Origin: Bacteroidales bacterium | GTDB lineage: Bacteria > Bacteroidota > Bacteroidia > Bacteroidales > VadinHA17 | Assembly: GCA_025455395.1 (NCBI GenBank) | Contig: JALOMO010000038.1 | Coordinates: forward strand, 1 to 34,955 | Reading direction: 5' to 3' | Length of the DNA: 34,955 nt | Notes under the pieces: model-generated | Seen by the model: only the letters and a program-made list of their open reading frames with translations | What the model was told of the DNA's origin: nothing | The model's database searches: none | Made by a program: the position numbers and the translations under genes | Shown: in pieces, positions 1 to 34,955 of the stretch | How the letters are laid out: every line of letters begins with the position of its first letter | Position numbering within the stretch: the stretch's first letter is position 1

Positions 1-355
1 TGCCGCCGCTGCCAGCCATGCTCAGAATGCCGGCACCAAGGACTTGTTCAGTGTCAAGGGTAACCCTGTCTTTCAGCCAGATCATGAATACCCACATGTA
101 AAGCGAGATGTAGTATGACCAGGCAGCTGTTTTCTGCAACATCCTCTTTGACAATTCATCCTCAGGAGGCTCACCCCTCTGTGCTCCTGTAAATCTCATA
201 TATGCGAAATACAACCCGAAACCAACCAATACGATGATTATACCAAAGGTTAATACCTCGGGACCGGTAATGGATTTCTCCACTTTGAAGAACCAGAGTG
301 CTGTCGTTACAAGCACAATCAATGATACTACCAATGCAATTAACGCTCTTTTCAT
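1..355 (-). CDS. Partial small integral membrane protein, unknown function
   Basis: The gene reads leftward from ATG at 355-353 and runs off the window edge, so only about 118 residues are visible. The protein starts MKRALIALVV and has a first membrane segment at about residues 4-22. A second hydrophobic stretch (ITGPEVLTFGIIIVLVGFG) follows. After a charged loop with EPPEDELSKRM comes an aromatic membrane segment (AWSYYISLYMWVFMIW) and the start of a fourth hydrophobic stretch (LGAGILSMAGS). I do not recognise the family. Small four-helix proteins like this often sit next to a small HTH regulator in Bacteroidota, but the neighbour is outside the window. A TAnnTTTG promoter candidate lies just upstream. 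Confidence 0.75.
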   Translation of the reverse strand, partial: MKRALIALVVSLIVLVTTALWFFKVEKSITGPEVLTFGIIIVLVGFGLYFAYMRFTGAQRGEPPEDELSKRMLQKTAAWSYYISLYMWVFMIWLKDRVTLDTEQVLGAGILSMAGSGG

Positions 356-381
356 AATATATGTGTTAAATATTTCTAACA

Positions 382-414
382 CAAAGTTAGATTTAAATAA
401 CATTAATATCCAAA
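382..414 (-). promoter_or_regulatory. Bacteroidota-type promoter candidate for the leftmost membrane-protein gene
   Basis: On the minus strand TAACTTTG (389-382) matches the TAnnTTTG -7 element, and TTTG (414-411) lies 21 bases upstream, one or two more than usual. The implied leader before the ATG at 355 is about 20 bases. This is a sequence match only. Confidence 0.4.
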
Positions 415-451
415 TTTTTTTTAAGTTTTTTTTGAAATATTTTTTATTGAC

Positions 452-808
452 CTATTTCTGACCCGTGACACCGGGTTTTTGGAGCCTTATTTCAACAGGG
501 CTGAATGTTACAAGGCATCCCTTCGGAAGAGCATTCAATTCGGGTTCAATGATGGTATAGAAATTTTCAAGTTTCTCACGGGTGTCAACAATTTCTATCA
601 CCACCGGAAGCTTCTCTGTCAGTTCCCAGAATCGTGACGAGTGGATATGGCTGCTCAGACCATATCCCATCACTCCACGATGGACTGTCACACCTGACAG
701 TCCTTCTTCCCTTGCTTTATATACGATGGCCTCGTAGAGCAGTTTCGAGCCCAGACGGTCGGTCGAGCTGGCATAAACCTTCATGACGGCGTGATCCGGT
801 GTTTTCAT
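452..808 (-). CDS. DUF190 family protein
   Basis: 118 residues with the compact alpha/beta (PII-like ferredoxin fold) pattern of DUF190: KVYASSTDRLGSKLLYEAIV near the start, GVTVHRGVMGYG in the middle, then LPVVIEIVDTREKLENF. DUF190 genes are commonly found beside crcB, and here the gene starts 2 bases after the crcB stop, so the two are surely cotranscribed. The biochemical role of DUF190 is not established; a regulatory or accessory role in fluoride export is inferred from this linkage. The ATG at 808-806 gives the expected family length. Confidence 0.9.
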   Translation of the reverse strand: MKTPDHAVMKVYASSTDRLGSKLLYEAIVYKAREEGLSGVTVHRGVMGYGLSSHIHSSRFWELTEKLPVVIEIVDTREKLENFYTIIEPELNALPKGCLVTFSPVEIRLQKPGVTGQK

Positions 809-810
809 TA

Positions 811-1188
811 TCAGAGAATATTTGTAATAATATATCCTGCATAAACGGCTATAAAGCCCAGGAAGAGACTCAGTCCTGTATAGAGGAGCACCGCAAGCAA
901 TTGTCCGTTGTGGAGAAGCATGAGGTTCTCATTTGTAAATGTGGAGAATGTTGTGAATCCGCCACACAGGCCTACCATCAGAAACAGCCTCCATTCAGTT
1001 GAAAGGATCATGCTCTTTTCGGCAATGCCCGTTAAGAATCCTATTAAAAAGCTTCCTGCCACATTAACGATGAGAGTTCCAACCGGTACTGAGTAAAAAC
1101 TGATGCTCAGGTTAAGCAGGGAGACGAAATACCTGGCTATGCTCCCCAGGAAGCCTCCGGCACCTATAAGAAGAATATTCTTCAGCAT
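811..1188 (-). CDS. crcB: Fluoride channel CrcB/Fluc
   Basis: 125 residues, the normal length of a Fluc subunit, with four membrane helices. Family signatures are present: GGFLGSIARY (residues 11-20), GTLIVNVAGSF (37-47, with the conserved Asn42) and GGFTTFSTF (76-84, carrying the phenylalanines and polar track of the pore). Fluc proteins work as antiparallel dimers in the inner membrane and let fluoride leave the cell. A second crcB paralogue, which some bacteria need for a heterodimer, is not visible here. I searched the short upstream gap for a fluoride riboswitch and did not see one. The upstream pirin gene ends 63 bases before, so read-through from it is possible. Confidence 0.95.
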   Translation of the reverse strand: MLKNILLIGAGGFLGSIARYFVSLLNLSISFYSVPVGTLIVNVAGSFLIGFLTGIAEKSMILSTEWRLFLMVGLCGGFTTFSTFTNENLMLLHNGQLLAVLLYTGLSLFLGFIAVYAGYIITNIL

Positions 1189-1251
1189 TCAGGATCAATA
1201 AGCCCTAAAGATAATGGATAATCTCAAATATTGTCAGGTGGCAACTGTCAA

Positions 1252-2130
1252 TCAGTCATCAAGATGACCGAACTTTCCGCTGCTGACATCTTCAAAGGCC
1301 TGCTGTATCTCCGCCCTGGTATTCATAACAAACGGGCCGTGGGCAGCGATCGGTTCCCTGAGCGGCTCTCCGCTCATGATGAGAACAACACTCTTCTCCT
1401 TTGCCGTAATCTCAAATTGTTCGCCATCATTTCTGAAAAGCACAAAGTGGTCTGCCGGCACATTATCAGTAACGTTGACCTGTATCTCGCCCTCAATCAC
1501 AAGCAGCGCGGTATTATTTACTGACGGGAAACCGAATGACGCTTTCCCTCCCTGGTTGAGCTTAGCATTGATGAGTGAGACCGGCGAGAAGGTTGAAGCC
1601 GGTCCCTTTACACGCTCATAATCACCTGAAATAACTTCAATTATTCCTCCGTCATGCGGAAGAATGTATCTGCCCATCTGATCATTTGTGATGGGTTGGT
1701 ACTTGGGAGGGATCATCTTGAACCTTGAAGGAAGGTTGACCCAGAGCTGAACCATGTGGAAATCCCCTCCATTGCGTGCAAACTCCTTCTCATGATACTC
1801 CTTGTGAAGCAATCCGGATGAGGCTGTCATCCATTGCACATCTCCTTCACCAATAACACCACTGTTGCCAAAGCTGTCATGATGGGCGATCCTGCCGCTG
1901 TAGGCGATGGAGACAGTCTCAAAGCCCCTGTGAGGATGTACACCCACACCCCTGGGCCGGTCGGTAGGGGAAAAATAGTATTTAGAGTTGTAATCGAGCA
2001 TAAGGAACGGATCCATCCTCTGCATGGAAAGAGGGTGTACACCGGGAATGAAGTTGTGCACCCTGAAGCCGTCTCCGACAAAATGCACCGGAGGAGGAGG
2101 CAATATCTTTTCTATTGTCCTGGTTTTCAT
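1252..2130 (-). CDS. Pirin family cupin protein
   Basis: 292 residues with two cupin domains. The N-terminal cupin keeps the iron-binding set: HPHRGFET (His65, His67) and LLHKE (His109, Glu111), matching the His-x-His and His-x-Glu ligands of characterised pirins. The motif GDVQWMTASSGLLHKE (97-111 region) is typical. Bacterial pirins include quercetin 2,3-dioxygenases, but substrates differ widely and cannot be read from sequence. No signal peptide, so cytoplasmic. The start MKTRTIEKIL is chosen because the PPPPVHFVGDGF block begins at residue 11, as in relatives. It may be cotranscribed with crcB and DUF190 downstream, but the link is not strong. Confidence 0.92.
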   Translation of the reverse strand: MKTRTIEKILPPPPVHFVGDGFRVHNFIPGVHPLSMQRMDPFLMLDYNSKYYFSPTDRPRGVGVHPHRGFETVSIAYSGRIAHHDSFGNSGVIGEGDVQWMTASSGLLHKEYHEKEFARNGGDFHMVQLWVNLPSRFKMIPPKYQPITNDQMGRYILPHDGGIIEVISGDYERVKGPASTFSPVSLINAKLNQGGKASFGFPSVNNTALLVIEGEIQVNVTDNVPADHFVLFRNDGEQFEITAKEKSVVLIMSGEPLREPIAAHGPFVMNTRAEIQQAFEDVSSGKFGHLDD

Positions 2131-2192
2131 GTTGTACCTGTTTTAGAAGATAACAACATGTGTAACGGTTTTGTTTAAGGGAAAATCTACGG

Positions 2193-2930
2193 CTATCTTT
2201 TGCTGACAGCTTTGGAAAAATCATCTGCGTATCCGTGATGACCCGTAAAGATATATTGAACACCTTCAAGCTCCGTGATATTCTTCATTGACTCCCTGGC
2301 TTTTCGGGCACTTTTGTTGATGAAACGGGGAAAGGGTTCAATGTAACCATTGTAAAGGCTCAAAGCATCACCCGTAAACAGGTATTTATCGTTCACCAGG
2401 TAGCAGGTTGCTCCTGCGGTATGTCCGGGTGTCGGTATCGGTCTTATCCTGATTTCTCCGATGGTAAGGATCTCTTTGTTGAGAAGCTTGTACTCACTGG
2501 CATCAATCCTGTTTCCAAAGAATAGAAAACGACCTGTCTCCCCGTTGATCATCTGTACTTCGTCTTCATGCATGTATACAGTTGCATTTTTGAAAAGTTT
2601 CATTGCACCAGCATGATCACTGTCAGTATGCGTCAGAAGCAGTGTGGTCACATCATCAGGGTCAATTTCAAGTTTTTTGAGCTCTCCCCTGACAGCTGGT
2701 TTCTTTATACCGGCATCAATCGCAAGGTAGCTATTGCCATCTTTCACAAGGTACATGTTCACATATCTGTCCCTGACAGCAAAGACTTCATCTGTTATCC
2801 TCGATGTTTCAACCGGAGTCATTTTTCTCACAGATAAAAACATGAGTATCATGTAGAATCCCAATATTACTATTATTACGGCAGCGATAGCTCCGATGGT
2901 CCGGATGATGATTTTCCTGATGCTTTTCAT
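2193..2930 (-). CDS. Membrane-anchored metallo-beta-lactamase-fold hydrolase
   Basis: 245 residues. An N-terminal hydrophobic helix (about residues 8-32) probably anchors the enzyme outside or at the inner membrane. The MBL fold follows, with LLTHTDSDHAGAM (98-110), PTPGHTAGA (His170), YLFTGDAL (Asp188) and FTGHHGY (His231/232). The first metal motif reads H-T-D-S-D-H (101-106), so the second histidine of the usual HxHxDH is Asp103. This variant is familiar from a subset of MBL hydrolases and does not by itself suggest inactivity. The substrate is unknown; thioesters, lactones and phosphodiesters are all used in this superfamily. The gene stands alone 62 bases upstream of the pirin. Confidence 0.9.
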   Translation of the reverse strand: MKSIRKIIIRTIGAIAAVIIVILGFYMILMFLSVRKMTPVETSRITDEVFAVRDRYVNMYLVKDGNSYLAIDAGIKKPAVRGELKKLEIDPDDVTTLLLTHTDSDHAGAMKLFKNATVYMHEDEVQMINGETGRFLFFGNRIDASEYKLLNKEILTIGEIRIRPIPTPGHTAGATCYLVNDKYLFTGDALSLYNGYIEPFPRFINKSARKARESMKNITELEGVQYIFTGHHGYADDFSKAVSKR

Positions 2931-3292
2931 ATTAAGCTTTTTTCGTCATTTCCTGTATTCTCAGGCAGTTGAATCATGAAAGCACTAATTTACTGATTTA
3001 AATTCACATATAGGGAATGTCCTGGGCATAGAGTTTTGTACTGAATACCACTGGCAGGTTAAGCAAATAAACAGTGAAACTCTGCCTTAACTCTGAGTAA
3101 CTCTGTGTTAAAAAAGACGACTCCTGCAGCAACCCTTTTACCACAGAGGACACAGAGTTTTAAACTGAGTTACACTGTCAGTTTAGGCTAATAAATTGTG
3201 ATACTCCCCGATAAGCCGGGGCAGGCAGCCTTAACTCTGCATACCTCTGTTCTGGGGATAACCGGATGAAGATGAAACCAATTGAAAAAAAA
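2931..3292. other. Intergenic region with fragments of a dispersed repeat
   Basis: No convincing ORF. The stretch is the divergent space between the MBL gene and the tetR promoter. It contains repeated AACTCTG/CACAGAG words on both strands, with perfect 10-base inverted arms AACTCTGTGT (3099-3108) and ACACAGAGTT (3150-3159). A CCCCG-N6-CGGGG hairpin follows at about 3206-3221. Words of this type are common in intergenic spaces of Bacteroidota and look like a decayed non-coding repeat. Confidence 0.5.
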
Positions 3293-3324
3293 TTTGCTTG
3301 GTTCAAAAATAAAGTTTATCTTTG
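3293..3324 (+). promoter_or_regulatory. Promoter of the TetR/efflux operon
   Basis: TTTG at 3293-3296 and TATCTTTG at 3317-3324 with a 20-base spacer fit the Bacteroidota promoter consensus (TTTG, TAnnTTTG). Transcription would start near 3331, about 25 bases before the tetR ATG. Confidence 0.7.
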
Positions 3325-3338
3325 ACCAGCTGGTTAAA
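3321..3338. promoter_or_regulatory. Candidate TetR operator palindrome
   Basis: An 18-base palindrome, TTTGACCAGCTGGTTAAA, broken by a single mismatched pair (G4/T15) around a perfect 10-base core. It overlaps the -7 element and the probable transcription start of the operon, exactly where an autorepressing TetR protein would bind. Assignment to the TetR encoded 18 bases downstream is inference. Confidence 0.6.
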
Positions 3339-3355
3339 CCTTAAAGTTAATCCTG

Positions 3356-3991
3356 ATGGTTAAAACAAAAAATACAGATCTTCAGACCCAGGAGAGGATA
3401 TTTAAAGCCGCTACCGAAGTCTTCGAGGAAAAGGGGTTCGCTGCAGCACGAATGCAGGAGATAGCCGACCGTGCAGAAATAAACAAAGCCCTCCTTCATT
3501 ATTACTTCAGGTCGAAGGAACTGCTCTTTGAGGCTGTATTCCAGGTACTGCTCAAAAAGATGTTCGAAAAAATACTCTCCGTTTTCATGATGGATATCTC
3601 CTTCGAGAAAAAGATAAAACTCTATTACGAGGAACATATAAATATCCTTATCAAAAATCCAAACCTCCCCCTCTTTCTCCTGAATGAGATCTCTCATAAT
3701 CCCGAGCTGGTTCAGGGTATCCGAGAGACACTCCGCTACTCTGAGATGCGTGATGTCATTTATAAGCAACACTCCAGGGAACTCAGGAAATACGGCATCA
3801 AAAAAGGAGAGCTCCCGCAACTCATGGTGACAGTCGTATCCATGGCCATCTTTCCTTTTGCCGCACGCAATGTCATGAAGATGATGATGGAACAGCTTGG
3901 CGATAACAAGAGCTTCAACAATTTTATGCAGGCAAGAAAAGATTTTGCCTCAGACTTTGTAATTGCAGCATTAAAAAACCGGAAGAAATGA
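3356..3991 (+). CDS. TetR/AcrR family transcriptional regulator
   Basis: 211 residues. The N-terminal HTH is clear: RIFKAATEVFEEKGFAAARM then EIADRAEINKALLHYYFRSK (about residues 14-57), the standard TetR DNA-binding domain. The remaining helical part would bind a ligand, and it has a methionine-rich segment late on (NVMKMMMEQLG). The ATG at 3356 follows the promoter and palindrome directly. The stop codon overlaps the ATG of the TolC-like gene (ATGA), so the regulator is cotranscribed with the efflux genes and probably represses the whole operon until an exported compound binds. The layout resembles the E. coli cecR-ybhGFSR arrangement. Confidence 0.92.
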   Translation: MVKTKNTDLQTQERIFKAATEVFEEKGFAAARMQEIADRAEINKALLHYYFRSKELLFEAVFQVLLKKMFEKILSVFMMDISFEKKIKLYYEEHINILIKNPNLPLFLLNEISHNPELVQGIRETLRYSEMRDVIYKQHSRELRKYGIKKGELPQLMVTVVSMAIFPFAARNVMKMMMEQLGDNKSFNNFMQARKDFASDFVIAALKNRKK

Positions 3992-5271
3992 AAAAGGCAA
4001 TAGTGACCTGTTCTTTGCTGCTGACGTTCGCTGCCGCAGGCGGACAAGCGGTTGTTACGCTTTGGCAGTGCTATGACTCGGCAGCAGCAGCAACACCGCT
4101 TGCAAGAGAGCGGGATATCTATGCGGAGATATCCGCACTGCGCGATAAGAACCTCTCATCAGGCTACCTGCCCGGGGTGGACATTAACGGCAGCTACGCC
4201 TACTACTCTGACATTCCAGATGTCGAAGCAATCTACGGCAGCCTCCCGATACCTCCCGGCACTGCCCCTTCCATACCACATCAATTCTATAAAGCCACTC
4301 TGGACATCAGCCAGGTAATATGGGATGGTGGTGTGACACGCAACGCAAGAGCGGTGGAAGAGGTAATAGAGGAGCTTAACATGAAACAGAACGAGGCGGC
4401 GATCTACCGTCTGCATGATCAGGTAAACAGTTATTACTTCCCGATGCTTCTGGCCATGAGCCAGGCTGAAGTGACCACGGTTCTTCTTTCTGAGCTTGAT
4501 GCCCGGATAAAAGAGGCCTCGTCGGGTGTGAAGAACGGTGTCATCGCGCAGGTGACGGTTGATGTTCTTAATGCCGAAAAGATAAAGGCTGAACAGATGC
4601 TTCTGGAGATACGGCACCGTCATGATGCACTCAGAAAAGCGCTCGGGCAGATAACCGGCATGACCTTCGCTGAAGACGATTCTTTTCTTCTTCCAGAGCC
4701 TGCAATCACTGGAGAAGAGACAATTGACAATCCTGACATACGGCTGTTCGATGTGCGGATAAGGCAGCTCGACGCCAGTAAAGACCTTCTAAAGAGCCAA
4801 CGCATGCCGAGAGCTTTCGGTTTTGCACAGGCAGGCTACGGATTGCCTCCTGGCAACAACTTCTTCTCAGAGGTTCCTGATCCTTATTATTCGGTAGGGG
4901 TAGGCATCAAATGGACTATTTTCGACTGGAACAAGTCCAGCAACGAGCGTAAGTCGCTGACGCTTCAACAGCAGCTGCTTGATATAAACAAGAGTGCCAC
5001 TGAAGAGTCACTGCAGAGGGTGCTTACCGTGAAGATGGCTGAGATAGAAGCATTGCGTGAGGCTGCTGAACGAGATGAGGAGCTGATCATGATAAGACAG
5101 AAGATTGCTGCCGTATCAGCCTCACAGCTGCAGAACGGTACTATCACAGCCTCAGACTATCTGACCGAGCTTAACGGGGAGAAGCAGGCAGTCATAAGTG
5201 CAGCAATGAGAAAGATAAACATCTCAAGGGCTGAGGTCGAGTATATAAACATAACCGGAATAAATAAATAG
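3988..5271 (+). CDS. TolC-like outer membrane efflux protein
   Basis: 427 residues with an N-terminal signal-like segment (MKKAIVTCSLLLTFAAAGGQ) and two alpha-helical coiled-coil repeats typical of the OEP/TolC family. Each repeat has a beta segment, for example GVDINGSYAYYS and YYSVGVGIKWTIFDW, the latter being the classic W-x-[IL]-F-[DN] strand of the barrel. It would form the trimeric outer-membrane channel for the exporter encoded downstream. The start overlaps the tetR stop by four bases, and the HlyD-like gene begins six bases after its end. Length is a little short but normal for Bacteroidota members of efflux operons. Confidence 0.9.
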   Translation: MKKAIVTCSLLLTFAAAGGQAVVTLWQCYDSAAAATPLARERDIYAEISALRDKNLSSGYLPGVDINGSYAYYSDIPDVEAIYGSLPIPPGTAPSIPHQFYKATLDISQVIWDGGVTRNARAVEEVIEELNMKQNEAAIYRLHDQVNSYYFPMLLAMSQAEVTTVLLSELDARIKEASSGVKNGVIAQVTVDVLNAEKIKAEQMLLEIRHRHDALRKALGQITGMTFAEDDSFLLPEPAITGEETIDNPDIRLFDVRIRQLDASKDLLKSQRMPRAFGFAQAGYGLPPGNNFFSEVPDPYYSVGVGIKWTIFDWNKSSNERKSLTLQQQLLDINKSATEESLQRVLTVKMAEIEALREAAERDEELIMIRQKIAAVSASQLQNGTITASDYLTELNGEKQAVISAAMRKINISRAEVEYINITGINK

Positions 5272-5277
5272 AATAAT

Positions 5278-6162
5278 ATGAAGAAGTACATAATACCTGT
5301 AGCGTTACTTATGCTTCTCTCCGGCTGCGGACGGGGTGAGAGTGACGCTGATGCCTGGGGCACCTTTGAGGCTGATGATCTGATCATCTCTGCCGAGACC
5401 TCAGGCAGGATAGTGGCAATGAATGTCGATGAGGGAATGGATGTAAGTGGCGGCGCCGTCATCGCCGTCACCGACACCACCATGCTGGTTCTTCAGCGTG
5501 CCGAGCTGGCAGCGGTGACGGCGGCGGCGCAGGCGCGCCTGGCGGGCATAGCGGCGCAGGACGCGGTTATACGCCAGCAGATCGATAACCTTAATATCAA
5601 TATTGAGCGTACGCGCCGCATGCTCGCTGACGGCGCCGCCACACAGAAACAACTCGATGACCTGACAGGACAGCTTGAGGTCCTCAGGAAACAAGCCGAC
5701 ACCAACAGCACCCAGCGACGATCCGTTGCCGCGGAATTACAGGGCGTGGAAGCCAAACGCGCAATCCTTAACGAACAGATAACCCGCAGTACAGTAACAG
5801 CTCCCTTCGACGCAACAGTCATCGAGACCTACGCTTCTGCCTACGAACTAACAGCCGCCGGCAAACCCCTGGTGAAGCTTGCCAACCTTAAAACAATGGA
5901 ACTGAAGGTATGGGTAAGCGGCGCACAACTGGCCGATGTAAAGATCGGAGACACCTGTACAGCACGTATCGACGAAGGAGAAAAGGGATTCCGAACCTTC
6001 GCCGGCACAATAATCAGGGTGGCAGACAAGGCTGAGTTCACCCCTAAGATCATCCAGACAAAGGAAGAACGCGTGACACTTGTATACGCTGTTACAATCG
6101 AGGTGCCAAATGATGGCTCAATAAAATCAGGTATGCCCGGAGAAGCTATCTTCCAAAAATAA
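5278..6162 (+). CDS. HlyD-family periplasmic adaptor, lipoprotein
   Basis: 294 residues. The signal ends in a lipobox (MLLSGC, lipid cysteine at residue 17), so the adaptor is probably lipid-anchored. Domains in order: a first biotinyl-lipoyl half motif (ISAETSGRIVAMNVDEGMDV), a long coiled-coil hairpin rich in Ala/Gln/Arg (about residues 70-165), the second lipoyl half (STVTAPFDATVIETYASAYE) and a beta-barrel domain (ELKVWVSGAQLADVKIGD). It should bridge the ABC-2 transporter to the TolC-like channel, as in the YbhG/EmrA group. Its TAA stop overlaps the ATG of the first ATPase by one base. Confidence 0.92.
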   Translation: MKKYIIPVALLMLLSGCGRGESDADAWGTFEADDLIISAETSGRIVAMNVDEGMDVSGGAVIAVTDTTMLVLQRAELAAVTAAAQARLAGIAAQDAVIRQQIDNLNINIERTRRMLADGAATQKQLDDLTGQLEVLRKQADTNSTQRRSVAAELQGVEAKRAILNEQITRSTVTAPFDATVIETYASAYELTAAGKPLVKLANLKTMELKVWVSGAQLADVKIGDTCTARIDEGEKGFRTFAGTIIRVADKAEFTPKIIQTKEERVTLVYAVTIEVPNDGSIKSGMPGEAIFQK

Positions 6163-7073
6163 TGGCTGCAGCAGAGGCATATAATGTAACCCACCGCTTC
6201 GGCAATCTCACTGCCGTTGACAATGTCTCATTCAGCATCGGTGAAGGGGAGTTATTCGGATTTATCGGCCCTGACGGGTCAGGCAAGACAACCCTGTTCC
6301 GCATCGCCGCAACACTCGTCATTCCGTCAGACGGAAGAATGACTCTCTTCGGACTCGATACCGTCAGAGACTATAAGGAGCTTCGCAACCATATCGGTTA
6401 CATGCCCGGCAGATTCAGCCTTTACCAGGATCTGACCGTGCAGGAGAACCTCGACTTCTATGCCACGATCTTCGGCACAACGATAAAAGAAAACTATCAT
6501 CTGATCGAACCCATTTACAAGCAGATAGAACCGTTCAGAAAACGTCTTGCCGGAAAACTCTCGGGTGGGATGAAACAGAAGCTGGCACTCTCATGTGCTC
6601 TGATTCACAAACCGAAGATCCTTATCCTCGACGAACCTACCACCGGTGTCGACGCCGTCTCACGCACAGAGTTCTGGGAGATGCTGTCAGGTCTTAAAGC
6701 AGAAGGTATCACAATCATCGTCTCAACTCCCTACATGGATGAGGCATTACGCTGTGACCGCATCGCCCTGATCCAGTCAGGGAAAATCATGGGCATCGAT
6801 ACCCCTGATAACATCCGAAAATCATATACAAAGAGACTATACGCTGTCAGACATCCTGAAAAATACAAACTGCTCCTTGCCCTTCGCTCCTTGCCCCTTG
6901 CCTTAAGCTGCGAGCCCTTCGGTGACTCCGTCCACATAACGCTGCCCGAGGGCACCAGGCCTGATGATATTATAAGCATCCTGAACACCGCAGGACTTCC
7001 GGATGCCTCAATTACGGAGATCATTGCGGGCATCGAGGATGTCTTCCTTGAACTCATGAAACGGGAAAGCTGA
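6162..7073 (+). CDS. ABC transporter ATPase 1 (with degenerate Q- and H-loops)
   Basis: 303 residues. Walker A GPDGSGKT (36-43), signature LSGGMKQK (133-140) and Walker B ILILDEPTTGVD (Asp157, Glu158) are intact. The Q-loop glutamine is replaced by Gly83 (GYMPGRFSLY) and the switch histidine by Pro190 (VSTPYMDEA). The region after about residue 220 is a C-terminal extension as in DrrA-type ATPases. In E. coli YbhF the two ATPase halves are fused; here they are two adjacent genes. The stop TGA overlaps the next ATG by one base, so equal production of the two ATPases is likely. Confidence 0.93.
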   Translation: MAAAEAYNVTHRFGNLTAVDNVSFSIGEGELFGFIGPDGSGKTTLFRIAATLVIPSDGRMTLFGLDTVRDYKELRNHIGYMPGRFSLYQDLTVQENLDFYATIFGTTIKENYHLIEPIYKQIEPFRKRLAGKLSGGMKQKLALSCALIHKPKILILDEPTTGVDAVSRTEFWEMLSGLKAEGITIIVSTPYMDEALRCDRIALIQSGKIMGIDTPDNIRKSYTKRLYAVRHPEKYKLLLALRSLPLALSCEPFGDSVHITLPEGTRPDDIISILNTAGLPDASITEIIAGIEDVFLELMKRES

Positions 7074-7816
7074 TGAATGAACAGAAGGTCATAGAGGTTG
7101 ACAGCCTGGTCAAGAAGTTTGGCTCGTTCGTCGCTAACAACAACCTGACATTTGATGTCTATAAGGGTGAGATATTCGGCTTTCTAGGGGCCAACGGCGC
7201 CGGTAAAACAACTGCCATACGCATCCTCTGCGGACTTTCACGACCATCATCAGGCAAAGTGAAGGTGGCAGGTATCGACGCAGCACACAACCCGGAGGAG
7301 ATAAAGAAACGCATCGGCTATATGTCGCAACGATTCTCCCTGTATGAGGATCTTACTGTAAGTGAAAATATAGAACTCTACGGAGGTATTTACGGAATGC
7401 GGATGAAAGAGATACGCACCCGAACACCTGAACTCCTCTCCAGGCTCAATTTCACGGGCTATGCAGACACACTCATCAGATCACTGCCCCTGGGTCTGAG
7501 ACAGAAGCTGGCCTTTGCAGTTGCCGTGTTCCATGAGCCTGAGATAGTCTTCCTCGATGAACCTACCAGCGGCGTAGACCCTATTACACGCCGACAGTTC
7601 TGGGAGATGATATATGAGACTGCCGGCAATGGTATCACTGTCTTCGTTACCACACATTACATGGATGAAGCGGAATACTGCGACAGGGTGACTATTATGA
7701 ATGAGGGCAGAATTGTTGCTCTTGATACGCCTGCTGCACTCCGTCAGAAATACGGTACAGCATCGGTTGAAGAACTCTTTGTGAAAATCACAAGACCAAA
7801 AAAAGAGTCCGTATGA
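7073..7816 (+). CDS. ABC transporter ATPase 2 (with degenerate signature)
   Basis: 247 residues. Walker A GANGAGKT (39-46), Q-loop Gln86 (GYMSQRFSLY), Walker B IVFLDEPTSGVD (Asp162, Glu163) and switch His195 (TTHYMDEA) are all present. The signature reads LPLGLRQK (138-145) instead of LSGGQ-like. These features complement those of ATPase 1, so a heterodimer would have one consensus and one degenerate ATP site. It works with the two following ABC-2 permeases. The stop overlaps the next start as ATGA. Confidence 0.93.
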   Translation: MNEQKVIEVDSLVKKFGSFVANNNLTFDVYKGEIFGFLGANGAGKTTAIRILCGLSRPSSGKVKVAGIDAAHNPEEIKKRIGYMSQRFSLYEDLTVSENIELYGGIYGMRMKEIRTRTPELLSRLNFTGYADTLIRSLPLGLRQKLAFAVAVFHEPEIVFLDEPTSGVDPITRRQFWEMIYETAGNGITVFVTTHYMDEAEYCDRVTIMNEGRIVALDTPAALRQKYGTASVEELFVKITRPKKESV

Positions 7817-8934
7817 AGAGGTTCATGGCATTCGTAAGGAAAGAGTTCCTTCATATCTTTCGCGACTACAGGACACTGATAATCCTGTTCGGGCTGCCGG
7901 CAGCCCAGATACTCATTTTCGGATATGCAGTGCGCACTGACCTCACCAACGCCTCGATAGCCGTTCTGGACAATGCTCATGATGAGGTCTCGTCAGAACT
8001 TATCATGAAGCTCGAAGCATCAGAATTCTTTACCCTCAGCCATAATATCAAATCATACAGCGAAATTGATGAGGTATTCAGGCAGGGAAAGATAAAGGCT
8101 GTAATTGTCTTCCCTGAAGAGCTGAGTGCCAGGCTGACCCGCGACGGAAACGTCACCGTAAGTATTATTGCTGACGGCTCCGAACCAAACACTGCCAGCC
8201 TGGTGACAGGTTATACCACCGCCATATTGAACGATTGGTCTGCTACCCTTACAAATAAAGTGACGGAGTCATTACCCGTCATTAATACTGAGGTAAAGAT
8301 GTACTTCAATCCTAATCTCGAAAGTCAGTTCATGTTTGTCCCCGGGGTTATCACCCTTATCCTGATTCTTGTCTGCGCCCTGATGACTTCCGTAACAATT
8401 GTTCGTGAGAAGGAGTTCGGAACAATGGAGGTATTGCTTGTATCTCCACTGAAGCCATGGCAGATAGTTATAGGCAAAGTAGCACCCTATTTCTTCCTGT
8501 CACTTGTTAACGTAATTGTGATACTGATCATGGCCTGGTTCGTCTTCGGCCTTCCTGTAATGGGCTCCATATCACTGCTGATGGCTGAATGTATGCTCTA
8601 CATATTGCTGGGGCTCGCCATTGGCATTCTGGTTTCAACATCCGTCCAGAAGATGGAGAATGCCATCTTCATCTCATTCCTCACCCTGATGTTGCCCAGT
8701 CTGCTGCTATCGGGATTCATTTTCCCGATAGAGAATATGCCGAAGGGCTACGACTATTTCAGCATGTTGCTACCCCCCAGGTGGTTCGTTGAGATAATAC
8801 GCTCAGTCATGATCAAGGGATCGGGCTTCAGTTTTGTCTGGAAGGAGACTCTGATACTTGTTCTGATGACAGTCTTCTTCATCGTCCTTAGCGCCAGGAA
8901 GTTCAAAGTAAGGTTAGGGGAGGGAGGCAAATGA
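7813..8934 (+). CDS. ABC-2 type permease 1 (YbhS/YbhR-like)
   Basis: 373 residues. One N-terminal membrane helix (TLIILFGLPAAQILIFGYAV) is followed by a large extracytoplasmic domain (about residues 38-170). Five more helices follow. The conserved cytoplasmic motif VREKEFGTMEVLLVSPLKPW lies between helices 2 and 3. This is the ABC2_membrane_3 / DrrB-like layout. It should form half of the transmembrane path for the exporter. It starts within the ATPase 2 stop (ATGA) and ends in the same type of overlap with permease 2. Confidence 0.93.
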   Translation: MKRFMAFVRKEFLHIFRDYRTLIILFGLPAAQILIFGYAVRTDLTNASIAVLDNAHDEVSSELIMKLEASEFFTLSHNIKSYSEIDEVFRQGKIKAVIVFPEELSARLTRDGNVTVSIIADGSEPNTASLVTGYTTAILNDWSATLTNKVTESLPVINTEVKMYFNPNLESQFMFVPGVITLILILVCALMTSVTIVREKEFGTMEVLLVSPLKPWQIVIGKVAPYFFLSLVNVIVILIMAWFVFGLPVMGSISLLMAECMLYILLGLAIGILVSTSVQKMENAIFISFLTLMLPSLLLSGFIFPIENMPKGYDYFSMLLPPRWFVEIIRSVMIKGSGFSFVWKETLILVLMTVFFIVLSARKFKVRLGEGGK

Positions 8935-10043
8935 GAAAGCTGCTCTTCCTTCTGAAAAAAGAGTTCAGGCAGATCCGCCGTAACCCGTTCATGGCCAGGG
9001 CCATAATCATGGTTCCGCTATTGCAGATGCTCATTCTTGTGCCGGCTATCACCTTTGAGATAAAGCGCGTTGACCTGGCTGTGACAGACAATGACCACAC
9101 TCCTGCCTCACGTGAACTTATTGCACGACTTACAGGATCGTCATTCTTCAGCGTCAGTGATACGCCACGGAGCTATGCGGAGGCTGAAGAGCTGCTCTTA
9201 GCGGGAGATGCAGAGATAGTACTTATTATTCCCGAAGGATTCTCAGCCGGCTTCAGGGGTGTTACAAGACCGCAACTCCAGGTTCTTGCCGATGCTGTAA
9301 ATGCAACAAACGCCCAGCTGGCATGGAGCTACCTCTCTTCTGTTGTGCGCGATTATAACAGGGATATTATCCTCAGCGGGGGCAATGCTCCGTCATCAGT
9401 GCCGGGAATAACAGCTTCTCCCCGCTTCTGGTATAACCCTACCCTCAATTATAAGTATTATATGCTTCCTGGAGTGCTGGTTATACTTATTACAGCGATA
9501 GGACTGCTTATGGCAGGTCTTAATCTCGTCAGAGAGAAGGAGATTGGCACTATCGAGCAGATCAATGTTACACCTGTCATGAAATGGCAGCTGATAGCCT
9601 CAAAAGTCATTCCCTTCTTCATCATAGGGCTCCTTGACCTTGCTCTTGGACTCATCGTGGGATGGATAGCATTCGATATTCCGTTTGAAGGAAGCCTGTT
9701 TCTCTTCTTCGGTTGTGCCGCTATCTTCCTTATTGCCGTTCTCGGACTGGCGCTGTTCTTCTCCACTATGGCATCAACACAGCAGCAGTTTCTCTTTGTC
9801 GCGTTCTTCTTTGTGATGATCTTTGTCCTTATGAGTGGCATCTTCACCCCGTCTGAGAGCATGCCGCAATGGGCACAGCAGTTCAACCATGTGAACCCCG
9901 TCGCTCATCTTATGAAGATTAACAGAATGGTGATGCTAAAAGGATCAGGCTTCGGTGATATAGCAGCCAGCATAGCCGCCCTCTCTCTTCTTGCCATCTC
10001 CTTCATCGCTCTTGCTATCACAGCCTATCGGAAAAGGGCATGA
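8931..10043 (+). CDS. ABC-2 type permease 2 (YbhR/YbhS-like)
   Basis: 370 residues with the same topology as permease 1: an N-terminal helix (AIIMVPLLQMLILVPAITF), a large external domain, the motif VREKEIGTIEQINVTPVMKW and five C-terminal helices. The two permeases are clearly paralogous and probably form a heterodimer. This is the last gene of the operon. The next gene lies on the opposite strand only four bases away, and I see no clear terminator hairpin between them. The transported compound cannot be deduced; relatives export drugs, cationic compounds or lipids. Confidence 0.93.
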   Translation: MRKLLFLLKKEFRQIRRNPFMARAIIMVPLLQMLILVPAITFEIKRVDLAVTDNDHTPASRELIARLTGSSFFSVSDTPRSYAEAEELLLAGDAEIVLIIPEGFSAGFRGVTRPQLQVLADAVNATNAQLAWSYLSSVVRDYNRDIILSGGNAPSSVPGITASPRFWYNPTLNYKYYMLPGVLVILITAIGLLMAGLNLVREKEIGTIEQINVTPVMKWQLIASKVIPFFIIGLLDLALGLIVGWIAFDIPFEGSLFLFFGCAAIFLIAVLGLALFFSTMASTQQQFLFVAFFFVMIFVLMSGIFTPSESMPQWAQQFNHVNPVAHLMKINRMVMLKGSGFGDIAASIAALSLLAISFIALAITAYRKRA

Positions 10044-10047
10044 AAGT

Positions 10048-10896
10048 TTAATAGCTGATGTCCGCCGTCACCGGCCAGTGGTCAGAGATGAAGACACCAT
10101 CCTTAATGATCTTCCAAGTGTGGTGTGAAAGGGTCTTCATCCCACTTCGGACGAAGATATAATCTATGCGACCATCACCCTGTACAGCCCTCCAGCCGTT
10201 AAAAGTGTAGCTCTCCCCTGCCGGTGGTGTCTCTGTAATAAGGTAGCTGTCAATTGCAAAATCACCCTCCATCATTCTCCTTATCGCCATGCTCTCAGGC
10301 AGTGCATTGAAGTCACCGGTAATGATAAAGTTGTTGCCGCCTGATAACTCCCTGACCTTGCCGAGCAACACACCAGAGCTCATTATCCTTGCTGAATCAC
10401 TTATATGATCAAAATGAGTATTGAAAAAAAGCAATGTATCTCTCTCCATTTTGTCATACAGTCTTACCCATGTGGCAATCCGTGTCAGAGCAGCACCCCA
10501 CCCAACTGACCCCGGCACATCAGGTGCAGCCGAGAGCCAGAAAGTCCCGCTGCCGAACTCGCTGAACCTGTCAGCAGAGTAGAATACCGGACAGGCCTCC
10601 CCCTTGCGCACTCCGTCATCACGCCCTGCCGCAACAGACCCGAATCCGGCAAGGGCAGAGTCAAGATACTCATACTGATGCCACAGAACCTCCTGCATCC
10701 CGAGAAGTTCAGGTTCCTGCTCTGTAATGAAACCGGCAACAATGGCTGCCCTGTTTGGCCATGCATTGATACTGTCACGCGGATTGTCAAACCTGATGTT
10801 TAAGGTCATCACCTCTATTCCGCGGTTCTTTTCTTCAACACATGAGATAAGCAGGAGTAGCCCGACAACAACTGCAAACTTAACCCTGTAAATCAT
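10048..10896 (-). CDS. Endonuclease/exonuclease/phosphatase (EEP) family lipoprotein
   Basis: 282 residues. The signal ends LLLLISC (lipid cysteine at residue 19), so the enzyme is exported and lipid-anchored. EEP motifs run in order: MTLNIRFDNPRD, GMQEVLWHQ (catalytic Glu), FFNTHFDH, ITGDFNALPES, RIDYIFV and ISDHWPVTADI (catalytic Asp-His). Secreted Bacteroidota members of this family are often annotated as endonuclease or sphingomyelinase-like; the substrate (nucleic acid, phospholipid or inositol phosphate) cannot be told from the motifs. It is monocistronic and converges on the efflux operon. Confidence 0.9.
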   Translation of the reverse strand: MIYRVKFAVVVGLLLLISCVEEKNRGIEVMTLNIRFDNPRDSINAWPNRAAIVAGFITEQEPELLGMQEVLWHQYEYLDSALAGFGSVAAGRDDGVRKGEACPVFYSADRFSEFGSGTFWLSAAPDVPGSVGWGAALTRIATWVRLYDKMERDTLLFFNTHFDHISDSARIMSSGVLLGKVRELSGGNNFIITGDFNALPESMAIRRMMEGDFAIDSYLITETPPAGESYTFNGWRAVQGDGRIDYIFVRSGMKTLSHHTWKIIKDGVFISDHWPVTADISY

Positions 10897-10930
10897 TATC
10901 CTTATTTTTAAAAAATGTAAAAACTATCAG

Positions 10931-10963
10931 TTGGAGAAGGTATTACAAAAATCAGTATATTTG
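10931..10963 (+). promoter_or_regulatory. Promoter upstream of the SAM riboswitch
   Basis: TATATTTG at 10956-10963 is a perfect TAnnTTTG -7 element. A TTG at 10931-10933 lies about 22 bases upstream, slightly long for the -33 element. The predicted start near 10970 leaves about 35 bases before the aptamer. Confidence 0.5.
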
Positions 10964-11002
10964 TCTCACTATCCATTCTTTTCGCAAGAGAAGTTTTGGT
11001 TT

Positions 11003-11110
11003 ATAGAGAAGAGGGGAGAGATTAGGCTCTGAGAACCTCTAGCAACCGCTGGGTGCAATACCCTGAAAGGTGCTAACACCTACCCTTGTGAGGGAATTAT
11101 GAATTGAGAT
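11003..11110 (+). promoter_or_regulatory. SAM-I (S-box) type riboswitch
   Basis: Between the promoter and the HcyBio gene lies an S-box-like aptamer. AGAGAAGAGGGGAGAGATTA opens P2. TAGGCTCTGAGAACCTCT follows and pairs back with it. The conserved GCAACC is at 11042-11047. A GGGT-N5-ACCC stem follows (P3), and the conserved AAGGTGCTAA (11067-11076) leads into a short AGGTG/CACCT stem. These are the hallmark blocks of the SAM-I family. SAM binding should lower expression of the downstream homocysteine genes. The outer P1 helix is not sharply defined by eye. Confidence 0.85.
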
Positions 11111-11200
11111 TTTTGCGAGCCCCTGTAAGCCCGACAAAGATTTTAACACAGTGAGAGATCACTGTATAGTGTTGTATATGCGTACTTTAATATATTTATT
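11111..11200 (+). promoter_or_regulatory. Leader after the riboswitch, possible expression platform
   Basis: 90 bases between the aptamer and the ATG. They hold a perfect 6-base-pair hairpin ACAGTG-AGAGAT-CACTGT (11148-11165) with no U-run after it, and a competing AACAC/GTGTT pairing that would overlap it. With no obvious intrinsic terminator, control at translation or by Rho is more likely, but this is inference. Confidence 0.4.
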
Positions 11201-12349
11201 ATGGCAAAAAAGAGAAGTGTAGAAGAGATCAATGAGAAGATCCGAAGCGGCAAAGCCGTGGTTCTGACAGCTGAACAGGTATCAGCGATGGGCAGAGAGA
11301 GCACCCCTGCTGAGGTTATGAGCAGGGTCGATGTCGTCACCACAGCTACATTTGGGCCTATGTGCTCGTCGGGCGTGTTTATCAACTTCGGTCACACCTC
11401 ACCGCCAATGCGAATGGAGAGACTCACCCTAAACAATGTCCCGGCCTGCGGTGGTGTGGCTGCCGTAGATGCTTATCTCGGTGCTACCGAGACAGCACTT
11501 CCGCATGATCAATATGGTGGTGCTCATGTCATTGAAGAGCTCATAGCAGGAAAGGATGTGCTCCTTCAGGCAACCGGCAAGGGTACCGACTGTTACCCGA
11601 GAACAGAGATAAAGACCCTGGTAAACAAGGATACTATAAACGAATTCATAATGTTTAATCCGCGAAATGCCTACCAGAACTACAACGTGGCAGTAAACAG
11701 CACAGGTAAGATAAAATATACTTACATGGGCACACTGCTCCCATCTCTAGGTAATGCGAACTTTTCCACCTCCGGCGAGCTCAGCCCTCTGCTGAATGAC
11801 CCCGAGCTCCGTACCATTGGTGTCGGCACGAGGATCTTCATGGGCGGCACCACAGGATACGTGGCATGGAATGGAACACAGTTCAATACCGGAAAGCCGG
11901 TCAACGAACACGGTGTGCCGGTAGGCAATGCTGCTACGCTGGCTCTCATCGGCGATGCAAAGCTGATGAACACCAGGTTCATCAGGGCAGCATATTTTGA
12001 GAAATACGGTGTCTCATTGTTCGTGGGTATCGGCATACCTGTACCCCTGCTCGATGAGGATATGGCCAGGAGGGTAATGATACGTAACAGCCAGATAGAG
12101 ACCAACATCATTGATTACGGCTCTGGCTATGAAGTGCTTGGTCGAACCGATTATCAGTCTCTTTTCTCCGGGGAAATATCCCTTAAGGGTAAAAAGATCC
12201 GCACGGCACCTCTCTCAAGTGTAAAAGTGGCACGCGAAATAGCTGAGTTGCTTCGTGAGGAGATAACCACCGGGCGCTTCTTTCTCACAGAGCCGGTGGC
12301 ACTCTTCCCAAAGACCACAGGGCTGAATAAGCTGGAAATAAGAATTTGA
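11201..12349 (+). CDS. Homocysteine biosynthesis protein (HcyBio / DUF39, COG1900)
   Basis: 382 residues of the HcyBio (DUF39) family. The hallmark blocks are TTATFGPMCSSGVFINFGH (48-65), the CGGVAAVDAYLGATE block (83-97) and GKGTDCYPR. Cysteines at 55, 83 and 131 are candidates for persulfide chemistry; in the methanogen homologue conserved cysteines are needed for activity (from memory of that work). Together with NIL-ferredoxin it is thought to turn aspartate semialdehyde directly into homocysteine using a sulfur carrier, bypassing homoserine activation. There is no C-terminal CBS pair, unlike the Methanosarcina protein. It is first in the riboswitch-controlled operon, and the next gene begins 17 bases after its stop. 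Confidence 0.9.
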   Translation: MAKKRSVEEINEKIRSGKAVVLTAEQVSAMGRESTPAEVMSRVDVVTTATFGPMCSSGVFINFGHTSPPMRMERLTLNNVPACGGVAAVDAYLGATETALPHDQYGGAHVIEELIAGKDVLLQATGKGTDCYPRTEIKTLVNKDTINEFIMFNPRNAYQNYNVAVNSTGKIKYTYMGTLLPSLGNANFSTSGELSPLLNDPELRTIGVGTRIFMGGTTGYVAWNGTQFNTGKPVNEHGVPVGNAATLALIGDAKLMNTRFIRAAYFEKYGVSLFVGIGIPVPLLDEDMARRVMIRNSQIETNIIDYGSGYEVLGRTDYQSLFSGEISLKGKKIRTAPLSSVKVAREIAELLREEITTGRFFLTEPVALFPKTTGLNKLEIRI

Positions 12350-12366
12350 CCTTAAACATATCCAAT

Positions 12367-12777
12367 ATGAAAAGCAGAAGATTTGTGCTGACGTTCCCAC
12401 CAGATGCAACGGGGGAACCAATAACATATAACCTGATCAAAAAATATGACATCATGGTCAACATCGTGAAGGCTGATGTCTCACCGGGTAAGATAGGGCA
12501 CCTTGTCATGGAGATGACAGCTCCGGTGAAGGTTCTTAAGGACGGAATGGAATATATCCGGAAGCAGAATGTGGAGTGCGATCCTATTGATAAGAAGATC
12601 AGCTATAAGGAGGATCTGTGCATTCACTGCGGAGCCTGCTCGGCAGTATGTTTCGCGGGGGCTCTGACGATGGAAAAACAGACTGCAGAGTTGTCCTTTG
12701 AGGCAGAGAAGTGTGTCATGTGCGAGCTCTGTCTGACCGCCTGTCCGTTGAAGCTCTTTTCAATAGACCTTGGGTAA
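12367..12777 (+). CDS. NIL domain plus 2[4Fe-4S] ferredoxin protein
   Basis: 136 residues from the ATG at 12367. The N-terminal NIL domain (residues 1-75) includes FVLTFPPDATGEPITYNLI and is followed by two ferredoxin motifs: CIHCGACSAVC (Cys85, 88, 91, 95) and CVMCELCLTACP (Cys116, 119, 122, 126). It is the partner of the HcyBio protein in the methanogen-type homocysteine pathway and probably supplies electrons or handles sulfur. A TTG at 12346 would extend it and overlap the HcyBio stop. I prefer the ATG because KSRRFVLTF is where the NIL domain begins in relatives. Its end overlaps the start of the UPF0280 gene. Confidence 0.9.
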   Translation: MKSRRFVLTFPPDATGEPITYNLIKKYDIMVNIVKADVSPGKIGHLVMEMTAPVKVLKDGMEYIRKQNVECDPIDKKISYKEDLCIHCGACSAVCFAGALTMEKQTAELSFEAEKCVMCELCLTACPLKLFSIDLG

Positions 12778-13528
12778 GAGCAAATCATACCAGCCGCGGC
12801 TCTACCGTGAAACCATGGGTAATGAACGGTGGAGAAGCTTCAGGTCTGCCTTCCTTGAGACTGATCTGTGGGTGGCTGTCGATTCTGCCAGTTACACAGG
12901 TGATACGGAGAGCTATGTCATGAGCCGGATACTGTATTACCGTGATATTCTTGAGAAACATATAGCATCACACCCTGAATTCATGGCCTCGCTCGTTCCG
13001 GTCATGGCGCCGGCCGGCGTGCACCCGCTCATCACATCAATGTCAGAGGCAGCGCAGGCAGCAGGCACCGGCCCTATGAGCGCCGTGGCCGGCGCCATGG
13101 CAGAATACATCTGCAATGACATCTCGGAAACATTAAGACCAAAGGAGATAATAATAGAAAACGGCGGTGATCTATACATGATACTGAACTCTCCGGCAAC
13201 AATCGCTGTCTATGCCGGTAACTCACCCCTGTCAGGGAAAATAGGACTGATAGTAAAGCCTGAAGACACCCCGCTATCAATATGCTGTTCCTCAGGCACT
13301 GTCGGCCATTCACTCAGCTTCGGCATCGCAGATGCTTGCATGATAGCCTGTCACAGCGGTGCACTGGCTGACGCTTATGCTACTGCCTGTTGCAATGCGG
13401 TCAGGAACATAGAGATGGTGCATGAGGTGACAGAGAAAGCCCTTAAGAGCAAAGAACTCCTTTCTGTTGTTATAATCGCTGGTGACAGGCTCGGAATAGG
13501 TGGCAGAATGGAAATAAAGGTTCTGTAA
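12770..13528 (+). CDS. UPF0280 family protein (ApbE-like fold, COG2122)
   Basis: 252 residues. The N-terminal family block (PRLYRETMGNERWRSFRSAF, then ETDLWVAVDS) lies partly before the first ATG (12815), so translation must begin earlier. The only fitting start is TTG at 12770, overlapping the ferredoxin-gene stop by eight bases and implying coupled translation. Later blocks are MAPAGVHPLITSM, AGAMAEYI, IIENGGDLYM and GHSLSFGIADA, all typical. In methanogens this family sits with the homocysteine genes and is linked to sulfur use. The ApbE-like fold suggests flavin or phosphate handling, but the reaction is unknown. It is the last gene of the SAM-regulated operon. Confidence 0.85.
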   Translation: MGKSKSYQPRLYRETMGNERWRSFRSAFLETDLWVAVDSASYTGDTESYVMSRILYYRDILEKHIASHPEFMASLVPVMAPAGVHPLITSMSEAAQAAGTGPMSAVAGAMAEYICNDISETLRPKEIIIENGGDLYMILNSPATIAVYAGNSPLSGKIGLIVKPEDTPLSICCSSGTVGHSLSFGIADACMIACHSGALADAYATACCNAVRNIEMVHEVTEKALKSKELLSVVIIAGDRLGIGGRMEIKVL

Positions 13529-13541
13529 TAACACTGCCAGC

Positions 13542-15110
13542 TCAGATTTTCTGAGGATAGCCGGTGATATTCCTTATCTGGCTGTAAAGGGGCTGCAGAT
13601 GCCTGTACATCCGTGAATACACCTTGCTGTATAATTCATTATATATTTCCACATTTCTGCTGTCAGGAAGAAACTCTTCCCCCTGGCGCGTCATAGCCGA
13701 TACAGCTGAATCATAGTCGCTGTAGAATTTCATCCCCACAGCTGCGTTAATTGCAGCACCGAGTGAAGAGGTCTCATAAATGTGAGGTTTGAAGGTCGCC
13801 ATATTGAATATATCGGCTGTGATCTGCATGGCCTGGTTACTCTGCGATCCTCCGCCTGAAACGATTATTTTCCTTACCCCTATGCCTGTCCTCTTCACCG
13901 TTCTCTCAAGACCCTCCCTCAGCGAGTATGCAAGTCCTTCAAGGATAGCCCTGTAAATGTGGGCTCTCGTGTGTACATCGCCAAAGCCGATGATGGCTCC
14001 CTTGGCTTCGGTTCCCGGAGTCTTCAGTCCCGGTGACCAGTAGGGTTGCAGAGTCAGCCCCATGGACCCGGCAGGAATGGTGCTGATCATCTCGTCAAAC
14101 AGCTCTTCAGGACTCCTGCCGGTCTTCTCTGCAATCTGTGTTTCCTTGAGACCAAACTCCTTCTTGAACCAGTTGATCATCCAGTAACCCCTGAAAATCA
14201 TTATTTCAGTGTTGTAATGATCAGGTATTGCACTCGGATAAGCCGGGAAAAACGGTATCACCTCAAAATACTTCCTGTGAGTCGTCTGTACCGTTGAGGT
14301 GGTACCGTAACTCAGGCATGCAACATCAGGCGAGATCACCCCTGAACCCAGAACCTCACATGCCTTGTCTGCTGCAGAGGCAATCAGCGGCAGGCCCTGA
14401 GGTATGCCCGATTTCTCCGAGGCATCCTTGCTTATATATCCTAGTATCCCGGCAGGCTTTACGAGCCGGGGCAGCTTCTCCCTCTCCACTGGGAACATTT
14501 TGAAGTTCATGTGGCTTTCTGAAGCCCACTCCTGCTTTTTGAAGTCAAATGGCACATATCCAACGGTACACCCGATCGAATCACTGAACTCACCCGTAAG
14601 CACAAAGGTCAGGTAACCGGAGAGCAACAGATATTTATCAGTCCTTTGCCATATTTCCGGAGTGTGCTGCATGATCCAGTTGCATTCGCCGTTCTTGACT
14701 GAATAGACAACTGATTCTCTCATGCCTACGACCCTCAGCGCCAGTTGCATCAGCTTTCCCGGGTATTTGCCAGGGGCCGTCTGTCTCTGGTCAAGCCATG
14801 AAATAGCAGGCCGGAGCGAATTGCCATCCTTGTCCAGGTTTACCAGAGTAGACCTCTGAGTGGTGATGGATACAGCCTTTATCCTCTCCCTCTCTGATCC
14901 GGCTTCACTGAAGAGCTTCCTCAGTGTCTCAAACATCCTGTCCCTGAAATATTCCGGGTGCTGCTCGGCCATACCCGGGCCGACAGAGAAATAGGGTTCT
15001 ATCTCTGTCCTGGCTAACCTTGTTATGTTTCCCGAAAGGTCAAAAATAACCGCCCTGACCGACTGAGTGCCGAAGTCTATTGACAGTATAAGCTCATCTG
15101 ATGTTTTCAT
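13542..15110 (-). CDS. FGGY family carbohydrate kinase
   Basis: 522 residues with both actin-like FGGY domains. The phosphate-binding start is LSIDFGTQSVRAVIFDLSG (9-27). The substrate-side block is AISWLDQRQTAPG. The C-terminal ATP signature IIVSGGGSQSNQAMQITADI is complete. Kinases of this family act on glycerol, xylulose, ribulose and similar polyols or ketoses; I cannot name the substrate. The gene overlaps the upstream flavoprotein gene by 17 bases and follows glpD, so a three-carbon or polyol substrate feeding dihydroxyacetone phosphate is a sensible guess. E. coli ygcE sits beside the AGPS-like ygcU in a comparable pair. It converges with UPF0280 with 13 bases between. Confidence 0.9.
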   Translation of the reverse strand: MKTSDELILSIDFGTQSVRAVIFDLSGNITRLARTEIEPYFSVGPGMAEQHPEYFRDRMFETLRKLFSEAGSERERIKAVSITTQRSTLVNLDKDGNSLRPAISWLDQRQTAPGKYPGKLMQLALRVVGMRESVVYSVKNGECNWIMQHTPEIWQRTDKYLLLSGYLTFVLTGEFSDSIGCTVGYVPFDFKKQEWASESHMNFKMFPVEREKLPRLVKPAGILGYISKDASEKSGIPQGLPLIASAADKACEVLGSGVISPDVACLSYGTTSTVQTTHRKYFEVIPFFPAYPSAIPDHYNTEIMIFRGYWMINWFKKEFGLKETQIAEKTGRSPEELFDEMISTIPAGSMGLTLQPYWSPGLKTPGTEAKGAIIGFGDVHTRAHIYRAILEGLAYSLREGLERTVKRTGIGVRKIIVSGGGSQSNQAMQITADIFNMATFKPHIYETSSLGAAINAAVGMKFYSDYDSAVSAMTRQGEEFLPDSRNVEIYNELYSKVYSRMYRHLQPLYSQIRNITGYPQKI

Positions 15111-16743
15111 TCTTTTCCTGTATTAGTCCGAGTGTGCCTCCCGGGTTCATAATATTCTGCGGATCGAAATGTCTCTTTATGGCATTGAATGCCTTCATGG
15201 AGTTCTCTCCGAGATGGCTCTCCATCCACGGTGCCAGAACCCTCCCCACACCATGATGATGCGAAAGTGACCCTCCGTTATTCACAATAGTATCAACCAG
15301 CCCACTGTGAAATGCAGAAAAGTCATCCTGTTCATTCCCCTTCTCCATGGGACTGAGAAAGGTGAAATAGAGGTTCGCCCCGTTTTCGTAAACATGTGAG
15401 ATATGTACCATAAATACTGTCTTCGGGCGTTTCTTTACATATGCACGCGCTGATGACCATACCTTCATCAGGCTCTCCCAGGTAACCGCAGTCTCAAGCG
15501 TGTCGGTCATGATACCAAGGTCCATCAGCGGATCACGTATGTAGGCACTCGAGTATCTCTGGTCAAGCCATTTCTTTACCGGGCTCTTGCCGATAAACAT
15601 ACCCCTGCCTTCGCGGGCTGTCTTCTTTATTTTTTTCAGAACAAAACGATTATAATCTGTTTCTCCTTCCACCGTCACGAACATGAGACATCTTTCTCCG
15701 GGCAGGAAGCCAATCCGCCTTAATACCTTATCTGACAAGCTGTTATCAAAGCCACCGGTTTGGAAGGCAATGTCCGTCTCTTCAGGGTCAGAGATCCTGA
15801 ACAGGTGTGGCTTCCCGTACTCGCTTTGCATTGCCTTCCTCATAACCTCAACCGCCTGTTCAAATGAGCGGAATATGAAGGCCGCAGAGACTCTGTTTGC
15901 AGGATTGTAATTGTGTATACTGAGGGTGATCTCGGTGATCACTCCCAGTGTCCCCTCTGACCCAATGAAGAGCCTGAACAGATCCCATCCCTGTGCCGTT
16001 CTCGGATAATCTTTTGTCTCGATGACACCTGCAGGAGTTACCACCCTGAGAGCAACAACCATATCCTCTATTTTGCCATAACCGGTCGATGCCTGCCCTG
16101 CCCCCCTGGCTGCAACCCATCCTCCAGCTGTGGAGTATTCAAATGACTGGGGGAAGTGCCCGCAGGTATAACCCTTGCTGTTCAGCTCTGCCTCAAGCGA
16201 CGGCCCTGAAATACCCGCCTGAACAGTCACAGTTTTATTGACGGTGCTTATCCTTAGTACCTTGTTCAGATGTTTTGTCAGGTCAAGTGCAATGCCTCCT
16301 GAAGGTGCTTTTAATGCCCCGGTAACTGAAGACTGCCCTCCGACAGGGATGACCGGGATATGTTCGCTGCTGCAGTAACTGATAATCTTCTCTATCTCTT
16401 CATTGCTCCCGGGTGCGACAACAGCATCAGGAGCAGAGTCAACCAGTCCGAGTCTCAGATCGAGGAGCTCACCGTAGAACTTCCCGCATGAGAAGCGGGC
16501 ACGCGAGTAGTCATCGGTGAGGATATCCTCATCACCAACTATCGACCTTATAAAATCAAGCTGCAGTGGCTTAAGTCCTGGTCTCCTGTCAATCCTGACC
16601 TGCTCTAGCCCGGGAAGATGCTTATCCTTGAAATCATCATCCTTATAGTCAAACTTTTCCTTTATCAGTTTAACCATCCGCGGGGCGATATTCTCTTCTC
16701 TTTTGTCACCCCATTTAAAAATATTCCTGTATGTTAAGTCCAT
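15094..16743 (-). CDS. FAD-binding oxidoreductase, alkyl-DHAP synthase (AGPS)-like
   Basis: 549 residues. An N-terminal FKWGD block and the ARFSCGKFYGELLDLR region resemble AGPS. The PCMH FAD domain follows (VIPVGGQSSVTGALKAPSGG, then FEYSTAGGWVAARGAGQAST and GSEGTLGVITEI). The C-terminal cap domain carries SLSHHHGVGR and FDPQNIMNPGGTLG. The histidine triplet matches the one needed in eukaryotic AGPS, which swaps the acyl chain of acyl-DHAP for a fatty alcohol to form ether lipids. Bacterial relatives also include plain hydroxy-acid or polyol-phosphate dehydrogenases, so ether-lipid synthesis is possible, not shown. It lies 18 bases after glpD and overlaps the kinase gene. Confidence 0.88.
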   Translation of the reverse strand: MDLTYRNIFKWGDKREENIAPRMVKLIKEKFDYKDDDFKDKHLPGLEQVRIDRRPGLKPLQLDFIRSIVGDEDILTDDYSRARFSCGKFYGELLDLRLGLVDSAPDAVVAPGSNEEIEKIISYCSSEHIPVIPVGGQSSVTGALKAPSGGIALDLTKHLNKVLRISTVNKTVTVQAGISGPSLEAELNSKGYTCGHFPQSFEYSTAGGWVAARGAGQASTGYGKIEDMVVALRVVTPAGVIETKDYPRTAQGWDLFRLFIGSEGTLGVITEITLSIHNYNPANRVSAAFIFRSFEQAVEVMRKAMQSEYGKPHLFRISDPEETDIAFQTGGFDNSLSDKVLRRIGFLPGERCLMFVTVEGETDYNRFVLKKIKKTAREGRGMFIGKSPVKKWLDQRYSSAYIRDPLMDLGIMTDTLETAVTWESLMKVWSSARAYVKKRPKTVFMVHISHVYENGANLYFTFLSPMEKGNEQDDFSAFHSGLVDTIVNNGGSLSHHHGVGRVLAPWMESHLGENSMKAFNAIKRHFDPQNIMNPGGTLGLIQEKNENIR

Positions 16744-16761
16744 TATCCGGGAGGTTGATTA

Positions 16762-18396
16762 TTAATGCAGTTCGTAAATCTTCAGGATTGATGCTGTCTC
16801 CGCTTCTGTCCTTGCCTTGTCCCAGTTCAGCAATTCAGCAGCGAGAGATGCTATTTTCCCTATAATTTCCATGCCCGGATTACCCAGCGTTCCTGTTCCT
16901 GTGCGCCGGAGCATGATATCCTGAAGTGTCCTTGCACTTTCATATTTTATCGCATAAACAACCTCTGCAAGTATCTCGCCGTCATGGCTGATGACCCCGG
17001 CTAGCTGCTTATCATCCCTGGCGATCTGGAAAACAACCTTGCTGTCAGTACCGTAGTTCCGGCTGACATATTCTATTGTCTTCCTGTCGAAATCAATATA
17101 ATTAAGGTGCTGCCTGATCATGAACTGCTTCATGTCTCTTATCTCACATCCTGAAAGATAAAGGTTGTCAGAGACATAATCTGAAAGTGTCCTTTTAAGC
17201 TTTACAGAGATAAGTTTCAGCACCTCCTGTGCGAGGCCTCTGCTCGTGGTGTATTTGCCCCCCTCAACAGTGATCATCCCTTCTATGCCGTCAACAGCAT
17301 TATCATAAACTTCATATTTCCTCGAAGTCTGGTAGGTGCCTTTAGTCTGGTCATCGATAAGCGGACGAAGCCCACCGTAAGCATGCGTCACATCTTCAAT
17401 TGATATCTTCCTGCCAAAATTACGATTAACGGCTTCGATTACATCATTGACGCTCTCCCGCGAAACATGGTAGTCATCCGGGTCACCCATATACTCCTTG
17501 TCTGTGGTGCCTATAAGCGAGTGGTCACGCCAGGGCATTATCATCATGTGCCCTCCGTCATCACGCTGAATCGATACTACATGATTACCGGCAATTCTTT
17601 TTGTTATGATGTGAATACCCTCTGACCTTTTGATCTTATGAACCTGAAGATCCTTCTCTGAGGCCATCCCAAGTATCTTGTCAGCCCATGTTCCGCCACA
17701 GTTAATTACCAAGTCTGCCTTTACAGACATCGTCTTGCCTGTAAAGATATCCCTCACCTTAACCCCTGTGATCCTACTTTTGGCATCGAAAATAAATCCT
17801 TCGACTGGTGTATAGTTCGACACCCTGGCTCCGTACTCTGCTGCTGATTTAATAAATGCCAGCGTCAGTCTCTCAGGGAAAATGCTCTGGTAATCGAAGA
17901 AGTAAAATGCGTTTCTTAGTTTCTCCTGTCTGAGGTTAGGCTCGAGCCTGACAGTCTTCCGGTGAGAGATAAGCCTGTGGTTCTGCAGCTTCTTGCTCCT
18001 GTCCCATGTGTCTTTCTTGTCGTATGAGAGCATGTCATAGAGGTACATCCCCACCATCATCTTCCAGATGTTGCCTCCCCACTTTTTATAGTTGGGAAAA
18101 ACAAATGGCAGGGGGTAGACAAAATTGGGAGCTATGTTACCAAGTATTCTTCTCTCACGAAGTGACTCACGCACCAGCTTCAGCTCTCCGTTGGCCAGGT
18201 ACCTGAGCCCGCCGTGGATGAGCTTGGAGGTGGCAGCTGAGGTTGCACCGCCGTAGTCTTTCTTCTCGAACAGCGCAACCTTCAGTCCCCTGGCAGCTGC
18301 AATATACGCCACTGCAGCTCCTGTTATGCCTCCCCCGATGATGACCAGGTCAAAGTCTTCCCCGGCCGGTTCTTCAATATATCTTCTTAGGATCAT
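16762..18396 (-). CDS. glpD: Glycerol-3-phosphate dehydrogenase, FAD-dependent (GlpD family)
   Basis: 544 residues. The FAD-binding start DLVIIGGGITGAAVAYIAAA (about residues 16-35) is followed by the family block SKLIHGGLRYLANGE. The substrate domain includes SIQRDDGGHMMIMPWRDHSL and GTTDKEY. The C-terminal helical domain (after about residue 390) matches the DAO_C region of GlpD. It oxidises glycerol 3-phosphate to dihydroxyacetone phosphate, passing electrons to quinone at the membrane. It is first in an apparent operon with the AGPS-like enzyme and the FGGY kinase. A related flavoprotein with another polyol-phosphate substrate cannot be excluded. Confidence 0.92.
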   Translation of the reverse strand: MILRRYIEEPAGEDFDLVIIGGGITGAAVAYIAAARGLKVALFEKKDYGGATSAATSKLIHGGLRYLANGELKLVRESLRERRILGNIAPNFVYPLPFVFPNYKKWGGNIWKMMVGMYLYDMLSYDKKDTWDRSKKLQNHRLISHRKTVRLEPNLRQEKLRNAFYFFDYQSIFPERLTLAFIKSAAEYGARVSNYTPVEGFIFDAKSRITGVKVRDIFTGKTMSVKADLVINCGGTWADKILGMASEKDLQVHKIKRSEGIHIITKRIAGNHVVSIQRDDGGHMMIMPWRDHSLIGTTDKEYMGDPDDYHVSRESVNDVIEAVNRNFGRKISIEDVTHAYGGLRPLIDDQTKGTYQTSRKYEVYDNAVDGIEGMITVEGGKYTTSRGLAQEVLKLISVKLKRTLSDYVSDNLYLSGCEIRDMKQFMIRQHLNYIDFDRKTIEYVSRNYGTDSKVVFQIARDDKQLAGVISHDGEILAEVVYAIKYESARTLQDIMLRRTGTGTLGNPGMEIIGKIASLAAELLNWDKARTEAETASILKIYELH

Positions 18397-18471
18397 GTAT
18401 CAGGCCTTTGTAATAAGCATGTAAGTTATTGCAAAAACCGGAAAAAACATAATCCTGTCAGCCCCACTCTT

Positions 18472-19773
18472 TCAATCGTGAAAGAGCCTGTACTTTGACG
18501 AAACCATCATCAGCACAGCCAGTAGCACAAACAATCCTATGTTCCCTGCCAGGAACGCGTAATCCTTCAGTGCCAGCAGAATAAACATGAAAACATATAA
18601 TACTGCAAGCAGTCCGCTGATAACCAAGACAATCCATTGTTTATCCAGGAGCGATCTGAAAAAAGCTGCAAGCAGAACTATTGTGGCAACCGATGAGACA
18701 AGATATGCCGGGTTGAAGCCTATATGCTCGCTCAGTGCGGTAAGAAGAGAAAAGAAGAGGATGAGAGCCATTGCTACAAGCAGGTAATAAAAAATATGAA
18801 TCCGTTGTGTTGACCTTATCTCAACGATGATGAGCACAAAGAAGGTTATGATGATGAACAGGATGCCATACTTGGCACTGCGCTCGGCCTTGGTATAATG
18901 GTCAGCCTCCATTATCAGGTTTACACCGAACGCCTCTTCGGATGGGATGTATCCACTACCTGTCCATGCCTGAGGGAAACTCCTGTTCAGATGCGTCACC
19001 ATCCATCCGGCAGTGAATCCCTTGTCTGTGACATCACGTTCAGAAGGCAGAAAAGTACCGACGAATGAGGGTGCATCCCAGTCAGATGAGAGAGTCACGC
19101 TCGTTGTCTGACCTGCAGGGGCAAAGAGAATGCTGCCGCTGCCTTTCAGCCCGAAACTGATGCTGAAGTCACCCCTGAAATCCCTTATTGCCTCAGGAGT
19201 GAGAGAGAGCGGAAAAGAGACCCCCTTTTCAAACAGGTCGCTTTGCCCGGTGCCAGGCTGTGCACCGATTAACTCATCATTGAAGGAGAGCTCAACCTTA
19301 TCGCGGAAACCCCTGTTGTCTGAGACACCGATGGTGATGTAAGCCTGATCCCACTGATAAATGTAATCATTCAGGGTCTCATAGCCGGCAACAGAAAAGT
19401 TACCCTTTATATCAATATCCGAATCGTAGACTACAGTCTCATAAATACCACGGTACCTTATCTCCGGCCTCAGTTTCCCTGTGACAGTGAGGTTCTCAGG
19501 AAGGATATGAAGGGTGGTTGTCGCATAGTTGCCGTCGCCAGAGATTACCTTGGTCCCCGGCACATTCAGCACCGGCCCTGTTACTGTCTGTGAGGCAGCC
19601 CAGAGAGAGCCGATCTCAATGCGTGCAGTATCGGCATTGGCAGACCGTTCCCTTATTACCTCCTTGATTAATTGAAGGGGGATCAGGAGCACCAGCCCAA
19701 GAAAGCCCAGAAGGGCCATTTTCACCGTCATTGAACGATACCATTTTTCCAGTTTGAAAATTTCATTTTCCAT
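18472..19773 (-). CDS. creD: CreD family inner membrane protein
   Basis: 433 residues from the ATG at 19773. The layout is that of CreD (Cet): one N-terminal helix (MALLGFLGLVLLIPLQLI), a large periplasmic domain containing GPVLNVPG and TTTLHILPENLTVTG, then at least five helices at the C-terminus, including FIIITFFVLIIVEI and a following YYLLVAMALILFFSLLTAL. E. coli CreD is an inner-membrane protein of the CreBC regulon linked to envelope integrity and colicin tolerance; its exact action is unknown. A TTG at 19818 would add 15 residues, but it lies before the palindromic site at 19792-19808, so the ATG is preferred. The upstream winged-helix regulator is the likely controller. Confidence 0.88.
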   Translation of the reverse strand: MENEIFKLEKWYRSMTVKMALLGFLGLVLLIPLQLIKEVIRERSANADTARIEIGSLWAASQTVTGPVLNVPGTKVISGDGNYATTTLHILPENLTVTGKLRPEIRYRGIYETVVYDSDIDIKGNFSVAGYETLNDYIYQWDQAYITIGVSDNRGFRDKVELSFNDELIGAQPGTGQSDLFEKGVSFPLSLTPEAIRDFRGDFSISFGLKGSGSILFAPAGQTTSVTLSSDWDAPSFVGTFLPSERDVTDKGFTAGWMVTHLNRSFPQAWTGSGYIPSEEAFGVNLIMEADHYTKAERSAKYGILFIIITFFVLIIVEIRSTQRIHIFYYLLVAMALILFFSLLTALSEHIGFNPAYLVSSVATIVLLAAFFRSLLDKQWIVLVISGLLAVLYVFMFILLALKDYAFLAGNIGLFVLLAVLMMVSSKYRLFHD

Positions 19774-19791
19774 TTTATTTAATTTTAGAGT

Positions 19792-19808
19792 ACTTTGCTT
19801 TTCAAAGT
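19792..19808. promoter_or_regulatory. Operator candidate upstream of creD (copy 2)
   Basis: A palindrome ACTTTG-N5-CAAAGT, 19 bases before the creD ATG. Together with flanking bases it forms a 28-base element (19781-19808) that matches the copy at 20761-20788 at 24 positions. A likely binding site for the adjacent winged-helix regulator. Confidence 0.6.
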
Positions 19809-19823
19809 GTTTATACAAAAAAT

Positions 19824-20120
19824 TTATTGTTTACTGATCAGTTCCTCAAGGGCCTTCAGGTGACTCCTGAAAGACTCCATGCCTGTTTCCGTTATCGAGT
19901 ATGTAGTATTCGGCTTCCGGTTAATGAAGCTCTTTTCCATTGAGATATAGCCACCATCCTCCAGGGCCCTGAGGTGGCTGGCCAGGTTACCGTCAGTGAC
20001 GTCAAGCAGTTCTTTCAGGCCGGTGAAGTCCATGCTTCGCTGGATGGAGAGCACAGACATTATCCCGAGCCTGACCCTGTTCTCAAATGACTTGTTTATG
20101 TTAGCCAGGATCTCCTTCAT
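19824..20120 (-). CDS. Winged-helix transcriptional regulator
   Basis: 98 residues of the small winged-helix type common in Bacteroidota. The pattern is SFENRVRLGIMSVLSIQRSM, then DFTGLKELLDVTDGNLASHL (recognition helix about residues 39-50), a wing with SFINRKPNTTYSITETG and a C-terminal dimer helix. It has no ligand domain. The gene sits between a membrane-protein gene (1 base gap upstream) and creD. The repeated palindromes before the first gene and before creD suggest it controls both, including itself. Confidence 0.88.
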   Translation of the reverse strand: MKEILANINKSFENRVRLGIMSVLSIQRSMDFTGLKELLDVTDGNLASHLRALEDGGYISMEKSFINRKPNTTYSITETGMESFRSHLKALEELISKQ

Positions 20121-20121
20121 C

Positions 20122-20754
20122 TTACCTGTACCTGATATGCATAAAGAGACCGTAGATTATATGCAGCAGGCCAAACCCTGCTGCCCATAAAATGAGAGCA
20201 TAACCAGGCATAAGCAGGCACACTAACCCGGTAATCACCTCGAGAACTCCAAGCCAGTAAATCTCACCAAGGGTAAACTTGGCAGTATTGATGAGGGCCA
20301 GTCCGTAGAAGATAAGTGTTGCTGCCACCGTCACGCTGCCGGGAATCTTGCCGAAGGTGAAGATAATAAACAGCCCTCCGGTTGCAAGTGGTATGAACAG
20401 ATTCATCAGCAGTCGTCGTGTCACTGTTGTCCAGATTGCATGACCGGCCTTCTTCGCCTTCCTGTATGACAGAATCACAGCTGCAGCCAGGGCAAGTATC
20501 AGCACTGTTCCGGCATCGGCAATAAGAAGTAAGATCACCCTTCTGACTTCAGGGTCTGACAAAAATGACTCTGAAGATATATCACCGTCAAGCATCGATT
20601 CGGGTATTATCATCTTCGCAACCACTGTCCCCGCTATGGCGAAGAGTCCGGCGAATACTCCGGATAATCCACTGAGCGACAGGAACCTGGAAGACTCCTC
20701 CATTATCCTTTTTATGACCTTTATATCCTCAAGATGCTGACTTGGCTGGCTCAT
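20122..20754 (-). CDS. Multi-pass membrane protein, unknown function
   Basis: 210 residues. A short polar N-terminus (MSQPSQHLEDIKVIKRIMEE) is followed by five or six hydrophobic helices, including SGLSGVFAGLFAIAGTVVA, TVLILALAAAVIL, LFIPLATGGLFIIFTFG, VAATLIFYGLALINTAKF and two near the C-terminus. No catalytic motif is visible. The grouping with a winged-helix regulator and creD recurs in Bacteroidota, which suggests an envelope-related role. It is first in the operon and has a promoter overlapping a palindromic operator. Confidence 0.85.
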   Translation of the reverse strand: MSQPSQHLEDIKVIKRIMEESSRFLSLSGLSGVFAGLFAIAGTVVAKMIIPESMLDGDISSESFLSDPEVRRVILLLIADAGTVLILALAAAVILSYRKAKKAGHAIWTTVTRRLLMNLFIPLATGGLFIIFTFGKIPGSVTVAATLIFYGLALINTAKFTLGEIYWLGVLEVITGLVCLLMPGYALILWAAGFGLLHIIYGLFMHIRYR

Positions 20755-20771
20755 GATCGCAATTTTATAGT

Positions 20772-20788
20772 ACTTTGCGCTACAAAGT
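20772..20788. promoter_or_regulatory. Operator candidate at the operon promoter (copy 1)
   Basis: A palindrome ACTTTG-N5-CAAAGT that overlaps the -7 element of the minus-strand promoter. A regulator bound here would block transcription start. It matches the second copy before creD in both half-sites and in the AATTTTA-AGTACTTTGC flank. Confidence 0.65.
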
Positions 20789-20813
20789 TAAAACTAATTT
20801 TTCAATTGGCAAT
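20783..20813 (-). promoter_or_regulatory. Promoter of the membrane protein/regulator/creD operon
   Basis: On the minus strand ATTG (20813-20810), a 19-base spacer and TAACTTTG (20790-20783) fit the Bacteroidota consensus. The start would lie near 20776, about 22 bases before the ATG. Confidence 0.6.
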
Positions 20814-20843
20814 GAACCTGGTGTCTGTTTTTTTGAAATTACC

Positions 20844-21254
20844 TCACAGGCCTGTCGTTTCCTTAAGAAATTTCCTGACTGCCTGCTTCTCATGAAGTTT
20901 CATCATTCTTGTTCCGAACCTTAATTTTTTACCCGATTTCAGGGTAATGGCAATGACATTTTCATCAGCCGAAATGGCTGTAATATCAGCTATTGAAATA
21001 CGCTTCCTGAACACTTTTGTGTTCCATCTGATCACAAGCTCCTCACCTGTTGTTGTAACGCGGTTTGTCAGGGTTCCGAAATTCAGGGTGACACCTGCCA
21101 GTCCTGCCACGAAGGTGCTTATGATAACAATGAGATCAGTGAGGGAATTCCACTCTGAGGCAATGGAATAAGTTGCACAGGATAATAACATCAGGATCCC
21201 TATTCCCCTTACAATAAGTCGATGACTTATGTCGGACAGGACGAGCTGTTTCAT
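20844..21254 (-). CDS. PH-like membrane protein, unknown function
   Basis: 136 residues. Two hydrophobic helices near the N-terminus (IVRGIGILMLLSCATYSIA and DLIVIISTFVAGLAGVTLN) are followed by a beta-rich domain: GEELVIRWNTKVFRKRISI, then ADITAISADENVIAITLKSG. The pattern resembles bacterial PH-domain membrane proteins. No catalytic residues are evident. It is transcribed away from the 21404 gene, which has a similar plan, so the two may be functionally related. Confidence 0.75.
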   Translation of the reverse strand: MKQLVLSDISHRLIVRGIGILMLLSCATYSIASEWNSLTDLIVIISTFVAGLAGVTLNFGTLTNRVTTTGEELVIRWNTKVFRKRISIADITAISADENVIAITLKSGKKLRFGTRMMKLHEKQAVRKFLKETTGL

Positions 21255-21356
21255 TTTCTGCCTGGTTTTGTCGTTTCAATAAAGGTAATAAAATCATGAA
21301 ATAATGTTTAGGGAAATTTGAAGTATCGATGCTTTCCATGAAGTCATCAGAAGGTT

Positions 21357-21387
21357 TTTGAGATTTTGAAAAATCTCATTAAATTTG
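21357..21387 (+). promoter_or_regulatory. Promoter with internal palindrome
   Basis: TTTG at 21357-21360, a 19-base spacer and TAAATTTG at 21380-21387 match the Bacteroidota consensus. The spacer is almost filled by a perfect inverted repeat GAGATTTT-GA-AAAATCTC (21360-21377), a possible operator. The leader before the ATG at 21404 or 21410 would be very short. Confidence 0.6.
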
Positions 21388-21403
21388 GATTTGTCGCTGC
21401 ATA

Positions 21404-21862
21404 ATGTGCATGAGAACGGAGTTTACCATCTTCAAGGGAGGGATATCATTCCCTGGTAATCAGATAAAGATCAGGGATGATGCGAACAAATGGACCAGGA
21501 GGCTGAGTACGTCCGGTACAGTGATATCCATCATTCTGGGGGCGTACCTGATCTTCAGAGGTCTGGTTGACACTCCTGGCGAGGTTCCCTGGATTGGTCT
21601 GGGGACGGTTTTGGTTGGATTAGTATCAATACTGGTTGGGGCAAGGATCAACACCGACGGAGAGCTGGAGGCCGGGCAGGTAATGAAAGCAGTGATATCG
21701 CGCGACTTCGCCGGCTACCTGAATGTCACCTTTCATCTGGTAAATTCACAAAGGCGAAAGGTGGTGCTTGACTATAATGACGAGGACAAATTTGAGAAGT
21801 TCTGCATGAAGGAGTTTCTTGAGACGCTAAGGTATAAGTCAATTAATGCTGAGGTCAGATAG
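21404..21862 (+). CDS. Small two-helix membrane protein, unknown function
   Basis: 152 residues. Two hydrophobic helices sit close together (TVISIILGAYLIFRGLV and GLGTVLVGLVSILVGARI, about residues 38-80). They are flanked by an N-terminal polar strand region and a C-terminal soluble domain (VISRDFAGYLNVTFHLVNSQ then RRKVVLDYNDEDKFEKFCMK). No known motif. A second ATG at 21410 is an equal candidate for the start, given the short leader. The region after this gene is repeat-rich. Confidence 0.7.
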   Translation: MCMRTEFTIFKGGISFPGNQIKIRDDANKWTRRLSTSGTVISIILGAYLIFRGLVDTPGEVPWIGLGTVLVGLVSILVGARINTDGELEAGQVMKAVISRDFAGYLNVTFHLVNSQRRKVVLDYNDEDKFEKFCMKEFLETLRYKSINAEVR

Positions 21863-21926
21863 TTATCATCACGGATGGGATGAAGTGTATAATCTGATTT
21901 TTATTGGTTTTTGGTTCTGTTCAGGC

Positions 21927-22054
21927 ACCCGGCCCGGCGCCGGGAGGTGTCACCCGGGTTCTGTTCAGCACCGGAGTCCCGGCCCATTTTACTACCATCA
22001 TTCTGCCGGGGGTTGTCACCCCCGGTTATTCACATTTGATCCCTGCGGGATCAG
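21927..22054 (+). repeat. 128-bp hairpin repeat, copy 1
   Basis: This block aligns without gaps to 22659-22786. The last 99 bases differ at 6 positions and the first 29 are more diverged, for 14 differences in all. It contains a 12-base palindrome CCCGGCGCCGGG (21933-21944), a strong hairpin CCGGGGGT-TGTC-ACCCCCGG (22006-22025) and a second hairpin GATCCC-TGC-GGGATC (22038-22052). It looks like a non-coding dispersed element of the REP/MITE kind; no transposase is nearby. Confidence 0.85.
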
Positions 22055-22090
22055 TTATTTCATTGACCCTACTTATTTTCTGCAACACGT

Positions 22091-22279
22091 TCATTTTTGT
22101 CTGATTTGCAGATAGAGACTCAGACTTGACAGCAAAGCAGTTATGGCTGTTAATATCATTGCCGTTCTGCCGATGGAGCCGGTCGGTATTTTAGTAAAAA
22201 GGACTATTGAACCAAACAGGCAGGTCACTGACAGAATCAATCCGGCTTTTAGAATCCTATCTCGTTTACCTGAAGACAT
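22091..22279 (-). CDS. Tiny two-helix membrane protein (second of pair)
   Basis: 62 residues. A charged start (MSSGKRDRILK) is followed by a first helix (AGLILSVTCLFGSIVLF), a short loop with KIPTGSIGR, and a second helix (TAMILTAITALLSSLSLYL). I do not recognise a family. It follows the 71-residue gene by 9 bases, as in an operon. The pair lies between the two direct copies of the 128-bp repeat. A small membrane effector or immunity-type protein is conceivable but not supported by a motif. Confidence 0.5.
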   Translation of the reverse strand: MSSGKRDRILKAGLILSVTCLFGSIVLFTKIPTGSIGRTAMILTAITALLSSLSLYLQIRQK

Positions 22280-22288
22280 ATCTTTTGG

Positions 22289-22504
22289 TCAATGGTTATT
22301 CTTTTTACTCCCTCTTATGGTAAACTCATCTTTGCTATGCCTGAACCAGAGGTAAGCAATTAACATGTTAGCAATTGAAACTATCAGAAGGCCCTCCTCC
22401 CAATAATTCACTGTTACAGGCTTATTAAAGAAGACAACCAACGTCAGACATATCACAAAAAAAATGGCTGATACAATAGTGAATACAATCCAGGCTTTGT
22501 ACAT
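22289..22504 (-). CDS. Tiny two-helix membrane protein (first of pair)
   Basis: 71 residues with helix 1 WIVFTIVSAIFFVICLTLVV, a loop NKPVTVNYWEE, and helix 2 GLLIVSIANMLIAYLWF, then a basic tail RGSKKNNH. Two ordered hydrophobic helices with positive ends argue for a real gene, but there is no homology I can name. The upstream 180 bases show no TAnnTTTG element. Confidence 0.5.
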   Translation of the reverse strand: MYKAWIVFTIVSAIFFVICLTLVVFFNKPVTVNYWEEGLLIVSIANMLIAYLWFRHSKDEFTIRGSKKNNH

Positions 22505-22963
22505 AGCTTTCAGTTTTGAATTTTACTGCTGCATGTTGTTATAAATATCTATTATCCTAATTTCATTTCTTAAGGTACATATATATATCGAACTTCCCTG
22601 ATCAGAATCATTGTAGTTTGCTTCAATAAAGTTAGAAAAGTTTCTGGCACTGGCCCATACCCGGATCGGCGCCGGAAAGTGACATGGGGGTTCTGTTCAG
22701 CACCGGAGTCCCGGCGCATTTCATTACCATATTTCTACCGGGGGTTGTCACCCCCGGTTATTCACATTTGATCCCTGCGGGATCAGGTTGCCGAAGCCCT
22801 ACAAACAGTTAACCTGAGGCATTGTTTGAAAATTTCAGAACCGTGCTGTGCCGGAGATGAAATAGTCTGGCCCCGGACAGCCCATGATGATCAAAGGCTT
22901 TCAGGCCTTATTAAAATATTTTTCACACTTTCAGCAGGAACGCTCCCCTGAAAGAATCAATTT
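22505..22963. other. Intergenic stretch, AT-rich, holding repeat copy 2
   Basis: No supportable ORF. The first part (22505-22650) is AT-rich, with a TA-dinucleotide run near 22578-22588. The middle holds the second copy of the hairpin repeat. The rest (22787-22963) shows nothing recognisable. Confidence 0.55.
22659..22786 (+). repeat. 128-bp hairpin repeat, copy 2
   Basis: Direct repeat of 21927-22054 in the same orientation, with both hairpins (CCGGGGGT/ACCCCCGG and GATCCC/GGGATC) unchanged. Differences fall outside the stems in the 99-base core, which suggests that the folded structure is what is kept. Confidence 0.85.
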
Positions 22964-23197
22964 TCACACCTTTTTTTCTTTCTGTTTTCTAAATGTTGTA
23001 TACAATCCACTAAGGACTAATACTGTGATAAGTATCCGTCCAGGAAGTTCTCCCTCCCAGAAAATCCAGAACCAAATAAGCATCGAGATTCCAACCAATA
23101 TAGATAATGGAATCAAAATCTGTGTGGGTAGCCTGGTTTTTAAATAGTACACACCAACCATGATTAGCACGAATAAGACTACAAGTATGATCTCCAT
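22964..23197 (-). CDS. Tiny three-helix membrane protein
   Basis: 77 residues, almost all membrane: MEIILVVLFVLIMVGVYYL, QILIPLSILVGISMLIWFWI and GRILITVLVLSGLYTTF, then a basic tail RKQKEKKV. The gene begins 25 bases after the cysteine-rich lipoprotein gene on the same strand, so they are probably cotranscribed. This pairing is reminiscent of a secreted peptide with its membrane immunity or transport helper, but that is inference from layout only. Confidence 0.6.
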   Translation of the reverse strand: MEIILVVLFVLIMVGVYYLKTRLPTQILIPLSILVGISMLIWFWIFWEGELPGRILITVLVLSGLYTTFRKQKEKKV

Positions 23198-23222
23198 ATT
23201 ACATGTATTGAATTATTAAATA

Positions 23223-23891
23223 TTACTCAGCATCTGATTCTGTATCGCATATTGCATCAGCGACTGCGGAGTTTTCTGAACATAACATGCACCAACAAGC
23301 CCACCCGCACAACACAGTACCTACTCCTGCAGTGGCAAAACTACAGCCAGTTGCGCAAGCAAGAAGCTTAACTTGTTGCCAGTATGATCCACAAACTGGT
23401 TCATCGCACTCTCCACTATTTCCCAGTGAACTCTTGCTTAACTCGCTTCTAGCAACATTTATAAAAAACCTTTCAATATTTCCCTTAGAGAGTTCTTCAG
23501 TATCTTCTGAAATAATAGTGTTTAAAACTGGAAATTTCTTATACAATGACTTTGTCGCATCTGTGAGTCTTACCAAATAGGACTCACCTTCGCAATAGTT
23601 ATCGAAGAATACGTTATAGAATTGCTCAAGGTTTTGATCCCTAATGGCTGCCATACTTATATCCGCCAAGTATGTAACTTTATAACCGTTTTTAATCGAA
23701 TTTCCAACATTGGCAAGAAACTCGTATCTTAGATTGAAATAGGCTTGGCATTCCTTGGAAGATACTATCTCATAGCACAACTCATCTGACAATTTTTGGT
23801 CATCAAGTAGTAAATCCATATCTCTTTTATGGTCACTACAAGATAATATAATCATGATTATTAATGCAACCATAAATCCAATAATTTTCAT
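23223..23891 (-). CDS. Lipoprotein with cysteine-rich hydrophobic C-terminal domain
   Basis: 222 residues. The signal ends IILSC with lipid cysteine 18. Residues 30-155 are a soluble, mostly helical part with cysteines 39, 48 and 100. The tail (162-215) is unusual: nine cysteines in 54 residues (162, 167, 179, 183, 195, 199, 201, 204, 215), set in small hydrophobic residues (ACATGCSFATAGVGTVLCGW). The spacing recalls cysteine-rich bacteriocin tails such as the halocin C8-like domain, which is an impression, not an alignment. Base composition is more AT-rich than in neighbouring operons. The gene is followed by a tiny membrane protein, and the HTH gene lies about 465 bases upstream on the same strand. 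Confidence 0.75.
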   Translation of the reverse strand: MKIIGFMVALIIMIILSCSDHKRDMDLLLDDQKLSDELCYEIVSSKECQAYFNLRYEFLANVGNSIKNGYKVTYLADISMAAIRDQNLEQFYNVFFDNYCEGESYLVRLTDATKSLYKKFPVLNTIISEDTEELSKGNIERFFINVARSELSKSSLGNSGECDEPVCGSYWQQVKLLACATGCSFATAGVGTVLCGWACWCMLCSENSAVADAICDTESDAE

Positions 23892-24355
23892 AATCTCACA
23901 GTATTTGTTCTGCCTTACTTCTTATTCTGGAGTGTTCAGGTCAATTTCTTCTCCATTTTCAAACTAAATAAATCCCTAGAGTTTTTGCTGCAACTTGTCA
24001 GCCACCAAAGAAGGGTGTGACTTTGGCCTGATTAATAATAAAGTTTGGATATCATCAAAGACAAATCTAAATACACACAGTCCAATAATATCGGATTTTA
24101 TAAACAACAATTCCATAGCTATGTCTTATGTGAGTTTTAATTGTAAGTATTAAAAAAAACCTATCTCGTTTATCAGAGCTACTTGGGATAAAAACAGAAT
24201 GATAAGATTCGACTAAACCACTCCGAAAAATTGTATCAACCTTTAATTGATAAAGATCTTTCAACCATGATAATATCATTTGCTTGTTTGGAAATCACCT
24301 TTGCGTCCAGATACTGCTGGGTCATGAGATGGAGCAACATGTTTAATGTTTGACC
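23892..24355. other. AT-rich non-coding or unresolved stretch
   Basis: No convincing gene. A 70-codon minus-strand frame (24067-24279) has irregular composition, and a 33-codon frame (24239-24340) follows the HTH gene, but neither has a recognisable protein pattern. The region could hold the leader and promoter of the lipoprotein gene; no TAnnTTTG element was found in the expected place. Confidence 0.5.
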
Positions 24356-24601
24356 TTATTGCTCTTCTCCGACCCTCGCCACTTTTATGACAATCCTCCT
24401 GGCATCACCATAATAATAGGTTTCCCTAATGTTGGAATACCTGATGTCAACGCCCATGCCTTTCATCTCCTGAAGCGTCTCAAAAAGAGTGCTTCGGCTT
24501 ACGTTCATTTTGTAAGCAAATTCTTCTGGTGGCCCGGTAGCCTTCATTGCAATGAGCGAATCCATCCTTTGCAGACGCGCAATGTACTTGAATAACGACA
24601 T
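24356..24601 (-). CDS. Small HTH DNA-binding protein
   Basis: 81 residues. A single helix-turn-helix is evident: KYIARLQRMDSLIAMKATGP, then PEEFAYKMNVSRSTLFETLQ (about residues 25-45), and a wing with IRYSNIRETYYYGDA. This small DeoR-like type, with its KATG-x-P-x-EFA block, recurs in Bacteroidota, often beside genes for short exported or cysteine-rich peptides (recollection, not a search). The gene has its own minus-strand promoter inside a 21-base mirrored repeat shared with the divergent gene at 24705, so it may control both. The opposite-strand ORF here is a shadow. Confidence 0.8.
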   Translation of the reverse strand: MSLFKYIARLQRMDSLIAMKATGPPEEFAYKMNVSRSTLFETLQEMKGMGVDIRYSNIRETYYYGDARRIVIKVARVGEEQ

Positions 24602-24618
24602 GTAAATTAATTTTAGAA

Positions 24619-24689
24619 ATGCAGCATATCAAATTTATACCCTTTCCGGATAATTGTCAAGTTTTTCTTATAAATTTGGTCTGCTGCAT
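24619..24689. promoter_or_regulatory. Mirrored divergent promoter/operator region
   Basis: Two 21-base arms, 24619-24639 and 24669-24689, are inverted copies of each other with two mismatches, separated by 29 bases. Each arm contains TAAATTTG, the -7 element, oriented outward, plus a CTGCAT just after it. The leaders and ATG spacing beyond the arms are also similar. The leftward -33 TTG lies at 24660-24658 (20-base spacer); a rightward -33 at standard spacing is not clear. The small HTH protein is the natural candidate for binding both arms. Confidence 0.65.
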
Positions 24690-24704
24690 TAAAATCTATA
24701 AGTC

Positions 24705-25097
24705 ATGAATAAAGTAATCTTACAGCGGGTGGCGTTCATAATCTTCGCCTCATGCGCTTTCCTTAACCCTATCCTTGATATGTTTCCCTGGTTCGGCTAT
24801 ACCTTGCTCGCAGGTGCCCTCTTCTACCTGGGCCTCGGCTGGTACCTCCCGATGATCAGCGACAACAGCCACCGGCTGGCAAATGAACTGGTCGGATATG
24901 TCTACTCAACTGTATTCATAGCAAATATGCTCGAGGCACGGGGCATGCCGATGGGAACCACTCTGGTCTGGTATAGTGATATACTCGCCCTGGCACTGAT
25001 GATCTTTATGATCGTTAGACGAAAAAGCGTCAGAAGAGATATGCTGATACAGTCAGTGGTGTTATGGATGGTCTCCCCTGTTCCCCTGTTCGTCTGA
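24705..25097 (+). CDS. Four-helix membrane protein, unknown function
   Basis: 130 residues with hydrophobic helices near residues 9-22 (VAFIIFASCAFLNPILD), 31-50 (GYTLLAGALFYLGLGWYLP), 64-76 and 88-103 (WYSDILALALMIFMIV), and a last one near the C-terminus. No motif known to me. It is divergent from the small HTH gene and shares its mirrored promoter region, so it may be that regulator's target. It is followed by a flavodoxin gene on the other strand. Confidence 0.8.
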   Translation: MNKVILQRVAFIIFASCAFLNPILDMFPWFGYTLLAGALFYLGLGWYLPMISDNSHRLANELVGYVYSTVFIANMLEARGMPMGTTLVWYSDILALALMIFMIVRRKSVRRDMLIQSVVLWMVSPVPLFV

Positions 25098-25109
25098 CAG
25101 AGAGCGCTG

Positions 25110-25622
25110 CTACTTAAGCTTCTCGTGAAGCTTCACCGCCCAGGGCACAACAAGATCAAGCTGACGGTTGTCACGCTCCTTTAATATCCCCAGAAGAACA
25201 CCGAGCTTGAACCGTGACCGCGCTCCGGGATTATTGCTGACCCCCTGTTCCGGCTCTGCTGCAAAGAAAGCCTCACTCACCGGATGCACCAGCGCCCTGA
25301 CAGGCGCAGTCCACTGCATGATGGCCATCCGGTACTCCACCCCCTGCTCCTCCGCAGGAGTAAAGGAGACACTGAAAATGGCAAAGGGCTTGTCCTGCAA
25401 AATACCATGGTTTTTTCTGATGAACTCCATCGCCTCAGGCAGCCATACACGTCCCTGAACAGAACTGCCGGCAATGACAGCATCAAACTTCTTAAGCCCC
25501 TTCACCTCACTCATAGGAGTGACAATGACATCCTCACCCAGTCCCATCAGGACACGCCCCACCCGTGCGGCAACCGCAGCCGTTGAGCCTGTGCGACTGG
25601 CATAGGTGACAAGTATCTTCAT
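25110..25622 (-). CDS. Flavodoxin domain protein (HemG-like group)
   Basis: 170 residues. The FMN phosphate loop TYASRTGSTAAVA (5-17) is complete, followed by DAVIAGSSVQGRVWLPEAME and AIFSVSFTP. This is the flavodoxin_5 type that includes the menaquinone-dependent protoporphyrinogen oxidase HemG, though many Bacteroidota relatives have no known substrate. It is probably cytoplasmic, single-gene and convergent with the 24705 gene. Confidence 0.85.
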   Translation of the reverse strand: MKILVTYASRTGSTAAVAARVGRVLMGLGEDVIVTPMSEVKGLKKFDAVIAGSSVQGRVWLPEAMEFIRKNHGILQDKPFAIFSVSFTPAEEQGVEYRMAIMQWTAPVRALVHPVSEAFFAAEPEQGVSNNPGARSRFKLGVLLGILKERDNRQLDLVVPWAVKLHEKLK

Positions 25623-25724
25623 GATCAGGTTTAAGGCTTTGACGGTCCAAAGTTAAACAAATGTAATGACCTTTTTGATTCATCTGTCATTCACTGCCCT
25701 GCTGACCGCTATCATTAAAAAAAA

Positions 25725-25755
25725 TTGACTTCGGCTGATTAAGGGCGTACCTTTG
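25725..25755 (+). promoter_or_regulatory. Promoter of the 25850 lipoprotein gene
   Basis: TTG at 25725-25727, a 20-base spacer and TACCTTTG at 25748-25755 match the Bacteroidota consensus. The leader of about 88 bases contains a perfect 6-base-pair hairpin TCCGCC-CCAT-GGCGGA at 25805-25820, which may stabilise or regulate the message. Confidence 0.65.
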
Positions 25756-25849
25756 TTTTCTGCAGGTTCTACGGCCCTGTCATCTTGCTTCCTGACGCTA
25801 TCCTTCCGCCCCATGGCGGAGTATAAATACAAACCAATAACTGATCGTC

Positions 25850-26290
25850 ATGAAAAAGTCCTTTCTTATTTGCTTAACCATCACTCTCGCTCTTGCAGCT
25901 TGCAACAAAGAGCCCGCTAACCCCGTTGAGGGAGCCTGGAGCCTCATCTATGCCAAATCTGTGGAGAATGATTCCATCATTAACTCATTCCCCGGCAACT
26001 ACGAGGGAAGCCAGATAAAGATGTGGACCGACAACTACTGGATGTTTGCGGGAAGATATATCCTCGACACAATTACTGAAGATGCCTTCGGCGGCGGCAC
26101 CTATACCCTTGAGGGTGTCGTTTATAAAGAGTCTATAATGTATCACTCGGCTGACAGTTATATCGGGCAGACCTTCAGGATGAGGATAGTAGTTGAGAAT
26201 GACACCCTGGTGCAGGTATGGCCTGCAATGGAAAACGGAGAGATAGACAAGAGCAACTACCAGTGCGAGAAGTATGTGAAGGTGAAATAG
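25850..26290 (+). CDS. Lipoprotein, possibly lipocalin-like
   Basis: 146 residues. Signal MKKSFLICLTITLALAAC gives lipid cysteine 18. The mature part opens PVEGAWSLIYAKSVENDSII and continues with alternating beta strands (YEGSQIKMWTDNYWMFAGRY, then GGTYTLEGVVYKESIMYH and TFRMRIVVENDTLVQVW). The GAWSL start and strand pattern resemble small Bacteroidota lipocalin-like lipoproteins; ligand unknown. Transcribed from its own promoter. Confidence 0.85.
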   Translation: MKKSFLICLTITLALAACNKEPANPVEGAWSLIYAKSVENDSIINSFPGNYEGSQIKMWTDNYWMFAGRYILDTITEDAFGGGTYTLEGVVYKESIMYHSADSYIGQTFRMRIVVENDTLVQVWPAMENGEIDKSNYQCEKYVKVK

Positions 26291-26309
26291 CCGGCAGAAA
26301 ACATATAGT

Positions 26310-26389
26310 ATTTGCGATTTGCAATTTGCGATTTGCGATTGAGGAGTGACTGAAGACTGAAGATTGAAGACTGAAGACTGAAGACTGAA
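26310..26389 (+). repeat. Two heptanucleotide tandem repeats
   Basis: ATTTGCG/ATTTGCA occurs four times in a row (26310-26337), then GACTGAA/GATTGAA six times (26348-26389). Both have a period of seven bases. They sit in the gap between the lipoprotein gene and the pre-mutL gene. Short heptamer repeats of this kind are seen in intergenic DNA of several Bacteroidota and cyanobacteria; function unknown. Confidence 0.85.
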
Positions 26390-26411
26390 AACCGGGAAGC
26401 GCTACCGGCTA

Positions 26412-26462
26412 CCTGCACCTTAAAAACTCCCTTTTTCTTACTATTTTTGCAAAAAGTGCAGG
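26412..26462 (+). promoter_or_regulatory. Inverted repeat around a possible -7 element
   Basis: CCTGCAC (26412-26418) and GTGCAGG (26456-26462) are perfect inverted arms 37 bases apart; the second touches the ATG at 26463. Between them lies TATTTTTG (26442-26449), matching TAnnTTTG, but no -33 element is evident. Could be an operator or could hide the ribosome site. Confidence 0.35.
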
Positions 26463-26780
26463 ATGGCAATACCTAATTTCTTCAAGCAGAATAAGCCAAG
26501 GGGATTCAACTATACTCCACGCTTCTACGATCCGAAAAAAGAGGAGAGAGAAGTGAGAAGGAGTGTTGGCGGGGAGCGGGGAGACGGAAGACGGAAGACG
26601 GAAGACGGGAGACGGGAACAGGAAGCAGAATCTGCTCCCTACAGGAGCAGGATCATGAGGGGTTCAATGAAGAATTATTTTCCCAGGCAGAGGGAGCGGG
26701 TAGAGAGGCATAACATGATAAGACTGGTTGTCATAGTATTGATACTCATCCTTATAACATACTTTTTTCTACGATTCTAA
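26463..26780 (+). CDS. Small tail-anchored membrane protein upstream of mutL
   Basis: 105 residues. The N-terminal block FNYTPRFYDPKKEEREVR and the C-terminal single helix MIRLVVIVLILILITYFFLRF (not all shown) match a small protein regularly encoded just before mutL in Bacteroidota. The middle, residues about 38-56, is low-complexity because a seven-base repeat (GACGGAA and GACGGGA units, about 26581-26615) lies inside the reading frame. Seven bases is not a multiple of three, so the repeat is read in changing frames and a change in copy number would break the gene. Function unknown. Confidence 0.8.
   Translation: MAIPNFFKQNKPRGFNYTPRFYDPKKEEREVRRSVGGERGDGRRKTEDGRREQEAESAPYRSRIMRGSMKNYFPRQRERVERHNMIRLVVIVLILILITYFFLRF
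26581..26615 (+). repeat. In-frame-disrupting heptanucleotide repeat inside a gene
   Basis: Three GACGGAA units followed by two GACGGGA units within the pre-mutL gene. The unit resembles the GACTGAA unit found about 230 bases upstream, which suggests a shared origin. Confidence 0.8.
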
Positions 26781-26793
26781 TGCCTTTCATAAG

Positions 26794-28509
26794 ATGAGTG
26801 ATATTATCAGGCTTCTTCCAGACTCCGTTGCCAACCAGATCGCAGCAGGTGAGGTTATACAGCGACCTGCCTCGGTGGTGAAGGAGCTGACTGAGAACGC
26901 CATTGACGCCGGTGCATCTGAGATCACAGTGGTGATAAAAGATGCCGGACGCACCCTGGTACAGGTTATTGATAACGGTAGCGGCATGAGTGAGACGGAT
27001 GCCCGCCTGGCCTTCGAGCGACATGCTACTTCCAAGATCTCGTCTGCCGATGACCTCTTTTCCATCACAACAAAAGGGTTCCGGGGTGAAGCGCTTGCCT
27101 CAGTGGCAGCAGTGTCGATGACCGAGCTTCGCACCAAAAGAGAGGAAGATGAGGAGGGTACCCTGGTTGAGATAAGCAACTCACGGGTGACAAGGCAGGA
27201 GCCCTGCTCATGCGCCACAGGATCGGTCATCAGCCTGGCACATCCTGAGATAAAATTCACCCTGGTACACAATGACCAGGATCTATACCGTCTGCCGGCA
27301 TCAAATAACAGGCAGCGTATCGTCGCTCTCTTCGGGAAACACTACAACCAGAACCTGGTTACTGTAGAGACCACCACCTCCATTGTCAGTATCACTGGCT
27401 TTGCCGGGAAACCCGAGAATGCACGGCGGTCACCCGGAGAACAGTTCTTCTTCATTAACAACAGGTTCATCCGACACCCCTACCTGCACCGTGCTGTGAT
27501 GGAGGCTTACCAGGGAATACTGCCTCCCGAATCCGTTCCGTCATATTTCCTCTACATGACTGCCGATCCTTCATCCATCGATGTTAATATCCACCCTACA
27601 AAGACTGAGATAAAGTTCGAGGATGAGAGGTCTGTATGGCAGATAATGCTCGCCTCTGTCCGTGAGGCTCTTGGAAGATTCAACGTAGTGCCGTCACTTG
27701 ACTTCGGCCCCGAGGGGGCAGTGGAGATACCCGTCATCACAGGTGGCATGCCCCCACCACAGTCGCCGCGTATTGATGTTGACCAGAGCTTCAATCCTTT
27801 TCAGGGTACTGAATACAGCCGGCCTGAGACGAAATGGAAGGGTGATCATGAACATGGAGCCCCACAGGGGTGGGAGTCGCTCTTTACTGTCACGGCACGC
27901 AGCCACGAGACTGCAGGGAAAGAGGGGATCCAATCACCCTCCGGCAGCCAGCGACGTTTCTTCCAGATAAAGAACAGGTATATCATGTGCCCCGTCATCT
28001 CAGGAATAATGATGATAGACCAGCGGAGAGCACACGAGCGGGTGCTCTATGAGAAATACCTGGCATCACTTGGTGACGGCCCTGTGCCGGCGCAGGTGTC
28101 GCTCTTCCCCGTGGAGACAGAACTAAATCCGGCTGACATTGTTATAATTGACGAGATAAAAGAAGATATCAGGAGACTGGGTTTCGAGGTGGAGAGCAGC
28201 AGTGACAACATGGTCACTATAACCGCTCATCCGGCCGACAGCCGCAACGTGAGCCCTCTTGCCATGCTTGAGACATTGATAACAGAATACAAACAGACGC
28301 TTAATGATCCTTCGATAGGTGCCAGGGAACGGGTAGCCCTCTCGATGGCAAAAGCATCGGCCATACCCTACGGAATGCCGCTGACACATGATGAGATGGA
28401 GGAGCTGTTTGACCAGTTGTTTGCATGCTCCATGCCAAACTATTCACCCACTGGGCGGACGGTGATGAACATACTAACCCTCGAAGAGCTTGACAGAAGA
28501 TTCGGCTGA
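26794..28509 (+). CDS. mutL: DNA mismatch repair protein MutL with an internal deletion
   Basis: 571 residues. GHKL ATPase motifs are present: KELTENAIDAG (Glu31, Asn35), DNGSGM (60-65), TSKI and GFRGEAL (95-101). The sequence then jumps from CSCATGSVIS (138-147) straight to LAHPEIKFTL, leaving out the roughly 33 residues that in other MutL proteins carry the NLFFNxPARRKF motif. The reading frame is kept. The C-terminal domain shows IDQRRAHERVLYE, where relatives usually have DQH, so the histidine is Arg411. The last part (FACSMPNYSPTGR) is normal. MutL couples mismatch recognition to strand removal; ATPase and DNA-binding function here may be impaired. Confidence 0.9.
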   Translation: MSDIIRLLPDSVANQIAAGEVIQRPASVVKELTENAIDAGASEITVVIKDAGRTLVQVIDNGSGMSETDARLAFERHATSKISSADDLFSITTKGFRGEALASVAAVSMTELRTKREEDEEGTLVEISNSRVTRQEPCSCATGSVISLAHPEIKFTLVHNDQDLYRLPASNNRQRIVALFGKHYNQNLVTVETTTSIVSITGFAGKPENARRSPGEQFFFINNRFIRHPYLHRAVMEAYQGILPPESVPSYFLYMTADPSSIDVNIHPTKTEIKFEDERSVWQIMLASVREALGRFNVVPSLDFGPEGAVEIPVITGGMPPPQSPRIDVDQSFNPFQGTEYSRPETKWKGDHEHGAPQGWESLFTVTARSHETAGKEGIQSPSGSQRRFFQIKNRYIMCPVISGIMMIDQRRAHERVLYEKYLASLGDGPVPAQVSLFPVETELNPADIVIIDEIKEDIRRLGFEVESSSDNMVTITAHPADSRNVSPLAMLETLITEYKQTLNDPSIGARERVALSMAKASAIPYGMPLTHDEMEELFDQLFACSMPNYSPTGRTVMNILTLEELDRRFG

Positions 28510-28561
28510 GATTCGGATAGAATGGCTAAATTTGTCAGCTCAGAAACTATAGAAAACCGAA

Positions 28562-29296
28562 ATGAACAGTGGATTTGCAGGCCTTCCGCCAATAGTAAAG
28601 AATATAATCATCCTTAATGTAGTAATGCTGCTGCTTACAGCGGCACTGAAGGCTATGTGGGGGACTGATCTTAACAGCATACTGGGCCTCTACTACCCTG
28701 AATCTGATTACTTCAGGTCGTGGCAGATAGTGACTCACATGTTCATGCACGGCGGGTTTATACATCTTTTCTTCAATATGTTTGCTCTCTTTATGTTCGG
28801 GGGCGTTCTGGAGAGAGTGTGGGGTCCGCAACGGTTTCTGATTTACTACCTGATCACCGGCCTTGGTGCCGCTTTCACCCATGAAGCGGTAATGTGGCTG
28901 CAGTATACCAGGGCAATGGATTCACTCAGTCCTGAACAACTCCAGCGTATATATGATGAGGGACTGGAAGTACTGAGGTCCGGACAAGCGTATACCAACA
29001 ATGCTGCCCAGACACTAAGCACCATCCTCAATGTTCCTACCGTCGGAGCCTCAGGTGCTGTCTTCGGTGTACTGCTTGCTTTTGGTGTGCTTTTTCCCAA
29101 CACGCAGCTGATGCTTATCTTCCCTCCCATCCCTATCAAGGCCAAGTACTTTGTCCTCGGTTACGGCGCCATAGAGCTATACCTCGCTGTTACTAGCCCT
29201 GGGAGCAACATAGCACATGCGGCTCATCTTGGCGGAATGATTTTCGGATATATGCTGATACGATACTGGCGTAAGACCACTAAAACACTATACTGA
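28562..29296 (+). CDS. Rhomboid family intramembrane serine protease 1
   Basis: 244 residues with six or more helices. The rhomboid core is complete: HMFMHGGFIHLFFNMFALFM, GASGAVFG (catalytic Ser164) and HAAHLGG (catalytic His222). A soluble insertion of about 40 residues (115-158) separates two helices. It would cleave single-pass proteins within the membrane; targets unknown. It begins 52 bases after mutL, and its stop overlaps the start of the second rhomboid (TGATG). Confidence 0.92.
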   Translation: MNSGFAGLPPIVKNIIILNVVMLLLTAALKAMWGTDLNSILGLYYPESDYFRSWQIVTHMFMHGGFIHLFFNMFALFMFGGVLERVWGPQRFLIYYLITGLGAAFTHEAVMWLQYTRAMDSLSPEQLQRIYDEGLEVLRSGQAYTNNAAQTLSTILNVPTVGASGAVFGVLLAFGVLFPNTQLMLIFPPIPIKAKYFVLGYGAIELYLAVTSPGSNIAHAAHLGGMIFGYMLIRYWRKTTKTLY

Positions 29297-30183
29297 TGGG
29301 GATCTGGGATGAGATAAAGGCATCATTCAGGCACGGTACAAGCCTCACGAGGCTCATCTACGTCAATGCCGGCATATTCCTGATCATAAAGATACTTGAG
29401 ATGATCAGCGTCCTGGCTTCAAGACCTGAACTGGCAGCGACAGTTATCTCATATCTCGCGGTCCCTGCCTCCGTAGGAGCACTGGCGGGTAAGCCGTGGA
29501 CACCCGTAACATACATGTTCCTGCACCAGGGGTTCATTCACTTTCTCTTCAACATGCTGTGGCTATGGTGGTTCGGAAAAATCTTCGTGTCCTATCTAGA
29601 CCAGCGTAAGGTGGTATCACTATACCTCATGGGCGGATTAGCAGGGGCTCTGCTCTATATAATCATCTTTAACATATTCCCCGCCTTTGCCGGTGCCGTA
29701 AACGTCTCTGTCGCCCTTGGCGCTTCCGCCGCGGTAATGGCTCTCGTGGTTGCCACTGCCGTATATCTTCCTGAAATGGAGCTTCACCTCCTCTTCTTCG
29801 GAAGGATAAGACTAAAGTATCTTGCACTCATCACCTTCCTGATAACTTCCGTCTTTGACTTTTCGGTTAACACCGGAGGCAAGATAGCACACATTGGCGG
29901 TGCTCTGATGGGGCTTGCCTACGGCTACGGGCTGAAGAACGGAACAGATATAGGGGCATGGCTCAACAGTATCATTGATTTCTTTGTGACACTCTTCAAA
30001 CCGGGCAGGCGGATGAAGGTGACATATAAAAAGCCTAAGACAGACTACGACTACAATAAGATCAAAGCCGAAAGACAAAAGGCAATAGATCACATACTTG
30101 ACAAGATCTCAAAAGGCGGTTATGACAGTCTCACCAGAGAAGAAAAAGAGATCCTCTTCAGCGAGAGTCAGCAGAAAAAGTAG
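29296..30183 (+). CDS. Rhomboid family intramembrane serine protease 2
   Basis: 295 residues. It has the helix block YMFLHQGFIHFLFNMLWLWW, the serine motif GASAAVMA (Ser144; Gly is replaced by Ala after the serine) and AHIGGALMG (His199). The C-terminal tail (about residues 235-295) is cytoplasmic, charged and ends in a helical segment (HILDKISKGGYDSLTREEKE) that is common in this Bacteroidota subgroup. Paired rhomboids after mutL recur in this phylum; they may form a functional pair, but this is not shown. Confidence 0.9.
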   Translation: MGIWDEIKASFRHGTSLTRLIYVNAGIFLIIKILEMISVLASRPELAATVISYLAVPASVGALAGKPWTPVTYMFLHQGFIHFLFNMLWLWWFGKIFVSYLDQRKVVSLYLMGGLAGALLYIIIFNIFPAFAGAVNVSVALGASAAVMALVVATAVYLPEMELHLLFFGRIRLKYLALITFLITSVFDFSVNTGGKIAHIGGALMGLAYGYGLKNGTDIGAWLNSIIDFFVTLFKPGRRMKVTYKKPKTDYDYNKIKAERQKAIDHILDKISKGGYDSLTREEKEILFSESQQKK

Positions 30184-31306
30184 CGGGATAAAACGCTTTT
30201 CGCGAAACATCCTTCTGTCGGTAAATATGATTCTTGCCGCAGCGCTTATACTTGCCTACCTCTCAATATACATTAACCCCTCAGCCACAGCTATCCCATC
30301 GCTCTTCGGCCTGGCCTATCCCTATATCGTGGCAGCTAATATCATCATGGTACTTATCTGGGTTATATTCAGAAAGTGGTACGCACTGGTGTCAATATCA
30401 CTCATAGCCATTGGTTTTGGTTATCTGCACAATTTTATCAGGTTCAGCAACCACGGTTCCGAGGAGCATCATGACCTCAAGGTAATGAGCTACAACATAC
30501 GGCTGTTCAACTATTACGAGGATAGCCAGAGGGATTCCTACCGCAAGATGCTGCAGCTCATGAGGAAGGAGGAGCCCGGGATAATATGTCTGCAGGAGTA
30601 TTTCGTCAAAGGGAGCCCCTGGTCCGGAGAAAAGAAGCTTAAAGAGGGTCTCGGGGGAAGGGTCTATACCCACTTTAAGCTTATAAAAAGCGGGTCATCA
30701 AGTCATTACGGGATAGCAACCATCACCCGGTACCCTATCATCAGGAGAGGTGATATAGTCCATCCCGGGTCATCATCACTGACGATCTTTACAGATATTG
30801 TTGTCGACGCTGATACCTTCAGGATTTACAATAACCACCTACAGTCGTTCAGGCTGAGGCGCGTGGAGGGCAACCTCCTGACTGAAATAACAGGCGAGGT
30901 TCAGGAGGGCTCAATGAGCAATGTTAAGGAGATATACAAGAGCCTGATCAACGGTTTTGCCAGCCGCTCACTGCAGGCAGACAGGGTAAAGGAGCATATA
31001 AGCACTTCACCATACCCTGTGATTGTTGCCGGAGACTTCAATGACACCCCGGTATCATATACTTACCGCAAGATGAGGCGAGGTCTTAAGGATGCCTTTG
31101 TTGAGGCGGGCTACGGTGCAGGATTCACCTATCGTGGTAAGTACCCTCCGAACAGGATTGATTATATACTTTATAACGAAGAGATTGAGTGTAATGATTT
31201 TGACATTGTCAAAGCCAGGTATTCCGATCACTACCCTGTCATAGCCTATTTCAGGCGTGCTGACCAAAAGGGAGCTTTGCCAGGTCAACATTCCCACCGG
31301 AAATAA
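30122..31306 (+). CDS. Membrane-anchored EEP-family protein (endonuclease/exonuclease/phosphatase)
   Basis: 394 residues from the ATG at 30122. A basic N-terminus is followed by three helices (LLSVNMILAAALILAYLSIY, IVAANIIMVLIWVIF, LVSISLIAIGFGYL). The EEP domain has MSYNIRLFNYY, GIICLQEYF (Glu), YNNHLQSFRLRR, VAGDFNDTPVSYTY, NRIDYILYN and SDHYPVIAYF. The gene overlaps the second rhomboid by 62 bases in another frame; a TTG at 30098 would extend it, but the ATG has AAAAGG at good spacing. Its end overlaps the convergent dehydratase gene by 56 bases. Substrate unknown. Confidence 0.88.
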   Translation: MTVSPEKKKRSSSARVSRKSSGIKRFSRNILLSVNMILAAALILAYLSIYINPSATAIPSLFGLAYPYIVAANIIMVLIWVIFRKWYALVSISLIAIGFGYLHNFIRFSNHGSEEHHDLKVMSYNIRLFNYYEDSQRDSYRKMLQLMRKEEPGIICLQEYFVKGSPWSGEKKLKEGLGGRVYTHFKLIKSGSSSHYGIATITRYPIIRRGDIVHPGSSSLTIFTDIVVDADTFRIYNNHLQSFRLRRVEGNLLTEITGEVQEGSMSNVKEIYKSLINGFASRSLQADRVKEHISTSPYPVIVAGDFNDTPVSYTYRKMRRGLKDAFVEAGYGAGFTYRGKYPPNRIDYILYNEEIECNDFDIVKARYSDHYPVIAYFRRADQKGALPGQHSHRK

Positions 31307-32207
31307 TTATCGCCACTGTCTTGCCGGCAAAGAGGTGCCTGTTGCCAAGCACGGCTGCCAGAGGCACTGCTGATGAAGGCTCGATTATGATCTTCATCCT
31401 CTCCCATACAAGCCGCATGGCTTCTTTTATATCCTCCTCACTGACGGTCAGGATATCATCTGCCTTTTTGCTGATGACTGTAAATGTTCTTTCGCAAAGT
31501 GATGTAAGGAGTCCGTCGGCTATTGTTCGCGGCGGCAATGCCGGCTGCAGTGTTCCGGTATGCAATGATCTTGCAGCGTCATCAGCAAGGATTGGTTCTG
31601 CGCCGTAGATCTTTATCGAGGGAGCCAGGTGGCGGGCAGTGATGGCAGTGCCGCTGAGGAGGCCGCCGCCGCCGACAGGAGCCAGCACGGCGTCAGGGGA
31701 CGGGTGGTCTGTCAGCAGCTCCAGCGCCGCCGTGCCCTGCCCGGCGATAATATTAAAGTTGTCAAAAGGATGTATCATGGTGGCGCCGGTACGCCTGATG
31801 ATTTCGGCGGCGGCGGCCTCCCTCGCTGCCAGCGTGGGCTCACAGAAGGTTATCTCAGCCCCGTAGCCAGCCACAGCCCTCTTCTTCACCTCCGGCGCCG
31901 TGGAGGGCATCACGATGCAGGCCCTTACCCCCCTCGATACAGCAGCAAGAGCCAGTGCCGCAGCATGATTACCCGATGAATGGGTGACAACACCACGCCG
32001 GCGATCCTCCTCATTAAGGCTCAGGACGGCATTGGTGGCTCCCCTGAACTTGAATGCCCCTACCTTCTGGAAGTTCTCACACTTGAACAGGAGATGAGCC
32101 CCTGCGATAGCGTCAAGCTGCCGTGAGGTGAGGACGGGTGTGCGGTGCACAAAGGGAGCTATAGCCTCTGAGGCTGCAACAACATCTTTAAATTCAGGTA
32201 TATACAT
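31251..32207 (-). CDS. Threonine dehydratase / serine racemase-like PLP enzyme
   Basis: 318 residues of fold-type II PLP enzymes. The Schiff-base lysine is Lys53 (FKFRGATNA), the substrate loop SSGNHAAAL (77-85), and a glycine-rich phosphate loop GGGGLLSG follows. There is no C-terminal ACT regulatory domain, so it is the short form that includes catabolic threonine dehydratase and serine racemase. Reaction: either threonine to 2-oxobutanoate and ammonia, or serine racemisation and dehydration. The usual SSGNHGQ is SSGNHAA here, so specificity may be altered. It lies downstream of hppA on the same strand, but a terminator hairpin separates them. Confidence 0.88.
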   Translation of the reverse strand: MYIPEFKDVVAASEAIAPFVHRTPVLTSRQLDAIAGAHLLFKCENFQKVGAFKFRGATNAVLSLNEEDRRRGVVTHSSGNHAAALALAAVSRGVRACIVMPSTAPEVKKRAVAGYGAEITFCEPTLAAREAAAAEIIRRTGATMIHPFDNFNIIAGQGTAALELLTDHPSPDAVLAPVGGGGLLSGTAITARHLAPSIKIYGAEPILADDAARSLHTGTLQPALPPRTIADGLLTSLCERTFTVISKKADDILTVSEEDIKEAMRLVWERMKIIIEPSSAVPLAAVLGNRHLFAGKTVAIIISGGNVDLAKLPFGQHA

Positions 32208-32229
32208 CTTGTCTAATCTAAAAATGTAA

Positions 32230-32250
32230 CGACGCCCAAGTTGGGCGTCG
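32230..32250 (-). terminator. Terminator hairpin downstream of hppA
   Basis: A perfect 9-base-pair stem CGACGCCCA/TGGGCGTCG with a 3-base loop, followed on the minus strand by TTACATTTTTAG. It lies 22 bases after the hppA stop, as an intrinsic terminator, and before the dehydratase start. The T-run is imperfect. Confidence 0.6.
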
Positions 32251-32271
32251 CCACATCATATTACTGACAAA

Positions 32272-34566
32272 TTAACCAATTATGCTCCATGCCACTGTCA
32301 GACCCGCCATTACAACGGAAACCATTGACATGAGCTTGATCAGGATATTGAGTGACGGACCTGAGGTGTCCTTAAAGGGGTCACCTACAGTGTCACCTAC
32401 CACACCGGCTTTGTGAGATTCGCTCTTCTTACCGCCGTAGTTACCCTTCTCAATAAATTTCTTGGCATTATCCCACGCACCACCGGCATTGTTAAGCATG
32501 CTTGCAAGAGTGAAGCCTGCGGTCATGCCTCCGACGAGCAACCCCGTAACCCCGGCTACACCGAGTGTGAGGCCTGTCACCAGCGGCACTGCTATGGCAA
32601 GCAGCGATGGCAGGAGCATCTCACGCTGCGCTCCTTTTGTTGAGATAGCGACGCACTTCGCATATTCTGGTTTACCTGTTCCCTCCATGATACCGGGTAT
32701 CTCGCGGAACTGACGTCTCACCTCGTCAACCATGCTGCCTGCAGCACGACCGACAGCCTTCATTGACAGCGCGCTGAAGAGGAATGCCATCATTGCACCT
32801 ATGAATATGCCTCCGAGAAGCATCGGGTTGAATACCGACAGATCATACGCTGCCACAAAGTCCTTTATTTCCGCTGCGTTAACGCTTACAGCCGTCATCC
32901 CTTCAGGGATAGAAGTGGGAGCCGTGCTCCTGTAAAACAGCACATCACCTACCTGCCTGAACCCTTCGGCTGACTCATCTGCGAGACGTCCCAGCCACAG
33001 TTTAACCTCCTCCATGTATGCGGCTACAAGAGCCATTGCTGTGAGAGCAGCTGAGCCTATTGCAAAACCTTTGCCTGTAGCTGCAGTTGTGTTGCCGAGC
33101 ATATCGAGTGCGTCTGTACGCTCACGTACCTCTTTGGGCAGGTGCGACATCTCCGCATTACCCCCGGCGTTATCTGCTATCGGTCCAAAGGCGTCAGTAG
33201 CCAGCGTGATGCCCAGTGTTGAGAGCATACCTACTGCTGCGAAACCGATGCCGTATACACCGCTGGGGAAGCTGCTGAAGCCGCCGGCAAAACCGTAAGC
33301 AGCAATGATGGCGGCAACGATGGTAAGTACTGGTACCCATGATGACATCATCCCCACAGCCATACCTTCAATAATGGTTGTTGCGGGTCCCTGTTGTGTC
33401 TGTTTTGCTATACCCTTGGTAGGACCGTATTCATCTGAGGTGAAGTACTCTGTTGACTGGCCTATAATGACTCCGGCAGCAAGACCTGCTACCACAGCAC
33501 CGAATATACCCCATGTAATCCATCCCGTGAAAGCCATCACAGCAAGGGCAACCAGGATAAGTGCCGAGCTGCCGCCTGTACCGAGCAGCAAAGCATTAAG
33601 CAGGTTCTTCTGTGTGGCTTTTTCCTGGGTGCGAACCATATAAACGCCTGCTATCGAAAGAAGTATCCCGATCGAAGCAACGATCATCGGTGCGATGACG
33701 AACTTCATCTGTTCTGCGGCAGTTATTGCCGGCAGGGCTGCTCCGAGAGCGGCAGTAGCCAGTATCGACCCGGCATATGATTCATAGAGGTCTGCGCCCA
33801 TCCCGGCCACATCACCCACATTGTCACCAACGTTATCTGCAATGGTTGCAGGGTTGCGCGGGTCATCCTCGGGGATGCCTGCCTCCACCTTGCCTACCAG
33901 GTCAGCACCTACATCAGCAGCTTTGGTGAAGATACCGCCGCCTACGCGAGCAAAGAGAGCCTGTGTTGAGGCACCCATCCCGAATGTAAGCATCGTGGCA
34001 GTGATCTCAATCATCTTCTGATGCTCATCTGTGCCGGCATGAACAAATGTCAGTCCGAGCCATTTCATCCCCTCAGCCATATGTTCAGGACTGAAGACTA
34101 CATTGTTCAGGAAGATGAACCAGATTGCTATATCAAGCAGTCCGAACCCGACAACTACAAGGCCCATGACAGCTCCGCTCCGGAACGCTATCTTGAGTCC
34201 CTGGTTGAGAGAGACAGATGCTCCCTGCGCTGTGCGTGATGATGCATGAGTTGCTGTCTTCATACCCAGATACCCGCACAGGCCTGAAAAGAATCCTCCT
34301 GTAAGGAAAGCTACCGGTACAAAGGGATTCTGAACGCCTATATAGGCAAGGAATGACAGAAGGATGACAAGTACCACGAACACGATTGTCACAACCCTGT
34401 ATTGCCGTCCGAGGTATGCCATGGCACCTTCCCTGACATACTGAGCAATCTCCTGCATACGGTCATTACCCGCAGGGGCTTTCATCATCCCGCGATAGAA
34501 GATCCAGGCAAATAGTAAAGCCAGCACCGCTGAGATGGGTGCAATCCAGAACAAGCTATCAATCAT
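32272..34566 (-). CDS. hppA: Membrane-bound pyrophosphatase (H+ or Na+ pumping)
   Basis: 764 residues, about 16 helices. Substrate loops are intact: ADVGADLVGKVEAGIPEDDP (218-237), DNVGDNVGDVAGMGADLYES (244-263), DAFGPIADNAGGNAEMSHL and GVVGDTVGDPFKDTSGPSLN. The stretch GNTTAATGKG (491-500) has alanine, not lysine, in the position that marks the potassium-dependent class. PPi hydrolysis drives H+ or Na+ out of the cytoplasm; Bacteroidota relatives include Na+ pumps and Na+/H+ dual pumps, so the ion is open. A long polar insert lies at about 520-575. Likely a major energy device in an anaerobe. Confidence 0.95.
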   Translation of the reverse strand: MIDSLFWIAPISAVLALLFAWIFYRGMMKAPAGNDRMQEIAQYVREGAMAYLGRQYRVVTIVFVVLVILLSFLAYIGVQNPFVPVAFLTGGFFSGLCGYLGMKTATHASSRTAQGASVSLNQGLKIAFRSGAVMGLVVVGFGLLDIAIWFIFLNNVVFSPEHMAEGMKWLGLTFVHAGTDEHQKMIEITATMLTFGMGASTQALFARVGGGIFTKAADVGADLVGKVEAGIPEDDPRNPATIADNVGDNVGDVAGMGADLYESYAGSILATAALGAALPAITAAEQMKFVIAPMIVASIGILLSIAGVYMVRTQEKATQKNLLNALLLGTGGSSALILVALAVMAFTGWITWGIFGAVVAGLAAGVIIGQSTEYFTSDEYGPTKGIAKQTQQGPATTIIEGMAVGMMSSWVPVLTIVAAIIAAYGFAGGFSSFPSGVYGIGFAAVGMLSTLGITLATDAFGPIADNAGGNAEMSHLPKEVRERTDALDMLGNTTAATGKGFAIGSAALTAMALVAAYMEEVKLWLGRLADESAEGFRQVGDVLFYRSTAPTSIPEGMTAVSVNAAEIKDFVAAYDLSVFNPMLLGGIFIGAMMAFLFSALSMKAVGRAAGSMVDEVRRQFREIPGIMEGTGKPEYAKCVAISTKGAQREMLLPSLLAIAVPLVTGLTLGVAGVTGLLVGGMTAGFTLASMLNNAGGAWDNAKKFIEKGNYGGKKSESHKAGVVGDTVGDPFKDTSGPSLNILIKLMSMVSVVMAGLTVAWSIIG

Positions 34567-34668
34567 AACATTGGTTTTATTGGTTTAACAATTCTTCCGA
34601 AAAATATCAGGAGCCGATATTACGAAAAAAAAATGAAACCAATAACCTGACCGTGAAATAGCGGTATA

Positions 34669-34955
34669 CTATTTTTTGTTCCTGACATACTTATCCATCC
34701 AGTTAAGATACTCCCAGTGCATATGAAGGAGCGACTCACGGGCTGAATAACCGTGGGCTTCAGAAGGAAGGAGAACCAGTCTTACAGTGGCTCCTGCCCC
34801 CTTGAGTGCGGCATAGTACCTCTCACTCTGTATCGGGAAGGTACCCTGGTTGTCATCAGCCATGCCATGGATCAACAGGATTGGATCCTTGACCTTGGTG
34901 ACATGCGAGAAAGGTGACATCTCAAGGTAGAGCTCAGGTGCCTCCCAGAAGCTGC
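34669..34955 (-). CDS. Partial S9 (prolyl oligopeptidase-type) peptidase, C-terminus
   Basis: The reading frame enters from the right edge; the visible 95 residues are the end of the alpha/beta-hydrolase domain. The catalytic Asp is in LIHGMADDN and the catalytic His in PSEAHGYSARES. The first visible residues SFWEAPELYLEMSPFSHV belong to the lid side of the fold. The missing part would hold the nucleophile GxSxGG and the propeller. It would cleave short peptides, probably outside the cytoplasm, as with most Bacteroidota S9 enzymes; the signal peptide is beyond the window. Confidence 0.9.
   Translation of the reverse strand, partial: SFWEAPELYLEMSPFSHVTKVKDPILLIHGMADDNQGTFPIQSERYYAALKGAGATVRLVLLPSEAHGYSARESLLHMHWEYLNWMDKYVRNKK

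Follow-up and report, generated by a model that had tools for sequence, protein, structure and literature searches.

A 99-base in-frame gap in mutL of a Bacteroidales draft genome: fresh deletion or assembly slip

The mutL locus and its closest described counterparts

The entries 1b63, 1bkn and 7p8v, which we take to be E. coli MutL, provide one of the closest described counterparts of the protein considered here, and the MutL of an intact relative aligns with their N-terminal domain from residue 5 with E values of about 1e-65 to 1e-68. The mutL gene in the window, which is the whole stretch of 34,955 nucleotides that was analysed, encodes a protein in which the counterpart of E. coli MutL residues 147-179 (approximate limits, in the 7p8v chain numbering) is absent. 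Mutator alleles of mismatch repair genes offer a further comparison, since the lesion here likewise lies in a mismatch-repair gene. Unlike the case of those alleles, however, there is no transition excess in the neighbouring genes of the window.

The gene occupies positions 26794-28509 of the forward strand and comprises 571 codons plus a stop, as delimited by the open reading frame and by a match to TIGR00585 that scores 407.4 bits (cut-off 180) in two stretches, the better of which covers residues 5-147. The profile matches to the GHKL ATPase domain (HATPase_c_3, 26869-27159), the transducer domain (PF01119, residues 177-293, 27322-27672) and the C-terminal dimerisation domain (MutL_C, PF08676, residues 390-526, 27961-28371, 80.9 bits against a cut-off of 25) lie on the same strand, and all three are retained with scores above cut-off. 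Between the ATPase and transducer domains, CSCATGSVIS is joined directly to LAHPEIKFTL, and none of the 33 residues that form the LFYNxPARRKF loop and the next helix is present.

The nearest relative found is the contig JAKEGI010000020.1 of a Bacteroidales MAG, which entered the comparison both as L038 and as L009. This relative and a second one, JALOMM010000160.1 (L039), have the same gene in the same neighbourhood, with DNA identities around mutL of 88-89% and 84-86%, respectively, and in all three records mutL is followed by three genes, presumably two rhomboid-like ones and one of the exo/endonuclease-phosphatase type. In the DNA alignment, window positions 26418-27234 correspond to 2351-3167 of L038 and positions 27235-31980 to 3267-8012, which leaves 99 bases of L038 (3168-3266) without a counterpart. 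Both relatives carry the 33 codons concerned, whereas the window lacks them. The right-hand alignment is gap-free over its 4746 bases, and the left-hand one has three small gaps, none of them in mutL, the lengths of mutL to the left of the break being equal. The break, at 27234/27235 of the forward strand, falls between two codons and keeps the reading frame. A preliminary description of this locus had reported the absence of about 33 residues with the frame kept; alignment with L038 bears this out as exactly 99 bases, and the junction given there is right to the base.

Several other features of the window and its relatives were recorded. Arrays of 7-base repeats (ATTTGCG, GACTGAA and AGACGGA) lie just upstream of mutL at 26310-26340, 26348-26389 and 26582-26615, the last of these inside the open reading frame 26463-26780, whose match to relatives is gapped. 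As the units are 7 bases long, a change in copy number would shift the frame. Further upstream, cross-matches in a relative show that 7813-8934 resembles 8931-10043 (about 28%) and that 6162-7073 resembles 7073-7816 (about 40-43%), with the gene order across 6162-10043 kept in that relative. The L039 counterpart of the window frame 30098-31306, at 4941-6148, is in two pieces in different frames, likely the result of a frameshift in the record.

Distribution of the gap and conservation of the lost segment

The MutL proteins of 29 genus and family loci and 80 GTDB loci were aligned with that of the window, giving 110 rows. All 33 residues are present in each of the 109 other rows, which include some contigs twice and comprise 92 distinct proteins as judged by the last 300 residues; the alignment of the window with related genomes thus confirms the gap and also rules out that the segment has moved elsewhere in MutL. 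When the window MutL was used as the query, 57 of 60 genomes of wider relatives yielded a match, the genome of origin among them, and the match broke at the junction in all 56 others. Within the genus, 21 of 22 genomes had a match, again including the genome of origin (the one without a match is 79% complete), and the break recurred in 20 of 20. The prospect raised earlier that other strains might share the gap is therefore not borne out in either set. An order-wide search of 247 genomes, 238 of them with a match including the genome of origin, lends partial support as it rests on the matches listed: among these, which leave out the weak best matches of G087, G148 and G194, the break at this segment occurs only in the window's genome, and the match in G188 starts at a contig end. 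No form intermediate between the full-length and the 33-residue-short MutL was seen among the relatives compared. The gap is private to the window's genome among the genomes compared.

Gaps in other genes of the window were surveyed using 42 open reading frames of at least 100 amino acids, shadow frames included, that have a homologue in four related genomes; the survey covers the window less the parts with few or no matches, mainly about 20.8-24.7 kb. In orthologous matches, gaps of at least 33 residues are confined to mutL and its own antisense shadow. The next largest gap, of 23 residues, belongs to the repeat-bearing frame 26463-26780, and a gap total of 37 residues occurs only in a secondary match of 27% identity. 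The mutL gap is more than chance among the frames compared.

The lost segment is structurally central, as it contains the LFYNxPARRKF loop together with the helix that links the ATPase and transducer domains. In an AlphaFold model of the intact relative (pTM 0.47, mean pLDDT 65.7), it starts where strand 144-149 ends and comprises the loop and the greater part of the long helix 166-182, which precedes the transducer domain and is missing from the model of the window MutL (pTM 0.39, mean pLDDT 57.4). Both models were built from 11-12 sequences, and even the intact protein is modelled with low confidence over much of its N-terminal domain; the models therefore serve as illustration only. Seven of the 33 lost columns (N154, P156, R158, R159, F161, L162 and K163 in L009 numbering) are invariant in all 109 rows, compared with 38 of 604 columns across the whole of MutL. 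Because of these seven, the window MutL should be inactive.

The endonuclease site of Bacteroidota MutL

By alignment, the stretch DQRRAHERVLYE (28018-28053, forward strand) is the counterpart of the DQHA(X)2E(X)4E motif, with Arg411 where histidine might be expected. This arginine had been counted earlier as a further oddity of the protein. It is present but ordinary: the column reads R in 46 rows, K in 39, Q in 6, H in 5, E in 4 and S in 4, with other residues in the remainder, so that R or K accounts for 85 of the 110 rows. Within the genus, 20 of 21 rows (the window included) have R and one has K, the local sequence being DQRRAHER and, in that one row, DQKRAHER. As R and K are the usual residues of the lineage here, Arg411 is ruled out as a second lesion.

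In B. subtilis MutL, residues E468, H464, C573, C604 and H606 are the ligands of two zinc ions, according to PMC2965676. The MutL endonuclease domain 3gab was included in the alignment, and the motif given for B. subtilis in that paper agrees with the 3gab stretch. At the corresponding positions the window MutL has DQRRAHERVLYE and YSPTGRT and lacks counterparts of H464, C573, C604 and H606; the stretches of the C-terminal domain concerned are 28018-28053 and 28429-28458. The same comparison was made for 106 Bacteroidota rows, that is, the 110 rows less L029, L058, L097 and L103, in which the C-terminus is incomplete, with the window and duplicates included. The first Asp of the motif is kept in 103 of the 106 rows and the two Glu residues in 95 and 102, and the H464 position is histidine in 5. 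Serine (82 rows) or threonine (24) takes the C604 position; no row has histidine at the H606 position or cysteine at that of C573. The absence of the Cys/His ligands is therefore lineage-wide and not special to the window's genome.

A MutH match was obtained in none of the 31 genomes searched and, among 14 controls, in E. coli only. No article on Bacteroidota MutL without the Cys/His ligands was found by title, and the available portion of PMC2292703 does not treat the subject. A MutL without these ligands throughout the Bacteroidota, in genomes where MutH went undetected, poses a more general question, namely how DNA is nicked during their mismatch repair. This by-product of the analysis may be worth more attention.

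Deletion in cells or error of assembly

The mutL gene is under normal selection. Its dN/dS is 0.040 between the window and L038 and 0.048 between L038 and L039; for the window and L038, the value is 0.041 in each of two downstream genes and 0.112 and 0.165 in two other neighbouring genes. The relaxed codon conservation that the preliminary description had proposed as a sign of altered repair is thus absent from mutL. When changes are polarised by L039, the nonsynonymous and synonymous counts in mutL are 14 and 70 on the window branch and 13 and 54 on the L038 branch (p 0.68). Over five genes, the window branch has 89 synonymous transitions and 75 synonymous transversions, compared with 87 and 45 for the L038 branch (p 0.044); this is the reverse of the surplus of transitions that a lack of mismatch repair should produce. 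The total of synonymous changes, 164 versus 132 (p 0.07), is a mild excess on the window branch and the sole result that leans towards a mutator lineage. These branch counts leave out the EEP gene, for which L039 provides three codons only and a match in two frames, and include the frame 26463 with 43 codons for L038. Neither relaxed selection nor a transition-rich spectrum is seen on the window branch, although a recent loss of mutL would leave no trace in the spectrum. The gene shows no sign of age, in that there is no older decay. With normal selection on mutL, no transition excess and no relative with the gap, an established mutator lineage is unsupported. MutS_V was matched in an open frame of 893 residues and a second time in one of 610 residues. 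Of the two explanations originally offered, altered repair and bases lost in assembly, both stand; the idea of an established mutator lineage and the support drawn from Arg411 do not.

A genuine deletion of recent date is about as likely as an error of assembly. We assign an even chance to the reading that a recent, real, private and clean deletion of 99 bases took place in an otherwise ordinary Bacteroidales mutL. A single clean event would have removed the loop and the long helix that connect the ATPase and transducer domains, and it would be recent, if present in cells. The ATPase domain would then be unable to fold or cycle properly, and the affected cells would be devoid of mismatch repair; no second mutL copy was found in the genome, which is 89.1% complete. 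We infer, on this reading, a deletion present in cells, a dead protein and a mutator phenotype.

A little short of an even chance is the reading that cells of this population have an intact mutL and that the 99 bases were lost at a join or gap closure, as an artefact of assembly or binning. The draft state of the source genome, which comprises 207 contigs and is 4.29% contaminated, suits such an error, as do the restriction of the gap to one genome and the lack of decay in the rest of mutL; the unrelaxed dN/dS fits a recent loss and equally no loss. Against an artefact, the window has no Ns at the junction, the frame is kept (a one-in-three chance for an arbitrary loss) and no second such gap occurs among the 42 open reading frames compared.

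The breakpoints bear on both readings. Natural deletions of about this size often use short repeats, and with L038 in the place of the ancestor the two breakpoints share no bases. A deletion between direct repeats is thus not supported, and the lack of a breakpoint repeat counts against a real deletion, in so far as L038 can represent the bases that the window has lost. Breakpoints without homology would also suit an arbitrary join. A false join by a graph assembler, however, normally needs shared k-mers, so the lack of shared bases would likewise argue against a false join. Unusually conserved DNA at the deletion site is ruled out, as the segment ranks only 131st of 571 windows in its conservation relative to L009, and a tangle of shared sequence is accordingly not specially likely.

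Divergence along the gene is similarly two-sided. Identity to L038 is 0.912 in both 147-base blocks that flank the junction, with no step in similarity, which speaks against an artefact and lends no support to a chimera switching exactly at the junction, though dS differs between the two sides. To the left and right of the junction, dS is 0.354 and 0.620 for the window and L038, 0.788 and 0.621 for the window and L039, and 0.864 and 0.498 for L038 and L039, the change along mutL being gradual by blocks. The inequality favours an artefact to the extent that it may reflect mixed assembly, and it may also reflect past recombination in mutL.

It is very improbable that the shortened MutL works and is tolerated because repair in the lineage has changed: the kept frame, the normal purifying selection and the ATPase, transducer and C-terminal matches above cut-off would fit, but the lost residues occur in all 109 other rows, seven of them invariant, no relative is intermediate and the shortened protein gave the poorer model. 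Slighter still is the chance of a living Bacteroidales species whose mismatch repair runs on a much reduced MutL, one without loop and helix in a phylum already without the Cys/His endonuclease ligands.

The mutL gene of this genome has thus either been broken only recently or lost its 99 bases through a slip of assembly, and there is no indication of a mutator lineage of long standing. As an artefact, the gap would demonstrate that a loss which is clean, in frame and free of Ns can reach a public genome record and pass for biology. If the deletion is real, the genome would be a snapshot of an uncultured population just after the loss of mismatch repair.
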